A DNA stretch of 64,000 nucleotides from Pseudodesulfovibrio sp. S3. GTDB lineage: Bacteria > Desulfobacterota > Desulfovibrionia > Desulfovibrionales > Desulfovibrionaceae. The DNA lies in NCBI RefSeq assembly GCF_004025585.1, contig NZ_QTZO01000004.1, forward strand, positions 1 through 64,000, given 5' to 3'. Shown piece by piece: positions 1 to 64,000 of the stretch (positions are counted from its first letter, which is position 1; each line of letters begins with the position of its first letter). A model generated the notes under the pieces. The model was not told where the DNA came from. It did no database searches and saw only the letters and a list, made by a program, of their open reading frames with translations. Both the position numbers and the translations under genes were made by a program.

Positions 1-78
1 TAAGAGACACATCCCCTCCCTTTTCCTAAACTTCTTACTACCGCTTTGCGGAGGGTGGGGCAGGGGGCTTGAATTCGT

Positions 79-1527
79 TTATTTTTTTTCCAGGCCGAGT
101 TTGGCGACTACGTTGTCTGCGGTTTTTCTGGTGTACTCTTTTTCGGAGAGGGCTTCCTTTTCCTCGGGCGAAATGACCAGTTCCGGCTTGTTGGCAAGGG
201 CTGTGTCAGGGGTGACTTCGAACTCGGGCGGGAAGCTGTTGTTGAAATACATGTTCTGGAAGTCCACGAACTTGAGCTGGTGGGCCGTGGAGTCCAGGAT
301 GCACAGTTCCTCTCTGGTGACCAGGCCAAGTTCCAGGGCGCGTTTGGCTCCGGCAAAGGATTCGCCGCCCTGAGTGCAGGCGATGTGGCCGTTCATGTTG
401 GCCTGGATCATGGAATCCATGATCTGCTGCTCGGTCACCTGTATGACCTGGAAGGCATCCGGGCCGCCCACCGCTTCGAACTTCTCGGCGAAGTATTTGA
501 CGCGGGGGAAGGAGACCGGGTTGCCGATCATGGCGGCCTGGGCCACGGAGGCACTGACCGTCATGGGGGCGTATTTGCGTTCCTTGGGATTGTCTACGGA
601 GTAATAGCGGTAGACCGGGTCCGCGTGATGGGACTGGACGCCGAAGATGCGCGGCAGGTCATGGATGATGTTCAGGTCATAGAGCTTGAGGAAACCGGCC
701 ATGATGGCGGTGATATTGCCCGCATTGCCGATGGGAACGAAGATGCATTTGCCTTTCAGGTCCCAGTCGTACCATTGGGCGCACTCAAAGGCGTAGGATT
801 CCTGGCCGAGGATGCGCCAGGCGTTCTTGGAGTTGAGCAGGGCCACGCGGTAGTTGTCGGCCAGGTGTTCCACCACCTTCATGCAGTCGTCGAACACGCC
901 GGGCACTTCCAGGACCACGGCGCCGGAACCCAGCGGTTGGGCGAGCTGGGCCGCAGTGACCTTGCCGTGGGGCAGGATGACCACGGATTTGATGGCCCCG
1001 CCCACATAGGAGGCGTAGAGCGCGGCCGCGGCCGACGTATCGCCGGTAGAGGCGCAAACCGTGAGAATCTGGTCCCATCCGTGGCGGCGGATCAGGGAAC
1101 GAAGATAGGAAAAGCCGCAGGCCATGCCGCGATCCTTGAATGAGGCGGACGGGTTCTGGCCGTCGTTTTTGTAGGCGGTGGTCAGGCCGGTGGCCGCGTT
1201 GAGCGTCGAACTGGATTCGATCACGGGCGTATTGCCCTCGCCCAGATAGACGATGTCCTCTTCCTCAAGCACCGGGGCCATGAGTTCATAAAAACGGAAG
1301 ATGCCGCGCAGGGCGGTCTTCTTGGAGGCTGCACGACCGTCGAAAATTTCGCGCCATTGGTCGCCCGGTATCTTCTTCAGCTCGTCGAAGAGCAGGTTGT
1401 CGAGCAGGAATACGCCGCCGCAATCTGGGCAGGTGTAGTGCAGCTCGTCCGTGGGGAATCGCTTGCCGCAACCGAGGCAGAAGTATTCCATGTGTCCGCG
1501 ATAGGAAGGGAAAAGATCGGCAGTCAT
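79..1527 (-). CDS. thrC: Threonine synthase
   Basis: PLP-dependent enzyme that converts O-phosphohomoserine to threonine in the cytoplasm. The 482-residue product begins with a zinc-ribbon-like module (C17-x2-C20 and C33-x2-C36), seen in one threonine synthase subgroup, followed by the fold-type II PLP domain; the PLP lysine sits in NPSASFKDRG near residue 130. The frame stays open upstream to 1860, but I chose the ATG at 1527 because a GGGTGAG Shine-Dalgarno-like stretch precedes it and the upstream residues look non-coding. It diverges from the patatin gene across about 180 bp. No clear terminator is visible in the 78 bases left of its stop. Confidence 0.93.
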   Translation of the reverse strand: MTADLFPSYRGHMEYFCLGCGKRFPTDELHYTCPDCGGVFLLDNLLFDELKKIPGDQWREIFDGRAASKKTALRGIFRFYELMAPVLEEEDIVYLGEGNTPVIESSSTLNAATGLTTAYKNDGQNPSASFKDRGMACGFSYLRSLIRRHGWDQILTVCASTGDTSAAAALYASYVGGAIKSVVILPHGKVTAAQLAQPLGSGAVVLEVPGVFDDCMKVVEHLADNYRVALLNSKNAWRILGQESYAFECAQWYDWDLKGKCIFVPIGNAGNITAIMAGFLKLYDLNIIHDLPRIFGVQSHHADPVYRYYSVDNPKERKYAPMTVSASVAQAAMIGNPVSFPRVKYFAEKFEAVGGPDAFQVIQVTEQQIMDSMIQANMNGHIACTQGGESFAGAKRALELGLVTREELCILDSTAHQLKFVDFQNMYFNNSFPPEFEVTPDTALANKPELVISPEEKEALSEKEYTRKTADNVVAKLGLEKK

Positions 1528-1707
1528 TGGCTCACCCGATGGGAAAAGGTTCTTGATTATTTTTCGGCCCGCAAAGGCAAGAAAGGTTCGCCCAAAAGGT
1601 AGTGTATGGCAAGTCAAAATGTTGTAGGTTATTCTCAGGTGAGCGGGGCAGGGGCACCTATTGCGACCCATTCGGCAGACACCGGAACGATCAAAGGAAG
1701 CGGTCTC

Positions 1708-2589
1708 ATGAAGAAACGGAAAACGGTTTCGCTCGTCCTTGGCAGTGGTGGCGCGCGAGGGCTGGCCCATATTGGCGTCATCCATTGGCTTGAGGAGAAC
1801 GGTTACGCCATTAAGTCCATCTCGGGTTCTTCCATGGGAGCCCTTGTCGGCGGCATCCATGCCATCGGCAAGCTCGATGAATTCGAGAAATGGGTCCGGG
1901 CCGTCACCCGGAGTGACATGCTCAAGCTGCTCGACCTGTCTATGGGGATGGATGGCCTGTTCAAAGGCGGCAAGATCATCAACACCCTGAAAAGCCTGGT
2001 GGGTGACAGCCGTATTGAGGATCTGCCCATAGATTTCACGGCCGTGGCCACGAATATTTCCCGGGCCAAGGAGGTCTGGTTTGACGAAGGTCCCATGTTC
2101 GACGCCATCCGGGCTTCCATATCATTGCCGCTTTTCTTCACCCCATACAAACACAAGGGAGAGGATTTGGTTGATGGCGGCATTCTCAATCCGGTGCCCA
2201 TAGCACCGACCTTCAGGGATCAGACCGATGTCACCATTGCGGTCAACGTGTGTGGGGCTCCCGGTGAGGGGCTTGAGGATTCGTTGGATGCAGGGCCTGA
2301 GGAGAAGTCGGCTTTGACCGAGGCCATTTCGGATTTCTTGGGCAAAGTCCGGTCGAGCATTCCCAGGGGAACGGCGAACATCGGGGCGTATGATATAGTG
2401 GCCCAATCGTTCGAGACCATGCAGGGTACGATTGCACGGCAGAAAATTGCTGCCTATCCGCCCGACTATGTTCTGGAAATACCGAAAAATCTCTGCAAAA
2501 TTCTGGAATTTCACAAGGCGGCACCGCTCATTCAGTACGGGTACGACAAGGCGGCCGGGGTGCTGCCGTCCGTGTTCATGGGGAAGTGA
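1708..2589 (+). CDS. Patatin-like phospholipase (RssA/YchK type)
   Basis: Predicted serine acyl-hydrolase acting on lipids, 293 residues. Seen: oxyanion-hole motif GSGGARG (12-18), nucleophile elbow G-S-S-M-G with Ser42, and the D-G-G motif of the Ser-Asp dyad near Asp156. There is no signal peptide or membrane helix, so it is probably cytoplasmic or peripheral to the membrane. The ATG at 1708 is preceded by AAGGAAG at good spacing; the longer open frame from 1606 has no such site. The gene stops 3 bases before the converging DUF456 gene. The natural substrate cannot be read from sequence. Confidence 0.85.
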   Translation: MKKRKTVSLVLGSGGARGLAHIGVIHWLEENGYAIKSISGSSMGALVGGIHAIGKLDEFEKWVRAVTRSDMLKLLDLSMGMDGLFKGGKIINTLKSLVGDSRIEDLPIDFTAVATNISRAKEVWFDEGPMFDAIRASISLPLFFTPYKHKGEDLVDGGILNPVPIAPTFRDQTDVTIAVNVCGAPGEGLEDSLDAGPEEKSALTEAISDFLGKVRSSIPRGTANIGAYDIVAQSFETMQGTIARQKIAAYPPDYVLEIPKNLCKILEFHKAAPLIQYGYDKAAGVLPSVFMGK

Positions 2590-2592
2590 GGT

Positions 2593-3090
2593 TCAGGGCC
2601 AGACTTTGGGGATGGACAGGATGACGATGACCGCGCCGATGGCGGTTTTGACCGTGAAGCCGAGTGCCTTGCCAACGAACGCGCCCTTGGCGGCACGAAA
2701 GGCTTCGGATTTGGAGCGACCGGGCATTTCAGCGACCAGACAACCGAGGTAGGCTCCGCCCAGTGCGCCAATGAGTGCGCCCAGCCCAAAGAGGAAGGAT
2801 GCACCGAAAATGGCCCCGGCAATGGCTCCGATGATTCCCCCGACATTGCCGCGGGTAGAGGCCCCGTAACGTCCGGCCCCCCACGCCTGAAGTCCGAATT
2901 CCAGCACTTCGGCCACCACGGCCACCACGGCCATGCCTATGATGAAACTCCACTCCATGGATTCCGGATAGACGTATTTCCACAGCGATACCAAGCCCAG
3001 CGCCACCCAGTTTGCAGGCAGGCTGAAGATCTGGAGAACCTGTGAAAAGGCCAGTCCGATGATGAGCAGTATGGCCCAGACATATTCCAT
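2593..3090 (-). CDS. DUF456-family membrane protein
   Basis: A 165-residue, very hydrophobic protein with about four membrane segments. A long glycine- and alanine-rich stretch in the middle (GGIIGAIAGAIFGA and GALIGALGGAYLG) is typical of DUF456 proteins. Function unknown. It follows the PaaK-like ligase by 6 bases and is probably the last gene of the hisD-to-DUF456 minus-strand run. It converges on the patatin gene with almost no spacer. Confidence 0.75.
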   Translation of the reverse strand: MEYVWAILLIIGLAFSQVLQIFSLPANWVALGLVSLWKYVYPESMEWSFIIGMAVVAVVAEVLEFGLQAWGAGRYGASTRGNVGGIIGAIAGAIFGASFLFGLGALIGALGGAYLGCLVAEMPGRSKSEAFRAAKGAFVGKALGFTVKTAIGAVIVILSIPKVWP

Positions 3091-3096
3091 GATGGG

Positions 3097-4386
3097 CTAT
3101 TCCTCGTTGCGCCGATCCACCACTCTCACGGCCTTGCCTTCGGACTTGGGAATGGAGTTCGACTGGCACAGTTCCACGCGCGGCGTGAGCAGTATCTCGT
3201 TGCACAGGTTCTTTGCGATCTGTTTCTGCAACCCCTGCAAGGCGCGCATGTCTTCCACGAAATATTCGTCCTTGATCTCGACCTTGACCTTCATCTGGTC
3301 GGACACGCCTTCGCGCACCAGCTCGATGAGGTAGTTCTGGCCCACTTCGGGCATGGCCATGAGACATTGTTCGATCTGCATGGGGTAGATGTTCACGCCC
3401 TTGAGAATCATCATGTCGTCGGCGCGGCCCGCAATGCGGTCGATACGGCGATGAGTGCGGCCGCATTCGCATTTGCCGGGCATGAAGCGGGTCAGGTCGC
3501 GGGTGCGGTAGCGGATGATGGGCATGCCCTCGCGGGTGAGGGTGGTCATGACCAATTCGCCGATCTCGCCTTCGGCCACATGGTCGCCGGTTTCAGGGTC
3601 GATGATCTCGGCTATGTAGGCGTCCTCCCACAGGTGCATGCCCTTTTGGTGCACGCATTCGAAGGCCACGCCGGGGCCGTTCATCTCCGACAGGCCGTAG
3701 GAGTTGTAGGCCTTGATGTGCATCATTTCCTCGATCTTGGCGCGGGCCTCCTCGGTATGGGGTTCCGCGCCGATGAGTGCGATGCGCCAGGGCATGTCCT
3801 TGGTGTCGAAACCGGCTTCCTGGACTTTCTGCGCAAAATAGAGGGCAAAGGACGGGATGATGTGCAGCACCGAAACGTTGTGGTCGCGGATGAGCTTGAT
3901 CTGTCGTTTGGTGTTTCCCGCGCCTGCCGGGATGGTCAGCATGCCGAGCCGTTCGGCCCCGTAGTGGATGCCGAGGCCGCCGGTGAACAGGCCGTATCCG
4001 GACATGTTCTGGCATACGTCGGACTTGCGGCAACCGCAGGCGTGCATGCTGCGGGCCATGAGGTCGGCCCAGGTCTCCAGATCCTTCCGGGTGTAGAAGA
4101 TCGCCGTGGGCGTGCCCGTGGTGCCGCTCGACGCGTGCAGGCGCACGAAATCGTCCAGGGACCGGGTCAGGAGCCCGTGGGGATACTGGCTGCGCAAGTC
4201 GTCCTTGGTGGTGAAGGGAAGTTTGGTGATGTCTGCCACCGTCTGAAAATCTTCCGGGTTCAATCCGGCAAGCCGCGCACCGTAGAAGGGAGAGTGCTTG
4301 GCGTTCGTGATGGTCTCCTTGAGACGTTCAACCTGAAGCTGTTCCAGGGCGGAGCGGTCCATGGCTTCTACTGAGTCGTAGTACAT
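3097..4386 (-). CDS. Phenylacetate-CoA ligase-like AMP-forming acyl-CoA ligase
   Basis: Member of the PaaK branch of adenylate-forming enzymes, which activate aryl acids to CoA thioesters through an acyl-adenylate. The 429-residue length is typical. Seen: the phosphate-binding loop SSGTTGTP near residues 91-98, the YRTRDLTRF region, and the C-terminal hinge/lid with DDMMILKGVNIYP. No phenylacetate-degradation genes are nearby. In Desulfovibrio-type genomes such ligases often occur singly and may act on phenylacetate or indoleacetate; the substrate is not determined here. It lies 21 bases after dnaB. Confidence 0.85.
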   Translation of the reverse strand: MYYDSVEAMDRSALEQLQVERLKETITNAKHSPFYGARLAGLNPEDFQTVADITKLPFTTKDDLRSQYPHGLLTRSLDDFVRLHASSGTTGTPTAIFYTRKDLETWADLMARSMHACGCRKSDVCQNMSGYGLFTGGLGIHYGAERLGMLTIPAGAGNTKRQIKLIRDHNVSVLHIIPSFALYFAQKVQEAGFDTKDMPWRIALIGAEPHTEEARAKIEEMMHIKAYNSYGLSEMNGPGVAFECVHQKGMHLWEDAYIAEIIDPETGDHVAEGEIGELVMTTLTREGMPIIRYRTRDLTRFMPGKCECGRTHRRIDRIAGRADDMMILKGVNIYPMQIEQCLMAMPEVGQNYLIELVREGVSDQMKVKVEIKDEYFVEDMRALQGLQKQIAKNLCNEILLTPRVELCQSNSIPKSEGKAVRVVDRRNEE

Positions 4387-4407
4387 AATGGTATTGTGGG
4401 CTTGAGG

Positions 4408-5862
4408 TTAGTCGGATTCCTGATGAAATCCTTGGGGAAGTTCAGACGGATAGGCTGTCGCGTCCATGTTCTCAAAGAGCGTGTATTCCTTTTTGAAGAA
4501 CAGCTCGCATCGGCCCGTGGGTCCGTTACGCTGCTTACCGATGATGACTTCCGCATGATTTTTGAGCGGATTGTCCTCACTTTTGTTGTAGGCGGCGTCG
4601 CGATAGAGAAAGATGATGATATCCGCGTCCTGTTCGATGGCGCCGGATTCGCGAAGGTCCGACATCATGGGGCGTTTGTCCGTGCGTTCTTCCACCTTGC
4701 GGTTGAGCTGTGAAAGGGCGATGACCGGCACGTCCAGCTCTTTGGCCAGGGCCTTGAGGTGACGGGAAATATCGGAAATCTCCTGTTCGCGGGAGTCCGG
4801 ACGGGCACTGGAGCGCATGAGCTGGAGGTAGTCGACCACCACCAGGCCGAGGTTGTGTTCCGCCTTGAGACGACGGCAACGGGCCTGGAGCTCCAATGTG
4901 GACAGGGCCGGGGTGTCGTCGATGAAAATCGGGGCCTGGGTGAGCACATCGCCGCCCTCGTGGAGGCTGAGCCAGTCCTGATCGTCCAGATAGCCGGTAC
5001 GCAGGTTGCTGAGTTCCACCTTGCATTGCACTGCCAGCAAACGGGTCATGAGCTGCTCCATGCTCATTTCCAGGGAGAATATGGCCGTGGGGCATTCGGA
5101 CCGGACCGCAGCCCGCAGGGCCACGTTCAGGGCGAATGCGGTCTTGCCCATGGAGGGGCGGCCCGCGATGATGATCAGGTCGGATTTCTGCAACCCGGCG
5201 GTCATGGCGTCAAAGTCGTGATAGTGGGTCTGGATGCCGGTGACCACGGACTTGTTGTTGAACCGGGCTGTCAGTTCTTCAAAGACCTTGGGCACGAGCT
5301 GACCGCTGGCCAGCATACCGCGCATTTCCTTGCTCTGGGCGATCTGGAAAATTTCCTTTTCCGATTCGTCCAGGACCTCGTCTACATCGCGGGAGGAAAA
5401 ACAGTTGGAGATAATCCCGCTGGAAATATCGATGAGCTGGCGCAGGATGCACTTGTCGCGCACTATCTGCGCGTGATGCAAAGCATTGGATGCGCTGATG
5501 ACGGAGTCGGAAAGTTCCGCCAGATAGACCGGACCGCCTACGGTTCCAAGGGTGTCGTTCTTGGCCAGCTGGTTGGCGACAGTGACCACGTCAATGGGCT
5601 GGTGAGTGTCGTACAGCTGGATGAAGGCCTTGAAGATGTCGCGATGGACAGGGGAATAGAAGTCCTGATCGGAGATGATATCCACCAGTTGGTGGAACAT
5701 GTGTTCTGATTGGAAGACGCCGCCGAGAACGGCCTGTTCGGCTTCCAGGGAGTGTGGGGGAACTTTGCGTAATAGATCGGAAGAGGCCCTGTCCAGGGCC
5801 TCTTCCGGTTTATTGGCATATTGGCCTTTGTTAGGCCTCTGTGGTTTCGGCGTCTTCGGCAT
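4408..5862 (-). CDS. dnaB: Replicative DNA helicase DnaB
   Basis: Hexameric 5'-3' helicase of the replication fork; 484 residues, normal length. The N-terminal domain starts around the PPHSLEAEQAVLGG motif. The RecA-like C-terminal domain carries Walker A GRPSMGKTAF, the Walker B-like region VVVDYLQLM and the late motif LRESGAIEQDAD. The chosen ATG at 5862 lies inside rplI, giving a 32-base overlap that suggests translational coupling. No alternative ATG precedes the conserved N-terminal domain. The rpsF-rpsR-rplI-dnaB order is a common bacterial arrangement. Confidence 0.96.
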   Translation of the reverse strand: MPKTPKPQRPNKGQYANKPEEALDRASSDLLRKVPPHSLEAEQAVLGGVFQSEHMFHQLVDIISDQDFYSPVHRDIFKAFIQLYDTHQPIDVVTVANQLAKNDTLGTVGGPVYLAELSDSVISASNALHHAQIVRDKCILRQLIDISSGIISNCFSSRDVDEVLDESEKEIFQIAQSKEMRGMLASGQLVPKVFEELTARFNNKSVVTGIQTHYHDFDAMTAGLQKSDLIIIAGRPSMGKTAFALNVALRAAVRSECPTAIFSLEMSMEQLMTRLLAVQCKVELSNLRTGYLDDQDWLSLHEGGDVLTQAPIFIDDTPALSTLELQARCRRLKAEHNLGLVVVDYLQLMRSSARPDSREQEISDISRHLKALAKELDVPVIALSQLNRKVEERTDKRPMMSDLRESGAIEQDADIIIFLYRDAAYNKSEDNPLKNHAEVIIGKQRNGPTGRCELFFKKEYTLFENMDATAYPSELPQGFHQESD

Positions 5863-6373
5863 TCTCTACGGATTCCTCGACGGCCTCGGCCTCTTTTGCT
5901 TCGGGTTCTTTGATTTCTTCAACAGGACGGCCATGACGGATGACGGCGAGCTTCAGTACGCCGAGGACATCCGGGTGGAGACGAATCTCGATCTCGTACT
6001 CGCCGAGAGCGCGGATGGGTTCGGCCAGGAGGATCTTGCGGCGATCGATGTCGACGCCGGCTGCTTCCATGGCATCGCCGATGTTGGAGGTGGTGACAGA
6101 GCCGTAAAGCTTGTCGCCGTCGCCAACGCGCACTGCGATTTCAACAGGATTGGCGGCGATGCGATCGGCCAGACCTTCGGCCTGGGCGCGCAGCGAATCG
6201 GCATGTTCCTGCAGTTTGCGGCGTTCGAGTTCGAAGGCCTTCAGGTTGGCGTTGGTTGCGGGTTTGGCCAACCCCTGAGGGATCAGGTAGTTGCGACCAT
6301 AACCGGCCTTGACAGTGACGATATCTCCGAGTCGACCCAGTGAGTCGACGTCAGCGCGTAATATAAGTTTCAT
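5831..6373 (-). CDS. rplI: 50S ribosomal protein L9
   Basis: Binds 23S rRNA near the L1 stalk. The N-terminal domain shows the L9 signature region (GRNYLIPQGLA, residues about 26-36), followed by the long connecting helix and the C-terminal domain. The 180 residues exceed the usual roughly 150 because of an acidic, glutamate- and alanine-rich tail (KEPEAKEAEAVEESVENAED) that looks disordered. The tail-coding DNA is the part that overlaps the start of dnaB. Confidence 0.96.
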   Translation of the reverse strand: MKLILRADVDSLGRLGDIVTVKAGYGRNYLIPQGLAKPATNANLKAFELERRKLQEHADSLRAQAEGLADRIAANPVEIAVRVGDGDKLYGSVTTSNIGDAMEAAGVDIDRRKILLAEPIRALGEYEIEIRLHPDVLGVLKLAVIRHGRPVEEIKEPEAKEAEAVEESVENAEDAETTEA

Positions 6374-6385
6374 CAGTCCTCCCTC

Positions 6386-6649
6386 CTACATGGAGCTCCG
6401 TTTCTTCACATCGGTGCTGTGAACGGTGGTGTAGAAAAGCAGGGCCATCTGACGAGCGCGCTTGATTTCGTTGGTCAGTCTGCGCTGATGCTTGGCACAG
6501 GTACCGGTGATGCGGCGGGCAATGATCTTGCCGCGCTCGGTCACGAAATCACGAAGGATATCGGGGCGCTTGTAATCCAGGGGCAGCTCTTTATCCGCGC
6601 AGAAGCGGCAGAACTTCTTCCTCGGGGTGAATTTCTTGCGAAAAGCCAT
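6386..6649 (-). CDS. rpsR: 30S ribosomal protein S18
   Basis: 87-residue small-subunit protein that pairs with S6 on the 16S rRNA platform. The KFCRFCADK motif and the C-terminal [20 protein letters not shown] block are characteristic of S18. CRFC makes it a cysteine-containing version that may bind zinc (inference). It sits 11 bases after rpsF and 12 before rplI. Confidence 0.97.
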
Positions 6650-6660
6650 GGTGAAACCTC

Positions 6661-6951
6661 CTAGGCAGCCAGTTTGACGGTCATGAATTTGAAGATGCCG
6701 TCGGTGATGCGGATGTTGCGTTCCAGCTCGGCGACCAGGGCACCGGGAGCTTCAAACACAAGGCGCACATAGTATCCACGGGTCTGCTTCTCGACCGGGT
6801 AGGCCAGTTGGCGCATGCCCCAGTCATCGGTCTCAACCATTTTGCCGCCGTCACGGTCCACGATGCCGGTGAGGGTGGTCAGGATTGCTTTCCTGTCATC
6901 CTCAGCCAACTCCGGGGAGAGAAGGACGAGCGTCTCGTAATTGTTTGCCAT
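6661..6951 (-). CDS. rpsF: 30S ribosomal protein S6
   Basis: 96-residue partner of S18. The conserved N-terminus [13 protein letters not shown] and the region [19 protein letters not shown] identify it. The ATG at 6951 has an AAGGAG Shine-Dalgarno at good spacing; the open frame extends to 7068, but that extension does not resemble S6. Its own promoter lies upstream (7015-7043), and the leader contains a small perfect hairpin, possibly a feedback site. Confidence 0.96.
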
Positions 6952-6979
6952 TTCTATAAACTCCTTTTGGTCATTGGCC

Positions 6980-6997
6980 CTCCTCCACCTGGAGGAG
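6980..6997 (-). promoter_or_regulatory. Hairpin in the rpsF leader
   Basis: In the transcript the leader contains CUCCUCC-AGGU-GGAGGAG, a 7-bp stem with a 4-base loop, about 30 bases before the rpsF start. Many bacteria regulate the rpsF operon by an S6:S18-binding leader structure. Whether this hairpin is that element is inference; I could not match the full consensus. Confidence 0.35.
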
Positions 6998-7014
6998 AGC
7001 AAGGCAAGAGGGGT

Positions 7015-7043
7015 TACATATTGGTAATTGATGCCTCTGTCAA
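7015..7043 (-). promoter_or_regulatory. Sigma70-type promoter for rpsF-rpsR-rplI-dnaB
   Basis: On the minus strand, TTGACA (7043-7038) is followed after exactly 17 bases by TATGTA (7020-7015). It lies just after the small gene ending at 7069 and about 65 bases before rpsF. The perfect -35 box and optimal spacing make it a good candidate for the main ribosomal-protein promoter. Confidence 0.7.
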
Positions 7044-7068
7044 GTCGAGCATCCCCCTCTCGGGCCAT

Positions 7069-7215
7069 CTACTTGTTCTCATCATCTTTTTCGGGCGGCG
7101 TCCAGCCGCATTGTTCCTTGCCCGGGCCTCAACCGACGTTGAATTTGCCTCGGAGGAACCGGCCAACGACCAGGCCCAGGGCGATAAGGCCCAGCAGTTG
7201 CAACCACTCCGGCAT
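7069..7215 (-). CDS. Tiny membrane protein with in-frame TGA; candidate selenoprotein
   Basis: The ATG at 7215 is preceded by GGGAGG at good spacing and lies 10 bases after purC. It encodes 28 residues: one membrane helix (WLQLLGLIALGLVVGRFL) and a basic stretch, then TGA at 7131-7129. The same frame continues for 19 sensible codons (GPGKEQCGWTPPEKDDENK) to TAG at 7071-7069. The tail is hydrophilic, uses codons common in this genome and has a Cys seven residues after the TGA. A hairpin GCGGC-UGGAC-GCCGC begins 20 bases after UGA, with a G as second loop base, compatible with published bacterial SECIS consensus rules. Reading TGA as selenocysteine would give a 48-residue protein. Alternatives are a plain 28-residue protein, a nonsense mutation or a sequencing error. 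The membrane-protein part is fairly secure; selenocysteine is inference. Confidence 0.5.
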
Positions 7216-7225
7216 GGGAACCTCC

Positions 7226-8122
7226 CTAGACCTTGAGGTCTTCGCCGGTTAAAAGCTTGTATGCTTCCAGATACTTGGCGCGAGTTGCATCGGCGATGTC
7301 CTTGGGCACGCTGGGTGCCGGAGGCTGCTTGTTGAAGCCGATTTCCAGCAGCCAATCCCGAAAGTATTGCTTGTCGAAGCTGGGCTGGGATTTTCCCGGA
7401 GCATAACCCTTCTCAGGCCAGAAACGGGATGAATCAGGGGTCAGGGCTTCGTCGATGAAGACCAGTTCACCGTCGATCAGGCCGAATTCGAATTTGGTAT
7501 CCGCAATGAGGATGCCGCGCTTCTTGGCGTAGTCGCGAGCGCGGGTATAGATGGCCAGGGCCAGCTTCTCCACTTTGCGCATCATCTCTTCGCCCAGCAG
7601 TTCGGCGGCTTTTCCCAGGGAGATGTTCTCGTCGTGCGCTCCCAGGTCCGCCTTGGTGGACGGGGTGAACAGCGCGGTCTCGAGCATTTCGGATTCCTTG
7701 AGGTTCGCGGGAAGCTTGTGGCCGCAGACTTCACCTGTCTTGAGGTAGTCGGACCAGCCGGAGCCGGTGATGAAGCCGCGCACGATGCATTCGATGGGCA
7801 GGGGGTTGGCCTTCTTGGCCAATACGGAGCGGTCCTGAAGTTCTGCCTTGTACTTGTGCAGCGGTTCCGGGTAGTCGTCGACATTGGTGGAGATGATGTG
7901 GTTGGGCACCAGGTCTTTCATCATATCCATCCAGAACAGGGTGATCAGGTTGAGAACCTTGCCCTTGTCCTCGATGGGATCGGGCATGACCACGTCAAAG
8001 GCGGAGATGCGGTCGGTGGTCACCAGGAGCAGGGTGTTATCGTCTATCTCGTAAATGTCCCGGACTTTGCCCTTGGAGATGAGCGGATATTCGGTGATGT
8101 TGGTTTCAAGAACGGCAGCCAT
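7226..8122 (-). CDS. purC: Phosphoribosylaminoimidazole-succinocarboxamide synthase (SAICAR synthetase)
   Basis: Purine biosynthesis: ATP-dependent joining of aspartate to CAIR. The 298-residue length matches the longer, yeast-like branch. Seen: the N-terminal ATP loop KGKVRDIYEI, the SAICAR motif region ECIVRGFITGSGW, and DTKFEFGLIDGELVFIDEALTPDSSRFW. A GAGGGAAG Shine-Dalgarno precedes the ATG at 8122. It lies 26 bases after hisD, forming a small biosynthetic run that leads into the tiny membrane gene. Confidence 0.96.
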   Translation of the reverse strand: MAAVLETNITEYPLISKGKVRDIYEIDDNTLLLVTTDRISAFDVVMPDPIEDKGKVLNLITLFWMDMMKDLVPNHIISTNVDDYPEPLHKYKAELQDRSVLAKKANPLPIECIVRGFITGSGWSDYLKTGEVCGHKLPANLKESEMLETALFTPSTKADLGAHDENISLGKAAELLGEEMMRKVEKLALAIYTRARDYAKKRGILIADTKFEFGLIDGELVFIDEALTPDSSRFWPEKGYAPGKSQPSFDKQYFRDWLLEIGFNKQPPAPSVPKDIADATRAKYLEAYKLLTGEDLKV

Positions 8123-8148
8123 GATTCTTCCCTCTTATTAATGTAATA

Positions 8149-9453
8149 TTAGTTCTTTCGGCATTCCACGCTACGGGCATGGGCTTCGAGTCCTTCCAGT
8201 CGCGCCAGGCGGGCTATCTTGTCGCCGTGTTTGGCTACATAGCTGGAACTGGTAGCGATCACACTGGATTTCTTGCAGAAATTCTGCACGGACAGGGCCG
8301 AGGAAAAGCGGACCGTCCGCAATGTGGGCAGCACATGGTTTGGACCGGCAAAGTAGTCGCCCACAGGTTCGGGTGAATTGTGGCCCATGAAGATGGCCCC
8401 TGCGTGGCGGATGGAACCGAGCATGGTCCATGGGTCGGCCAGCGCCAGTTCCAGGTGTTCGGCGGCCAACGAGTTGATCAATTCGGTTCCGGCCTCAAGG
8501 GTGGGAACGGTGATGATGGCTCCCCAGTCCTCAAGGGATTTGGCCGCTATTTCGCCTCGGGGCAGGGCCTTGCACTGTATGATCAATTCTTCCCTGACCC
8601 GGGCGGCCAATGTTGTTTCCGGGGTGACCAGGATGGAAGCGGCCAAGGGGTCGTGTTCTGCCTGGGAAAGCATGTCCGCAGCCAGCCAGGCCGGGTTGGC
8701 CGAGTCGTCGGCAAGGATGGCGATTTCGGAGGGGCCGGCCACCATGTCGATGCCCACATGCCCGATGAGCTGGGATTTGGCCGTGGCTACGAAAATGTTG
8801 CCGGGACCGGCCAGGACATCGCACGGAGCGATGGTTTCTGTGCCGTAAGCCAGGGCACCGATGGCCCAGGCCGAACCGGCCAGGTATATTTCGTCCAGGC
8901 CGAGCAGGGCAGCGGTGGCCAAAATGTACGGGTTGAGCGTCCCGTCCTTGCGGGGCGGCGACGTCACCGCCAAGGATTCCACACCCGCCACCAGTGCCGG
9001 GATTGCATTCATGATCAGGCTGGAGATGAGCGGGGTTTCTCCGCCCTGCCCGCCGGGTACGTACAGCCCTACGCGGTCCACCGGCCTGACCATCTGGCCG
9101 AGCACGGTGCCGTCATCGCTGGTGGTCCACCAGGATTTTTCCTTCTGGTTGAGGTGGAAGGTGCGCACGCGGTCGATGGCTTCTTCGAGGATGGCGGCAT
9201 CGGTGTCGGGTATTTCGTCGAGCGCTGCACGGATGACGGAAGCCGGAACACGCAGCCGGGATGGTTCGAAGGATGCACAGTCAAATTTGCGGGTGTACTC
9301 GGCAAGAGCCTCGTCGCCGCGTTCCCTGACGTCACTCAGGATGTCGCGCACCAGGGCATCCACCTTGGTGTCCGGGTCTTTGCGTTGATCAAGCCAGGTC
9401 CGAATCTCTGCCCAGTCCGCCGGGCCGGAATATGTCAGTTGTCTGCAAGGCAT
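8149..9453 (-). CDS. hisD: Histidinol dehydrogenase
   Basis: Catalyses the last two oxidations of histidine synthesis (histidinol to histidine) using NAD and a zinc ion. 434 residues, normal length. Conserved blocks: VPGGQGGETPLISSLIMN, IDMVAGPSEIAILAD, the zinc/base region SQAEHDPLA, and AAEHLELA near the C-terminus. It is the first gene of the minus-strand run; no other his genes are in the window. Confidence 0.96.
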   Translation of the reverse strand: MPCRQLTYSGPADWAEIRTWLDQRKDPDTKVDALVRDILSDVRERGDEALAEYTRKFDCASFEPSRLRVPASVIRAALDEIPDTDAAILEEAIDRVRTFHLNQKEKSWWTTSDDGTVLGQMVRPVDRVGLYVPGGQGGETPLISSLIMNAIPALVAGVESLAVTSPPRKDGTLNPYILATAALLGLDEIYLAGSAWAIGALAYGTETIAPCDVLAGPGNIFVATAKSQLIGHVGIDMVAGPSEIAILADDSANPAWLAADMLSQAEHDPLAASILVTPETTLAARVREELIIQCKALPRGEIAAKSLEDWGAIITVPTLEAGTELINSLAAEHLELALADPWTMLGSIRHAGAIFMGHNSPEPVGDYFAGPNHVLPTLRTVRFSSALSVQNFCKKSSVIATSSSYVAKHGDKIARLARLEGLEAHARSVECRKN

Positions 9454-9547
9454 GGGGTCCTCGTTGTGTAGCGTTGTTCATTGTTCCTGCAAGGGGAAAA
9501 TATATAGCCGAGCGGCTTTCAAAAGTCGAGGGCAGGGAAACAAAGAA

Positions 9548-9579
9548 AGAGGGCCGGGGTTTGCACTCCCCGGCCCTCT
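9548..9579 (-). terminator. Intrinsic terminator of the porin gene
   Basis: A perfect 12-bp GC-rich stem (agagggccgggg / ccccggccctct) with an 8-base loop is followed on the minus strand by TTCTTTGTTT. It ends about 48 bases after the porin stop and insulates hisD from porin transcription. Confidence 0.92.
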
Positions 9580-9627
9580 GGCGTTACTTGGCTATAAGCT
9601 TAATCAGCTTAGGTGTTCCAAGAGGTC

Positions 9628-10935
9628 TTAGAACTTGTAGACCACACCAGTGGCGACCTTCCAAGCGTCGTCTTCAACGTCGGTGCCCCAGTTGTCGTCG
9701 TAGTCGGAGTTGATGTAACCCAACTGTGCGTACAGGGTCAGTTCGTCGTAGATGGCGTAAGCGGTGTTGAAGTCAACTTCCCACAGGGAGTCGTCTTCGG
9801 TCAGGAAGCCGGGCATGGTGCCGACAGCAGGTGCTGCAGCCAGGGAGTCGTCGTTGGTACCCTTGACGTACAGGACGTGCACGTCGTGGGTCAGGCCCTG
9901 AGCAAAGGACTGGATGTCGGTGAGGGACAGGCCGAGAACCCAGAAACCGAGGCGGTTGCCGTCTTCAGCGTCCAGATCGTCACCGGTGACGGAACCGCCA
10001 CCGAAGTAGAAGGAACCGACAGCCCAGTCACCTTGGATGATCGGCATGGATTCAATGCCGTCAGTGGTGTCGTCGTCGCTACCAGAGGTGTAGACGAAGT
10101 AGGTGGACACGGTCATGAAGTCGAAACCGGTGTAGTCCAGACCCAGGGTACCCATCCAACCGGAAGCGTCATTGGTGTCGGTGTCGGCATCAAGCTTACC
10201 GTAAGCCAGGTCAGCTTTGATGATGAAGGGATCCAGGATGGACAGGGTGAAATCGGTGCCCATCCAGTAGGCGGAGACGTCTTCGCCGGAAGCGAGGTAG
10301 TTGTCACCGGCAGCGCCGTACAGGAAGTACGGAGTAGCGGACACGCCTTCGAAGGTCAGGGGCAGAGCCAGCAGGTAACCGTCGAGGTAGCTGTCGTTGA
10401 GGGCAGCAGTGGTGCTGGAGTCGGAATCAAACATACGGGTGTAACCAGCCAGGACGCCGACATTGTCGGTGACCGGGGTGGAGACCATGACAGCGCCAGC
10501 ACGTTCGGCGATGATCATGGAAGCGCCGCCGACTGCCTGGGGCAGGCCAACGGTGTACAGACCGGCTTTGACGTTGACGTCGGTGCCGGGCCAGTTGAAG
10601 TCGATGTAAGCATCACGGATGTTCAGGTTTGCAGTAGTTGAACTGGCACCAGCAACGTTGCCGGGCTGCCAGGTCTGGCCCCATTCACCGCGCTGCGAAC
10701 GCAGACCAAGAACACCTTTCAGGTTCTCGTTGGCGGTGACGGTGAAGTACAGGTCAGCACGTTCCATGATGTTCATGTTTTTCTGGCCCTGGGACTTGGA
10801 GAAGTTCCAGTTGTTTTTCCAGACAGCGTTGACCAGCAGGTTACCGGAAATGGATACTTCCGGAGCTGCGGATGCGGAAACAGCCATGCCCAGTACCATG
10901 ACCAGGGCGGCTGCAAGCAGAGTAAAACGTTTCAT
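9628..10935 (-). CDS. Outer membrane homotrimeric porin (Desulfovibrio type)
   Basis: 435-residue beta-barrel precursor. It has a clear signal peptide (MKRFTLLAAALVMVLGMAVSASA, cleaved before APEVS), then alternating strands rich in Tyr, Trp, Asp and Gly. The chain ends in VYKF, the terminal Phe expected for BAM-dependent outer-membrane insertion. The N-terminal mature region, with EVSISGNLLVNAVW and an ERADLYFTV block, resembles the abundant Desulfovibrio porin family. Rich Asp stretches suggest cation binding in loops (inference). AAAAAAAGGAAGATTTAC precedes the ATG, and a strong terminator follows, as expected for a highly expressed monocistronic gene. Confidence 0.88.
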   Translation of the reverse strand: MKRFTLLAAALVMVLGMAVSASAAPEVSISGNLLVNAVWKNNWNFSKSQGQKNMNIMERADLYFTVTANENLKGVLGLRSQRGEWGQTWQPGNVAGASSTTANLNIRDAYIDFNWPGTDVNVKAGLYTVGLPQAVGGASMIIAERAGAVMVSTPVTDNVGVLAGYTRMFDSDSSTTAALNDSYLDGYLLALPLTFEGVSATPYFLYGAAGDNYLASGEDVSAYWMGTDFTLSILDPFIIKADLAYGKLDADTDTNDASGWMGTLGLDYTGFDFMTVSTYFVYTSGSDDDTTDGIESMPIIQGDWAVGSFYFGGGSVTGDDLDAEDGNRLGFWVLGLSLTDIQSFAQGLTHDVHVLYVKGTNDDSLAAAPAVGTMPGFLTEDDSLWEVDFNTAYAIYDELTLYAQLGYINSDYDDNWGTDVEDDAWKVATGVVYKF

Positions 10936-11088
10936 TGTAAATCTTCCTTTTTTTGCAGTTTAAAACCAAGTGAACGCCTGAACTAGAAAGTCATTTACCC
11001 CAGGCAGCCGGGTATTGCAAGAGGATTTGGGGGAAAAAATGAAAAAAGTAAAAATTTTTTTACCGACAAAAAAATTGTACTTCCGAAA

Positions 11089-11116
11089 CTGACATATTGT
11101 AAGTTGTATCTATAAT
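11089..11116 (+). promoter_or_regulatory. Probable promoter for uvrC
   Basis: CTGACA (11089-11094), 16 bases, then a perfect TATAAT (11111-11116) in the AT-rich gap between the porin and uvrC. It would start transcription near 11123, about 95 bases upstream of the preferred uvrC start. Confidence 0.55.
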
Positions 11117-11216
11117 ATTAGATAGTTATAGTTTCAAACAGGGGAGGTGATTTGTGGCGAAAAGTTCGGTATAGGTATTTTTCGTGGAATTGATGTTGAA
11201 TAAAAACCACAGAGCC

Positions 11217-13031
11217 ATGGACAAAGAGTACAAATTTTTTGCCGACCAGTTTCCGGATACGCCCGGGGTCTATCTTATGAAGAATGGACGGGGGCGGATC
11301 ATTTATGTGGGCAAGGCCAAGAAGCTGCGCAAGAGGCTGGCTTCCTATTTCAGGAAAGGGGCCAGGCATACGCCCAAGACCGCAGCCCTGGTCAGTCATG
11401 TCCGGCAGGTGGATATATTGCTTACGACCACGGAAAAGGAGGCCCTGCTCCTCGAATCCGGGCTGATCAAGAAACACCGTCCCCGGTACAACATCGTGCT
11501 CAAGGACGACAAGCAGTATGTGCTCTTCCGGTTGGACAGGCAGTCGGAGTTCCCGCGGCTGTCCATGACCCGCAAGACTGTGCGGGACGGTTCTGTCTAT
11601 TTCGGGCCGTTCACCTCGGCTGCTGCGGCCCGGACCGTATGGAAGCTGCTGGGCAAGGTCTTTCCCCTGCGCAAATGCAAGGACACCGCCTTCCGCAACA
11701 GGATGCGACCCTGTTTGTATCATGACATTCACCAATGCTGGGCGCCGTGCGTCAAGGAGGTGGATCGGGCAGGGTATGCCGAGATGGTGCACCGGGTGGA
11801 GATGCTTCTTTCCGGCAGGAGCCTGGAGCTGGTGGATGCGCTGACCCGGCAGATGAAGGCGGCGTCCAGGGATATGGATTATGAACAGGCCGCAGCCTAT
11901 CGTGACCAGATTCGGGCGGTGAAGAAGACCGTGGAGGGACAGGCGGCGGTCATTCATGACAATCGCGACCGGGACGTGCTCGGCCTGGCCGAGGGCGGTC
12001 AGGGGCTTGGGCTCGGATTGCTGTTCGTCCGGCAGGGGCGGCTGCTCGACCAGAAGCAATTCTTCTGGCCCGGCCTGACCCTGGATGAAGGCCCGGAAGT
12101 GGTGGAGAGTTTTATCGGTCAGTTCTACGGCCCGGGCCGTTTCATTCCTCCGTTGATCGTGGTCCCCATGGATCTGGAGGATTCGCCGCTGCCAGAGGTG
12201 CTTGCCGAGCGTGGCGGCATCGCCGTCCGCATCATTGCACCGCAGACCACTCAGGAAAAACAATTGGTGGGCATTGCCAGGAACGTGGCCGTGCAGGCCC
12301 GGGAGCAGCGGGATACCATTACGGTCCGTTTGCAAAAGGTGCTGAAGCTGGACGGGGAGCCCGTGCGTATAGAGTGCGTGGACGCCTCGCATCTCTCGGG
12401 CAGCAATATGCGGGTTGGACAGGTGGTTTTTGAAGAGGGGCGGCGCATCCCGGAGGCATCCCGGCTCTATGCCTTTCCGGAATTGGAAGGGGCGGCGGAC
12501 GATTATGCGGCCCTGGCCGGTTGGGCAAGACGGCGTATGGAATCCGGGCCGCCGTGGCCTGATCTCGTGCTCCTTGACGGAGGTCGGGGCCAGCTTTCTG
12601 CTGTGGAAAAAGCATTGGCCGAATGCGTCGAGGACTGCGGCTGGGAGTTGGCAGCCATTGCCAAGGGGGAGTCTCGGCGTGCGGGCGAACTGGGTGATCA
12701 GATATTCCGTCCCGGCCGGAAGAATTCCCTGCCGCTCAGGCCGGGAAGCGCCGAGTTGCTGTTTCTGCAGAAAATCAGGGATACGGCTCACAGGTTTGTG
12801 TTGGGCAAGCAACGGAGCGCGCGCAAGAAGTCTGTGTTGAACAGCGAATTGACCTCTCTGCCGGGCATCGGCCCGAAAACGGCCCGTATTCTTTGGGATA
12901 GTTTTCCTTCGCTGGAGGCCATGCTGGAGGCCGCCCGTTCGGACATCAGTTCCCTGCCGGGTATAGGCGTCAAGCGGGCGGAAATGATTTATCTGGCGTT
13001 GCAGGGACTCAAGGCTTCGCGGAAGAGCTAG
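11217..13031 (+). CDS. uvrC: Excinuclease ABC subunit C
   Basis: Dual-incision nuclease of nucleotide excision repair. N-terminal GIY-YIG nuclease (PGVYLMKNGRGRIIYVGKAK), central UVR motif (DMDYEQAAAYRDQI), RNase H-like second nuclease domain (DASHLSG ... LVLLDGGRGQL), and a C-terminal double helix-hairpin-helix (LPGIGPKTARIL ... LPGIGVKRAE). From the ATG at 11217 it has 604 residues, starting just ahead of the conserved domain. In-frame upstream starts exist (ATG 11193, GTG 11184), and no start has a strong Shine-Dalgarno. The best one (GGGGAGG, 11141-11147) instead precedes a six-codon mini-ORF at 11154-11174. Confidence 0.94.
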   Translation: MDKEYKFFADQFPDTPGVYLMKNGRGRIIYVGKAKKLRKRLASYFRKGARHTPKTAALVSHVRQVDILLTTTEKEALLLESGLIKKHRPRYNIVLKDDKQYVLFRLDRQSEFPRLSMTRKTVRDGSVYFGPFTSAAAARTVWKLLGKVFPLRKCKDTAFRNRMRPCLYHDIHQCWAPCVKEVDRAGYAEMVHRVEMLLSGRSLELVDALTRQMKAASRDMDYEQAAAYRDQIRAVKKTVEGQAAVIHDNRDRDVLGLAEGGQGLGLGLLFVRQGRLLDQKQFFWPGLTLDEGPEVVESFIGQFYGPGRFIPPLIVVPMDLEDSPLPEVLAERGGIAVRIIAPQTTQEKQLVGIARNVAVQAREQRDTITVRLQKVLKLDGEPVRIECVDASHLSGSNMRVGQVVFEEGRRIPEASRLYAFPELEGAADDYAALAGWARRRMESGPPWPDLVLLDGGRGQLSAVEKALAECVEDCGWELAAIAKGESRRAGELGDQIFRPGRKNSLPLRPGSAELLFLQKIRDTAHRFVLGKQRSARKKSVLNSELTSLPGIGPKTARILWDSFPSLEAMLEAARSDISSLPGIGVKRAEMIYLALQGLKASRKS

Positions 13032-13705
13032 AGTCTGACGGGTTTGCCGATCTCCATCTCCACCAATTCGGTATCAGGCGCTACCAGGGCGAGCTGTTCG
13101 GCCATGGCCTTGGTGTTCTGGTCCAGAATACCCCAGGTTCCCCAGTGTTGTGGAATGAGCTTCTTGCATCCGAGCAGCTTGCAGGCATAGGCAGCCTGCT
13201 TGGCGTCCATGGTGAACCGGCCGCCGATGGGCAGCATGGCGATGTCTATGTCGTGGAATTCCCCGAACAGTTCCATGTCGCCGAACAGGCCGGTGTCCCC
13301 GGAGTTGTATAGGCACAGGCCGTTGGGGTCGGTGATGATGAACCCCGTTGCAGAGCCGGTGATGGAAGAATGCATGGCCTGAACCATCTTGATGTCCAGC
13401 CCCTGGCGTCTGACCGTGCCGCCGATGTTCATGCCCACACCCAGATGCTCGGGCAGGCCCAGGGCGATGAGCGACTGGATGACGTCGAAGATGGCCACCA
13501 CCTCTGCATCGTGCTTGATGGCCAGTTCCAGGGTCTGGCCGATATGGTCGGTGTGGTCGTGGGTGACCAGAATGAGATTGCATTCCTTGACATCCGTGTA
13601 CGCGGCGGTTGCGCTGGGGTTGCCCACGAAAAACGGATCAATGAACAGGGTTGCGTCTGCGGCCTTGATCCTGAAATTTGAATGGCCGAACCATGTGATT
13701 TCCAT
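13028..13705 (-). CDS. UPF0173 metal-dependent hydrolase (metallo-beta-lactamase fold)
   Basis: 225-residue cytoplasmic hydrolase of the metallo-beta-lactamase superfamily. Seen: THDHTDHIG (H-x-H-x-D-H metal motif, near residues 49-57), later metal ligands in GDTGLFGDM and QHWGTW near the C-terminus. The substrate of UPF0173 proteins is not known. It follows ubiX by 10 bases, probably one operon, and its last 4 bases overlap the converging uvrC stop. Confidence 0.88.
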   Translation of the reverse strand: MEITWFGHSNFRIKAADATLFIDPFFVGNPSATAAYTDVKECNLILVTHDHTDHIGQTLELAIKHDAEVVAIFDVIQSLIALGLPEHLGVGMNIGGTVRRQGLDIKMVQAMHSSITGSATGFIITDPNGLCLYNSGDTGLFGDMELFGEFHDIDIAMLPIGGRFTMDAKQAAYACKLLGCKKLIPQHWGTWGILDQNTKAMAEQLALVAPDTELVEMEIGKPVRL

Positions 13706-13715
13706 GCCGTTCCTC

Positions 13716-14282
13716 CTACTCCCCCCATCTTTTGAACAGGGTGTGGGGGATATCCAGTTGATCGAGGATCTTTCCGGCCAGTTGATCGGCCAGGTCCTCG
13801 ATGGTTACCGGGCGGTGATAGAAGCCCGGACTTGCCGGTAAAACGATAGCCCCGGCTTGGTCGGCCGTGAGCATGTTTTGCAGATGAATGGCGGAGAGCG
13901 GTGTTTCCCGCGGGACCAGAATGAGCTTTTTGCGCTCTTTGAGGGTCACGTCGGCTGCCCGGTGGATGAGGGTGTGGCCAAAACCGGTGGCAACGGCGGA
14001 CAGGGTGGCCATGGAACAGGGGCAGATGATCATGCCGTCATGCAGCCATGATCCGCTGGCGGGCGGTGCAGAAATGTCATCCGGTGCATGAATGGCCGTC
14101 GCTCCTCTGGTGAGGGCATCGGGTGGAAGGTCCGTTTCCAGGGCCATGACTTTGCGGGCGGCGTCGGAGATGATGACGTGCAAGTCCACGTCGTCACGGC
14201 CTCCGAGTTCCCTGACCAGAGCGGTAGCGTACACGGTGCCGCTGGCTCCGCTCACTGCCAGGATGATGCGTTTTGTCTTCAT
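13716..14282 (-). CDS. ubiX: Flavin prenyltransferase UbiX
   Basis: Makes prenylated FMN, the cofactor of UbiD-type decarboxylases. 188 residues; the N-terminal FMN loop VSGASGTVYATAL, the CSMATLSAVATG block and LVPRETPLSAIHLQNM are diagnostic of UbiX/Pad1. A ubiD-family gene lies about 0.9 kb away on the opposite strand, so this is probably its cofactor supplier. In quinone-dependent anaerobes this pair commonly serves menaquinone synthesis, but the target here is unproven. Confidence 0.94.
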   Translation of the reverse strand: MKTKRIILAVSGASGTVYATALVRELGGRDDVDLHVIISDAARKVMALETDLPPDALTRGATAIHAPDDISAPPASGSWLHDGMIICPCSMATLSAVATGFGHTLIHRAADVTLKERKKLILVPRETPLSAIHLQNMLTADQAGAIVLPASPGFYHRPVTIEDLADQLAGKILDQLDIPHTLFKRWGE

Positions 14283-14407
14283 GGAAGCTCCTGCCCGAAA
14301 GTATTAAGGGATATATAGACTTTTTTTAGACTTTTTTGCAAGGGAAAACAGAGCTGTCCGTTCTGCCGTTCATCCGTGGTTCAATTCCCGGAGATTTTAG
14401 TATAGTC

Positions 14408-14436
14408 TTGACAAAGAAGTGGCTGAAGGATAGCTA
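14408..14436 (+). promoter_or_regulatory. Promoter of tRNA-Arg
   Basis: A perfect TTGACA (14408-14413), 17-base spacer, then TAGCTA (14431-14436), ending 12 bases before the tRNA. Confidence 0.65.
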
Positions 14437-14448
14437 CGTCCTTCCCGT

Positions 14449-14525
14449 GGGCTATTAGCTCAGTTGGATAGAGTGCTTGCCTCCGGAGCAAGAGGTCGCA
14501 AGTTCGAATCTTGCATAGCCCACCA
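14449..14525 (+). tRNA. tRNA-Arg (anticodon CCG)
   Basis: 77 bases including encoded CCA. Acceptor gggctat pairs with atagccc; D-stem gctc/gagt; anticodon stem cttgc/gcaag around loop ctccgga, so the anticodon is CCG at 14483-14485 (codon CGG); T-arm gcaag-ttcgaat-cttgc. All stems are intact. Confidence 0.97.
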
Positions 14526-14533
14526 TAGAAATC

Positions 14534-14570
14534 AAGGACTTACCCATGGAACATGCGTGAGTCCTTTTTC
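14534..14570 (+). terminator. Terminator after tRNA-Arg
   Basis: Stem aaggactta (14534-14542) pairs with tgagtcctt (14558-14566, one G-U), followed by a T-rich run TTTCTTTT. It lies 9 bases past the tRNA end. Confidence 0.7.
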
Positions 14571-14721
14571 TTTTCCGGCCCATGTCTCAAGGGCTGCCGT
14601 TTTTTCGATACTCTTTGATGCCTGTTTCATTTTCTGCAATTCCAGCCGTACGTATTCGCTTGTTCATCACAATCGTGGTTATGTGTTCCTGTCGGTTGCA
14701 GACGGCATCTGCCAGAGGCCG

Positions 14722-14783
14722 TTCACTGTCGGCAGAAAAAATTATAATACCAACCGAACGGTCGGTGTGCTTCCATCGGATAC
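14722..14783 (+). promoter_or_regulatory. Possible promoter and palindromic operator ahead of the cysteine-rich gene
   Basis: A perfect TATAAT at 14743-14748, with TTCACT 15 bases upstream as a weak -35. Immediately downstream is the imperfect palindrome ACCGAACGGTCGGT (two mismatched positions), similar in style to TetR-family operators, placed where the transcription start would be. A further small inverted repeat, GGATAC-N7-GTATCC, follows. The remainder of 14571-14721 shows no gene. Regulator identity is unknown. Confidence 0.4.
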
Positions 14784-14812
14784 TGAGATTGTATCCGATT
14801 CGGAGGTTTGAA

Positions 14813-15091
14813 ATGCGTAAAGTGTCAATGATGTCAAATGATTGTGTTGAGTGTGTGTTTCATCAAAAGAAATGCATGCTCGGACACCAACGTCCTTGGA
14901 ATTCTTTGAGTTGCGATGATTACCGGCCCTATTGTCTGGTCTGCAGCTATCCGGAGGAGTTCTGCAATACGTGCAGCAATCTTGCATGGCGCAGGATGAA
15001 ACCATTGGATATCGAGTTGAACTCGGCTTACAGGCGTTTGTCTCCGGTTCATTTTGAGTGCGTCTGGCAACCGGCAACGGTGCAGCAGTAA
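14813..15091 (+). CDS. Small cysteine-rich protein of unknown function
   Basis: 92 residues from the ATG at 14813, preceded by CGGAGG at good spacing; the longer frame from 14582 runs through promoter-like DNA and is unlikely. Nine cysteines occur in the first two thirds of the chain, several as C-x2-C pairs (CVEC, CLVC, CNTC) plus KKC and SLSC, which suggests one or more zinc or iron-sulfur sites. No signal peptide or membrane helix is seen. I do not recognise the family. It lies between tRNA-Arg and ubiD and may have its own regulated promoter. Confidence 0.65.
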   Translation: MRKVSMMSNDCVECVFHQKKCMLGHQRPWNSLSCDDYRPYCLVCSYPEEFCNTCSNLAWRRMKPLDIELNSAYRRLSPVHFECVWQPATVQQ

Positions 15092-15203
15092 CGATCACAT
15101 CAAGCCTGGGCCGCTGGTTCCCGAACAGCTCTCATTCTCTGCTTAACTTTTTCGCATTTTCCATCTAGATTATCACGCCTGAAGCACTTCAACGGGAACC
15201 GCA

Positions 15204-17048
15204 ATGGGATATAAGAGTACACGGGAATGCCTCGAAGCACTCGAGGCCAGGGGAGATCTCGTTCGTATCGACAAGAGCGTTGATGCGAATGTCGAGATCG
15301 GCGCCATTCAACGCAGGGTCTTTCAGGCCAAGGGACCGGCATTGCTCTTCAATAATGTAAGAGGATGCCGTTTCCCCATGGCCGCCAACATCTATGGAAC
15401 CAGGGATCGGATGCAGTTCATATTCCGCGACACCATCGAGACGGTGGAGCGGTTGATGAAACTCAAACTCAATCCCATGGACTTGTTCAAGCATCCCTGG
15501 AAGTATCTTGGTGCGCCCGGAACCGCCTATCACACCATGCCGCGAAGGGTGTCCACCGGGCCGATCATGCAGAACGAGACCACCATTTCCCGTTTGCCCC
15601 AGCTTGTCTCCTGGCCCATGGACGGCGGCGGGTATGTGACCCTGCCACAGGTCTATTCTGAATCCCCCGACGCTCCGGGGTTTGCCGGGTCCAACATCGG
15701 CATGTACCGCGTGCAGTTGACGGGCAACCAATATGTTTCTGACGAGGAAGTGGGGCTGCATTACCAGATTCATCGTGGCATCGGGCACCACCATGCCTGC
15801 GCCATTCGCAGGGGTGAGTCTCTCAAGGTCAATGTCGTGGTGGGCGGTGCGCCGTCCATGACCCTGGCGGCCATGATGCCGCTTCCCGAGGGATTGGCCG
15901 AGATTTTCTTTGCCGGAGCCTTGGGAGGACACCGTATCCCCATGGTCAGGCGGGAGGGGGGCTTGCCCATTCCGGCCCAGGCTGATTTTTGCATCTGCGG
16001 CTCCATTGTTCAGGGCGAGGAAAAGCCCGAGGGGCCCTTCGGCGATCATCTCGGCTACTACAGTCTGGCCCATGATTTTCCCGTCCTCAAGGTGGAAAAG
16101 GTGTTTCACCGGGACGACGCCATCTGGCCGTTCACCACGGTGGGCCGCCCGCCGCAGGAGGACACCATGTTCGGCCAGTTTGTCCACGAACTGACCGCTG
16201 ATCTGGTGCCGTCGGTCTTTTCCGGGGTGCATGAGGTCCATGCAGTGGACGCAGCCGGGGTACATCCCCTGCTGCTGGCGGTGGGCAGTGAGCGGTATGT
16301 GCCCTATGCCGAAGAGCGCCAGCCCCAGGAGTTGTTGACCAATGCCATGGCCTTGCTCGGCAACACGCAGACATCGTTGTCAAAGTATGTCCTCATAGCG
16401 GCACGGGAAGATATGTCGAGCGGTGCATCCTGTCATGACATTCCCGGTTTTTTCCGACATATGCTTGAACGGACGGACCTGACGCGCGACCTGCATTTCA
16501 TCACCAGGACCACCATCGACACCCTGGATTATTCCGGCATCAGTCTCAACCAGGGGTCCAAGCTGGTTTTTGCCGCAGCCGGGGGAGTAAAGCGTGAACT
16601 CGGTTCGGAAGTTCCGGGCGGCTTGGTTTTGCCGCGGGGTTTCCGCGACCCGAAAGTGTTTGCGCCGGGTGTTCTTGTCATCAAGGGGCCAAAGCATCAG
16701 AAAAAGCGAGATCAGCAGGATGCGGCAGTGGAACGGTTGGGCGAAATGCTGGTGACGGTGCGGGACATCGAGAAGTTCCCCATGATCGTGCTGGCGGACG
16801 ACGCCGGGTTCACGGTTCGGGGTTGGGACAATTTCCTGTGGGTGACTTTCACCCGGTCTGATCCGGCCACGGATATCTATGGCGTGGGCGGTTTCACCCA
16901 TGCCAAGCACTGGGGTGCGACAAAGAGTGTGATCATAGATGCCAGGCTCAAGACATATCATGCCCCGCCACTCGAACCTGACCCCGAAGTGGAAAGGCGG
17001 GTGGACGAACTCGGTGCCAAGGGCGGTCCCCTGCACGGAATAATTTAA
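15204..17048 (+). CDS. ubiD: UbiD-family prenyl-FMN-dependent decarboxylase
   Basis: 614 residues, the length of long UbiD/menaquinone-type decarboxylases. Conserved blocks: SNIGMYRVQ (metal and prFMN site region), IHRGIGHHHACAIRRGE, and EGPFGDHLGYYS, which carries acidic catalytic or metal residues. It removes a carboxyl group from an aromatic or unsaturated acid using prFMN made by UbiX (ubiX is nearby). In this type of organism a role in menaquinone synthesis through the futalosine route is the likeliest guess, but no mqn gene is in the window. It is followed 11 bases later by an unknown gene. Confidence 0.9.
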   Translation: MGYKSTRECLEALEARGDLVRIDKSVDANVEIGAIQRRVFQAKGPALLFNNVRGCRFPMAANIYGTRDRMQFIFRDTIETVERLMKLKLNPMDLFKHPWKYLGAPGTAYHTMPRRVSTGPIMQNETTISRLPQLVSWPMDGGGYVTLPQVYSESPDAPGFAGSNIGMYRVQLTGNQYVSDEEVGLHYQIHRGIGHHHACAIRRGESLKVNVVVGGAPSMTLAAMMPLPEGLAEIFFAGALGGHRIPMVRREGGLPIPAQADFCICGSIVQGEEKPEGPFGDHLGYYSLAHDFPVLKVEKVFHRDDAIWPFTTVGRPPQEDTMFGQFVHELTADLVPSVFSGVHEVHAVDAAGVHPLLLAVGSERYVPYAEERQPQELLTNAMALLGNTQTSLSKYVLIAAREDMSSGASCHDIPGFFRHMLERTDLTRDLHFITRTTIDTLDYSGISLNQGSKLVFAAAGGVKRELGSEVPGGLVLPRGFRDPKVFAPGVLVIKGPKHQKKRDQQDAAVERLGEMLVTVRDIEKFPMIVLADDAGFTVRGWDNFLWVTFTRSDPATDIYGVGGFTHAKHWGATKSVIIDARLKTYHAPPLEPDPEVERRVDELGAKGGPLHGII

Positions 17049-17059
17049 CGGAGAACGCA

Positions 17060-17569
17060 ATGGATGAAAAAGTTTTACAGGAATTGAAGCTCGCCTTTGC
17101 CTGCGACGTTTTTGAGACGGTCAAGGCGGCCCGGAAGAATCGTGGCGAGCATGTTTTCAGACACACCATGGCTGAAGAGAATGGCCAGATGGTTTTCGTG
17201 GGCATGTTTCCGAAGAAAGATCTTCTGGAATTCCCGGATCTGACCGAAGAATTCATTGCCAAACTGCAGACGTTCAACCTGCTCGGTGTGGTCACGGACG
17301 GAGAATCCGGGCTGGATATGTTTCATCTTGGCGGCATGAACAAGCCGTTCACTTCACTGACCAGCGGTCTGGAGTTGGTCAAGTGTCTTGCAGATGACCC
17401 GGTTCTCGCCTTTCTCGAACTCTATTTTGGGATCAAGGGTGTGATGATCGACTTTCGGGCGGTGAATTATGACGAGTTCGTCAAGGCCGTTGAGAGCGAG
17501 GTATTCAAGAACACGTCTTTTTCTCAGATGAGTGAGGCTCAGGGGCTTCTGGACGCTTTCAAAAACTGA
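17060..17569 (+). CDS. Conserved-looking protein of unknown function
   Basis: 169-residue soluble protein without signal peptide or membrane helix, acidic, and with the codon usage of its neighbours. It starts 11 bases after ubiD (GGAGAACGCA before ATG), so it is almost certainly co-transcribed, and it ends in front of a strong terminator. I recognise no domain. Its position suggests an accessory role to the decarboxylase, but this is only context. Confidence 0.75.
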   Translation: MDEKVLQELKLAFACDVFETVKAARKNRGEHVFRHTMAEENGQMVFVGMFPKKDLLEFPDLTEEFIAKLQTFNLLGVVTDGESGLDMFHLGGMNKPFTSLTSGLELVKCLADDPVLAFLELYFGIKGVMIDFRAVNYDEFVKAVESEVFKNTSFSQMSEAQGLLDAFKN

Positions 17570-17584
17570 TCGACTGCAACGATG

Positions 17585-17628
17585 AAACGGCCGCATTCCC
17601 ATCAGGAATGCGGCCGTTTTTCGTTTGT
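17585..17628 (+). terminator. Terminator of the ubiD operon
   Basis: A perfect 15-bp stem (17585-17599 with 17605-17619) closes a 5-base loop and is followed by TTTCGTTT on the plus strand. It also sits against the end of the converging Hpt gene, where the opposite strand has the stem but a poorer T-run. Confidence 0.92.
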
Positions 17629-17634
17629 GGCGTG

Positions 17635-18036
17635 CTATTCCATTGCCAGGGTCTTCTGGATCGCTACTTCCAACATGTGTTGGTGCAGTCGGATGGAAAT
17701 GACATCACTTTTTTCCACATTTTCAACAAGTTCACGTAGCTTGTCCACGGATTCGAGGCAGGCTGTGATGATCAATTCCGAAGGGGTAAGCTGATCCTTG
17801 CGGATCATTTCGAGAACGTTCTCCAACTTGTGGGAGAGTTCTTCGATATTCTTCAGCTTGAGCAGGTTGGAGCCGGCTTTGACTGAATGGGCGTCCCTGA
17901 AAATGGAATTGATGGTTTCATCTCCGCAGTCTGTCCCGCATGATTCCAAACGCAGAAGGCCCGACTCGATGGAGTCGAGCCGTTCGGCGGTTTCTTCCAA
18001 AAAGATTTCAAGAACAGGATCTCCGCGCTGTATCAA
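17635..18036 (-). CDS. Stand-alone Hpt (histidine phosphotransfer) protein
   Basis: 133 residues, mostly one four-helix Hpt domain like CheA P1. The phosphorylatable histidine sits in RDAHSVKAGS near residue 50. No kinase or CheW-binding domain follows, so it probably relays phosphate rather than making it. Its first codon overlaps the cheV stop by 4 bases, so the two are translationally coupled and its likely partner is the CheV receiver domain (inference). Confidence 0.85.
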   Translation of the reverse strand: MIQRGDPVLEIFLEETAERLDSIESGLLRLESCGTDCGDETINSIFRDAHSVKAGSNLLKLKNIEELSHKLENVLEMIRKDQLTPSELIITACLESVDKLRELVENVEKSDVISIRLHQHMLEVAIQKTLAME

Positions 18037-18977
18037 CCCGCACCACCTTCAATGAGTTCTATTGCAATTTGCGGAATGGTGTGCAGGTCGGGCTTGGAAA
18101 TCTGTCTGTTCGCGCCGACGGAGTCACCCTTGTGCCGCAATTCCTTCGTGATGATGGATGAATACAGGATAACGGGTAGCTTTTGCAAGATGGGATCTTC
18201 TTTAATATTTTTGGTCAGGCTGAAACCGTCCATGAGCGGCATTTCAATGTCGGAGATGACCAGATCAACATATTCTGTGATGTTTTTCCCGTCAGCCTCG
18301 GCTTGATTCTTGAGCTTCATGAGGGTTCGCAACGCTTCATCCCCGTTGTTGGTGATGATCGGATTGAAGTTGGTTTCGGTGAGGTTTGCCTTGACCATGG
18401 CCCGGATGGTTGCTGAGTCGTCGGCCACGAGCACGGTGTATCTATTGGCTGACACGGCCATTTCCACACCGTCGTCTGGTTCGAACTGGGTGAGGATGGT
18501 TTCCAGGTCCAGAAGTTGGACGAAATAGTCGCCTCTGTCGATGAGGCCGACAATGGCGTCGGTGTTTGTGGAGAGGATACTTGAGGGCGGAATGACCTGC
18601 CCCCATCCCACACGGTGAATTTCCGTGACCCCGGAGACAAGGAATCCCGTGACGGATTTGCTGAATTCCGTGACGATGACGATGTCTCTTTCGGTTTTTG
18701 GCATGTTCAGTTCAAGCCAGACCGACAGGTCAAGGACCGGAAGGATGATGTCACGCAGGGGGATGGTACCCATGAATGACGGATGTGGTGCCGATTCCGG
18801 TGGGTCGAGGTTGGGCGTTTCGATAACCTGCATGACTTTGGCCACGTTGATGCCGAAGTAATTGGGGACCGGATCTTCGCCTTCCTTGCGGATTTCATTG
18901 ATATAGAATTCGAGTAATTCCAACTCGTTGGTGCCTGTTTCCAACAGGATGCCGGTGTCGATTGCACTCTTGTTCAT
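18033..18977 (-). CDS. cheV: Chemotaxis coupling protein CheV (CheW-receiver fusion)
   Basis: 314 residues: a CheW-like coupling domain (about 1-165, with NYFGINVAKVMQV and IPLRDIILPVLDL) followed by a response-regulator domain (about 180-305, with VADDSAT at the acidic pocket and the phospho-acceptor Asp in VISDIEMPLMDG). CheV proteins couple chemoreceptors to CheA and tune adaptation. No receptor or CheA gene is in the window. Transcribed away from the glutamate dehydrogenase gene across a 216-bp divergent region. Confidence 0.93.
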   Translation of the reverse strand: MNKSAIDTGILLETGTNELELLEFYINEIRKEGEDPVPNYFGINVAKVMQVIETPNLDPPESAPHPSFMGTIPLRDIILPVLDLSVWLELNMPKTERDIVIVTEFSKSVTGFLVSGVTEIHRVGWGQVIPPSSILSTNTDAIVGLIDRGDYFVQLLDLETILTQFEPDDGVEMAVSANRYTVLVADDSATIRAMVKANLTETNFNPIITNNGDEALRTLMKLKNQAEADGKNITEYVDLVISDIEMPLMDGFSLTKNIKEDPILQKLPVILYSSIITKELRHKGDSVGANRQISKPDLHTIPQIAIELIEGGAG

Positions 18978-19193
18978 TGTGTGTCTCCCTGATCAGGATT
19001 CGCATTCTGTTTATGCGTTGTGTTGCAATATACGTTGCCACACATTTTATGTCCACGCCATTAGATTGATAATGCAGACTTTATAATGTGGCGTGAGGTT
19101 GCCCCAAGTCGAGGAGAAATGCTTGACGGGCTGGTCATGCCCATGCACAAAAAGTATGGAAGAAAAGTCCATGAAACCGAAAGGAGATGAATA

Positions 19194-22151
19194 ATGACCG
19201 AGAATTTATGCGTTGATCCTGCGAAAATTCAGAAAAAGGTCGTCGAAACACTTCAAGAGTCGGCTGCGGCACTGGTGCCCTGGTTTTACGGCGACATGCC
19301 GGAATACTACTTTCTTACTCATACAGAAGATGAACAGATCAAGCATTTGCGGGCGCTCTTGTCCGGCATGGTGCGGGAGGAAAAACAATCCATAGCCCTG
19401 CATAGCCCGTGCGGTTCTCGGGTAACCCACATTTCTCCCGGCGGCGACATGAATGCTCTGGGCTGGGTGCTGAAAGGGTATGTGGACAAGGATATCCAAA
19501 TAGCACGCAGCTATTCCAGCCGCGACGACAGCATACGCCTCGACACCCTCGTCTTCGGACCGCAGCCCCTGTGCGCCGGGGACAATGACCGGGTGAAGGA
19601 TGTGCTCGGCATGGCCCTGAAAGGGGAAATCGGCCTTGAGCCCGGAGAAATCGGAGGGTTCGAGAAATTCCTGGGCACTGTGAGCGAGGACTATATAGAA
19701 AAATTTGAAGCGGGCAGGGCAATACGGCATTTCAAGACCTGCGATTGCGTGGAAAATCAGGAGCGGGTCCAGGTGCTGTTGGAAAAGGATGTGCATCCGG
19801 GTTTCGACCGCATTTCCATCGCCATGGTCCAGCCGCCGCGAAAGGCATTGCTCCTCAAGGTGGTCAATGTCTTCGGGAATGAGAATATCCCGGTTGATCG
19901 AGCCTATTCCGACGAATTCGAGCGTGGGGACAAGCCTTCCATCGCCATCATGAGCTTTTATCTCGACCGGGAACGCATCGATCTTGCAGAAGAGAGCGAA
20001 GCGTGGCAGCGCCTCAAACGGCAGCTGGAAATGTGCAAATGGTTCGCTCCTCACGGTCTGGAGGCCCTGGCCTACGAAGAGGGATGGGAGTTGGGGCAGG
20101 TCATGCTCATGCAGGCCGCCGGAGAGTTCGCGCATCAGTTCCTCGTCAGGAAGGACTTGCACGCGTATACTTCGAGTAAAATCGTCTATGCCATCCTCAA
20201 GCATCGGGATATTGCACAGTTGCTGTTCGACTATTTCGATGTTCGCTTCAATCCGGGGTTCGTCGGGGACAGGGAAGAGGCCATGGCCGGGCAACGCAAG
20301 CTTGTCAGGGCGGCCATCAAGAACGTGGGCAACTCAATACACCGAAACATACTTACCTATATATTCAAATTCTTCCGCTATACCCTGCGGACAAACTACT
20401 ACCTGGATCACAAGTTGGGATTGAGCTTCAGGCTGGATCCGCTCATTCTGGCCCCCATGCCCAAGGCGGAGAGGCCCTTTGGCGTCTATTGCTTTCACGG
20501 GCCTTACAGCTTCGCCTTCCAGGTCAGATACCGGGATTCGGCGCGGGGTGGCGTGCGGGTGGTACGAACCTGGAGCCAGGAGCAATTCGAGATCGAGTCC
20601 AATCGGCTTTTTGACGAAGTCACCAAATTGGCCAGCGCACAACAGTTCAAGAACAAGGACATTCCCGAGGGCGGCTCCAAGGCGGTCATTCTGCTCGGTC
20701 CCGAAGGGAACATCGATCTGGCCGTGAAGTCCATGGTGGATTCCTTCCTCGACCTTCTGGTCATTCCGCAAGGCTCAAAGGAATTTGTCCAGCCGGGTAT
20801 CGTCGATTATCTGGGTCGCGAGGAAATCATATTCCTCGGACCGGACGAGAATATCACGTCCGAGCATATTCAGTGGATAGCGGATCGGGCCGAAAAGCGC
20901 GGGTACAAGTGGCCCAGTGCCTTCATGAGTTCCAAGCCCGGCGCCGGGATTGCGCACAAAAAATATGGCGTCACCTCCGAGGGGGTTATCGTTTTTGCCG
21001 ACGAATTGTTGCGCACCTTGAACATTGACCCGAAAAACGAGCCGTTCACCGTGAAGCTCACGGGCGGCCCGGCCGGAGACGTGGCCTCCAATGTCATGCG
21101 TATCCTCATGCGGGAATACGGAGACAATGCCCGTATCGTGGCCATGACCGACGGTCATGGTGCGGCCTACGATCCCGACGGAATGGACCATCAGGAGCTG
21201 ATCCGGCTTATGGACGGCAATCTGAAGGCCGCCGATTTCGATAAGGCCAAACTCAAGGGCGAAGGTGCACTGGTGGTTTCCGTAGGCGACCCGGACGGCA
21301 CACGTATCCGCAATACCCTGCACAACACGGCCGTTGCCGATCTCTTCATTCCCTCCGGCGGAAGGCCCGACACCATGAACATGTCCAATTGGAAGGAGTT
21401 CCTCCGCAAGGACGGCACCCCGTCGGCCAAGGGCATTGTGGAGGGGGCCAACATCTTCATCTCGTCCGATGCCCGCGCCGAGCTTGAAAGGGTAGGGGTG
21501 CTGGTCGTGCCCGGTCCTTCGGCCAACAAGACCGGCGTCATTTGCTCGTCCTACGAAATCCTGGCCGGTCTCATCCTGAACGAGGCTGAGTTCATGGAGA
21601 TCAAGGACGAGTACATTGTCCAATTGCTGGATATTCTCAGGGCGCGGGCCAGGGCGGAAGCCCGCCTGCTCATGCGCGAGTTCAAGCTGGCCGGGGGCGC
21701 CAGGACCATCACCCAGCTTTCCTTTGAACTGTCGGAATCCATCAACTCACTGGCCGATCGGGTCCTGCAGGTGCTGGAAAGCACCGTCGGGAAGGTTGCC
21801 GACGATCCCGAACTGGTCCAGGTCCTACTCGCCTATTGTCCGGCAGTCCTGGTCGAAAAGCATCGCGATCGGGTTGTCAACGACATTCCGCGCGGCCACC
21901 AGCTTGCATTGCTGGCGGCGTATGTTTCGGCCAAGATGCTGTATCAGGAGGGCATGGGCTGGGCCGATCGCCTTGTCTCTCTGAGGGACGTCCGGGAGGT
22001 GGTCTTCACCTACCTGGCACAGGAAAAGACCGTGATCGGCCTGATGGCCGAGGTCCGGGAAGCAGGTCTGGCACATGCCGACCTCATCGATGGGATTCTC
22101 GACTTTTCCGGCAGGAAGATGTTGACTTTGAACCGACTTGGTCTGGGCTAA
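19194..22151 (+). CDS. Large NAD-specific glutamate dehydrogenase
   Basis: Oxidative deamination of glutamate to 2-oxoglutarate. At 985 residues it belongs to the large-GDH class (about 115 kDa), not the short hexameric enzyme. The N-terminal half holds regulatory-type sequence. The catalytic core begins around FQVRYRDSARGGVRVV and includes PEGGSKAVILL (substrate lysine region), the dinucleotide-binding stretch KLTGGPAGDVASNVMRIL and IVEGANIFISSDAR. The ATG follows AAAGGAGATGAATA. The divergent upstream region has a TATAAT (19082-19087) without a good -35. A terminator follows the stop. Confidence 0.92.
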   Translation: MTENLCVDPAKIQKKVVETLQESAAALVPWFYGDMPEYYFLTHTEDEQIKHLRALLSGMVREEKQSIALHSPCGSRVTHISPGGDMNALGWVLKGYVDKDIQIARSYSSRDDSIRLDTLVFGPQPLCAGDNDRVKDVLGMALKGEIGLEPGEIGGFEKFLGTVSEDYIEKFEAGRAIRHFKTCDCVENQERVQVLLEKDVHPGFDRISIAMVQPPRKALLLKVVNVFGNENIPVDRAYSDEFERGDKPSIAIMSFYLDRERIDLAEESEAWQRLKRQLEMCKWFAPHGLEALAYEEGWELGQVMLMQAAGEFAHQFLVRKDLHAYTSSKIVYAILKHRDIAQLLFDYFDVRFNPGFVGDREEAMAGQRKLVRAAIKNVGNSIHRNILTYIFKFFRYTLRTNYYLDHKLGLSFRLDPLILAPMPKAERPFGVYCFHGPYSFAFQVRYRDSARGGVRVVRTWSQEQFEIESNRLFDEVTKLASAQQFKNKDIPEGGSKAVILLGPEGNIDLAVKSMVDSFLDLLVIPQGSKEFVQPGIVDYLGREEIIFLGPDENITSEHIQWIADRAEKRGYKWPSAFMSSKPGAGIAHKKYGVTSEGVIVFADELLRTLNIDPKNEPFTVKLTGGPAGDVASNVMRILMREYGDNARIVAMTDGHGAAYDPDGMDHQELIRLMDGNLKAADFDKAKLKGEGALVVSVGDPDGTRIRNTLHNTAVADLFIPSGGRPDTMNMSNWKEFLRKDGTPSAKGIVEGANIFISSDARAELERVGVLVVPGPSANKTGVICSSYEILAGLILNEAEFMEIKDEYIVQLLDILRARARAEARLLMREFKLAGGARTITQLSFELSESINSLADRVLQVLESTVGKVADDPELVQVLLAYCPAVLVEKHRDRVVNDIPRGHQLALLAAYVSAKMLYQEGMGWADRLVSLRDVREVVFTYLAQEKTVIGLMAEVREAGLAHADLIDGILDFSGRKMLTLNRLGLG

Positions 22152-22175
22152 CCAGCCGCATTGCTACACTATACT

Positions 22176-22220
22176 GGCCCGGCAGACGGTTGTATCCGAA
22201 ATCGTCTGCCGGGCCTTTGT
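22176..22220 (+). terminator. Terminator of the glutamate dehydrogenase gene
   Basis: A perfect 13-bp GC-rich stem (22176-22188 with 22203-22215) with a 14-base loop, then TTTGTATTT. Confidence 0.88.
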
Positions 22221-22242
22221 ATTTGAGGTATTGTACCAGTGC

Positions 22243-22295
22243 TTGACAATTGTTTGGACTCGACATACTCTAACTATAAATGAACACTTACTCAT
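22243..22295 (+). promoter_or_regulatory. Promoter and SmtB-like operator of the ArsR-family gene
   Basis: TTGACA (22243-22248), 17 bases, then TACTCT (22266-22271). Downstream, ATGAACACTTACTCAT (22280-22295) resembles the SmtB/ArsR operator half (TGAACA-N2-TATTCA). The same 16-base motif, with one change, stands before the permease gene. Autoregulation by the encoded repressor is inferred. Confidence 0.7.
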
Positions 22296-22307
22296 GTGAG
22301 GCAAATT

Positions 22308-22664
22308 ATGTCGAATGTGGCATGTAGCAATACGGAACAGCATATGCAGAACGTGAATTCGGCCAAAAAGGCCATGCTGAATGAACGTGATTTTCTTTTC
22401 CTGGCCGAGCTTTTCAAGGCATTGGGTGACTATACCCGTGTCCGCATCCTCTATGCCCTGTCAGTAGGTGAATTGTGCGTTTGTGCCTTGGCCGAGGTTC
22501 TGGATATGTCACAATCCGCAATTTCTCATCAACTTCGGCTGCTTCGGGCCGCCAGGCTGGTCAGGTATCGCAAGGAAGGGAAAAACGTATTCTACTCCCT
22601 GGATGACAACCATGTCCGCAACATGGTTTCTCAGGGGTTGGATCATATCAGGGAAGAAGGCTGA
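22308..22664 (+). CDS. ArsR/SmtB-family metal-responsive repressor
   Basis: 118-residue winged-helix regulator. The recognition region reads ELCVCALAEVLDMSQSAISH; the C-V-C in helix 3 matches the metal/metalloid-binding site of ArsR and CadC proteins, and an N-terminal Cys (VACSN) and several His could complete a CadC-like site. The wing includes RKEGKNVFYSL. The ATG at 22308 is preferred over the in-frame GTG at 22296 because TGAGG lies at correct spacing before it. Probably represses itself and the adjacent permease until Cd, Zn, Pb or As(III) binds; the inducer is not determinable from sequence. Confidence 0.9.
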   Translation: MSNVACSNTEQHMQNVNSAKKAMLNERDFLFLAELFKALGDYTRVRILYALSVGELCVCALAEVLDMSQSAISHQLRLLRAARLVRYRKEGKNVFYSLDDNHVRNMVSQGLDHIREEG

Positions 22665-22685
22665 TCCGGCCTTTTTCTTTTTTTT
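22653..22685 (+). terminator. Terminator at the end of the ArsR-family gene
   Basis: A 9-bp stem (22653-22661 with 22669-22677, one G-U) overlaps the stop codon and is followed by a long T-run. It separates the regulator from the permease, which has its own operator-bearing promoter region. Confidence 0.65.
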
Positions 22686-22695
22686 GCCAACACTT

Positions 22696-22711
22696 ATGAA
22701 CACATACTCAT
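22696..22711 (+). promoter_or_regulatory. Second SmtB-like operator, upstream of the permease
   Basis: ATGAACACATACTCAT, 15 of 16 bases identical to the site at 22280-22295. It lies 35 bases before the permease start, where a repressor would block transcription. The repeat of this motif at both promoters is direct evidence for a shared regulator. Confidence 0.7.
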
Positions 22712-22745
22712 CCGTAGCGCGGGTGGTTAATAAAGGAATTGTTGA

Positions 22746-23819
22746 ATGATGGATATCATCCTGAAAATATTGGCCGAATCCTGGCATGTGCTGGTGGAGG
22801 CCGCTCCGTATGTCCTGTTCGGTTTTTTCGTGGCGGGTCTGCTCAAGGGGTTCGTGTCCGATGCCTTCATGGCCAGGCACCTGGGCGGCAAGTCCATTGG
22901 GTCCGTGCTCAAGGCGGCGGTCATCGGCGTGCCTCTGCCCCTGTGTTCCTGCGGCGTGCTGCCCGCAGCACTGGGGCTGCGCAGACAGGGGGCGAGCAAG
23001 GGGGCGACCACGGCCTTCATGATATCCACGCCCGAGACCGGTGTGGATTCCATGGCTGTGACCTATGCTCTCATCGACCCTGTCATGATGGTGATTCGAC
23101 CCATTGCCGCTATGTTGACGGCGGTTTTTGCCGGGGTGTTGGTCAACGCGTTTCCGGACAAGGGTGATGAAAATCCGCCCTTGGCGGTTGTGGCGAATGG
23201 TCCGGCTCCATGCGTCAGCGGTGGGTGCGGGTGCAGTAGCGGGTCCTGTTCTACAGCAGAGGACAAGTCAATCCGTGGCCGTTTTCTGTTCGGCATGGAC
23301 TACGCTTTTGGGGAAATGATCGGGGATATTGGCCGCTGGTTGATCGTGGGTGTGGTCATTGCCGGTGTCATCGGTGCAATTGTGCCCACTGATGCGTTGG
23401 ATCAATATGTCGGAACCGGTTTCTTTTCCTATCTGGTCATGCTGGTGGTGGCCCTGCCGCTGTATGTCTGCGCCACAGCCTCCACCCCCATCGCCGCCTC
23501 GCTCCTGCTCAAGGGGCTGTCCCCGGGCGCGGCCCTGGTTTTTTTGCTGGCCGGACCGGCCACCAACGGCGCGACCATCACGGTCATGCTCAAGACCCTC
23601 GGAAAGCGGGCTGCCGGGATATACGTACTTTCCATCATTATTTGTTCCCTGGGGCTGGCCTGGGCCACGGATCAGTTGTATCTGGCCCTGAATCTGGATA
23701 TCCGGGCTGTGGTCTCCACGGTGGATGAACTGTTGCCGCATTGGATGGGAGTGGGCGCAGCCGTGATCACGCTTCTGCTCGTGGCCAGGAGTTTTGTCCG
23801 GGGACATTCGCATCATTGA
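22746..23819 (+). CDS. Metal-efflux permease (DUF318/SO_0444-type, ArsP-related)
   Basis: 357-residue inner-membrane permease with about eight to ten helices in two similar halves. Features: the PLCSCG motif in the first half (VPLPLCSCGVLP), a central cytoplasmic loop rich in Cys (CVSGGCGCSSGSC), the second-half motif ATASTPIAASLL, and a His-rich C-terminus (GHSHH). Related proteins are annotated as Cu/Zn efflux or organoarsenical permeases. Pairing with a C-V-C-type ArsR regulator and the shared operator support toxic-metal export. Ion specificity is not known. Confidence 0.85.
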   Translation: MMDIILKILAESWHVLVEAAPYVLFGFFVAGLLKGFVSDAFMARHLGGKSIGSVLKAAVIGVPLPLCSCGVLPAALGLRRQGASKGATTAFMISTPETGVDSMAVTYALIDPVMMVIRPIAAMLTAVFAGVLVNAFPDKGDENPPLAVVANGPAPCVSGGCGCSSGSCSTAEDKSIRGRFLFGMDYAFGEMIGDIGRWLIVGVVIAGVIGAIVPTDALDQYVGTGFFSYLVMLVVALPLYVCATASTPIAASLLLKGLSPGAALVFLLAGPATNGATITVMLKTLGKRAAGIYVLSIIICSLGLAWATDQLYLALNLDIRAVVSTVDELLPHWMGVGAAVITLLLVARSFVRGHSHH

Positions 23820-23898
23820 GTTGCGTAAAAGCCATTTTATATGCGGATTAATGGTTTTCATCATGTATCATGTATGCTAGGGCCTAATTGTTTGTTTT

Positions 23899-23909
23899 AA
23901 TGATAATCA
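23899..23909 (+). promoter_or_regulatory. Possible Fur-box core
   Basis: AATGATAATCA matches 11 consecutive bases of the classical Fur consensus, 20 bases before the lipoprotein start, but the flanks match poorly. Weak evidence for iron control. Confidence 0.3.
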
Positions 23910-23928
23910 ACAGGCAGTTGGAGTTGAT

Positions 23929-24561
23929 ATGATGAAAATGAGTTTGATGGTGTGCACGGCGTTTTTATTGCTTTTTGGGGGGTGTAACGGCAAACGGGTC
24001 AGTCCGGTTGATCCGAACGTCTATCAGGGTGCCGGTTGTCCGACGGTTGTCCTGGCTGAAGATATGCGCCATGTCACAGGACCTGATCAAGAAAGCCTAC
24101 CAGGGCAATACGCGGGTCCGATATGTCCGATTTTTAATTCTGATGTCAGTATTAGTGTTGTGAATGACGTGTATGTTTCTGCCGTTGACGATGTTCCAAT
24201 TGATCTTTGCATACTTAATCGGGAAACCTTGAGGGGGGCCCGTGGCGGGTGGGTCCTGCAGGAAGGTGACCAGGTAAGCCTGAACGGCAAGTATTATCAT
24301 GAATCTTTTAGCTTTGTTAACCTTGAAAGCGAAAAACCCGGCGTGGATATTTTCAAAAAGTACCTTGCCGATCTGGGATATACGGCTACTGGCCCGGGTT
24401 TTATAGTCTATCGGGTGGGAAGGAATGTTGGTCCCAGAATTCGATTTAAAATAGTGTATTTATACAATCTCGAGAAGCTGCCTCCGACAGTCGAAAGGAC
24501 AGAGGATTCTTTGAAGGCGTTCATGCGTGAGCAATTTGGAGAGCGGGTCAGCATTTCCTAG
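23929..24561 (+). CDS. Hypothetical lipoprotein
   Basis: 210 residues. A short hydrophobic N-terminus ends in the lipobox F-G-G-C, so the mature protein would begin at Cys19 and be lipid-anchored; Asn and Gly after the Cys argue for the outer membrane by the +2 rule (inference). The remainder has no motif I recognise. The coding DNA is visibly more AT-rich than its neighbours, which may reflect recent acquisition or weak selection. TTGGAG precedes the ATG; a terminator follows. Confidence 0.7.
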   Translation: MMKMSLMVCTAFLLLFGGCNGKRVSPVDPNVYQGAGCPTVVLAEDMRHVTGPDQESLPGQYAGPICPIFNSDVSISVVNDVYVSAVDDVPIDLCILNRETLRGARGGWVLQEGDQVSLNGKYYHESFSFVNLESEKPGVDIFKKYLADLGYTATGPGFIVYRVGRNVGPRIRFKIVYLYNLEKLPPTVERTEDSLKAFMREQFGERVSIS

Positions 24562-24587
24562 TCCGGGCAGGAAAACAACGAATAACG

Positions 24588-24618
24588 GCGGACAGGTCAC
24601 ATCCTGTCCGCTTTTCTT
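24588..24618 (+). terminator. Terminator after the lipoprotein gene
   Basis: A perfect 9-bp stem gcggacagg/cctgtccgc with a 6-base loop, then TTTTCTTTC. Confidence 0.85.
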
Positions 24619-24670
24619 TCTGGTTTTGCCGTGTTAAATCATCGCCAGCAAAGTTAAGGGGAAGTGTTTG

Positions 24671-25597
24671 ATGAAAAAAATTCTGTTTGCTGTTGTTGTG
24701 ACCCTGATTTTTTCTGTTTCCGCCCATGCTGAGAGCCATGCCGTCCGGTTCGGCATCCTGCCGGTCATCGATACGCTGCCGCTTCAGGTGGCGGTCAAGG
24801 ACGGCCTGTTCGCGAAACATGGTCTGGATGTGGAGCTGGTCGGGTTCATGTCAGCTCTGGAGCGCGACACGGCTATGCAGACCGGCCGGATCGACGGTTA
24901 TTTCGGCGACCTCATCGCCACATACATGCTTATACATCAGGGTGTTCCCATGCGCATAGCCCTGACCTCCTGGCGCACCACGCCCGGATATCCCATGTTC
25001 GGCATCGCGCTTTCGCCTGCCAACAAGGATCGTGATCTGGGCGACATGAAAGGGCGGAGCCTGGCCCTGTCCAAATCCACGGTCATGGAGTTTCTGGCTG
25101 ACAAGATGGAGGACCACCTGGGCGTGAACCGGGGCCATTTCTCCCAGGTGGAAATCAAGAAGATGCCCATCCGGCTCCAGATGCTCATGACCGATCAGGT
25201 GGACAGTGCGCTCCTGCCCGAGCCGCTGCTTTCCCTGGCCCGACTCAAGGGGGGAGGGCTTTTGGCCACGGCAGAGGATCTTGATCTGCCCCTGACCGTG
25301 CTTTGTCTTCACGAGAACTATTTCAAGAACGATGGCGATGCGTACAGGCGGTTTATCGCCGCCTACAGGGAGGCGGTGCAGCGCTTGTCCGACGCCCCGG
25401 AGGATTATCGTCAGCTCATGGCCGAGACCTGCCGGATTCCCAAGCCCCTGGTATCCGAATTTCCCGTCTATCCTTTCCCTGCTCCCGCACTGCCCACCAC
25501 GGCGGAACTGGACGAGGTGCAGGCATGGATGCTGGAAAAGGGACTGCTCAAGACCAAGGTGGCGCATGAAACCGCACTTTCTCCGATCATTCCCTAG
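24671..25597 (+). CDS. ABC transporter substrate-binding protein (NitT/TauT, NMT1/SsuA-like)
   Basis: 308 residues with a signal peptide (MKKILFAVVVTLIFSVSAHA) and a type II periplasmic-binding fold. The first strand RFGILPVIDTLPLQVAVKDGLF and the GRIDGYFGDL segment resemble the SsuA/ThiY/nitrate-binding family. The ligand cannot be assigned: candidates in the family include sulfonates, nitrate, taurine and pyrimidine precursors of thiamine. An AAGGGGAAG sequence precedes the ATG. The ATPase gene starts 3 bases after the stop. Confidence 0.87.
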   Translation: MKKILFAVVVTLIFSVSAHAESHAVRFGILPVIDTLPLQVAVKDGLFAKHGLDVELVGFMSALERDTAMQTGRIDGYFGDLIATYMLIHQGVPMRIALTSWRTTPGYPMFGIALSPANKDRDLGDMKGRSLALSKSTVMEFLADKMEDHLGVNRGHFSQVEIKKMPIRLQMLMTDQVDSALLPEPLLSLARLKGGGLLATAEDLDLPLTVLCLHENYFKNDGDAYRRFIAAYREAVQRLSDAPEDYRQLMAETCRIPKPLVSEFPVYPFPAPALPTTAELDEVQAWMLEKGLLKTKVAHETALSPIIP

Positions 25598-25600
25598 CGT

Positions 25601-26335
25601 ATGTTGATTGCCGAGAACCTGGCCAAATCCTATGACGGACAAACCGTCATCGAGGAAGTTTCCTTTTCCCTCGGGAACGGGGAGACCCTGGCCGTGGTCG
25701 GTCCTTCGGGGTGCGGCAAGACCACCTTGCTCTATCTCCTGAGCGGACTGGCCGCCCCGGACATGGGCCGGGCGTTGCTGGACGGGCGTCCCATCACGGC
25801 TCCGACCTCGGATGTTTCCATCATTTTGCAGGATTACGGCCTGTTGCCCTGGCGTTCCGTCATCGACAACGTGGCCCTGGGGCTGAAGATACAGTCCGTG
25901 GGCAGGCGTGAACGGCTGGAGCGGGCCAGGGCGCAACTGGCCGAGGTCGGTATTCTCGGGCGCGACAACGACTATCCGGCGAACCTGAGCGGCGGGGAAC
26001 AGCAACGCGTGGCCATTGCCCGCGCCTTTGTCTCCTGCCCCCGGTTGACCCTGCTGGACGAGCCTTTTTCCTCCCTTGACGCCCTGACACGTGAGCGGCT
26101 GCAACTGGCCCTGCTGGAAACCTGGCAGCGGAGCCAGGTGCCGTATGTGCTGGTCACCCATTCTCTGGAAGAGGCCGTCATGCTCGGCAAGCGCATCATG
26201 GTCATGTCGGCCCGTCCGGCCCGTCCCGTGGCCGTGTTCGAGAATCCCGGATTCGGCGATGCGCGCATTCGCGACACCGAAGAGTGTTTTGCCCTGCTCA
26301 AGCAGTTGCGGCATACGGTGGAGGCATTATGGTAG
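25601..26335 (+). CDS. ABC transporter ATP-binding protein (NitT/TauT type)
   Basis: 244-residue nucleotide-binding subunit. Walker A GPSGCGKTT near residue 39, Q-loop in IILQDYGLLPW, signature LSGGEQQR, Walker B LTLLDEP, and switch histidine in LVTHSLEEAV. The closing part resembles SsuB/TauB. Its stop overlaps the start of the permease gene by 7 bases, indicating coupled translation and a three-gene importer operon. Confidence 0.94.
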   Translation: MLIAENLAKSYDGQTVIEEVSFSLGNGETLAVVGPSGCGKTTLLYLLSGLAAPDMGRALLDGRPITAPTSDVSIILQDYGLLPWRSVIDNVALGLKIQSVGRRERLERARAQLAEVGILGRDNDYPANLSGGEQQRVAIARAFVSCPRLTLLDEPFSSLDALTRERLQLALLETWQRSQVPYVLVTHSLEEAVMLGKRIMVMSARPARPVAVFENPGFGDARIRDTEECFALLKQLRHTVEALW

Positions 26336-27093
26336 GGATGTGCAGATGCTGTCTCCGCTACGGACTGGTCGTTCTGGTCATGGGCATTCTGTGGAAGCTG
26401 GCCGCCCTGGCCTTGGGGGGCGTTATCCTGCCGTACCCGGAGGACGCCCTGTTCGCGCTGGTGCAGGCCATGGGCACGCAGCTTTTCTGGGAGCATTTCC
26501 TGGTCAGCGGCTACCGCGCTGTCACGGCCATGATCCTGGCCTGGGGTGTGGCCTTCCCCCTCGGATTGATCATGGGCAGCGTCACGGGCGTGGACGCCGT
26601 GCTGGCCCCGTTCGTTTTTTTGACCTATCCGGTCCCCAAGATAGTGCTCCTGCCGATTTTCCTGCTCCTGCTCGGGCTGGGCGACACCTCAAAGATCGCC
26701 ATGATAGCGCTTATCCTCGGCTATCAGATTCTGGTCACCACCAGGGATGGGGTCCGATCCATCCATCCCAAGTATTTCGATTCGGTCCGGTCCCTGGGCG
26801 GCACGAACATGGACGTGTTGCGCGAGGTCCTGCTTCCTGCCTCCCTGCCCCACGGGTTCACGGCCCTGCGGCTCGGCACCGGTGTGTCCGTGGCCGTGCT
26901 TTTTTTCGTGGAATCCTTTGCCACCACACGGGGGCTGGGATATATGATCATGGACGCGTGGGGAGCCATGGACTACCTGACCATGTTCTCCGGCATCCTG
27001 GGCATGTCCATCATGGGCGCGGCCCTGTATGAAATAGCCAATATACTGGAGCGCAAGGCATGCAAGTGGATGTTTTTGCGCGCCAAGGAATAA
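26329..27093 (+). CDS. ABC transporter permease (NitT/TauT type)
   Basis: 254 residues, about six membrane helices, with the EAA loop toward the C-terminal half (YFDSVRSLGGTNMDVLREVLLPASLP) that contacts the ATPase. The ATG at 26329 follows GGTGGAGG and is preferred to the longer frame from 26284, which would read through the ATPase end. The TAA stop lies directly before the phoH Shine-Dalgarno. Confidence 0.92.
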   Translation: MVGMCRCCLRYGLVVLVMGILWKLAALALGGVILPYPEDALFALVQAMGTQLFWEHFLVSGYRAVTAMILAWGVAFPLGLIMGSVTGVDAVLAPFVFLTYPVPKIVLLPIFLLLLGLGDTSKIAMIALILGYQILVTTRDGVRSIHPKYFDSVRSLGGTNMDVLREVLLPASLPHGFTALRLGTGVSVAVLFFVESFATTRGLGYMIMDAWGAMDYLTMFSGILGMSIMGAALYEIANILERKACKWMFLRAKE

Positions 27094-27108
27094 TCGGAGG
27101 GAACGACT

Positions 27109-28077
27109 CTGTCCGTCACCAAGCTTGAATTCGACGACGGCCATTTGGCCAGCCAGCTTTTCGGACCTCACGGCCAGCACCTGAAGCTCCTGGGTGAGCG
27201 CATCGGGGCGCGCATTGAAAGCCGTGGAAACTCCGTTGTCATCAATTTACCGGAAGGGGAGGAGGACAAGGCGGACCTGGCGGCCCAGGTCCTGACCCAG
27301 CTTTACGCCATGATCCGGCGGGGCAAGGCCATTTATCCCCAGGACGTGGATTTCGCCTGTCGTATTCTTGAACGTCAGCCGTCAGCCGACGTAGGCGAGG
27401 TTTTCAAGGGCGATGTCTACGCCACTTCCGGCAAGCGGACCGTGTCGCCCAAGTCCCTGAACCAGCGCGAATACCTGGACGCCATCCGCGAGTCGGACAT
27501 GACCTTCGGCATTGGTCCGGCAGGCACGGGCAAGACCTATCTGGCCGTGGCCATGGCCGTGGGCGCACTGGCCCGGCGTGAGGTCAAGCGCATCGTATTG
27601 ACCCGCCCGGCTGTCGAGGCCGGTGAAAAGCTCGGTTTTCTGCCCGGTGATCTGGCCGAAAAGATCAATCCCTATCTGCGCCCCCTCTACGACGCCCTGC
27701 ATGACATGTTCGACTTCGCCAAGGTTCAGGATTATCAGGAGTCAGGGATCATTGAGGTGGCGCCGCTCGCCTTCATGCGCGGCCGTACCCTGAATGACGC
27801 CTTCATCATCCTGGACGAGGCCCAGAACACCACGCCGGAGCAGATGAAGATGTTTCTTACCCGGTTGGGCTTCGGCTCCAAGGCGGTGGTCACCGGAGAC
27901 ATCACCCAGATCGATCTGCCGGTCCATTCCAATTCAGGCCTGCTTCATGCCCGGCGTATCCTGGGCAATGTCGCCGGTGTCAAGTTCATCACTTTTGACG
28001 AACACGACGTCATCCGGCATCCCCTGGTGGGACGCATTGTCCGGGCCTATGACATTCATGAGAGGAACGGCAAGTGA
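27109..28077 (+). CDS. phoH: PhoH-like ATPase, apparent CTG start
   Basis: RNA-associated P-loop ATPase of the PhoH family, 322 residues from position 27109. Walker A GPAGTGKT, Walker [10 protein letters not shown], and a conserved N-terminal module [16 protein letters not shown]. No ATG or GTG lies between the in-frame stop at 27091-27093 and the conserved region. The only downstream option, TTG at 27145, has no Shine-Dalgarno and would remove [12 protein letters not shown] at 27109 sits 8 bases after CGGAGG, so a CTG start is the best reading, though unusual. It ends in a GTGA overlap with ybeY. Confidence 0.88.
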
Positions 28078-28556
28078 GTTCGGCCGGTCATGTGGAGATC
28101 TTGTACGAAACCCGGCTTGACCCGAGGTTCCCGCTTTCCCGGCATGAGCTGGGGGCGTTGACGGATGTCATTCTCGATGCCTTGGGTCTGACCGGAAAGA
28201 CCTTTTCCCTCAAGCTCGTGGATGATCGTGAAATAGCCCGTCTCAATAAGGAATTCCTTGGCTGTACCGGCCCTACCAATATTCTCAGTTTTCCGGCGGA
28301 CGTCGAAGACCATGGGGCGGACCATGCCGACGAGGACTCGGCCGTATTTCTCGGGGAGCTGGCATTGTCCGTGGACGCCCTTGGCCGCGAGACGGATCTT
28401 TACGGTCAGGATCCGATGGAGCATCTGGTCCGGTTGCTGGCCCACGGACTCCTGCATCTTGCCGGGTATGATCACGGCGAGGAAATGTATGCGCTGACCG
28501 ACGGCGCCGTGGACAGGGTTGTTCTGGAACAGGCCGATTGCGGGATAGCGGGGTAG
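28074..28556 (+). CDS. ybeY: Endoribonuclease YbeY
   Basis: Zinc-dependent rRNA maturation and ribosome quality-control RNase, 160 residues. The metal motif H-G-L-L-H-L-A-G-Y-D-H (H-x3-H-x5-H) is intact near residues 123-133, and TNILSFPAD is the other family hallmark. It uses a GTG start overlapping the phoH stop by 4 bases; phoH-ybeY adjacency is widespread in bacteria. The Schlafen-domain gene follows after 2 bases. Confidence 0.94.
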   Translation: MSSAGHVEILYETRLDPRFPLSRHELGALTDVILDALGLTGKTFSLKLVDDREIARLNKEFLGCTGPTNILSFPADVEDHGADHADEDSAVFLGELALSVDALGRETDLYGQDPMEHLVRLLAHGLLHLAGYDHGEEMYALTDGAVDRVVLEQADCGIAG

Positions 28557-28558
28557 GC

Positions 28559-30121
28559 ATGAAGCGTAAAAGAGGCATTCGGGGCAAGGAACTCTATCAG
28601 GTTGTCTTTTTCGGCGTCATTTTTACGGTGGCTGCCATCGGCGCGCTGGCCTACTGGGGCGTGTGGGAAATCCGCAGGGATGCGGCCGTGGTGGCAGTGG
28701 AAAGTTCCGCACGGGGATTGTCCGGTGCGGTAACCGTGCTACTCAATGCGGTACGAAACTCCAACGGGGAAATCGGCGAAGGTGTGCTCTCCAGCCTCGA
28801 GCCAGGCGATCTGCGAAAGGAGTTCCAGAAGGTTTTTGAAAAGCATCCGGCGGTGACTGCGGCCTTTGTCAGCGATGTTCAGGGTTTGCAATACATGCTC
28901 ACCAGGCGGTTCGGCGGAGTGGTCGAAGCCGTCCCTGATCAAAACCATATGAACATGACATGGACTCTCTATAGAAACGGTAACGAGCAGGATGCCGATT
29001 TTACGGGGTGGACAGTGGACTTACCGCAGGTGAACCGGATTTTGGGCGAAGAGTTCGCACATCTGGAGCCGGGGCAGGTCAACTGGCGAAGTTCAAATAG
29101 TTTTCATCATGCCGAAGGGGCTTGGGTTACGGCTTCGTCCCTGGTTGAAGCACAGGGCGGTGGAAGGCTCATGCTTTCCTTTGCTTTTCCCGTGGATGCC
29201 ATCCTGTCCCAGTTGGGCGGTGCGGAAAAGGGCGGTGCGGAACGGATTTTTCTCTATTGGGCCAACGGCGTGGCCATGTCCGTCAATGCTGCGGGGACCG
29301 AGTCGGTCCGCGAGCAGGGCGGCAAACCGTTGCGGTCGGATGAGCTGAGCGATCCCGTGGTCAGGACGGCGGTCACCCGGTTGGCGACCGATGCGCCTGT
29401 CGGGCCTTTTTCCTATGTGGTGGAAGGTGAAATCTGGTGGGCTTATGCCCTGCCGCTGACCATCTTCGGCGACACCATGTCGCTTGGAGTGGCCGTACCC
29501 AGGAATAACGTCCTTTCCACCCTGACCAGCGATTCCTTCCTGCAGTGGGGGGCCGTGGTCCTGATCATGGTCGCCTTTGGCGTTCTGTTTGTTCTGCACA
29601 GGAACCGGGGGCGGATAGAGGCCCTTGGAATGCGCCGGGAAGCCGCTGTCACCGAGCAGGATGTTCTGGATATTATCAGCTCGGGCGAAGGAGGGCGGGT
29701 CGAATTCAAGCAGACACTGCGATTCAACCTCAAGTCCGGCAAAAACGGTCGGGAGATCGAGCACGCCAGCCTCAAGACCGTATCCGCCTTCATCAACTCC
29801 GAGGGGGGCACATTGCTTGTCGGTGTGGCGGACGACGGGACCGTGACCGGGTTCGGCGAAGATGACTTTGACAGCGACGACCGGGCCCTGCTGCATTTCA
29901 ATAATCTGGTCAACAGGCACATCGGTACTGAATTTTCACGCTACATCGACAGCGCCGTTATCGAGGTCCGGGGACAGAAGGTCTTGCGCGTCCATTGTAT
30001 ACCGGCTCCGGCTCCGGCGATCCTTGATTCTGGAAAGAGTGAGGAATTCTATGTTCGTAGCGGTCCTGCCAGCCGCATCCTGACACTCAAACAATTCTAT
30101 GACTGGCTCAAGAAGCATTAG
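28559..30121 (+). CDS. Membrane-anchored sensor-like protein with C-terminal Schlafen/AlbA_2 domain
   Basis: 520 residues in a two-helix receptor topology: basic N-terminus, helix at about 13-35, an extracytoplasmic domain of some 290 residues resembling cache-type sensor regions, a second helix at about 326-347, then a cytoplasmic part. The latter contains an AlbA_2/Schlafen-type domain (about 370-500) with GGRVEFKQTLRF and NSEGGTLLVGVADDG. This domain is usually seen in soluble, putative nucleic-acid-binding proteins. No kinase, HAMP or GGDEF domain is present. It sits 2 bases after ybeY, probably in one operon with phoH. Function unknown. Confidence 0.8.
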   Translation: MKRKRGIRGKELYQVVFFGVIFTVAAIGALAYWGVWEIRRDAAVVAVESSARGLSGAVTVLLNAVRNSNGEIGEGVLSSLEPGDLRKEFQKVFEKHPAVTAAFVSDVQGLQYMLTRRFGGVVEAVPDQNHMNMTWTLYRNGNEQDADFTGWTVDLPQVNRILGEEFAHLEPGQVNWRSSNSFHHAEGAWVTASSLVEAQGGGRLMLSFAFPVDAILSQLGGAEKGGAERIFLYWANGVAMSVNAAGTESVREQGGKPLRSDELSDPVVRTAVTRLATDAPVGPFSYVVEGEIWWAYALPLTIFGDTMSLGVAVPRNNVLSTLTSDSFLQWGAVVLIMVAFGVLFVLHRNRGRIEALGMRREAAVTEQDVLDIISSGEGGRVEFKQTLRFNLKSGKNGREIEHASLKTVSAFINSEGGTLLVGVADDGTVTGFGEDDFDSDDRALLHFNNLVNRHIGTEFSRYIDSAVIEVRGQKVLRVHCIPAPAPAILDSGKSEEFYVRSGPASRILTLKQFYDWLKKH

Positions 30122-30360
30122 CGGTTATCATCTACTACCAGAACCGACCATTCCATAGCGAGTGACGGTTCAAATCTAGGTGCCGGATATGCGAACGTAA
30201 CGTTTTGTTTTCGACAGAGGAATCACTGGCCGGACATGGGCGTCACGCCTGCATTTCCCGGCTTTTTTGGCCTCCCAAAATCCTTTACATTCATTTTGAT
30301 ATGGGCCAAACTCCATCTCTTTCGTTATATCAAGGCAATCGATGATGGAGTAAACGTACG

Positions 30361-31260
30361 ATGCCCAAACATTTTCTGACCATTCTGGATATCCCAAGGG
30401 ATGAGGCAAAGCAGGTTCTGCTCAGGGCCAAGGAAATGAAGGACAACAAGGTCCGGACTGATCTTTTGGCTGGCAAAACCCTGCTCTTGATTTTTGAAAA
30501 AGCCTCCACTCGGACCCGTGTGTCTTTCGAGGTTGGCGTGCGCCAGCTCGGCGGCGATCCCGTGTTTATCGCTTCCAAGGATTCTCAACTGGGCCGCAGT
30601 GAGCCGCTGAAAGACACCGCCCGGGTTCTGACCCGATACGCGGACGGTCTCATCGTGCGAACCTTCGGCCAGGAGAAGTTGGAAACCCTGGTCGAATACG
30701 GTGATATCCCGGTGGTCAATGCCCTGACCGACGAATACCATCCCTGCCAGATCATGGCCGACGTGCTGACCATGTATGAACGCACGCCGAACCTCGAAGA
30801 TCTCAAGGTGGCCTGGGTAGGCGACGGCAACAACATGGCCCATTCCTTCATCAACGGTGCAGCCGCGTTCGGCTATGAGCTGACCCTGGCCTGCCCTAAA
30901 GGGTATGAGCCGGATCAGGCCATTCTGGACAAGGCCGTGGACCTGGGCGCAAAGGTGACCCTGACCCGCGACCCTGCCGTGGCCGTTTCCGGTGCGCATT
31001 ACGTCAATACCGATGTCTGGGCTTCCATGGGCCAAGAAGAAGAGCAGAAGAAGCGCGAAGCCGCCTTTGCCGGGTTCGAGGTCAATGATTCGCTCATGGG
31101 CAAGGCTGCTGCTGACGCCAAGTTCATGCACTGCCTGCCCGTCCATCGCGGCGAGGAAGTGTCTGAAGCCGTGTTCGAGTCCCCGGCCTCCATCGTCTGG
31201 GATCAGGCAGAGAACAGGTTGCACATGCAAAAAGCCATTCTTGAATGGATATATAAATAA
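30361..31260 (+). CDS. argF: Ornithine carbamoyltransferase
   Basis: Joins carbamoyl phosphate and ornithine to citrulline, in arginine synthesis. 299 residues. Carbamoyl-phosphate loop S-T-R-T-R in [13 protein letters not shown], the DEYHPCQ motif, and the ornithine loop [10 protein letters not shown] near the C-terminus. It heads an argF-argG-argH run. The preceding 239 bases show no convincing promoter box or ArgR site. Confidence 0.96.
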
Positions 31261-31285
31261 TTTATTTGGATACGAGGGATATATA

Positions 31286-32518
31286 ATGCAGAAAATTGAA
31301 AAGGTCGTGCTGGCCTATTCCGGTGGGTTGGACACCTCCATCATCCTCAAGTGGATCAAGAATCAGTACAATTGCGAAGTCATCTGCATGACCGCCGACC
31401 TTGGTCAGGGCGAAGAGATGGACGGCATAGAAGAAAAGGCGTTGGCCACCGGTGCGGTCAAGGCCTACGTCGAGGATATGCGCGAGGAATTCGTTCGCGA
31501 TTATGTTTTTCCCATGTTTCGGGCCAATGCCCTGTATGAGGGCCGGTACCTGCTCGGTACCGCCATTGCCCGTCCGCTGATTTCCAAGCGCATGGTGGAG
31601 ATCGCCGAATTGGAAGGCGCCCAGGCCGTGGCCCACGGTGCCACAGGCAAGGGCAACGACCAGGTTCGGTTCGAGCTGGCCACCATGGCTCTGAATCCGA
31701 GGATGCAGACCATCGCCCCCTGGCGCGAATGGGAGCTGAAGTCCCGGACGGACCTCATCAATTACGCCACCGAAAACAAGATTCCCATCCCTGTGAGCCG
31801 CAAGAAGCCGTGGTCCATTGACGCCAACCTGCTGCACACCTCTTTCGAGGGCGGTGAGCTGGAAGATCCCTGGAATGCCCCCGGCCCGGACTGCTATCGC
31901 AATATCACGCCGCCCGAGAAGTGCCCCAATAAGCCCGAGGAAATCACCATTGATTTCGAGGCGGGTGATCCCATCGCCATCAACAGCGTGAAGTATTCTC
32001 CTGCGGCCTTGCTCGCCAAGCTCAACGAAATGGGCGGCAGGCACGGCATCGGTCGTGTGGACATGGTCGAAAACCGGTTCGTGGGCATGAAATCCCGCGG
32101 CGTGTATGAAACCCCGGGCGGCACTATCCTGGCCGCGGCCCACCGCGATCTGGAGGGGTTGTGCATGGACCGTGAGATGATGCATCTGCGGGACAGCCTT
32201 ATTCCCAAATACGCCGAGATGGTCTATTATGGATACTGGTTCTCGCCCGAGCGCGAAGCGTTGCAGGCCATGATCGACAAGTCCCAGGAAAAGATTACCG
32301 GCACTGTCCGCGTCAAGCTCTACAAGGGCAACTGTGTACCGCTTGGTCGCAAATCGCCGTTCTCGCTGTACAATCCGGAATTGGCCACCTTTGAGGAAGA
32401 CTACGTCTACGACCAGGCCGACGCCGCAGGCTTCATCAAGCTGGTGGGTCTCAGGCTGAAGGGGCGGATGCAGCAGTCCAAATGGGGCGGGAAAGACAAC
32501 GAAGATTCCTGCGAGTAG
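31286..32518 (+). CDS. argG: Argininosuccinate synthase
   Basis: ATP-dependent joining of citrulline and aspartate. 410 residues. The N-terminal PP-loop reads [10 protein letters not shown]; the family block [14 protein letters not shown] and the LRGKMQ-like end ([11 protein letters not shown]) are present. The ATG at 31286 follows ACGAGGG; an earlier open frame (from 30992) overlaps argF and is not used. 25 bases after argF. Confidence 0.97.
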
Positions 32519-32521
32519 TTT

Positions 32522-33907
32522 ATGGCAGAAAAGAAAATGTGGGGCGGGAGATTCGCCGAAGGAACAGCCGCGTCCATGGAGGCGTACTCGGAATCGGTGT
32601 CCTTTGACAGGCTGCTTTACGCCGAGGATATTCGCGGTTCCCAGGCCCATGCACGGGTGTTGGCCAGGCAGGGATTCTTGACCGCTGACGAAGCCTCGGC
32701 CATCTGTGGCGGCCTTGACCGGGTCAAGGCGGAGATCGAATCCGGCGAGTTTCAGTGGCGGACAGAGCTTGAAGATGTGCACATGAACATCGAGTCCCGG
32801 CTGACAGAGATCGTCGGACCCCTGGGCGGAAAACTGCACACGGCCCGCAGCCGAAACGATCAAGTGGCCCTGGATTTCAGATTGCATGTGGCCGCGCGTC
32901 TGGCCTGCTGGCAGCAGTATCTTGCGAGTCTCGTCGAGGTCTTCGTGGCCCGCGCCGAAGAACACAAGGGAACCATGCTGCCCGGCTGCACTCATTTTCA
33001 GCCTGCCCAGCCCGTGAGTCTGGCGCACCATCTGCTGGCTTACTGCCAGATGTTCAAGCGCGACCATGCGCGCGTCACCGACGCCCTCAAGCGGGTGCGG
33101 GTCATGCCGCTCGGCGCGGCCGCGCTGGCCGGAACCACCCACCCGGTGAACCCGCAGGCCGTGGCCGATGACCTGGGTATCGACGAGATTTTCGCCAACT
33201 CCATGGATGCCGTGTCCGATCGCGATTTTGTGCTGGAGTCCGTGTTTGCAGGCAGTCTGGTCATGGTGCATCTCTCCCGTTTCTGCGAGGAGATCATCAT
33301 CTGGGCCAATCCGAATTTCGGCTATGTGAAGTTGCCCGATCAGTATTCCACCGGATCGAGCATCATGCCTCAGAAGAAGAACCCCGACGCCTGCGAGATC
33401 ATGCGCGGAAAGACGGGCAGGGTGGTCGGTTCACTCATGGGTTTGCTGGTGCTCATCAAAGGGCTGCCCATGACCTACAATCGGGACATGCAGGAAGACA
33501 AGGAGCCGTTTTTTGACGCGGATCAAACCGTGTCCGCATCTTTGGGCATCATGGCCGACATGCTCCGGCAGATCGAGTTCGTGCCCGAAAAGATGGTCGC
33601 CACAGTGAAGCGCGGTTTTCTCAATGCCACCGAGCTGGCCGACTATCTTGCGGCCAAGGGCGTTCCCTTCCGCGATGCGCATCACATCACGGGCGCAGCC
33701 GTGGCCTATGCCGAGAAAAAAGGCTTGGGGCTGGAAGATATGGAGCTTTCCGAATTGAAGCAATTTTCTGAAGATATCGAGGGGGATATCTTCGGCGTGC
33801 TGGATTATGCGGCGGCCATCGAGCGGAGGACATCCCCTGGCGGGACCGGTCCGGATTCCGTGCTGGCGCAGATCAGCGGGTTGAAAGAGTGGCTCGGGTC
33901 CCTGTAG
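32522..33907 (+). CDS. argH: Argininosuccinate lyase
   Basis: Cleaves argininosuccinate to arginine and fumarate, completing the pathway started by argF and argG. 461 residues. The superfamily signature [12 protein letters not shown] lies near residue 280, with the catalytic [12 protein letters not shown] and [10 protein letters not shown] blocks upstream. Starts 3 bases after argG, so the genes form one transcript. Confidence 0.97.
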
Positions 33908-34051
33908 CGGACAATCCGGGTAGGAGCTTTTTTGTGTGAACACCTTGATTTTTGAGACAGGGGCATTACTCTAGAGACTTGATATCGCTGTGAAGTGATA
34001 CCTCGCCCGGCTTTCGGGCCATCGCATTTGACCCTTACGGAGGAATCTCCT

Positions 34052-36082
34052 TTGAACAACCATATGAAAAACCTTGTTATCTGGGCGATCATCTTCATCC
34101 TGATGGTTGTCCTGTTCAATCTTTTTAACCAGCCCCCGGTTCCCAGAGACACGCCGTCCTACAGCGAGTTCCTGTCGATGGTGGACAGCGGAACTGTGAC
34201 CCAGGTAAAAATTCAGGGTCCCAAGATCTCCGGTGTGAAGAGTTCGGGCGAGTCGTTCCAGACCTACGCCCCGGACGATCCGAACATGATCCAGAACCTG
34301 ATCTCCAAAGGCGTCGAGGTTAAGGCCGAGCCGCCGGATGAATCTCCCTGGTACCTGACCATGCTGTTGTCCTGGTTCCCCATGCTTCTGCTCATCGGCG
34401 TTTGGATTTTCTTCATGCGCCAGATGCAGGGCGGTGGCAGCGGTGGACGCGGAGCCATGAGCTTTGGGCGGTCCAAGGCGCGCCTCATAAACGAGGAGAC
34501 CGCCAAGGTCACCTTCGAGGATGTGGCCGGTGTGGATGAAGCCAAGGAAGAACTCTCCGAGATAGTCGATTTCCTGCGCGAACCGCGCAAGTTCACCCGT
34601 CTGGGAGGTCGTATCCCCAAGGGTGTCCTTCTGGTGGGCGGTCCCGGTACGGGTAAGACCCTGCTGGCGCGGGCCGTGGCCGGAGAGGCCAATGTCCCGT
34701 TTTTCTCCATTTCCGGTTCGGACTTCGTGGAGATGTTCGTGGGCGTGGGCGCATCCCGTGTGCGTGACCTGTTTGCCCAGGGCAAGAAAAATGCTCCTTG
34801 TCTGATTTTCATTGACGAAATTGATGCCGTTGGCCGTCAGCGCGGGGCAGGTCTCGGCGGTGGACATGACGAGCGCGAGCAGACCCTGAACCAGTTGCTT
34901 GTTGAAATGGACGGTTTTGAATCCAACGAGGGCGTTATCCTGGTGGCCGCCACCAACCGTCCCGACGTGCTTGATCCGGCTCTGCTCAGGCCCGGTCGGT
35001 TTGACCGTCAAGTTGTGGTTCCCAACCCGGATCTGCGCGGGCGGGAACGTATCCTCAAGGTGCACAGCCGCAAGACCCCGCTGTCTCCTGAAGTGAATCT
35101 GGAAGTCATCGCCCGCGGCACGCCCGGTTTTTCCGGTGCTGACCTGGAAAACCTGGTCAACGAGGCCGCCCTGGGGGCAGCCAAGCTCGGCAAGGACCGG
35201 GTGGAGATGGGTGATTTCGAGGAGGCCAAGGACAAGGTCATGATGGGTGGTCGCGAACGGCGCTCCATGATTCTTTCCGATGATGAAAAGCGGACCACGG
35301 CCTACCACGAGGCAGGACATGCCCTGGTGGCAAAACTCCTGCCCGGTACCGATCCGGTCCACAAGGTTTCCATCATCCCCCGCGGTCGCGCCCTTGGCGT
35401 GACCATGCAGTTGCCTGGTGAGGATCGGTACGGCTATTCCAAGGAATTCCTCAAGAATAATATTGCCATGCTTCTGGGTGGCCGTGTCGCCGAGGAACTC
35501 GTTTTGAATCAGTTGACCACCGGAGCCAGCAACGACATCGAGCGGGCCACCAAGACTGCGCATAACATGGTCTGCCTGTGGGGCATGTCCGACAAGATCG
35601 GACCCATGAGTTTCGGTGAAAATCAGGAACAGGTCTTTCTGGGTAAGGAACTCATCCACAGCAAGGACTATGGCGAGGAAACGGCCAAGTTGATCGATTC
35701 AGAAGTGCGCCGCTTTGTGGACGAAGCCTACGAAAAGGCAACAGAACTGCTCAAGGGCAACCTTGATGTGTTGGAATTGATCGCTCAGGCATTGCTCGAC
35801 CGTGAGACCATCACAGGTGCGGATATCGATCTGCTCATGGAAGGCAAGGAATTGCCGCCCATGGAACCGGTCAATAGCTCTGGTAATAACTCAGGCGGCA
35901 ATGCCTCTTCCGATGGAACCGTTGCCGGGTATACTGCTGATGGTCGTGTCGTGAAGACGACCGACCCCGGATACAAGCCCGTCAGCGAAAGCCCGGCCGA
36001 AACCGGGAATGATTTCATCCTTGAAGAAGACGACGGAAAATCCGAACCCGATGGGGACGATTCCGATAACAAGATACAGTAA
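34052..36082 (+). CDS. ftsH: ATP-dependent zinc metalloprotease FtsH
   Basis: Membrane-bound AAA+ protease for misfolded and regulatory membrane proteins, 676 residues. Two N-terminal helices flank a periplasmic domain, then the AAA module (Walker A GGPGTGKT near 195, Walker [10 protein letters not shown]) and the zinc site HEAGH near residue 419. A TTG start at 34052 is chosen because GGAGG lies 8 bases upstream; the next ATG (34064) is too far from it. After about residue 600 the chain becomes a Ser-, Asn-, Gly- and acid-rich tail that looks disordered. First gene of a cluster with folP, cdaA, cdaR, glmM and galU. Confidence 0.96.
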
Positions 36083-36096
36083 TCACGATACTATTG

Positions 36097-36936
36097 ATGA
36101 TTGAGACAACATGGACACTTAAAGGGGGCAAGGTCTTGGGGCCTGCCCCCTTCTTTATTACCGGAGTCGTCAACGTGACCCCGGACTCCTTCTATGACGG
36201 AGGCGCGCATGAAGACGTGTCGTCCGCCGTGGAGCACGGTCTCGAACTGGTTCGCCAGGGTGCGCATATCCTGGACGTCGGAGGGGAGTCCACCCGGCCG
36301 TATGCCGATTCCGTGAGCGAAGCCGAGGAGCTTCGGCGTGTCGTGCCCGTGATAACCCGGTTGGCCGGGGCCGGTCTCGATGCGGTCATTTCCGTTGATA
36401 CCTACAAGGCCGAGGTGGCGGCGCAGGCCCTTGAGGCCGGAGCGCATATCGTCAACGACGTTTCCGCCTTCCGGTTTGATCCCGCCCTGTTGGATGTCCT
36501 GGCCCGGTACAAACCCGGTTACGTGCTCATGCATTCCCAGGGGAAGCCGGAGGCCATGCAGGATCAACCGGAGTATACGGATATCATAGACGAGATCATG
36601 GCCTTTTTCGAAGAGCGCCTGGCACGGCTTGACAAGGTGGGGTTGCCCATGGATCGTGTCGTTCTCGATCCGGGCATCGGGTTCGGCAAGACGCTGGAGC
36701 ATAACCTGGCTATCCTCAGGGAAGTGGAGCGTTTCAAGTCGCTGGGTTTTCCCTTATATTTGGGATTGTCCAATAAATCCTTGTGGCAAGGGCTGTTGGG
36801 ACTTAAGGTCGACCAGAGGCAGAACGCAACTCAGGCAGCCACGTCATTGATGGCAGCCAAGGGCGTTGCCGTTCATCGTGTACACGAAGTCGAATTTGCG
36901 CGCCAGGCGTTGACCATAGCTCGGGAATTAGCGTAG
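36097..36936 (+). CDS. folP: Dihydropteroate synthase
   Basis: Folate synthesis: joins p-aminobenzoate to the pterin pyrophosphate. 279 residues. Both family signatures are present: GVVNVTPDSFYDGG and LDVGGESTRPYAD. No Shine-Dalgarno is evident before the ATG at 36097 (a TTG precedes it directly), so translation may be coupled to ftsH, which ends 14 bases upstream. ftsH-folP adjacency is common in bacteria. Confidence 0.96.
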   Translation: MIETTWTLKGGKVLGPAPFFITGVVNVTPDSFYDGGAHEDVSSAVEHGLELVRQGAHILDVGGESTRPYADSVSEAEELRRVVPVITRLAGAGLDAVISVDTYKAEVAAQALEAGAHIVNDVSAFRFDPALLDVLARYKPGYVLMHSQGKPEAMQDQPEYTDIIDEIMAFFEERLARLDKVGLPMDRVVLDPGIGFGKTLEHNLAILREVERFKSLGFPLYLGLSNKSLWQGLLGLKVDQRQNATQAATSLMAAKGVAVHRVHEVEFARQALTIARELA

Positions 36937-36945
36937 TTAAATATT

Positions 36946-37695
36946 ATGTTTGAGCTTTTCGGAATACAGATTACCTGGAGAGTGCTGCTCGATATCGGGC
37001 TGGTAGCTTTCCTGTATTACAATCTTATCGTGCTTGTTCGCGGCACACGCGCTGCCGCAGTTCTCTATGGCATGGTCATAGTGCTGATAATCTATTATTT
37101 TTCCGATATATTCAACCTGTATACGCTTAACGCCCTGCTCGGCGAATTTCTGACGTCCATCTTTTTGGTGGTGATCATCCTGTTCAAGACCGATATCCGC
37201 AAGGCTTTGGCCTCCGTGGGTACCAGGCGGTTCTGGACCAAGTCCCAGATGCGGGACGATACCTTGGACCAATTGACCAAGGCGGTCATGAGCATGTCTC
37301 ATTCTTCCACCGGAGCCATCATCGTCATGGAGAAGAACATGCCGCTTGGCGATATCGTGGAACGCGGTATCGAGTTGGACGCCAAGGTGAATACCGAACT
37401 CATTGAGACCATTTTCGTCACAGAAACGCCTCTGCATGACGGGGCGATCATTATCCGGCGTGACCGCATAGTGGCTGCCGCGTGCATTTTGCCGCTGTCC
37501 AGCAAGCTCAGGGGGCAACCCATGTACGGTACCCGTCACAGGGCGGCTCTCGGTATCTCCGAAGGCTCGGACGCTGTGACCATAGTGGTATCCGAGGAGC
37601 GCGGCGAGGTCTCGGTTGCCATGAACGGGCGATTGACTACCAGTTTGGATGAAACCCGTTTGCGCCGCGTGCTCAAGAACGCATTGGGACGTTGA
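36946..37695 (+). CDS. cdaA: Membrane diadenylate cyclase CdaA
   Basis: Makes the second messenger c-di-AMP from two ATP. 249 residues: three N-terminal membrane helices (about 10-85) and a DAC domain with the catalytic D-G-A (near 164) and R-H-R-A-A (near 196) motifs intact. It is followed 1 base later by the YbbR-domain regulator and then glmM, the arrangement known for the cdaA-cdaR-glmM module that links c-di-AMP to cell-wall precursor supply. Confidence 0.94.
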   Translation: MFELFGIQITWRVLLDIGLVAFLYYNLIVLVRGTRAAAVLYGMVIVLIIYYFSDIFNLYTLNALLGEFLTSIFLVVIILFKTDIRKALASVGTRRFWTKSQMRDDTLDQLTKAVMSMSHSSTGAIIVMEKNMPLGDIVERGIELDAKVNTELIETIFVTETPLHDGAIIIRRDRIVAAACILPLSSKLRGQPMYGTRHRAALGISEGSDAVTIVVSEERGEVSVAMNGRLTTSLDETRLRRVLKNALGR

Positions 37696-37696
37696 T

Positions 37697-38599
37697 ATGA
37701 AGAACTGGCAAACTGTCATTCTTTCCATCGCATTGGCCGTGTTTACCTGGTTTCTGGTGACCGGCCGGGAGGTGGTTGAGACCTGGGTGGACATGCCGCT
37801 CGTCATGACCAATCCGCCGGAAGGCCTTATCATCGAGGACGGTCTGGTGGACAAGATCCAGGTCCGCCTGCGTGGTCCCAAGGGGTTGGTCGGCAACCTT
37901 TCTTCCCAGAATTTGACCTACCCGGTGAACGTCAGTGATCTCAAGATCGGCGAGCGGGTGGTGGACATAGAGACATCCAAGATTCCCCTGTCTTCGACCT
38001 ATGAAATCATCGAGGTCAAACCCAACAGATTGAAATTGAAGGTGGACAGGCGTATTTCCAAGGAAATCCATGTGGAGGCTGCCTGGGCCGGTAATCTCAA
38101 TGCCGACTACAAATTGCAGGAAGTCCTTGCCGTACCCGACTTGGTAGTCATTCGGGGGCCGGAGACCATGCTCAGGAAGATTACCTCCGCCAGGGTGGTC
38201 CTCAATGAGGATTTTCCTGAAGACGTGCCCAAGTCGTGGGCCGAGGACGTGGCCCTGGAGTTGCCCGCAAAGATTGAAGCTTCACCCGGCCAAGTGCGGG
38301 TCGAGGCCTTCTTCACTCCCAAGACCCGCCAGATTTGGGTCAAGGTTCCTCTTGAGTTTCATGAACCCGGGGGCTACAAGGCCACGGTCTCTCAGCAGTA
38401 CGTGCGTCTGTTGATCGAGGGACCGGTTTTCCTGTTCCATGACGATGAGTATCGCAAGGCGATCGGAGCCTCTCTGACATTCGGCACAACCATGGCTCCG
38501 GGCACTTTCGAACTGGATTACGATGTCACTCTTCCTGACGGTTGCCGTTTGGAAAAACGGAACCCGGAAACAGTGACGACCACTCTTAAGAAAGGTTAG
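37697..38599 (+). CDS. cdaR: YbbR-domain protein, CdaR-like regulator of diadenylate cyclase
   Basis: 300 residues with one N-terminal membrane helix ([16 protein letters not shown]), then repeated YbbR-type beta domains expected outside the cytoplasm. CdaR proteins bind CdaA and modulate its activity in Firmicutes; an equivalent role here is inferred from order and fold. The ATG at 37697 is favoured over the longer frame from 37649, which overlaps cdaA. Confidence 0.85.
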
Positions 38600-38631
38600 A
38601 CCGCCTTAACGGCGGCGTTTCGGAGCAATCC

Positions 38632-39984
38632 ATGAAGCAGAGGCTATTCGGAACCGACGGCTTGCGCGGTCAGGGCAATATATTTCCCATGACCCCGGAG
38701 ATCGCGCTCAGGCTGGGCCTGGCCGCCGGTCAGTATTTTCGCAACGGCAAACGGCATCACCGTGTGGTTATAGGCAAGGATACCCGGTTGTCCGGGTACG
38801 TGTTCGAGACCGCTCTGACAAGTGGGCTGTGCGCCAATGGCATGGATGTATTTCTGGTCGGTCCCATGCCTACCCCGGCCATATCCTTCCTGACGCGGAA
38901 CATGCGCGCTGATTTGGGTGTGGTTATTTCCGCGTCTCACAATCCGTTTATGGATAACGGCATCAAGTTCTTTGATCACAACGGATTCAAGTTGCCCGAC
39001 GAGGTGGAGGACGAGATCAGCGAACTGGTTCTGAACAACGACACCCAATGGGATTATCCTCCTGCCGAGGATGTCGGGCGTGCTCATCGCATAACCGACG
39101 CCCATGGTCGGTATATCGTGTATCTCAAGAACAGTTTTTCTCCCAATCTCACCTTGGACGGTTGCAAGATCGTGCTCGATTGCGCCCATGGCGCGGCCTA
39201 CGGTGTTGCTCCTGTTGTACTGGAAGAATTGGGTGCGAAGGTCATCCGGGTCGGCGTGACCCCTGACGGCTTGAATATCAACCAGAAGTGCGGTTCGCTC
39301 TATCCCGAAGTCATTTCCAGAATGGTCATGGAAGAGCGGGCGGATATGGGTATTGCCCTGGACGGCGACGCCGACAGGCTCATTGTCTGCGACGAGAACG
39401 GGCGTATCCTGGACGGCGATCAGATCATGGCTTTGTGCGCTTTGGAACTGATGGAGAAGGGCGCCTTGCCGGGTAACATGCTGGTATCCACGGTCATGAG
39501 CAACATGGCCCTGGAATTGTTCATGAAGGACAACGGCGGGACATTGCTGCGGACTGACGTCGGCGACCGGTATGTAGTGGAGGCCATGCGGCGGGAAGGG
39601 GCCATGCTCGGCGGCGAGCAGTCGGGGCATCTCATCTTCATGGAACATTCCACCACGGGCGACGGATTGCTTGCCGCGCTCCAGCTACTCCGCATCATGC
39701 GCGAAAAGGAACGGCCTTTGTCCGAATTGGCAGGGCTTTTGGAGCCGTTTCCCCAGGTTCTCAAGAATGTCCACGTGAAACGGAAAATTCCCTTTGACCA
39801 GGTTCCCGAGGTCCAGGCGGCCGTGCGCAAGGTCGAAGACGCACTCAAGGGCAAGGGCAGGGTGTTGTTGAGATATTCCGGCACCGAAGCGGTCTGCCGG
39901 GTCATGGTGGAAGGCCCCGATGCCGACAAGGTCGACATGTATACGGACGAGATTGTCCAGTCTTGTGAAAATTATTTGAAATAA
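38632..39984 (+). CDS. glmM: Phosphoglucosamine mutase
   Basis: Interconverts glucosamine-6-P and glucosamine-1-P for UDP-GlcNAc, and hence peptidoglycan and LPS. 450 residues. Phosphoserine loop ISASHNPF near residue 103, metal loop DGDADR, sugar loop GGEQSGH and the C-terminal [11 protein letters not shown]. Next to cdaA and cdaR, as in many genomes where CdaA binds GlmM. Confidence 0.97.
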
Positions 39985-40009
39985 TATCATTTCTTAAATG
40001 GAGGATTCT

Positions 40010-40882
40010 ATGGATATCAAGAAGGTCGTCATACCCGTTGCTGGATGGGGTACACGTTCACTCCCGGCCACCAAGAATGTTCCCAAGGAAATGCTGCCCA
40101 TTTTTCGCAAGCCTATCGTGCAGTATATCGTTGAGGAAGGCATTGACGCCGGTCTGACGGATGTGGTTTTCGTGACCAACCAGAACAAGACGATCATCGA
40201 GGATCATTTCGACCGTAACTTTTTGCTGGAGCAGCTTCTTGAACGGGCCGGAAAGACCAAACTGCTTGAGGAAGTCCGCCGGGTGGCCAATCTGGTCAAC
40301 GTCATCGGCGTCCGACAAAAGGAACAACTCGGCCTGGGCCACGCAGTGCTCACTGCCCGCGAGATCTGCAAGAACGAAGCGTTTGCGGTCATGCTTGGCG
40401 ATGACCTCATGTTCGGCAAGAATACCGGCATCGGCGAGTTGATCAAGGCTGCCCAGGCGACCGGCAAGGCCGTTGTGGGCGTCATTGAGGTTCCTGAAGA
40501 GAAGGTCAGTAAATACGGTGTGATAGGTGGAGAACGCCTTGGCAATCACATGTACCGTGTGACCAACCTGGTGGAGAAACCGTCCGCAGAAGCCGCTCCG
40601 TCCAACCTTGCCATCATCGGTCGTTACGTCCTGTTGCCTGAAATTTTTGATATTCTTGAAGGTCAAAAGGCGGGCGTCGGTGGCGAAATCCAACTTACCG
40701 ACGCGCTTCAGGGACTGGCTGATCAGGACAAGCTCATTGCAGTGAAGCTGGGCGGTCAGCGTTTTGATGCCGGTGACTGGGTTGAATACCTTACGGCCAA
40801 TATTTATTTTGCCTTGCATGATGAAGAGCTTCATGACGATCTTGTCAAGCGTTTGCATGAACTGCTGCCTTGTTCGGAATAA
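40010..40882 (+). CDS. galU: UTP-glucose-1-phosphate uridylyltransferase
   Basis: Makes UDP-glucose for envelope polysaccharides. 290 residues. The nucleotide loop reads AGWGTRSLPATK where most GalU have AGLGTRFLPATK; the downstream KEMLPI, EQLGLGHAV and GDDLMF motifs are normal. The ATG at 40010 has GGAGG at proper spacing; the in-frame ATG at 39998 has none. Confidence 0.95.
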   Translation: MDIKKVVIPVAGWGTRSLPATKNVPKEMLPIFRKPIVQYIVEEGIDAGLTDVVFVTNQNKTIIEDHFDRNFLLEQLLERAGKTKLLEEVRRVANLVNVIGVRQKEQLGLGHAVLTAREICKNEAFAVMLGDDLMFGKNTGIGELIKAAQATGKAVVGVIEVPEEKVSKYGVIGGERLGNHMYRVTNLVEKPSAEAAPSNLAIIGRYVLLPEIFDILEGQKAGVGGEIQLTDALQGLADQDKLIAVKLGGQRFDAGDWVEYLTANIYFALHDEELHDDLVKRLHELLPCSE

Positions 40883-40952
40883 TCCTGAACAACGCGTGCG
40901 GTTGCGCCTTTGTCAGTCCGCAAATCCACAGGCGTTTGAGTAACAAAGAAAA

Positions 40953-41678
40953 ATGAAGACACTGTATCTCATTCTCCTATTGTGCCTTACGGCGTTGCCC
41001 GCCTCTGCCTTTACGCCTGACGGCGAAGAATTGGCAGGGGGGCTTCGCAAGAACTTCGGTCCCCTGACTTCCTGGGAAGCCAAGATGACCTTTCCCGACT
41101 ATCCGGAAGTGTCGGTCAAGGTTTGGTATGCCGGAGGCAAATGGCGGCAGGAGTGGCAGGCCGGAGATTCGGCCATGGCCATAGGGCGCGGCGGCACTGT
41201 GGTCGGTTCCTGCACTGTCGAGGGGTTTGCATCGTCTCCGTTGTTTGTCTGGATGCCGCCAGCCCCGCTGGATTCCTGGAAGTCCTGGGGCGTGGACGAG
41301 ACCACGGGCAACTTCGGCTTCTGCGGCGACATCCCGTGTTTCATGCTCGGCGTGGAACCAGGCGATGACACCAGGCCTGCCGTGTATCTCAATAATGAGG
41401 ATTTTGCGCCGCTGCTGGTGCGCTATGCCTCGGAAAGCGGGATGATCACGGTGGAATTTCTCGATTACAAGACGTTTGCGGGATACCGTGTTCCTCAACG
41501 TGTGGTTGTGCTTGCGGGTGATGAAAGGCTTGAGGCCGCAGTGGAGTGGGTCAGGCTGAACGGCGCAAACAAGCCCGAACTGTATGAGCGCGATCTGTTT
41601 GCCGTGAGGCCGTGTGCGGAACCGTCCATGCCTTTTCAGTTCCTGCGGGATTCCTTTCGCTATCCCCTGGTCAGGTAG
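40953..41678 (+). CDS. Secreted protein of unknown function
   Basis: 241 residues with a signal peptide (MKTLYLILLLCLTALPASA), so probably periplasmic. The mature part is beta-rich; the opening (LRKNFGPLTSWEAKMTF) and the VWYAGGKWRQEW segment loosely recall LolA-like lipoprotein-carrier folds, but I cannot confirm this. Two Cys pairs could form disulfides. 8 bases before priA, so probably in the same transcript. Confidence 0.7.
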   Translation: MKTLYLILLLCLTALPASAFTPDGEELAGGLRKNFGPLTSWEAKMTFPDYPEVSVKVWYAGGKWRQEWQAGDSAMAIGRGGTVVGSCTVEGFASSPLFVWMPPAPLDSWKSWGVDETTGNFGFCGDIPCFMLGVEPGDDTRPAVYLNNEDFAPLLVRYASESGMITVEFLDYKTFAGYRVPQRVVVLAGDERLEAAVEWVRLNGANKPELYERDLFAVRPCAEPSMPFQFLRDSFRYPLVR

Positions 41679-41686
41679 TTGGCGAC

Positions 41687-44053
41687 ATGGCCGATCTCTG
41701 GCAGGTAACGCTCGTGAGTCCACCGTATGAGGCGTGGACATACGCGCGGCCTTCGCATTTTCCCGACCTCAGCCCCGGTCAGCGGGTCATCATTCCGTTT
41801 GGAAAATCCCATCGGGCCGGTATCGTTGTCGGACCTGCCGCCGAGGTTCCCATGGGAATCGAAATCAAGGAAATGATCTGGCCACTGGAACGCACACCGC
41901 TGCTTTCTGACGACTTCGTGGACATGGCCGTGAATCTTGCGTCCCGTCAGATGGTCAATGTGGGCCGTATCCTTGAAACAACTCTGCCTCGTGGTCTTCG
42001 TACCGCTGCGGTTACCTTCAAGGTGGACAAGCATCTTTCCGAGCGGAATTTTCCGGCATCCATGCGCCCGGCGGATTTGGTCCGGGCACATCCTGATGAC
42101 AAAGTCGAGCTTATGAAGCTGTGGCTGGACGGCCGCATGCGGGTGGTCTTCAATGCTCGCAAGGAAGCCGAGGAACGCTTTGTTTCCCTTGAATCCGATC
42201 CGCCCTGGGCGGTCAGACCCAATGCCAAACGGCAACTCCAGCTTCTGGAATATCTTTTGGAAAACGGTCCGCAAAGCTTGTTTTCCTTGCGGCACGGGTT
42301 GGGGGATTGGACTGCTGATGTGGCCGCCAAGCTTGAAGGAGCGGGTATTGTCCGCACTGGTGAATTGACCGCCGATCAACTGGCCGAAATAGACGAGGGA
42401 CCGAAGCCGGACGCTGAGATTCAGGGCCGTGAATTTGCCCTGACAGACGAGCAGCAGGCCGCTCTTGTCGACATGACGGTTACGTTGAATGACGGAGGGG
42501 GAGCGCATCTGGTGCACGGTGTGACCGGTTCCGGCAAGACCGTTCTTTATTTGGAAATGGCTGAAAAGTGCCTGGAACAAGGGAAGTCGGTCCTATTGCT
42601 TGCCCCTGAGGTGGCCCTTGCCTGCCAGTTGTACAGGACCGTGGCCGGCCGCTTCCCGCAGGTTCGCACCATTTTTTATCATGGCTACCAGAGTCCCAAG
42701 AAGCGGGAAGCCGCGTTCAGGGAACTGGCCCGCGAGCAGAATCCGGTCATCGTGGTCGGCACCCGATCCGCCGTGTTTCTGCCCATGCCGGGGCTGGGCA
42801 TGGTGGTCATGGACGAGGAGCACGACGAATCCTTCAAGCAGGAAGACCGGCTGGCCTACCATGCAAAGGAGGTCGCCTGGTTCAGGATGGACCGGGGCAA
42901 GGGGTTGCTCCTGCTCGGTTCGGCCACGCCGGACGTCAAGACATTCCATGCTGCCAGCCAGGGGGCCATCGCCGTATCCACGTTGAAGAACCGGGTGGGA
43001 GAGAGCCGGTTGCCCGAGGTGGAACTGGTGGATATTTCCGGTCTGAGCAATGCGAACCAACTGCTTTCCCCGAAGGTCAAGGCCGCCATGCACGATGCCG
43101 TCGATGCCGGGGAGCAGGTCATTGTCATGCTCAATCGGCGCGGGTATGCGCCGCTCATGTACTGCCTGGACTGCGCCCAGACCGTGCGCTGTCCCGAATG
43201 CGAGGTGGGTATGACCTACCACAAGGGGCGGGAACGGCTGGTTTGCCACTATTGCGGCCTGACCTATTCCTATCCGCTCCTGTGCCGTAATTGCGGTGGT
43301 TCGAATTTCATTCCCATGGGCGAAGGCACCGAACAATTGGAGGAAGTGCTCAAGGAGCAGCTCCCAGAAGGAACCAAGGTGTTGCGTTTGGACCGTGACG
43401 CCACCCGACGGCAGGAGCGGCTGGAAGAAATCCTTGGCGCATTCGGTCGGGGGGAAGCCCAGGTTCTCGTGGGAACGCAAATGATCTCCAAGGGACATCA
43501 TTTCCCTGGTGTGACTCTGGTAGTAGTGGCTGACGGTGATCTCGGTCTCAATCTGCCGGATTACCGTTCTTCGGAGCGAACCTTTCAATTGCTGGTGCAG
43601 GTCGCAGGGCGCGCCGGACGCGGCAAGGATCCGGGCCGGGTGCTGATCCAGACGCGTAATCCGGGCCACCCCGTATGGAAGGATATCCTGGCCGCAAACT
43701 ATGCCGGATTCTTCGAACGCGAAGTGTCACGGCGTAACTTGTTCCGGTATCCGCCGTTCTCCCGGCTTGCGCTCATACGCATCAGTTTTCCCGTTGAGTT
43801 CAAGGAGGGGCCGACCGTCCTGAGCAGGCTTGGGGATATCCTCCGGGAGCAGGCCAAGGCCATCGGTGTGGATGTGCTCGGACCGGCCCCGGCTCCGCTG
43901 TCCATGCTGCGGGGCAGAAAGCGTTTCAACTGTCTGGTCAAGTCGAACGATTGGGGCAAGGTGCGGACTCTCTATTCCTTTCTGGACAGGGCCAACAGCA
44001 ATTCGAAAATGGTGCGCACCAGTCTCGACCTGGATCCGCTTTCATCCCTGTAA
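41687..44053 (+). CDS. priA: Primosomal replication restart helicase PriA
   Basis: 3'-5' helicase that reloads DnaB at stalled forks; 788 residues. N-terminal DNA-binding region, Walker A GVTGSGKT, Walker B DEEHD, then the zinc-binding insertion with four C-x2-C pairs (CLDC, CPEC, CHYC, CRNC), and the helicase motif VAGRAGRG. The ATG at 41687 begins the conserved N-terminus; the frame open from 41612 overlaps the preceding gene. Confidence 0.95.
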   Translation: MADLWQVTLVSPPYEAWTYARPSHFPDLSPGQRVIIPFGKSHRAGIVVGPAAEVPMGIEIKEMIWPLERTPLLSDDFVDMAVNLASRQMVNVGRILETTLPRGLRTAAVTFKVDKHLSERNFPASMRPADLVRAHPDDKVELMKLWLDGRMRVVFNARKEAEERFVSLESDPPWAVRPNAKRQLQLLEYLLENGPQSLFSLRHGLGDWTADVAAKLEGAGIVRTGELTADQLAEIDEGPKPDAEIQGREFALTDEQQAALVDMTVTLNDGGGAHLVHGVTGSGKTVLYLEMAEKCLEQGKSVLLLAPEVALACQLYRTVAGRFPQVRTIFYHGYQSPKKREAAFRELAREQNPVIVVGTRSAVFLPMPGLGMVVMDEEHDESFKQEDRLAYHAKEVAWFRMDRGKGLLLLGSATPDVKTFHAASQGAIAVSTLKNRVGESRLPEVELVDISGLSNANQLLSPKVKAAMHDAVDAGEQVIVMLNRRGYAPLMYCLDCAQTVRCPECEVGMTYHKGRERLVCHYCGLTYSYPLLCRNCGGSNFIPMGEGTEQLEEVLKEQLPEGTKVLRLDRDATRRQERLEEILGAFGRGEAQVLVGTQMISKGHHFPGVTLVVVADGDLGLNLPDYRSSERTFQLLVQVAGRAGRGKDPGRVLIQTRNPGHPVWKDILAANYAGFFEREVSRRNLFRYPPFSRLALIRISFPVEFKEGPTVLSRLGDILREQAKAIGVDVLGPAPAPLSMLRGRKRFNCLVKSNDWGKVRTLYSFLDRANSNSKMVRTSLDLDPLSSL

Positions 44054-44121
44054 TGGGTCGACAAGGGGCGGCGTTGTCGCTACATTGCCCCATTCTTAAA
44101 GATAATAAGGCAGTCATTTTT

Positions 44122-44631
44122 ATGAAGCATGTTCATGTCCTTTTGTCATTTGTCGCGATATGCACCCTCTGTGCAGCCACGGCATCGGCGCAGTCGTCCA
44201 AAGTCGGATTCGTCAATCCGCAGCGGATCATCAATGAATCGAAGATGGGACGCATCGCCCAGGAAGACCTGTCCCGCCTCGGCAAGGAAAAGGACCGACG
44301 CGTGCGCGAGTCCCTGAGCCTGGTTGAAAAGTTGCAGGAAAGTCTCAAGGAAAAGGCCCTGTCAGTGACCGAGCAGCAGAGCCGGGAAAGCGGCTTGCGC
44401 GCGGCTGTACGGGACTACGAGCGGTTGGTGGAGAACAGCAACCTGGAAATTCAGAGCGAGGAACGGCGGCTCATTCAGTTCGTCATGCAGCGGGCGGATT
44501 CCACCCTCAAGGCTATTGCCCAGGAAATGGGGTTCACCCTGATCCTGACTGATCCTGAGATCATCGGATATGTGGACAGCTCCGTGGATATTACCGATAG
44601 GGTCATCAATGAACTGGATTCCATGCAGTAG
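44122..44631 (+). CDS. OmpH/Skp-family periplasmic chaperone-like protein
   Basis: 169 residues with a signal peptide ending near ATASAQ, then the OmpH start SSKVGFVNPQRIINES and a long coiled coil (about 45-125). Skp proteins hold unfolded outer-membrane proteins in the periplasm. No bamA is near, so the role is by family only. A shallow AAGG precedes the ATG. It is 12 bases ahead of the SH3-domain gene. Confidence 0.82.
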   Translation: MKHVHVLLSFVAICTLCAATASAQSSKVGFVNPQRIINESKMGRIAQEDLSRLGKEKDRRVRESLSLVEKLQESLKEKALSVTEQQSRESGLRAAVRDYERLVENSNLEIQSEERRLIQFVMQRADSTLKAIAQEMGFTLILTDPEIIGYVDSSVDITDRVINELDSMQ

Positions 44632-44643
44632 GCGGGTGAATAT

Positions 44644-46086
44644 ATGCATAAAATTCTAATGACAACCCTTGTTGCCGCCTGTCTGCTGTTGGTCGCGTCC
44701 GCGGCTTTCGCCTTTGGCGAGATTGCGTATCCCGACAGACCGCTCAATCTGAGGGCAAGCCGTTCGCCCAAGGCGGCCTGGATAGGCAGCCTGTATCCGG
44801 GACAGAAAGTCAGAATCGCCCATGAAAAAGACGGTTGGGTGGCAATATATGAGCCTGGCGAAACCGATAGCAGTGAAGCCGCTGCCGTGGGTTTTTCCAA
44901 TGCCAAGTATCTCAAGAAGACGCGCGGTCGGTACGAGCCGGTAGTTTGGGGCGAGCTTGTGTACACTCCCCGGACGCTCAACGTGCGTTCCAAACCCAGC
45001 GTCAAGGGGAACAAGGTCGGCTCTCTCCATGGCATGGAGCATGTGCTCATAGACTTTCCCGAGGATGACTGGACAATGGTGTTTGCTCCTGATGCTACCA
45101 TTCGGTCCCAGATGAATGCCATGGGGTATTGCGCTGCCAAGTATTTTCAGCCAGCCACCGAAGAGTCCAAGGCCAAGGCCGGACTGGCAACCGGTACGGA
45201 ATCGTCTGTTCAGGAAGTGGCGGAAGTCCCGAGCGGCTCGGGTCAGGTCAGTGGTGCCGCAGTTGCTGCGCCCGATCCTGTTTCTTCAGAGATGTTGCGC
45301 GTGGTTCTGACGGCCAAGGTCAATGTTCGTCAGAGCCGGACCTCCAGTTCGCCGCTGGTCAGAACGCTCAAGCCGAACGAAATTGTCCAGATCGGTCTGT
45401 TGCGAAATGGCTGGTATGCGGTGTTTTCGGCCAACGACATGATTCGATCGGAAAGCAGTTCCATGGGATATGCCCTGCAAAGTCTGATCGACAAGGCAAC
45501 GAGTCCTGCGCCCGTTGTCAAGCCGGTTTCCGTTCCAGTTCCCGTGCCCGCCCCGGAGGTGGTCACGATGGAAGCCATAAAGAGCGAAGCTGTTCGGCCC
45601 GAGGCCGCGACATCCGCCCCAGAGCCCGTTGCGCCAATGCCCGCAACACCGGAAACGGTCGTTTCCGAGCCTGTTCCGGCACCTCCGTCAGCGGTCGTGG
45701 CGACAGTTCCAAAACAGCAGACAATGGTCATAGACCGGTCCGCCTTTGCCAAGGGCAAGCGGCCTGATCCCACGCCGAATCAGACGGCCCACGGCTATCA
45801 GTATCGGTTGGTGGAAAAGTCCGAGGCCCGGCAGTTCGGCGAGAACTGGATAACGCTCAAGGTGTTTCTTTCCACCTCCAAACTGCCCGGCAGGGATGCG
45901 CTCAAGGATTTTGCCGAAACCCTGTGGAAGGATCACAAGCGGGTGACCAAGAAGCTGGTCGTGTTGATCTATCTTCCCGGTATGGACATGGAGAACCTGG
46001 CTTACGGCGTAATCAAGTTCGATGATGAGAAGATGCTGGAACTCTGGGTTCGGAAAGCGACCCTGTTCGGCACAAAATTCATGTAG
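44644..46086 (+). CDS. Secreted protein with three bacterial SH3 repeats and proline-rich linker
   Basis: 480 residues. Signal peptide (MHKILMTTLVAACLLLVASAAFA), three SH3b-type repeats (around 28-90, 100-175 and 218-280, each with an N-[LV]-R and a later D/N-G/D-W pattern), then a Pro-, Val- and Ala-rich linker (about 285-365) and a 100-residue C-terminal domain. SH3b repeats often bind peptidoglycan, and the linker could span it, so an envelope-binding role is likely. The C-terminal domain is unrecognised. A 20-bp terminator follows. Confidence 0.8.
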   Translation: MHKILMTTLVAACLLLVASAAFAFGEIAYPDRPLNLRASRSPKAAWIGSLYPGQKVRIAHEKDGWVAIYEPGETDSSEAAAVGFSNAKYLKKTRGRYEPVVWGELVYTPRTLNVRSKPSVKGNKVGSLHGMEHVLIDFPEDDWTMVFAPDATIRSQMNAMGYCAAKYFQPATEESKAKAGLATGTESSVQEVAEVPSGSGQVSGAAVAAPDPVSSEMLRVVLTAKVNVRQSRTSSSPLVRTLKPNEIVQIGLLRNGWYAVFSANDMIRSESSSMGYALQSLIDKATSPAPVVKPVSVPVPVPAPEVVTMEAIKSEAVRPEAATSAPEPVAPMPATPETVVSEPVPAPPSAVVATVPKQQTMVIDRSAFAKGKRPDPTPNQTAHGYQYRLVEKSEARQFGENWITLKVFLSTSKLPGRDALKDFAETLWKDHKRVTKKLVVLIYLPGMDMENLAYGVIKFDDEKMLELWVRKATLFGTKFM

Positions 46087-46095
46087 TTTCAACCA

Positions 46096-46142
46096 CGCAA
46101 AAAAGCCCTCGCCCGGATTGTTCGGGTGAGGGCTTTTTTGCG
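46096..46142. terminator. Bidirectional terminator
   Basis: A 20-bp stem (46096-46115 with 46123-46142, one G-U) with A- and T-runs on its two arms and a 7-base loop. It serves both the SH3 gene and the converging zinc-ribbon gene. Confidence 0.94.
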
Positions 46143-46154
46143 TGCTGATCTCGA

Positions 46155-46595
46155 TCAACCCAATTCCTGTTCCAGGAAAAGAGGGATGGTTTTTTTCAGG
46201 GCTGTGCGGAGATACGGTTTTTCCTTCCGGTTGGCCTCGGCCTTGCGGGGTATCATGTACAACCCCTGGCAGCTCTGGCATTCCCAGTGGTTTTCATGTT
46301 CATGGAGGTGGACCAGGAGGCCGTCGCGGTCGTAGCAGACCTGACAGAACGGCCCCTTGCGCTGTCCGTCGTCCGTGAGCCAGTATTTTTGGCCGTCAAA
46401 TTTAACTTTTTCCGCAAGATCAAGTACTTCCGCAACCTCTGAAAGTTGCCCTTTGAGGGCCTCGTTCTCGTCGCAGATGGCTAGGAATTCATCCTGAAGG
46501 CTTTTGAGCACCGCTTTGCCTTCCTCGAACTGCCCACTTTCGAACAGGTCGAGTGCACGTTTGAATCCGGTTACCTTGAACAATGTTGAAAACAT
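46155..46595 (-). CDS. Small zinc-ribbon protein, unknown function
   Basis: 146 residues from the ATG at 46595, which has GGGGGA about 8 bases upstream; an in-frame ATG three codons earlier (46604) lies too close to that site. An N-terminal helical, coiled-coil-prone region (to about 65) is followed by a zinc ribbon with two C-x2-C pairs (CQVC and CQSC, some 20 residues apart) and a basic tail. No membrane helix. I do not recognise the family. Transcribed away from the thiamine operon. Confidence 0.68.
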   Translation of the reverse strand: MFSTLFKVTGFKRALDLFESGQFEEGKAVLKSLQDEFLAICDENEALKGQLSEVAEVLDLAEKVKFDGQKYWLTDDGQRKGPFCQVCYDRDGLLVHLHEHENHWECQSCQGLYMIPRKAEANRKEKPYLRTALKKTIPLFLEQELG

Positions 46596-46710
46596 GGGTG
46601 ACATCCCCCGGTTTAATTTACGTCACGGTGTTCTTATCGACCGCATCCCGGCAAGACTTTAGGTTTTGAGATTTTCTTTACAAGCCGAAAAATGTGGCAT
46701 ACGTTCAATT

Positions 46711-46801
46711 CCTAGCTAGGGGTGCCTTAGAGAGGCTGAGATGGATACCGATATCCAATCCCTTTGAACCTGATGCGGACAATGCCGACGTAGGGAAGCT
46801 G
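46711..46801 (+). promoter_or_regulatory. TPP riboswitch (THI element)
   Basis: Classic conserved blocks in order: CTAGGGGTGCC, GGCTGAGAT, a variable arm, CCCTTTGAACCTGAT, and GGACAATGCCGACGTAGGGAAG. It lies about 75 bases before thiS. Binding of thiamine pyrophosphate normally shuts down the downstream genes, so the whole thiS-to-thiC operon is expected to be repressed by thiamine. Confidence 0.97.
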
Positions 46802-46877
46802 TTTATGGATTTATATTCATCAGACTATGCTTGCCCTTTCGGGTGAGCTTTTTTTTTGCATGTGCATAGGAGAACCC

Positions 46878-47078
46878 ATGATTGTCATACTCAACGGCGG
46901 TGAAGTGGAACTGGCCGGGGCGGCAACGCTCCTTTCGTTGCTTGAGGGCAGGGGGATTTCGCCTGAGGTCGTTGTGGCGGAGTTGAACGGGCATATCGTC
47001 CCGGGCAGCGATTTCGGCACCACGGCCCTGAACGACGGCGACCATTTGGAAGTACTCCGCTTCGTAGGCGGAGGTTAG
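46878..47078 (+). CDS. thiS: Sulfur carrier protein ThiS
   Basis: 66-residue ubiquitin-like carrier that brings sulfur to thiazole synthase. It ends in G-G-G; the terminal Gly is adenylated by ThiF and then thiocarboxylated. The ATG at 46878 follows ATAGGAGA; the frame open from 46827 is not needed. First gene after the riboswitch. Confidence 0.95.
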
Positions 47079-47086
47079 GAGATACA

Positions 47087-47863
47087 ATGACGAACGATAT
47101 ATTCGAGATCGGCGGCCGGAAACTGACCAGCCGTCTTTTTACCGGCACCGGGAAATATAGCGACGATGGGGTCATACCGGATGTCTGCGAGGCTTCCGGT
47201 TCCGAAGTGATCACCGTGGCCTTGCGTCGGGTGGACCTGGAGTCTTCCACAGGTAATGTCATGGACTTCATTCCCAAGCACATGCAGCTCCTGCCCAACA
47301 CCTCGGGTGCGCGGACGGCTGACGAAGCCGTGCGCATCGCCCGTCTGGCTCGGGCCATGGGGTGTGGCGACTGGATCAAGATCGAGGTCATTTCGGACAA
47401 CAGGTACCTGTTGCCGGATGGCTATGGGACAGCCAAGGCCACGGAAATCCTGGCAAAGGAAGGTTTCGTGGTCTTGCCGTATATCAATGCGGACCTCTAT
47501 GTGGCCAAGGATCTCGTCAACGCCGGAGCCGCTGCAGTCATGCCGCTGGGTGCGCCCATCGGGACCAACCGCGGGCTGATGACGCGGGAAATGATCCGTA
47601 TTCTCATTGAAGAGATCGACCTGCCTGTCATCGTGGATGCGGGTATCGGCAGACCCTCCGAGGCCTGCGAGGCCATGGAGATGGGGGCTGATGCCTGTCT
47701 GGTCAATACGGCCATTGCCACGGCCAATGATCCGGTCCTGATGGCCAAGGCGTTTGGCCGGGCCGTCAAGGCCGGACGCGAGGCGTTTCTTGCCGGGCCG
47801 GGCGCGACAAAACGGCACGCTGACGCCTCCTCGCCGTTGACCGGATTTCTGGGGGGATTGTAA
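47087..47863 (+). CDS. thiG: Thiazole synthase
   Basis: Builds the thiazole phosphate ring from deoxyxylulose phosphate, dehydroglycine and ThiS thiocarboxylate. 258 residues, TIM barrel. Seen: [10 protein letters not shown] at the start (Schiff-base lysine region downstream), [14 protein letters not shown] and [12 protein letters not shown]. 8 bases after thiS. Confidence 0.97.
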
Positions 47864-47866
47864 CCC

Positions 47867-48994
47867 ATGAGCTTTTATCCGCTTTTAGCAAAACATATGG
47901 AGACCCTGTCCGGCACTCGTCTGGCTGCGGTCACCGAAGCGGACGTGCGCCGTGCGTTGAACAGGACCACACCCACGTTCGATGACTTTCTGGCCTTCAT
48001 GAGTCCGGCGGCCTTGCCTTTGCTTGAAGATATGGCCCGCAAGGCAAGCAGGTTGACGGCCCAGCATTTCGGTCGGACGATAAGCCTGTTCACGCCGCTC
48101 TACCTGTCCAGCTTTTGTACCAACCACTGCGTCTACTGCGGATTCAATTCCAACAATAAAATCAATCGCTCCATGCTTACCCTTGAGGAGGTCGATGCCG
48201 AAGGGCGGGCCATTGCCGCTACAGGGCTCAAGAGCCTGCTGATTCTGACCGGCGAAGCTCCGGCCAAGGCGGGTGGGGACTACCTGGAGGCCTGCACCAA
48301 GGTGTTGCGGAAGTATTTCCCTTCCGTCTCCATCGAGGTGTACGCCATGACCGAGGAAGAGTACGCGCAAATGGTGCGTGCCGGTGTGGACGGTCTGACC
48401 ATGTTCCAGGAGACCTATGATGAGGAATTGTACGCGGAATTGCACCCCAAGGGGCCCAAACGCGATTTTCGTTTTCGATTGGATGCGCCGGAGCGTGGCT
48501 GCAGGGCCGGAATGCGGGTGGTCAACATCGGCGCACTCCTCGGCCTGGGAGACTGGCACCGGGACGCCTTGCTGACCGGCTTGCACGCGGCCTACCTGAT
48601 GCACAAATACCCGGAAGTGGATATTGCCGTATCCTTGCCGCGCATGCGTCCCCATGCCGGAGAGTATCAGCCGGCCACCATCGTGGGAGACCGCGATATG
48701 GTGCAGTTCATGCTCGCCCTGCGTCTGTTCCTGCCCCGTCTGGGCATCACCATTTCCACCCGCGAGAATGCTGAGTTTCGCGAGAACCTCCTTCCGCTGG
48801 GCGTGACCAGGATGTCGGCGGGTGTGTCCACTGCCGTGGGCGGGCACAGTAATGACGCCGAAGAAGTGGGGCAGTTCGAGATCAGCGATTCCCGCGATGT
48901 GGATGAGATGTGCGAAGCCCTGCGGCGCCGGGGATATCAGCCGGTTTTCAAGGACTGGGAGCCTATCGTGGATGTGAACGGAGAGGGCGTATGA
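47867..48994 (+). CDS. thiH: 2-iminoacetate synthase (radical SAM)
   Basis: Cleaves tyrosine to give dehydroglycine for ThiG; 375 residues, the anaerobic alternative to glycine oxidase ThiO. The radical-SAM cluster motif C-T-N-H-C-V-Y-C (C-x3-C-x2-C) is near residue 83, and the C-terminal BATS-type region follows. The stop overlaps the thiF start by 4 bases. Confidence 0.96.
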   Translation: MSFYPLLAKHMETLSGTRLAAVTEADVRRALNRTTPTFDDFLAFMSPAALPLLEDMARKASRLTAQHFGRTISLFTPLYLSSFCTNHCVYCGFNSNNKINRSMLTLEEVDAEGRAIAATGLKSLLILTGEAPAKAGGDYLEACTKVLRKYFPSVSIEVYAMTEEEYAQMVRAGVDGLTMFQETYDEELYAELHPKGPKRDFRFRLDAPERGCRAGMRVVNIGALLGLGDWHRDALLTGLHAAYLMHKYPEVDIAVSLPRMRPHAGEYQPATIVGDRDMVQFMLALRLFLPRLGITISTRENAEFRENLLPLGVTRMSAGVSTAVGGHSNDAEEVGQFEISDSRDVDEMCEALRRRGYQPVFKDWEPIVDVNGEGV

Positions 48995-49620
48995 ACCGCG
49001 TCGAGAATGGCATGGCGGCCTATCTGGGCCGGGAGCGTCTCACTTTCCTGCAGAAGATGAAGGTGGGCATCGGCGGTGCCGGAGGCCTTGGCTCCAACTG
49101 CGCCATGCATCTGGTGCGCTGCGGATTCAAGCGGTTCGTGCTGGTGGATCATGATCGGGTGGATTTTTCCAATCTCAACCGTCAGGCCTTTTTCGAGGCC
49201 CAGGTGGGTGAATTCAAGGTGGATGCCCTGGCCGAGAACATGCGGGCGGTGAACCCCGACCTGGAGATCGACCTGCATGTTGAAAAAGCCGACGCCGCGC
49301 GGATGGGCAGGCTTTTCGCCGATTGCGACGCGGTGGTTGAGGCGTTTGATTCCCCAGAGGCAAAGAAGATGTTGGTAGAGACGCTGCTTCCTACGGGCAA
49401 GCTGGTCGTGTCCGCTTCCGGCATCGGCGGCTGTGGCGACAGTGACGCGGTGGTTTCCCGAAAGATGCGGGAGAATTTCTATGTCATCGGCGACGGGGAG
49501 ACCGAATGCACCCTGCTCACCCCGCCCCTGTCCCCAAAGGTGGGCGTTGTCGCCGCCAAGCAGGCGGATGCGGTGCTCAGCCATTGCCTGGCACAGTTTG
49601 AAAACCAAGGAGACAAATGA
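48991..49620 (+). CDS. thiF: ThiS adenylyltransferase ThiF
   Basis: E1-like enzyme that adenylates the ThiS C-terminus. 209 residues, the short ThiF form found in thi operons of anaerobes. The ATP loop reads GIGGAGGLGSN, and VDHDRVDFSNLNRQ is the conserved E1 block. No C-terminal zinc C-x2-C pair is seen. The ATG at 48991 overlaps thiH, and the stop overlaps thiE by 4 bases. Confidence 0.93.
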   Translation: MNRVENGMAAYLGRERLTFLQKMKVGIGGAGGLGSNCAMHLVRCGFKRFVLVDHDRVDFSNLNRQAFFEAQVGEFKVDALAENMRAVNPDLEIDLHVEKADAARMGRLFADCDAVVEAFDSPEAKKMLVETLLPTGKLVVSASGIGGCGDSDAVVSRKMRENFYVIGDGETECTLLTPPLSPKVGVVAAKQADAVLSHCLAQFENQGDK

Positions 49621-50276
49621 TGACGCGGCCAATCACCCGGCAGAATATCCTGGATACGGACATCTATTGCCTGACCGGCGAGAAGTTCTCCCTGGGGCGG
49701 TCCAACATCGAGGTGGTGCGGACCATGCTGGAGAGCGGCGTCAGGCTTGTCCAGTACCGGGAAAAGGAAAAGAAGATGGGCGCCAAGTTTGAAGAGTGCC
49801 GGGAGCTGCGTGCCATGACCCGCGATGCCGGTGCCGCGTTCATTGTCAATGACGATATTGATATTGCCATTCTGGTGCATGCGGACGGCGTTCACATCGG
49901 GCAGGAGGATCTGCCCATCGAGTATGTGCGCCAGCTTGTGGGCGAGGACATGGCCATCGGCCTGTCCACGCACAGTCCCGCAGAGGCGCAGGACGCGGTT
50001 CGGCGCGGGGCGGATTACATCGGCGTGGGCCCGATCTTCAAAACGTTTACCAAGGAAGACGTCGTTGATCCGGTCGGGTTCGAATATATGGAATATGTCG
50101 TCGCCAACCTGGACATTCCGTTCGTGGCCATCGGCGGCATCAAGGAACACAACATCGGCGAGGTGGTCCGGCGCGGCGCAAAGTGCGTGGCCCTGGTCAC
50201 CGAGATTGTGGGTGAAGAAGATATTGCAGCAAAAATAACCGCGCTCCGAAAGGAAATGGAAGCCGCGAAGGAGTAA
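49617..50276 (+). CDS. thiE: Thiamine phosphate synthase
   Basis: Joins HMP-pyrophosphate and thiazole phosphate to make thiamine phosphate; 219 residues, TIM barrel. Motifs [33 protein letters not shown] (split), and [16 protein letters not shown] (pyrophosphate site). Two consecutive ATG codons at 49617 and 49620 are possible starts. Note that thiD (HMP kinase) is not in this operon. Confidence 0.95.
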
Positions 50277-50278
50277 CA

Positions 50279-51583
50279 ATGGAATACACTACACAGATGG
50301 ACGCAGCCCGCAAGGGTATCGTCACCCCGCAGATGCAGACCGTTGCCCGCAAGGAGAACATCCGGGTCGAAGACCTCATGGAGCGTATGGCCAGGGGCAC
50401 GGTCATCATCCCGGCCAACAAGAACCACACCAATCTCGACGCCGAGGCCGTCGGCGAGGGGATGCGCATCAAGATCAACGTCAACCTGGGCATATCCAAG
50501 GATTGTTCCGACGTGGAGCCGGAGCTTGCCAAGGTGCAGGCCGCCCTTGATTTGAAGGCCGAGGCGATAATGGATCTTTCCTGTTACGGCAAGACTCAGG
50601 AATTTCGCACAAGGCTGGTGAAGATGTCTTCGGCCATGATCGGCACGGTGCCCATCTACGATGCCGTGGGTTTTTATGACAAGAACCTCCAGGATATCAC
50701 CGTGGACGAGTTCTTTGATGTCGTGGAGCGGCATGTGGAGGACGGCGTTGATTTCCTGACCATCCACGCAGGCTTGAACAGGCACACCGCTGAAAAGGTC
50801 AAGCAGGGCGGCAGGCTGACCAATATCGTTTCGCGCGGCGGCTCCCTGCTCTTCACCTGGATGGAGATCAACAAGGCAGAGAACCCTTTTTACGAGCATT
50901 TTGACCGTCTGCTGGACATCTGCGAGGAGTACGACGTGACTCTGAGCCTGGGTGACGCCTGCCGTCCCGGATGCCTTCACGACGCCACGGATGCCTGTCA
51001 GGTGGAGGAATTGATCACCTTGGGCGAGCTGACCAAACGGGCCTGGGCGCGCAATGTCCAGGTCATGATCGAAGGTCCGGGCCACATGGCCATGAACGAG
51101 ATCGCGGGCAACATGATGATGGAAAAGCGGTTGTGCCACGGTGCACCGTTTTACGTTCTCGGACCGCTGGTCACGGACGTGGCCCCCGGTTACGACCATA
51201 TCACTGCGGCCATCGGCGGAGCCATTGCAGGGATGTCCGGTGCGGATTTCCTGTGCTACGTCACCCCTGCCGAGCACCTGTGCCTGCCCAACATGGAGGA
51301 TATGAAGGAGGGCATCATAGCCACCCGCATAGCGGCTCATGCCGCTGATATAGCCAAGGGGTACCCCGGAGCATGCGACTGGGACGACAAGATGTCCAAG
51401 GCCCGCGCCGCTCTGGATTGGGACGCCATGTTCAAGCTGGCCATGGACCCGGTCCGGCCGCTGGAATACCGCGAGCGCTCCAAGCCCGAACACGCCGATT
51501 CCTGCACCATGTGCGGCAAGATGTGCGCGGTGCGCAACATGAACCGCGTATTGGAAGGGAAGGACATCCAGCTCGACGACTAG
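50279..51583 (+). CDS. thiC: Phosphomethylpyrimidine synthase ThiC
   Basis: Radical-SAM conversion of aminoimidazole ribotide to HMP phosphate. 434 residues, the short ThiC form. The C-terminal cluster motif reads C-T-M-C-G-K-M-C (C-x2-C-x3-C), one residue shorter than the C-x2-C-x4-C of E. coli-type ThiC. The paralog BzaF (hydroxybenzimidazole synthesis) is similar, but location inside a TPP-riboswitch operon supports ThiC. 2 bases after thiE; a strong terminator follows. Confidence 0.95.
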
Positions 51584-51606
51584 ATTGTCGGGATGATATG
51601 TGTATG

Positions 51607-51637
51607 AAAACCCCGGAGGGCTGCCCTCCGGGGTTTT
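51607..51637. terminator. Bidirectional terminator after thiC
   Basis: A perfect 14-bp stem aaaaccccggaggg/ccctccggggtttt with a 3-base loop. It also ends 1 base before the stop of the converging SlyD-like gene. Confidence 0.92.
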
Positions 51638-52708
51638 CTATTCGGGTTTGCGGCCGTAGACGATATACACCGGATCGCTGATTCCTTTGGCCGCGAGAAA
51701 GCAGGGGTCATCCCTGTCCCGCCAATCATTGCGTATGGATACCGTGCCCAGGTCCTGACCCATCCCTGCCATGCGCAGATATTCCAGCACCAGCCCCATG
51801 CGTTCGAATTCATGCAGTTCCTGCCAGCCCCGGATGGCGCGGGCGGGATCATAGGCGCTGGTAAAGGCAAGCAGCATCGGTGCTCCGGGGGGCAGGTAGT
51901 GGGCCACGAACCGCAGTATGTCCACGGGACGGTCCATGTATTCCACGGAGCAGGTGCACACGGCGGCATCGTATTGTCCGGCGGGCCGTTCGGTGCCCAC
52001 GGAGAAATCCAGTACCCGACTGCCTTTTTCGATGAATCGGGCAAGGGTTTGGTCGATGTTCCGCCGGGCGGCCGCATCAGGTGCCGGCGGCAGGAAATTT
52101 TCATCAAGGCGGCATTTCCGGTCAAAGAAGGCGGGATGAAAGAAATCCGTCGGCTCGTCATCCAGACGGGCCTGCATGCCCGGTCCCCAATCGCATATCC
52201 TTTCGCGCCAGTGGGTCAGGGAGCCGTAGGTGCCGGTGCTCCGATCCTCCATGTACTGGATTCTTGCGCTGATGGTGACCGGTATGTTCGCCAGAGGGTG
52301 GTTGCGGTCCGAGGTGAACGTGTGTTCATCCAGTTCGGTCAGCCGGAACGGGGTCAGGGTGTCCGGGTAGATGTTGAGCAGTCCGCTGATGTGGCCCTGG
52401 GGGTAGAAACGGCCCACTCGCGGGATGATGGGGTCGCCTTTGAGGGTTTTTGGCCGGAGCCGGTCAAGGTCCATGGTCTGGACCAGGTTTTCCCTGTGCC
52501 GAGGGATGCACATGCGCGGTTCGTAGGATATGGTTACGGATTCTTCGGCTCTTTTGCCTTCCAGGGCTTCACGCATTCCCTGCGGAAATACGTCGTGTAC
52601 CGGGTTGAACTTGCGGCCCAGGTATTGCTCCTCGTGGATGGCATCGTCCTGTTGCCAGGTGACGGTGAATTCCAGTGCGCCTATGGCGTTATCGTTGAAT
52701 ATGGTCAT
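51638..52708 (-). CDS. SlyD/FKBP-like domain fused to a methyltransferase-like domain
   Basis: 356 residues from the ATG at 52708 (the open frame to 52999 adds a low-complexity, unlikely N-terminus). The first part resembles a SlyD-type FKBP prolyl isomerase: VFPQGMREALEGKRAEESVTI corresponds to the FKBP core (shown split in function), and TSDRNHPLANIPVTISARI matches the SlyD D-x-NHPLAG motif. The C-terminal part (about 215-356) resembles class I methyltransferases after motif I (YDAAVCTCSVEYMDRPVDIL, LPPGAPMLLAFTS), but the glycine-rich SAM loop is replaced by VLDFSVGTERP, so activity is doubtful. I know no standard name for this pairing. Confidence 0.72.
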   Translation of the reverse strand: MTIFNDNAIGALEFTVTWQQDDAIHEEQYLGRKFNPVHDVFPQGMREALEGKRAEESVTISYEPRMCIPRHRENLVQTMDLDRLRPKTLKGDPIIPRVGRFYPQGHISGLLNIYPDTLTPFRLTELDEHTFTSDRNHPLANIPVTISARIQYMEDRSTGTYGSLTHWRERICDWGPGMQARLDDEPTDFFHPAFFDRKCRLDENFLPPAPDAAARRNIDQTLARFIEKGSRVLDFSVGTERPAGQYDAAVCTCSVEYMDRPVDILRFVAHYLPPGAPMLLAFTSAYDPARAIRGWQELHEFERMGLVLEYLRMAGMGQDLGTVSIRNDWRDRDDPCFLAAKGISDPVYIVYGRKPE

Positions 52709-53114
52709 GGTGTGGAGATAGAGCCATAAAAAAGGCGGGGGTGCAAGCCTCGGCCGCATGCTCGTCCGATCCAATCTGGTGCCTGTCCGCCGGGCGGAGA
52801 GACTCTCCTGACTGAGCCTTGGGGAATGGTGACGTCGGTAATGGCCGGGATATTGCAATGTTGTGAAGTGTTGACTAATTGCCGACGTTTTCAACGGAAA
52901 TTGCGGAATGAATGGTTCGCAAAACGGCACGGGGAATGCCGGTTCCTGCGGAAGTGTCAGGCAAGGGGAGTCGTCTCTATGTGGCATTGTGTTTTCCACA
53001 GCACAACCTTAAGAGATATTAATGTTTTTGACATAAATCACAGGGTGTGTTATGGAGTGCTCAATAATGGCACCATTTTGAAAATGTTGACCTTTTTATG
53101 ATCAGGAGGCTCTT
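52709..53114. other. Intergenic region with a promoter for the following gene
   Basis: 406 bases without a convincing gene. An open frame at 52826-53101 has no good start site and atypical composition. The right part is AT-rich and holds TTGACA (53028-53033), 17 bases, TATGGA (53051-53056), a plausible promoter for the gene at 53115. Confidence 0.5.
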
Positions 53115-53792
53115 GTGGCGGAAAATACTCAATCTCAGAGTGTGATGCAGGTGTCCCTTCCCGAGGAAGGTGGTGTTACCGAATACCGGATGTCATCTGA
53201 CGTTTCGGTGAAATTCTCTTTTTTTGTTTCCGAAGTGCTTTTTTCCTGTGACGGAACTGACCTTGTCCTCACTGGAGAGAATGGGGGGAGTGTTGTTCTC
53301 AAGGACTATCTGACCATGGCACAGGAAGACGCGCTTCCCGTTTTCGAGTTGCACGGCGGAGAAGAAGTCCCGGGGAACATTTATCTATTCGCATTCAACG
53401 AGAGTGCAATGGCAGTCGAGACGGCGGCCGGTACACCAGGAGACGGCTCCGAGATGGAAGAGTTCCTGGACGAGCAGGTTTCACCCGGCAATCTTTTCCA
53501 TGGCCCGGCGAGCGTTATTGAGGACTCTTCCTCAGCGCTTGAGCCTGTGCATACGGATAGCCATGGGCACATCGCTTCCGAAACACTGTGTTGTGCAGAG
53601 ATTTTTTCCGATCATCATATGAGCGGCGGTGCGGCGTTTGTCGGTACAGAAGCTTCTTCTTGCGGTTCAAGTCTGCTCGGCGTTGCCCCGGTTTTGCCGG
53701 ATGTCGATATGGTCACCTGCTCGCTGGTCGATATATACGACCCCATCAACGACACTATCCAGCAGTTGGTGGAATCGCCGCATTATCTTTAG
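53115..53792 (+). CDS. Acidic protein of unknown function, possible adhesin-type N-terminal module
   Basis: 225 residues with a GTG start after a perfect AGGAGG. Strongly acidic, no signal peptide or membrane helix. The stretch around residues 40-70 (DGTDLVLTGENGGSVVLKDY) has the pattern seen at the N-termini of large type I-secreted adhesins (BapA_N-like: DLVL, short turn, G-S-x-V-x-L-x-x-Y/F). Here it is followed by only about 150 residues rich in Ser, Glu and His rather than repeats. It could be a small relative, a remnant, or unrelated. A terminator follows at 53816. Confidence 0.6.
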   Translation: MAENTQSQSVMQVSLPEEGGVTEYRMSSDVSVKFSFFVSEVLFSCDGTDLVLTGENGGSVVLKDYLTMAQEDALPVFELHGGEEVPGNIYLFAFNESAMAVETAAGTPGDGSEMEEFLDEQVSPGNLFHGPASVIEDSSSALEPVHTDSHGHIASETLCCAEIFSDHHMSGGAAFVGTEASSCGSSLLGVAPVLPDVDMVTCSLVDIYDPINDTIQQLVESPHYL

Positions 53793-53815
53793 CCTACACC
53801 TGAACTCAGTATAGG

Positions 53816-53845
53816 AAAGGCGGACCACCATGGTTCGCCTTTTTT
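53816..53845 (+). terminator. Terminator after the acidic-protein gene
   Basis: A 12-bp stem (53816-53827 with 53831-53842, one G-U) with a 3-base loop, continuing into a T-run. Confidence 0.85.
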
Positions 53846-53888
53846 GGTGGAATCTGGCCCTGGCGGATACTGACTGATGGCAATACAA

Positions 53889-53918
53889 AACCGGCCACAT
53901 CAAACGATGCGGCCGGTT
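53889..53918 (-). terminator. Terminator of the anion transporter gene
   Basis: A 13-bp stem (53889-53901 with 53906-53918, one wobble pair on the minus-strand transcript), a 4-base loop, then TTGTATT on the minus strand. Confidence 0.82.
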
Positions 53919-53942
53919 GCGATTCTGTGGTCTCGGAGTCTG

Positions 53943-55346
53943 TTAGACGTAAAAAACGGTCACTGCGATCATGGCCGCAAGATAAAGACCTCCGAAGACG
54001 GCTCCCAGCGCCCACCAGCGTGCCTGGCTGATGAAACCGGCTCCGTACCAGATGGGTGAGGGGCCGGTGGCATACGGAGTGATGATACCCATGAGGCCGA
54101 GGGAACCTGCGAGCATCAGGGCGAGTTTCGGCAGCATCTCGGGGGGAAGCAGCGGGGCTGCTGTGGCCATGAACAGCGGCAGCAATGCCGTTGTATGCGC
54201 CGTGGTGCTGGCAAAGAAGTAGTGAAGCACGAAGAAGAGGATTACCAGCATGATGACAACGGTCGAGGGCGACATGCCCACAAGGTTGTTGGCGATCATG
54301 TCGCCGATCCAGGCGAGAACACCGGTTTTCTTCAGGCCGCTTGCCATGGCCACCAGGGTGGCGAACCAGACGAGCACGTTCCAGGCACCCTTGTTGGTGA
54401 TGACATCTTCCCAGGTGATGATGTTGGTCAATATCATGAGCGAGAGCACGAAGACGGCGGCAACGGTGCTGTTTACTCCAAGCTCCTTGCCGAATATCCA
54501 GAAGATCAAGGCCATGATGGCGTAGCCGAGCATCATCAGTTCCTTGATGGAGGTCTTGCCCATTTTATTTAGCTCTTCTTTGGCCCAGGCAGGAGCTTCA
54601 GGAGAATGCTTTTGGGTCGGAGGATAGATGACATAGGCCAGCCAGGGGGTCAGCAGGAAGAGCGGCAGCATGGCCGGGAGCATTATCTTGGCCCATTGGC
54701 CCCAGGTGATGACGATGTCTGAGGACTTTTGGATCATGTCCACGGCCAACAGGTTCGGTGCAAGGGCGGTCAGGAACATGGAGCTGGTCACACAGGTGGC
54801 GGCGATGCCCACCCAGTGCAGGTAGGCACCCATTTTGCGCGGTTCATTATCCGGTGTGGAGTTGAACATGGGGGGAATGTTGCTGGCGATGGGGTAGATC
54901 GTACCCGCGCTGCGAGCGGTGTTGGAAGGCATGAACGGGGCCAGGACTGCGTCCGAAAAGGCGATGGCGTAGCCGAGACCGAGGGTGCTTTTGCCGAGGA
55001 ATCGGATCAGGTGGAGGCTGATGCGTTTTCCAAGCCCTGTTTTCTGGTAGCCGAGCGCGAACATGAAGGCCGCGAAGATGAGCCAGATAACGCCGTTGGA
55101 GAAACCAGACAGCATCCAGTTGCGGCTTGCCGTTGCACTGGGGTCCACCAGGCCGAGGACCGCAACCAGGGTGACCCCTGCCAGGCCGACCAATGCGGCC
55201 GGGACTGGTTCGATGATGAGGCCGACAACAACGCCCACGAAAATGCTGAGGAAATACCATCCCTCGGGAGTGAGTCCTTCAGGTGTCGGGATGAGCGCCA
55301 TGAGAACGGCAACAATAATCGGAGAGAATTTTTTAATAATGTTCAT
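53943..55346 (-). CDS. DASS-family anion/dicarboxylate transporter
   Basis: 467-residue inner-membrane carrier with about 11-13 helices, of the divalent anion:sodium symporter (CitT/TtdT-like) family. Seen: the substrate/sodium-site motif in FMPSNTARSAGTIYP and its second-half counterpart in ASTTAHTTALLP, and the end motif GIITPYATGPSPIWYGAGFI. Likely substrates are C4-dicarboxylates, citrate or sulfate-like anions; the family does not decide. It is monocistronic, with AAGAGG before the ATG and a terminator after it. Confidence 0.9.
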   Translation of the reverse strand: MNIIKKFSPIIVAVLMALIPTPEGLTPEGWYFLSIFVGVVVGLIIEPVPAALVGLAGVTLVAVLGLVDPSATASRNWMLSGFSNGVIWLIFAAFMFALGYQKTGLGKRISLHLIRFLGKSTLGLGYAIAFSDAVLAPFMPSNTARSAGTIYPIASNIPPMFNSTPDNEPRKMGAYLHWVGIAATCVTSSMFLTALAPNLLAVDMIQKSSDIVITWGQWAKIMLPAMLPLFLLTPWLAYVIYPPTQKHSPEAPAWAKEELNKMGKTSIKELMMLGYAIMALIFWIFGKELGVNSTVAAVFVLSLMILTNIITWEDVITNKGAWNVLVWFATLVAMASGLKKTGVLAWIGDMIANNLVGMSPSTVVIMLVILFFVLHYFFASTTAHTTALLPLFMATAAPLLPPEMLPKLALMLAGSLGLMGIITPYATGPSPIWYGAGFISQARWWALGAVFGGLYLAAMIAVTVFYV

Positions 55347-55645
55347 GTAATGGCCTCTTACTAATTGATTTACAGGTGATACACTGAAATAAGCTCAGAC
55401 CATGTCAATCAGGTTAAAGGGGGTGAAAGTTATATATCGATTGAAGTATTGCCAGAAAGAAGAAGAATCGTCAAATAGCGCACATACTTATTTGATAACC
55501 AACCTAATTAAAAAATATAATTAGAGTGTGTCCGTTTTCTGGCCACAGTTCCTCCAAGTTCGTGGGGCTGGTGCAGAGAGGGTGGATGGTTGAGAAATGG
55601 GGTAGGAGCCGGAATGGATGTCGGCATCTGGTTTGCCATACGAAA
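55347..55645. other. Intergenic region between the transporter and tRNA-fMet
   Basis: About 300 AT-rich bases that should carry the promoter of the minus-strand transporter. I see no gene and no confident promoter boxes. Confidence 0.4.
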
Positions 55646-55676
55646 AACCGGCTACATCAATATGATGTAACCGGCT
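55646..55676 (-). terminator. Terminator of tRNA-fMet
   Basis: A 14-bp stem on the minus strand (55676-55663 with 55659-55646, two wobble pairs), a 3-base loop, followed by a short T-run (TTTCG). It starts 9 bases past the tRNA. Confidence 0.75.
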
Positions 55677-55684
55677 GATTTCTT

Positions 55685-55761
<77 letters not shown>

Positions 55762-55923
55762 ACACGTGAGAAAGAGGTTCTATGTGGGGGACGGGTTTTT
55801 GTCAACCACTTATTTTTTGAAAATTGAAAAAAGATTGTCCGGCTGGCGGCAGTCCGTGCTCGGCGCGGAAAAGCGCAGCAAAAAGTTTACAATCGGCTCT
55901 GAATTCCGTACATCACCTCCCAT

Positions 55924-56646
55924 ATGAGCAACACAGACAAATTTTCAGTGGTGCTGCCGGTTTTCAACGAACAGGATAACCTGCAGACCCTGTTTTCCGA
56001 GATCAGGGCTGCGGCCGACTCCACGGGGCGACCGTGGGAGGCGGTTTTCGTGGACGATTGCAGCACGGATAACAGTCTTTCCATCATACGCGCGCTCGCC
56101 GATGAATATCCCGAGGTCCGCTATGTGGCCTTTGCCGAGAACCGGGGACAATCCGCCGCCTTTTGCGCTGGATTCGATGCCGTTAATTCCGGTATCGTCG
56201 TCACCATGGATTCCGACCTGCAAAATGATCCGGCCGACATCCCGGGCATGCTGGACGTCTTCGGCATTGATTGCGAGATGGTCATAGGCTGGCGCACCAA
56301 GCGCAAGGACACCTTCATCAAGCGTATTTCCTCGAAGATTGCCAACAAGATCCGAGATTCCATCATGGACGACGGTGTGCACGATACAGGCTGTTCGCTG
56401 AAGGTCATGCAGACCGATCTCCTGCGCAGCCTGCCCCGGTTCAGGAACATGCATCGCTATTTCCCCATTCTCATGAAGATGCATGGTGCGCGCATCAGGG
56501 AAGTGAAGGTCAACCATCGAGAGCGCGGCGCAGGTGAGTCCAAATACGGCACCCTGGACCGGGCCCTTGCCGGTATCTATGACCTGATCGGCGTCAGGTG
56601 GCTGATGAACCGTCATTTCAACTACATCGTGAAAGAGAAGAAGTAA
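55924..56646 (+). CDS. Family 2 glycosyltransferase (dolichol/polyprenyl-phosphate mannosyltransferase-like)
   Basis: 240 residues, single GT-A domain without membrane helices. Motifs: VVLPVFNEQDNL, VDDCSTDNSL, DSDLQNDP (the D-x-D metal site), and ERGAGESKYG (DPM-type end). Likely transfers a sugar from a nucleotide donor to a lipid-phosphate carrier. It heads an envelope run with the LAB_N and VTT membrane genes (gaps of 4 bases and an overlap). Confidence 0.88.
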   Translation: MSNTDKFSVVLPVFNEQDNLQTLFSEIRAAADSTGRPWEAVFVDDCSTDNSLSIIRALADEYPEVRYVAFAENRGQSAAFCAGFDAVNSGIVVTMDSDLQNDPADIPGMLDVFGIDCEMVIGWRTKRKDTFIKRISSKIANKIRDSIMDDGVHDTGCSLKVMQTDLLRSLPRFRNMHRYFPILMKMHGARIREVKVNHRERGAGESKYGTLDRALAGIYDLIGVRWLMNRHFNYIVKEKK

Positions 56647-56650
56647 CGAC

Positions 56651-56914
56651 ATGGCCCTGCCGGCCTATTGGTGGCTCCTGGCCATGGTGCTTGCTGTTCA
56701 GGGATTTTTTTTCCTCAGAATCGCCATTTTACGAATGCGCGGGAAAGGAGTACAACCCTTGACGCGCCCGGGGCTGGTTGCCCTTTGCGTGTCCGGGGCT
56801 GCCGGATTGCTCTACGGGGCGGTGCAGCACGACCCTGTGTTTGTTGTCGGACAGGCCTGCCTTCTTATCCTCTATTATTATATGCATAAAGAACGAAATG
56901 ACCAAAGAGAATAG
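56651..56914 (+). CDS. Small membrane protein with lipid A biosynthesis N-terminal-like (LAB_N) domain
   Basis: 87 residues, three hydrophobic segments, with the VVGQACLLILYYY signature resembling the G-Q-x-x-x-x-x-Y-Y-x-R of LAB_N proteins. These small proteins often neighbour GT2 glycosyltransferases in lipid A or O-antigen modification, as here. Its end overlaps the VTT gene by 17 bases. Confidence 0.75.
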   Translation: MALPAYWWLLAMVLAVQGFFFLRIAILRMRGKGVQPLTRPGLVALCVSGAAGLLYGAVQHDPVFVVGQACLLILYYYMHKERNDQRE

Positions 56915-57614
56915 TGATTCCAACCAGAAGAGCATCAAATCCCTGGCCAAGGGACTGTTGATGCTGGCCGGTCTGGGGCTGGCCGTGTATCTTGCCCGGA
57001 TCGTCGGGCTGGGAGACATGCTCGCCAATACCCAGTGGTTCAACGATCATGTGCTCGGCAGGGGACCGCTTTCAGTCCTCATCTTTCTCGGCGTGGGCGC
57101 GATTTTTACCGCCGTGGGACTGCCGCGCCAGCTTATCGGTTTTCTCGGTGGATTCGCCTTCGGCGTTGCCACGGGCACTCTGCTTGCCACTGTCGGGGCC
57201 GGGCTGGGATGTGCCATGGCTGCGGTTTACGCCCGCATGGGCGGGCGGGAGCTGGTGGAGCGCAAGCTGGGATCACGGTTGGAGAAGGTGAACGGATTCC
57301 TTCAGCATGAGCCTTTCAACACAGCCCTGGCCATCAGGTTGTTCCCTCTGGGGAGTAATCTGATCACCAACCTGGCTGCCGGAGTCAGTTCCATTCCTCT
57401 GGTTTCCTTTGTCCTCGGGTCCACCTTGGGCTACATCCCGCAAAATTTCATTTTCGCCCTCTTTGGTGCGGGCATGAATCGCGAGTCAGCCTTGGGTGTG
57501 GCCTTGTCCGTGGGCATGAGCATCGTGCTCTTTGTTGTGTCGGGTTGGATGGGAATCAGGGTATACCGCCGATACCGCATCCAGGCCAAGAATCTGGTCG
57601 AGACTGAAGATTAG
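56898..57614 (+). CDS. TVP38/TMEM64 (VTT/DedA-like) membrane protein
   Basis: 238 residues, about five membrane segments. VTT-domain features: FTAVGLPRQLIGFLGGFAFG early, RLFPLGSNLITNLAAGVSSI in the middle and STLGYIPQNFIFALFGAG near the end. Related proteins act as lipid scramblases or flippases, including undecaprenyl-phosphate or phosphatidylethanolamine recycling; exact role here unknown. The ATG at 56898 is chosen because the earlier frame start lies inside the LAB_N gene. It converges on the PAP2 gene with a 4-base overlap. Confidence 0.82.
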   Translation: MTKENSDSNQKSIKSLAKGLLMLAGLGLAVYLARIVGLGDMLANTQWFNDHVLGRGPLSVLIFLGVGAIFTAVGLPRQLIGFLGGFAFGVATGTLLATVGAGLGCAMAAVYARMGGRELVERKLGSRLEKVNGFLQHEPFNTALAIRLFPLGSNLITNLAAGVSSIPLVSFVLGSTLGYIPQNFIFALFGAGMNRESALGVALSVGMSIVLFVVSGWMGIRVYRRYRIQAKNLVETED

Positions 57615-58207
57615 TCTGGTCGGAGTGCTGGAAAACGTTTTTCCATTTCTTTCCAGATGAGCCAGATTACTCCGGCGACGACCAGGCCCCAAAGCCATCC
57701 GGCCAGAACATCCGTGGGATAGTGTTTTCCGAGATAGACGCGTGAATAGCCGACTGCAAGGGGTGCGAGCAGCAGCCATTTCTTCAGGGAAGGCCACAGG
57801 AGCAGGGCAAGCACGGCCAGGCACATGGTGGTGGAACTGTGGGCGGAAGGATAGGAAGTGCCCCGTTCCTTTGTCTGCACGAAGTTTGCTGGGCGGGACT
57901 GCCACTGATCGTTATCCATGTAGAAGGTCCCGGCCAACGCATTGAGCGGACGGACACGGTGTACCTGAGCCTTGACCAGTTTGGTGGAGAAGTCTGACAG
58001 GCCCATGCCGACGAACAGGATGAGGAAGTAGAGTATCTGCCGTTTTCCGCCTTTCCAGACGGCCAGGGCCAACGCCACGGCCAGGACGAGCATGAGTATT
58101 GACATGGCGGAGAGCAGGGGCATGATCGTATCCAACAATCCGGATCGCCATTGCTGGTTTATGAGCAGGAAAATTTTGAGGTCCAAGGCCGGTGTGGAAA
58201 AAAACAT
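57611..58207 (-). CDS. PAP2-family membrane phosphatase
   Basis: 198 residues, about five to six helices. All three catalytic motifs are intact: K-A-Q-V-H-R-V-R-P, P-S-A-H, and S-R-V-Y-L-G-K-H-Y-P-T-D. Such enzymes dephosphorylate lipid phosphates such as undecaprenyl pyrophosphate or phosphatidylglycerol phosphate, or lipid A. Position beside glycosyltransferase and VTT genes fits envelope lipid metabolism. Confidence 0.9.
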   Translation of the reverse strand: MFFSTPALDLKIFLLINQQWRSGLLDTIMPLLSAMSILMLVLAVALALAVWKGGKRQILYFLILFVGMGLSDFSTKLVKAQVHRVRPLNALAGTFYMDNDQWQSRPANFVQTKERGTSYPSAHSSTTMCLAVLALLLWPSLKKWLLLAPLAVGYSRVYLGKHYPTDVLAGWLWGLVVAGVIWLIWKEMEKRFPALRPD

Positions 58208-58304
58208 GATACTCCCGTGAAGTTCTCGAAATCATAGCCGTCTTTGATGCAGCCTGCAACAGTGCGGTTGTCAAACATATAAAAATCATACAAGAAATAT
58301 ATTT

Positions 58305-59438
58305 ATGGCAAATACAGATATTCCAGGGCGGCTGGCCGTGTCCATGCCGAGATTGAGCCGATACGGCGGAGCTGAATCCTTTGCATGGAGGCTGAGCGAA
58401 GCCCTGGCCGCCCGAGGCCATGATGTGGACTTCATCTGCGCCCGGTGTGAGACCGATCCGCCAGACGGAGTTAACCCCGTTGTACTGGGTCGATTCGGTG
58501 GCATTCGCCTGATCAAGATCCTCTGGTTTGCCTATGCCGCGGAAAAGGCCCGTAAAAATGGTGGATATGATCTCGTTTTCGGCATGGGGAAGACGATCAA
58601 CCAGGATATTCTGCGTATAGGCGGCGGTCCCATCTCCAAGTTTTGGGAGTTGTCCCAGCGTGCCTGGCCGGAAGGATTTGCCCGCTCCTTCAAGATGCTT
58701 CGCCGGAGGATGGCCCCCGCCAATTGGGCCATTCATCTTATCGACAGCATACGCATGAAGCGGACGCCCCGCATCGTGGCAGTGTCGCATCTGGTGCGGG
58801 ACTGGATGGTCGAGGCGCACCCTTTCCTGGACAAGAACGCCATTGATGTTGTTTACAACCGTCCTGATCTGACACGTTTTTCGCCCATTGGCGATCAGGA
58901 GCGGATTCGGTTGCGGGCGGCTTCCGGCATTACTGAGGATCAGGTGGTCATTGCCACGGCTGCCACCAATTTTGCCCTCAAGGGGGTTCGGCACCTTGTG
59001 TCCATGTTGGACCTGTTGCCGTCGAATTACGTCCTGCATGTGGCGGGCGGGCGCAATGCAGCCAAGTATCTGCGTCAGGCGAGAGAACTCGGCGTGGAGG
59101 ACAGGGTCAGGTTCTTGGGTCGGGTGGACGACATGGCGGCGTTTTATCGAGCTGCGGACATCTTCATCCTGGCGACGTTTTACGATGCCTGCTCCAACGC
59201 CGTGCTGGAAGCCCTGGCCTGCGGATGCAAGGCGGTATCCAGTTCCCTGAATGGCAGCGCATATTTCCTGCCTCCGCGTTGGGTCTTCCCGGATCCTTCC
59301 GACGTCGGCGCATTGGCGGATTTGATCCGGCGGGTGGCTCGCGAGGATCGGCCCGGTCTGTTCCAATGGCCGGAGGACATTGCGTCCGGTCTGGAACCCT
59401 ATGTGGAGATGGTCGAACGCGCCTTGGCCTCCAGGTAG
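58305..59438 (+). CDS. Family 4 glycosyltransferase
   Basis: 377 residues, GT-B fold. N-terminal half MPRLSRYGGAESFAWRLSEAL resembles LPS core transferases of the WaaG type; the nucleotide-sugar site follows in VRFLGRVDDMAAFYRAADIFIL and FYDACSNAVLEALACG. Probably acts in LPS core or O-antigen synthesis. The start is preceded by an AT-rich stretch with no strong Shine-Dalgarno (AAGAAATATATTT), so expression may be low. Confidence 0.88.
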   Translation: MANTDIPGRLAVSMPRLSRYGGAESFAWRLSEALAARGHDVDFICARCETDPPDGVNPVVLGRFGGIRLIKILWFAYAAEKARKNGGYDLVFGMGKTINQDILRIGGGPISKFWELSQRAWPEGFARSFKMLRRRMAPANWAIHLIDSIRMKRTPRIVAVSHLVRDWMVEAHPFLDKNAIDVVYNRPDLTRFSPIGDQERIRLRAASGITEDQVVIATAATNFALKGVRHLVSMLDLLPSNYVLHVAGGRNAAKYLRQARELGVEDRVRFLGRVDDMAAFYRAADIFILATFYDACSNAVLEALACGCKAVSSSLNGSAYFLPPRWVFPDPSDVGALADLIRRVAREDRPGLFQWPEDIASGLEPYVEMVERALASR

Positions 59439-59453
59439 AAATTCATGTGACGC

Positions 59454-59489
59454 AAAAAAAGGCCGGGATTATCATCCCGGCCTTTTTTT
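59454..59489. terminator. Bidirectional terminator
   Basis: A perfect 16-bp stem (59454-59469 with 59474-59489) with A7 and T7 on the arms and a 4-base loop, between the converging GT4 and UDP-glucuronate decarboxylase genes. Confidence 0.94.
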
Positions 59490-59506
59490 ATTTGCCTTGC
59501 AAAATC

Positions 59507-60457
59507 CTAGAGGGATCGAAGAAGGGTGTCGAAGTATTCCACGGTTTTGGCCAGACCCGACTTGAGATCCACGGTCGGCTCCCAGCCAATGGCCTTTTTT
59601 GCCAGGCTGATGTCCGGCTTGCGTTGCATGGGGTCGTCCGATGGGAGCGGGTTGAAGACTATCTTGGATTGCGATCCGACCAATTCGACAACGGTTTCCG
59701 CCAGTTGGAGGATGGTGAATTCCCCTGGATTGCCCAGATTCATGGGGCCGATGAAGTCGTCCGGGGTGTCTTCGGTAAACCGGATTATGCCTTCCACCAG
59801 GTCATCTACATAGCAGAAGCTGCGGGTTTGCTGGCCCTGGCCATACACGGTAATATTTTCGCCTTTGAGGGCCTGCACCACGAAGTTGGAGACCACGCGG
59901 CCGTCGTCCATGGCCATGCGCGGGCCGTACGTGTTGAAGATGCGGCCGACCTTGATTCTGAGATTGTGTTGGCGATTGTAGTCGAAACAGAGCGTTTCAG
60001 CGCACCGTTTGCCCTCGTCATAGCAGGAGCGAAGGCCGATGGGGTTGACGTTGCCCCAGTAGTCTTCGGTTTGCGGGTGAACCACGGGATCTCCGTAAAC
60101 CTCGGAGGTGGACGCCTGGAAAATTTTTGCTTTCACGCGCTTGGCCAGCCCGAGCATGTTGATGGCCCCGTGTACGCTCGTCTTGGTGGTCTGCACCGGG
60201 TCGTGCTGGTAGTGAATGGGCGATGCGGGACAGGCGAGGTTGTATATTTCGTCCACTTCAACATAGAGCGGGAAAGTGACATCGTGGCGAATGATCTCGA
60301 AATAGGGATTATCCAGCAGATGCAGTATGTTGCTCTTGTTTCCGGTGAAGAAATTGTCAACACAGATGACTTCATGGCCCTTTGCAAGGAAACGTTCGCA
60401 GAGGTGCGAACCGAGGAACCCTGAGCCGCCGGTGATGAGTACGCGTTTGTTTGTCAT
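59507..60457 (-). CDS. UDP-glucuronate decarboxylase (UDP-xylose synthase-like), extended SDR
   Basis: 316 residues. Rossmann motif [10 protein letters not shown], catalytic Y-D-E-G-K in [11 protein letters not shown], and the family-specific [18 protein letters not shown] and [16 protein letters not shown], which place it with UXS rather than galactose epimerases. It would turn UDP-glucuronate into UDP-xylose, or a related sugar, for surface polysaccharide. galU (40010) could supply the pathway's UDP-glucose; no UDP-glucose dehydrogenase is in the window. Confidence 0.87.
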
Positions 60458-60651
60458 GGCCGTTCAATTGCAAAAAATGTGCACCGCGTCAATGGGCGTA
60501 GAGCCCCATTCGCCGATGGCATTGGTCGGGGAGGCGAAGCAATTTCGTCTGTTCCTCCGGGAATCTAGGGAAAATAAACCGATGCATAGAGTTGACGATT
60601 GATGGCTGTCGTGAGAACAGTGAATCAAAATATAAGTAAATAGGTGCAACA

Positions 60652-61359
60652 ATGATTGTCAATATCGTGGAATGTTTTGCCGGTGTCCGGCGCGCCAAGG
60701 GACTTGTGGTTGTCATCGACGTGTTCCGATCCTCTACCGTGGCCTGCTTTCTTGCGGCCGGGGACAGGGGAGGGGACTATATCGCAACGAATTCCCTGGA
60801 TCAGGCCAGGAAGTTTGCGAAAGAATACGGCGGCAAGGTTCTTGGAGAGCTTGAGGGCGTAGGTGCCGAGGCGTTCGATTATAACAATTCTCCTTTCCAG
60901 CTCGATCAGCTCGACTTGGCGGGGCAGGCTCTGGTGCATGTGACCAATGCGGGAACGTGGGGCATGATGCATTGCTCCGAGGCCGACGAGGTCATTGTGG
61001 GGTGTTTCGTCAATGCCGCTGCCGTGGTCAACTACATCCGCAGACAGGCTCCGGAAACGGTCACCCTGGTGGCCATGGGGACCAACGGCGACATGCGGGC
61101 GCAGGAAGACATGATGTGCGCCATGTTCATCAAGAATGAACTGGAGAATTATCCCAACAGCATCAAGACGCTCAAGACGTTTCTGGCCGGTGTTGACAGC
61201 GCCGGGAAGTTTTTCGATGAATCCAGGACCGATTGTCCGCAAGAGGATTTCGATTTGTGCATGGACCTGAATCGTTTTGATTTCGTCCTCAAGGCAGAGC
61301 CGCTTCCGGGCGGGGTCCGATTGAAGAAGATAACGGTTTCAGCATCAGAAACAGCGTAA
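60652..61359 (+). CDS. 2-phosphosulfolactate phosphatase-like protein (ComB family)
   Basis: 235 residues. VVIDVFRSSTV at the start, LGELEGVGAEAFDYNNSP, and VTNAGTWGMM match the ComB fold. ComB makes sulfolactate from phosphosulfolactate in coenzyme M synthesis of methanogens, but homologs are widespread in bacteria that make no coenzyme M, where the substrate is unclear. No comA or comC is nearby. It is 7 bases ahead of the GGDEF regulator. Confidence 0.78.
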   Translation: MIVNIVECFAGVRRAKGLVVVIDVFRSSTVACFLAAGDRGGDYIATNSLDQARKFAKEYGGKVLGELEGVGAEAFDYNNSPFQLDQLDLAGQALVHVTNAGTWGMMHCSEADEVIVGCFVNAAAVVNYIRRQAPETVTLVAMGTNGDMRAQEDMMCAMFIKNELENYPNSIKTLKTFLAGVDSAGKFFDESRTDCPQEDFDLCMDLNRFDFVLKAEPLPGGVRLKKITVSASETA

Positions 61360-61366
61360 GGTTTTT

Positions 61367-62716
61367 ATGAATGAGCAATTGCATAAAGTACTGATAGTTG
61401 ACGATTCTCAGACCAATCTCGCCCTGCTCAATCACATGTTGCGGGATATCGAATGCCAGGTGGTTCAGGCTGAAAGCGGCACCCAGGCTGTGGAAATGGT
61501 CAAGAGCAGCGACTTCGCCTTGATACTGCTCGATATTCAGATGCCCGGCATGAACGGGTACGAAGCCGCAGCCAGGATCAAGGAGTTTGAACGCAGCCGC
61601 AACGTGCCCATCATTTTCATCACGGCCATTTTTCAGGATGATGAGAATGTGCAGCAGGGCTACGAGACCGGGGCCATTGATTACCTCTTCAGGCCCGTGG
61701 ACGTGAATATCCTGACCAGCAAGGTCAAGGCGTTTCTCCAGATGCACAGTCAGAAGTTCCTCCTGGAACAGGAAGTGGAGCAGCGCAAGAAGACCGAGGC
61801 CGCGTTGCGCATAGCAGAAGAAAAATACCGTTCCATATTCGAACGGGCGGTCGAAGGCATTTTTCAGTGTTCGGTTGCAGGGGAGTTCCTGGAAGTCAAC
61901 CCCACCATGCTCAGGATTCTCGGATATGATTCGGCTGACGAAGTGGTCGGCAGACCGGGGATGCGGAGTGATGTCATGGCCGATGACAGCGAGCGTGAAC
62001 TCTACGAGCAGGTATTCATAAGCAACGGGAGCGTGAGCAATTTTGAATACCGACTCCAGCGTAAGAACGGGGAGGTCATCTGGTGCTCTGAAAGCTCCAG
62101 AATGGTTCAGTCCTACGCGGGAGAGGGCTTCATAGAAGGCGTTCTCGAAGACATCACCGAACGCAAGCGGGCCGAGTTGGAGCTCAAGCGACTGGCCACC
62201 GTGGACAGTTTGACGGGCATCGCCAACCGTCACCGGTTTTTCGACAGGCTTGAGCATGCCCTGGCCGTTGCCAAGCGGTACGACAACCAGGTGGCTGTCC
62301 TGTTTGTCGATCTCAATGACTTCAAGAGCATCAACGATACCCATGGTCACCAGACTGGGGACGAACTCCTGTGCATGGTCGCCGAGCGGTTGCAGCAGCG
62401 CACCCGTGAGTCCGATACCCTGGCCCGGCTGGGCGGTGACGAATTCGGCATCTTTCTGACGGATATCCAGGAAGAAGGGAGCGCCTTGGCCGTGACACGC
62501 GATTTATTGGAGGTCGTCAAGCGCCCCTATGCCATTCAAGGGCACGACCTCACCATCGGGGCCACCATCGGCATCAGTTTTTACCCTACCGACGGCAAAG
62601 ACAGCGTGACCCTCATCAGCCGGGCTGACGCCGCCATGTACGGAGCCAAGAGGCAGGGCCGGGACGATTACGGGACTTATGCCGACTGCGGATCTCCCCG
62701 GATTGTGTCGGAATAG
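61367..62716 (+). CDS. Response regulator with PAS and GGDEF (diguanylate cyclase) domains
   Basis: 449 residues: receiver domain (about 1-125, phospho-acceptor Asp in ILLDIQMPGMNG), PAS sensor domain with PAC (about 145-265), and a GGDEF domain (about 280-440). The active motif is intact (RLGGDEFGIF), and an R-E-S-D inhibitory site lies five residues upstream, so it probably makes c-di-GMP under product inhibition. No EAL domain. The cognate kinase is not in the window. Confidence 0.93.
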   Translation: MNEQLHKVLIVDDSQTNLALLNHMLRDIECQVVQAESGTQAVEMVKSSDFALILLDIQMPGMNGYEAAARIKEFERSRNVPIIFITAIFQDDENVQQGYETGAIDYLFRPVDVNILTSKVKAFLQMHSQKFLLEQEVEQRKKTEAALRIAEEKYRSIFERAVEGIFQCSVAGEFLEVNPTMLRILGYDSADEVVGRPGMRSDVMADDSERELYEQVFISNGSVSNFEYRLQRKNGEVIWCSESSRMVQSYAGEGFIEGVLEDITERKRAELELKRLATVDSLTGIANRHRFFDRLEHALAVAKRYDNQVAVLFVDLNDFKSINDTHGHQTGDELLCMVAERLQQRTRESDTLARLGGDEFGIFLTDIQEEGSALAVTRDLLEVVKRPYAIQGHDLTIGATIGISFYPTDGKDSVTLISRADAAMYGAKRQGRDDYGTYADCGSPRIVSE

Positions 62717-62738
62717 TATTTCCAAGTCCGTTTTTTTC

Positions 62739-62772
62739 AGGGGCGTCCAGCATGGCTGGGCGCCTTTTTTTT
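62739..62772 (+). terminator. Terminator of the GGDEF regulator
   Basis: A 13-bp stem (62739-62751 with 62755-62767, three wobble pairs) with a 3-base loop, running into T8. Confidence 0.8.
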
Positions 62773-63016
62773 GTCGTCGTTTGGAGGTGGTCGCCCTGCC
62801 TGAACAGGTGGGGTGAAACACGGCAGCAGCAGTTGGAAGTCCGTCAATTCATGGATTAAAGTGAAGTGAGCAAAATTGCATACTTAGACGGTAGGTTCTT
62901 TGCGAAATAATGAGCAAGGTGCTTGACTTACCCCTTTTTTAGGGGCATGGAAGTCGTTAATTCTTGAGAATCTTTAATCTCAAGATTCCCGCAAATTTAC
63001 TGCCAAAGGATGGGGT
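62773..63016 (+). promoter_or_regulatory. nuo operon leader with an 8-bp inverted repeat
   Basis: No gene is seen. A perfect inverted repeat TCTTGAGA (62962-62969), 8 bases, TCTCAAGA (62978-62985) lies 31 bases before nuoA, and a short CCCC-T6-A-GGGG element lies at about 62931-62945. The repeat could be an operator or an mRNA hairpin. No confident -35/-10 pair was identified, though TTGACT occurs at about 62923. Confidence 0.45.
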
Positions 63017-63394
63017 ATGCTTTTTGACTGGCTGCATTTTGCAATCGTATTGTTTTTGCTCGCGGGCCTTTTGTTTGCAACTGGACCGCTAATCCTTGCA
63101 GTGCTGTTTGCCCCCAGAGCAAGGGGCGGGGACGTGGGTATGCCGTATGAGTGCGGCATGGTCCCCTACGGCAGTTCGTGGGCGAGGTGGGGGGTATCAT
63201 ATTACGTATACGCCCTGATCTTCCTGGCCTTCGATGTAGATGTCCTTTACTTGTTCCCGGTTTCCACGGCGTATGCTGATGCCGAGGGTTGGGTTCCTTT
63301 CGTAAAGGTTTTCATCTTCCTGTTCTTCCTGATTCTTTCTGTCATCTATTTTTGGGCGAAAGGGGTGTTTACATGGCCGCGCAGGATTCGGTAG
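63017..63394 (+). CDS. nuoA: NADH-quinone oxidoreductase subunit A
   Basis: 125-residue membrane subunit of complex I with three helices. Hallmarks: [11 protein letters not shown] (the conserved Cys-containing loop) and [13 protein letters not shown]. First gene of a nuo operon cut by the window edge; AAGGATGGGGT precedes its ATG. nuoB overlaps its end by 22 bases. Confidence 0.95.
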
Positions 63395-63918
63395 TGCAAA
63401 AGGAGTTCCTGACGGCGGGCAACCATTATATGGATCCGCCTATTGTCAACCTACAACTGGCTCAGGACATATTCAACGTCTGTCGTTCCATGTCTCTGTG
63501 GCCTGTCACCTTCGGACTTGCATGCTGTGCCATTGAAATGATGGCAACCGGTATGGCGCGGTTCGATATGGCCCGGTTCGGGGCGGAAGTATTCCGGCCT
63601 TCGCCGCGTCAGGCCGATGTCATGATCGTGGCCGGTACCGTCACCAAGAAGATGGCTCCTGCGGTCGTAAGACTGTACGAACAGATGCCCGGACCCAAGT
63701 GGGTCATCGCCATGGGCAACTGTGCCATTTCCGGCGGTCCCTTCAAGATCAAGGACAACTACAACGTTGTCACGGGCGTGGATACGCTGATTCCGGTCAA
63801 CGTGTATGTGCCGGGCTGTCCGCCCAGGCCGGAAGGGCTGCTTGAGGGCTTCTTCGAGTTGCAGCGCCAGATTTCCGGAAAACGCTGGTGGCCCGTTGCC
63901 GCCAAGGTGGAGGGATAG
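63373..63918 (+). CDS. nuoB: NADH-quinone oxidoreductase subunit B
   Basis: 181-residue peripheral subunit that binds the last iron-sulfur cluster (N2) before quinone. Cluster ligands: the tandem Cys in [10 protein letters not shown], Cys in [10 protein letters not shown], and Cys in [10 protein letters not shown], all intact. The ATG at 63373 within the nuoA end is chosen because the protein then begins at family-typical length. Confidence 0.96.
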
Positions 63919-63920
63919 TC

Positions 63921-64000
63921 ATGCTGCAAGCTCTTGAAGGTATAGCGACCCAATGTGTCGCGAAACAGGACAAAGGCACCACAGGGCACGCCTGGTCGGT
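63921..64000 (+). CDS. nuoC: Start of a nuo subunit gene, probably NuoC (partial)
   Basis: An ATG at 63921, 2 bases after the nuoB stop and preceded by GGAGGGA, opens a frame of 26 codons that runs off the window. The residues alone are not diagnostic; the assignment rests on the usual nuoA-nuoB-nuoC (or nuoCD) order. Confidence 0.6.
   Translation, partial: MLQALEGIATQCVAKQDKGTTGHAWS

Follow-up and report, generated by a model that had tools for sequence, protein, structure and literature searches.

Comparative sequence evidence for a family of very small membrane selenoproteins with a SelK/SelS-like layout among relatives of Pseudodesulfovibrio

The closest described proteins in layout to the one reported here are SELENOK (SelK) and SELENOS (SelS), for which passages of PMC10650576 and PMC3628699 describe a single N-terminal membrane helix, a disordered cytosolic tail and selenocysteine (Sec) within that tail. 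In passages of PMC10650576, the tail of the SelK/SelS family is Gly/Pro-rich, positively charged and disordered, and SelS has a Cys in the same tail as Sec, a feature that it shares with the family described below. Prokaryotic selenoproteins, 119 families of which are catalogued in Table 1 of PMC13188914 (part of that source), resemble the present family in decoding UGA with a bacterial SECIS element. According to the published rule, the apical loop of such an element lies 16-37 nt after the UGA and holds at least one G in its first two positions, and the published energy cut-off is <= -7.5 kcal/mol. SECIS-independent methods, as outlined in parts of PMC13188914, pair Sec with Cys homologues, and deep-Sep, as outlined in parts of PMC12013277, retains candidates only if they have a known Sec homologue or two Cys matches in the top ten. 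Sec-containing members of FmdB have been reported from ocean metagenomes (passages of PMC2398784 and PMC9312934).

The window analysed here is the whole 64,000-nucleotide stretch of Pseudodesulfovibrio sp. S3 given above. An earlier note on this DNA had pointed to a well-initiated ORF of 28 codons that encodes a membrane helix and stops at a TGA (7131-7129), with the same frame remaining open for 19 codons up to a TAG (7071-7069). Both the coordinates, which lie on the minus strand, and the open frame were confirmed, and the parts of the locus are as follows.

7226..8122, minus strand: upstream neighbour on the same strand, which we take to be purC from the earlier note's label and from recall
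7221..7225, minus strand: Shine-Dalgarno sequence GGAGG, abutting the purC stop codon (7228-7226); read from the sequence
7215-7213, minus strand: ATG start codon of the putative selenoprotein; read from the sequence
7132..7215, minus strand: start and transmembrane part, MPEWLQLLGLIALGLVVGRFLRGKFNVG, 28 codons; from the sequence, the AlphaFold model and a hydrophobic segment in 113 of 113 members
7129..7131, minus strand: in-frame TGA, probable selenocysteine codon, residue 29; from TGA in 112 of 113 loci and Sec machinery in the genome
7072..7128, minus strand: hydrophilic tail, GPGKEQCGWTPPEKDDENK, 19 codons; from the sequence and an in-frame pN/pS of 0.52
minus strand: tail peptide beginning GPGKEQCGWTPPEK..., C-terminal part of the putative selenoprotein
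7095..7109, minus strand: SECIS-type hairpin GCGGC-UGGAC-GCCGC; from energy, geometry and covariation in its class
7069..7071, minus strand: TAG, the true stop codon; from the sequence
6661..6951, minus strand: downstream neighbour (MANNYET...), presumably rpsF, named from the earlier note's label and from recall; start put at 6951 on account of the conserved MANNYET

Sequence comparison makes it near certain that the gene product is a 48-residue selenoprotein with Sec at position 29; Cys36, seven residues past Sec, occupies the usual partner position. The AlphaFold model has a helix at residues 3-25 and a low-confidence tail (mean pLDDT 71.9), and no structure beyond the helix was seen in this model or in a PDB profile search, which returned chance-level matches only. 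The window genome contains selA (606 bits), selB (395 bits), the selC-encoded tRNA-Sec (79 bits) and selD, all above the curated cut-offs. This selD (L158, G000:C33:16572-17501) has itself a single TGA in frame, as expected of a SelD that contains Sec. For rpsF, the longest frame with an ATG start (6661-7068, minus strand) opens at 7068, right behind the stop codon of the putative selenoprotein, and, since the conserved start MANNYET lies at 6951, automatic callers may overextend rpsF.

When the read-through protein was compared with 60 relatives, all 40 places matched at E <= 0.03 held exactly one TGA. With a profile of 30 members (A1), 153 of 297 order genomes gave a match at E <= 0.1, chance and Cys-rich off-family matches included. 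A wider profile of 46 members (A2) was run on the phylum, presumably Desulfobacterota, and at E <= 0.01 it matched 175 of 395 genomes, which represent 114 of 246 genera; the loci behind these matches were opened in part. Our curated set comprises 113 loci: 30 (L001-L030), 35 of L067-L106, and 48 (L109-L156). L108 (the same locus as L088) and L049-L062 and L064-L066 (repeats) lie outside it, as do L063 (G108), a clear member with TGA, and L159-L168, which were inspected by eye. L069-L073, also outside, are small one-helix Cys-rich proteins that do not belong to the family; two were scanned, and FeoB_associated (PF12669) matches one. For L028 the ATG start was used, and a GTG three codons upstream may be the true start.

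The internal codon is TGA at 112 of the 113 curated loci and TGC at one (L067); TAA or TAG occurs at this column in none of the 113. The frames themselves end with TAG (48), TAA (36) or TGA (29), and among the terminal TGA codons those of L139 and L145 probably encode a second Sec. Among the phylum matches listed, 25 end short of the Sec column, and all 25 were opened; 24 have TGA there, and the remaining one, a second copy (L167, G388:C204), matches in the helix and lacks TGA at the usual column. Two order-set matches have other stops: G004, with one TAG, lacks the helix and looks like chance, and G133:C84, with two TGA and one TAA, is off-column and either degenerate or due to chance. These comparisons support the existence of a selenoprotein family, made up of very small membrane proteins, that extends across the one phylum sampled. 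Its scope is wider than the earlier note had assumed.

Exchange of Sec and Cys is a classical sign of Sec. The sole Cys form in the curated set, L067 (G223), has TGC and no hairpin, and its frame runs straight through. It belongs to the same genus as L068 (G226), which has TGA with a hairpin, and the two loci have a common upstream DegT-type neighbour; G223 does have selB. In the search profiles the Sec column was filled with Cys, which should have favoured Cys forms, and still L067 was the only one met among the opened loci. Three loci of one genus (L139, L145 and L161; g200) have two in-frame TGA codons, the second of which leads into PTUDGxxC-IG-QSKK and carries the usual Sec-x4-Cys motif. 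The hairpins after the first TGA scored -7.1, -4.2 and -4.2 (the last two weak) and those after the second -6.0, -9.6 and -9.6, and from their sequences these are likely double-Sec proteins. A divergent second copy with TGA lies directly downstream in three genomes (L088, L084 and L106), and also at L037; at L084 the ATG of the second copy overlaps the TGA stop of the first (ATGA).

Every curated member (113/113) has a hydrophobic segment that resembles a helix and is followed by more K/R than precede it, so the tail is predicted to be cytoplasmic. By eye, a typical sequence reads M, hydrophobic helix, often NRW(V/I)(F/L)PK(L/M)G(V/I)x(T/G), Sec, (G/M)(P/S)xx(S)C and a charged tail; in an 82-row alignment (A3), only the P, the G, the Sec column and the Cys are near-invariant. 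The proteins are 44-70 residues long, with 13-36 residues after Sec (40 in the double-Sec L139), and the tail consists of 22% K/R and also 18% D/E, with GGG and GP in part of the family. In 109 of 113 members a Cys stands 5-9 residues past the Sec column, in one it stands 18 residues past it, and three (L027, L139 and L145) have none before the next stop codon. With the loci outside the curated set considered as well, the Cys partner is absent in L027, L159, L162 and L165 and distant in L149 and L160, so that the Sec-Cys pair is not universal. For 27 sequences (L001-L027), pooled pN/pS was 0.33 before the TGA and 0.52 after it, versus 0.97 and 1.56 for the tail in the other two frames, indicating frame-specific purifying selection on the putative tail; the value of 0.52 is probably an overestimate, since the hairpin should depress synonymous change.

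In the window, the hairpin (7109-7095) opens with the 20th base past UGA, its apical loop UGGAC lies 24 nt past UGA, and its energy in a geometry scan is -8.2 kcal/mol. The earlier note had described this hairpin correctly in sequence, in its 20-base start and in its fit to the rule, and had erred in placing G at the first two loop positions; in the 5-nt loop, G stands at the second and third. In our scan of all members the stem had to be unbroken and the geometry that of the published rule; the demand for an unbroken stem understates members with a bulge. A hairpin of <= -5 kcal/mol was found in 99 of 112 TGA members, versus 10.3% of 2240 dinucleotide shuffles, and in a second control of 1850 in-frame windows from neighbouring ORFs the figure was 12.1%. 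At <= -7.5 kcal/mol the numbers were 64 of 112 members versus 3.3% of shuffles and 5.3% of neighbour-ORF windows. No uninterrupted hairpin at <= -5 kcal/mol was found in 13 of the 112, and the Cys form L067 scored only -3.7.

The stems vary in sequence among lineages, and GG or GU is retained in most loops. Covariation was examined in windows aligned at the Cys codon, with L027 excluded, and divided into two hairpin classes: A5, the class of the window hairpin, with Gly or Asp after Cys, and A4, with the remaining members plus L097, L101 and L105, which were placed there because of their hairpin. In A4 (24 rows), seven cells had changed on both sides of a pair, and the covariation score was 0.227 versus 0.098 in shuffles (0/500 reached it) and at most 0.064 in slid alignments, one of which ties with the true alignment in the number of pairs with two-sided change (3). 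In A5 (36 distinct rows of 38), three cells had changed on both sides, with a score of 0.105 versus 0.073 in shuffles (0/500 reached it) and at most 0.073 in slid alignments; further pair types in A5 showed no excess over shuffles (122/500). Four members (L026, L077, L095 and L102) retain the inner stem pairs despite amino acid changes, and two of them, L026 and L095, lack the fifth pair counted from the loop; in L106 one inner pair is broken.

Across the phylum set, 167 of 353 genomes above the selB cut-off had a family match, versus 8 of 42 below it (tables counted by eye), an association with Fisher p = 0.0005 when relatedness is ignored. The eight, each a multi-contig assembly, are G308, G311, G338, G358, G384, G405, G464 and G619. 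In the order set, 46 of 297 genomes fell below the cut-off, and five of these (G269, G291, G099, G085 and G086) had a family match at E <= 1e-3, again counted by eye. All 13 genomes with a match below the selB cut-off are incomplete or multi-contig assemblies, in which selB may have been missed.

The earlier note had proposed that the TGA is read as Sec, and the comparison (TGA in 112 of 113 loci, a conserved tail, the hairpin and the machinery) supports that proposal; we consider it all but certain. The earlier note had rightly cautioned that an open stretch of nineteen codons is weak evidence by itself, and it is the comparative evidence that decides. The checks that it had suggested gave selA, selB and selC in the genome, with selD besides, all above curated cut-offs; homologues with a conserved tail past the TGA, with no pattern of ending there; one Cys-containing orthologue, L067, with the same upstream neighbour as L068; good conservation past the TGA in the alignment and in the in-frame pN/pS (0.52 versus 0.97 and 1.56); and hairpin covariation in both classes, with no shuffle in 500 reaching the score of either. 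None of the four observations that it had named as speaking against its reading (no conserved tail, no Cys orthologue, no selB/selC, poor conservation after the TGA) was made.

At least 39 of the 113 curated loci have a purC relative as their immediate upstream neighbour. In loci L109-L156, none of which falls within the purC-neighbour cluster, a gene for FmdB (TIGR02605) adjoins on the same strand in 20 of 48 (19 recognised by sequence motif, that of G621 by coordinates). These 20 loci carry eight family labels, and the FmdB gene can stand on either side, upstream or downstream; given 267 FmdB matches in the 48 genomes, about 0.04 adjacencies would be expected by chance, relatedness ignored. 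Two genomes of one family (L141 and L156) carry, between the selenoprotein gene and FmdB, a short related Cys-rich ORF (...HCxKFDxWxDxExxTC...). Among 70 of 133 listed neighbours scanned with Pfam, D-Ala-D-Ala carboxypeptidase was the commonest (7), and there were GTPase matches in five, thioredoxin-type matches in three and DsbD_TM in two. The D-Ala-D-Ala carboxypeptidase-type gene lies downstream on the opposite strand at L111, L112, L125, L126, L130, L140 and L144. Our home-made ORF caller missed some purC and FmdB neighbours and took some antisense frames, and because it picks false frames in GC-rich DNA, the neighbour counts are approximate. Apart from purC/rpsF and FmdB the neighbours are mixed, so function is weakly constrained.

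From these features we propose that the single N-terminal helix would anchor the protein in the cytoplasmic (inner) membrane, with the basic neck placing the tail in the cytoplasm, where Sec and the nearby Cys could form a reversible selenylsulfide. Tethered in this way, the protein might act in anaerobes as a redox switch, or as a relay for electrons, on the membrane's inner face, meeting peroxides, polysulfides or oxidised thiols at the membrane, and the FmdB-type zinc-ribbon protein may be its partner or client in lineages where the two genes adjoin. That a selenoprotein family exists, with a redox role as its leading, unproven mechanism, is highly probable in our judgement. The redox role itself, judged from the position of the Cys, the K/R bias and the few thioredoxin-type and DsbD_TM neighbours, is slightly favoured, and the partnership with FmdB is a tentative suggestion that falls somewhat short of an even chance. 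Evenly balanced is the fuller picture of an ancient, phylum-wide, nearly Sec-only family that would act as a membrane selenylsulfide switch with FmdB zinc ribbons and as a bacterial counterpart of SelK/SelS, by convergence or descent.

Other readings of the locus start from the TGA itself. If it were an ordinary stop, the gene would encode a 28-residue single-helix microprotein and the open frame downstream would be accidental; the ORF does have a good ribosome site and a valid stop. Yet the Sec column never holds TAA or TAG in the curated loci, the tail and its Cys are conserved over the phylum and under in-frame purifying selection, and the orthologue with TGC reads through, leaving this reading next to no chance. 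Alternatively, incorporation of Sec at the UGA could sense selenium and regulate a neighbouring gene, with the peptide itself mattering little. The position of the frame between purC and rpsF in many relatives, and of second copies directly behind the first in three genomes, would suit such a leader, but in 21 of the 48 loci L109-L156 (approximate ORF picks) the next downstream ORF is on the opposite strand and is at least 150 residues long, so that there is often nothing downstream to regulate. As neighbours also vary between lineages while the protein itself is conserved, we hold a leader very improbable.

Two further explanations accept the selenoprotein and assign it another role. The Sec-Cys pair could be a membrane-located ligand for a soft metal or metalloid (Cu, Hg, As or Fe), as the layout of a helix and a thiol-bearing tail is shared with small Cys-rich membrane proteins, five of which were weak off-family matches, and a cluster of four neighbours, at L136, L141, L147 and L151, looks ArsR-like by eye, which the Pfam tally did not confirm. 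Against this, a comparison of 82 members with PF12669 gave no match at E <= 0.01, and a single Sec with a single Cys offers few ligands for stable metal binding. Of the 65 neighbour families 25 are listed, and no transporter recurs among those save FeoB_N in four, matches that by eye we have taken for cross-matches of EngB-type GTPases; we consider metal binding unlikely. Tiny single-pass proteins are often subunits, and the present one could serve a larger membrane enzyme as a small anchor or structural component, its Sec placed at an interface or in the active site of the complex. The neck behind the helix, in which P and G are near-invariant, is conserved beyond the needs of thiol chemistry alone, as a subunit might require, but no conserved partner operon was seen, except FmdB in part of the family, and we doubt this role as well.

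The window protein and other members were also compared with existing collections. The window protein has no match at E <= 10 in NCBIfam r20 or Pfam, and 82 members gave one weak NCBIfam match (NF041023, E 0.0053) and one weak Pfam match (PF04602, E 0.0056). The sole Rfam match at E <= 10 in window positions 6900-7300, malK-III, fell far below its cut-off and was rejected. L112, the single member searched against a plasmid collection, had no match there. As judged by name, domain or motif, none of the 119 catalogued families in the part of PMC13188914 concerned combines a helix with a following U-x(4-8)-C; the family is not described in passages of PMC9312934, PMC1794560, PMC2398784, PMC5322559 and PMC11227280, and nothing like it is among the new deep-Sep families in passages of PMC12013277. 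We found no report of it in the open literature, a scope that leaves out the groundwater MAG candidates of Deng et al., subscription papers, preprints and supplements. The earlier note's claim of novelty thus stands as regards NCBIfam r20 and Pfam, and also as regards the 119 families insofar as name and motif can tell; from these comparisons the family appears, as far as checked, to be previously uncatalogued. Cys forms are nearly absent, and a reliance of the usual methods on Cys homologues may explain why the catalogues lack it. With matches in ~44% of the phylum genomes sampled and one Cys form in 113, it shows what Sec/Cys pairing can miss, and a near Sec-only family suggests that more Sec-only small proteins exist. 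Its many natural SECIS variants, with covariation, should be useful for refining bacterial SECIS rules.

Among known systems, PF12669 FeoB-associated proteins resemble the family in being very small, with one N-terminal helix and a thiol-bearing tail, and differ in being Cys-rich and without Sec; among 82 members there was no match to the model. FmdB is a soluble zinc ribbon of unrelated sequence, a gene neighbour rather than a relative. Some members read Sec...CSWQP or CSWRP, and SelS has a similar CSW motif. Whereas Sec is second or third from the C-terminus in SelK/SelS, here 13-36 residues follow it; moreover, Sec here precedes Cys, the protein has 44-70 residues, and the bacterial SECIS lies within the coding region. 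The earlier note's comparison with SelK/SelS therefore survives for the helix, the predicted cytoplasmic tail and the placement of Sec and Cys in a disordered stretch, and fails for the C-terminal position of Sec. The resemblance that holds is one of layout, known by description, and it would place a SelK/SelS-like layout in bacteria, where it is open to genetic tests, and link that layout to the FmdB zinc ribbon.
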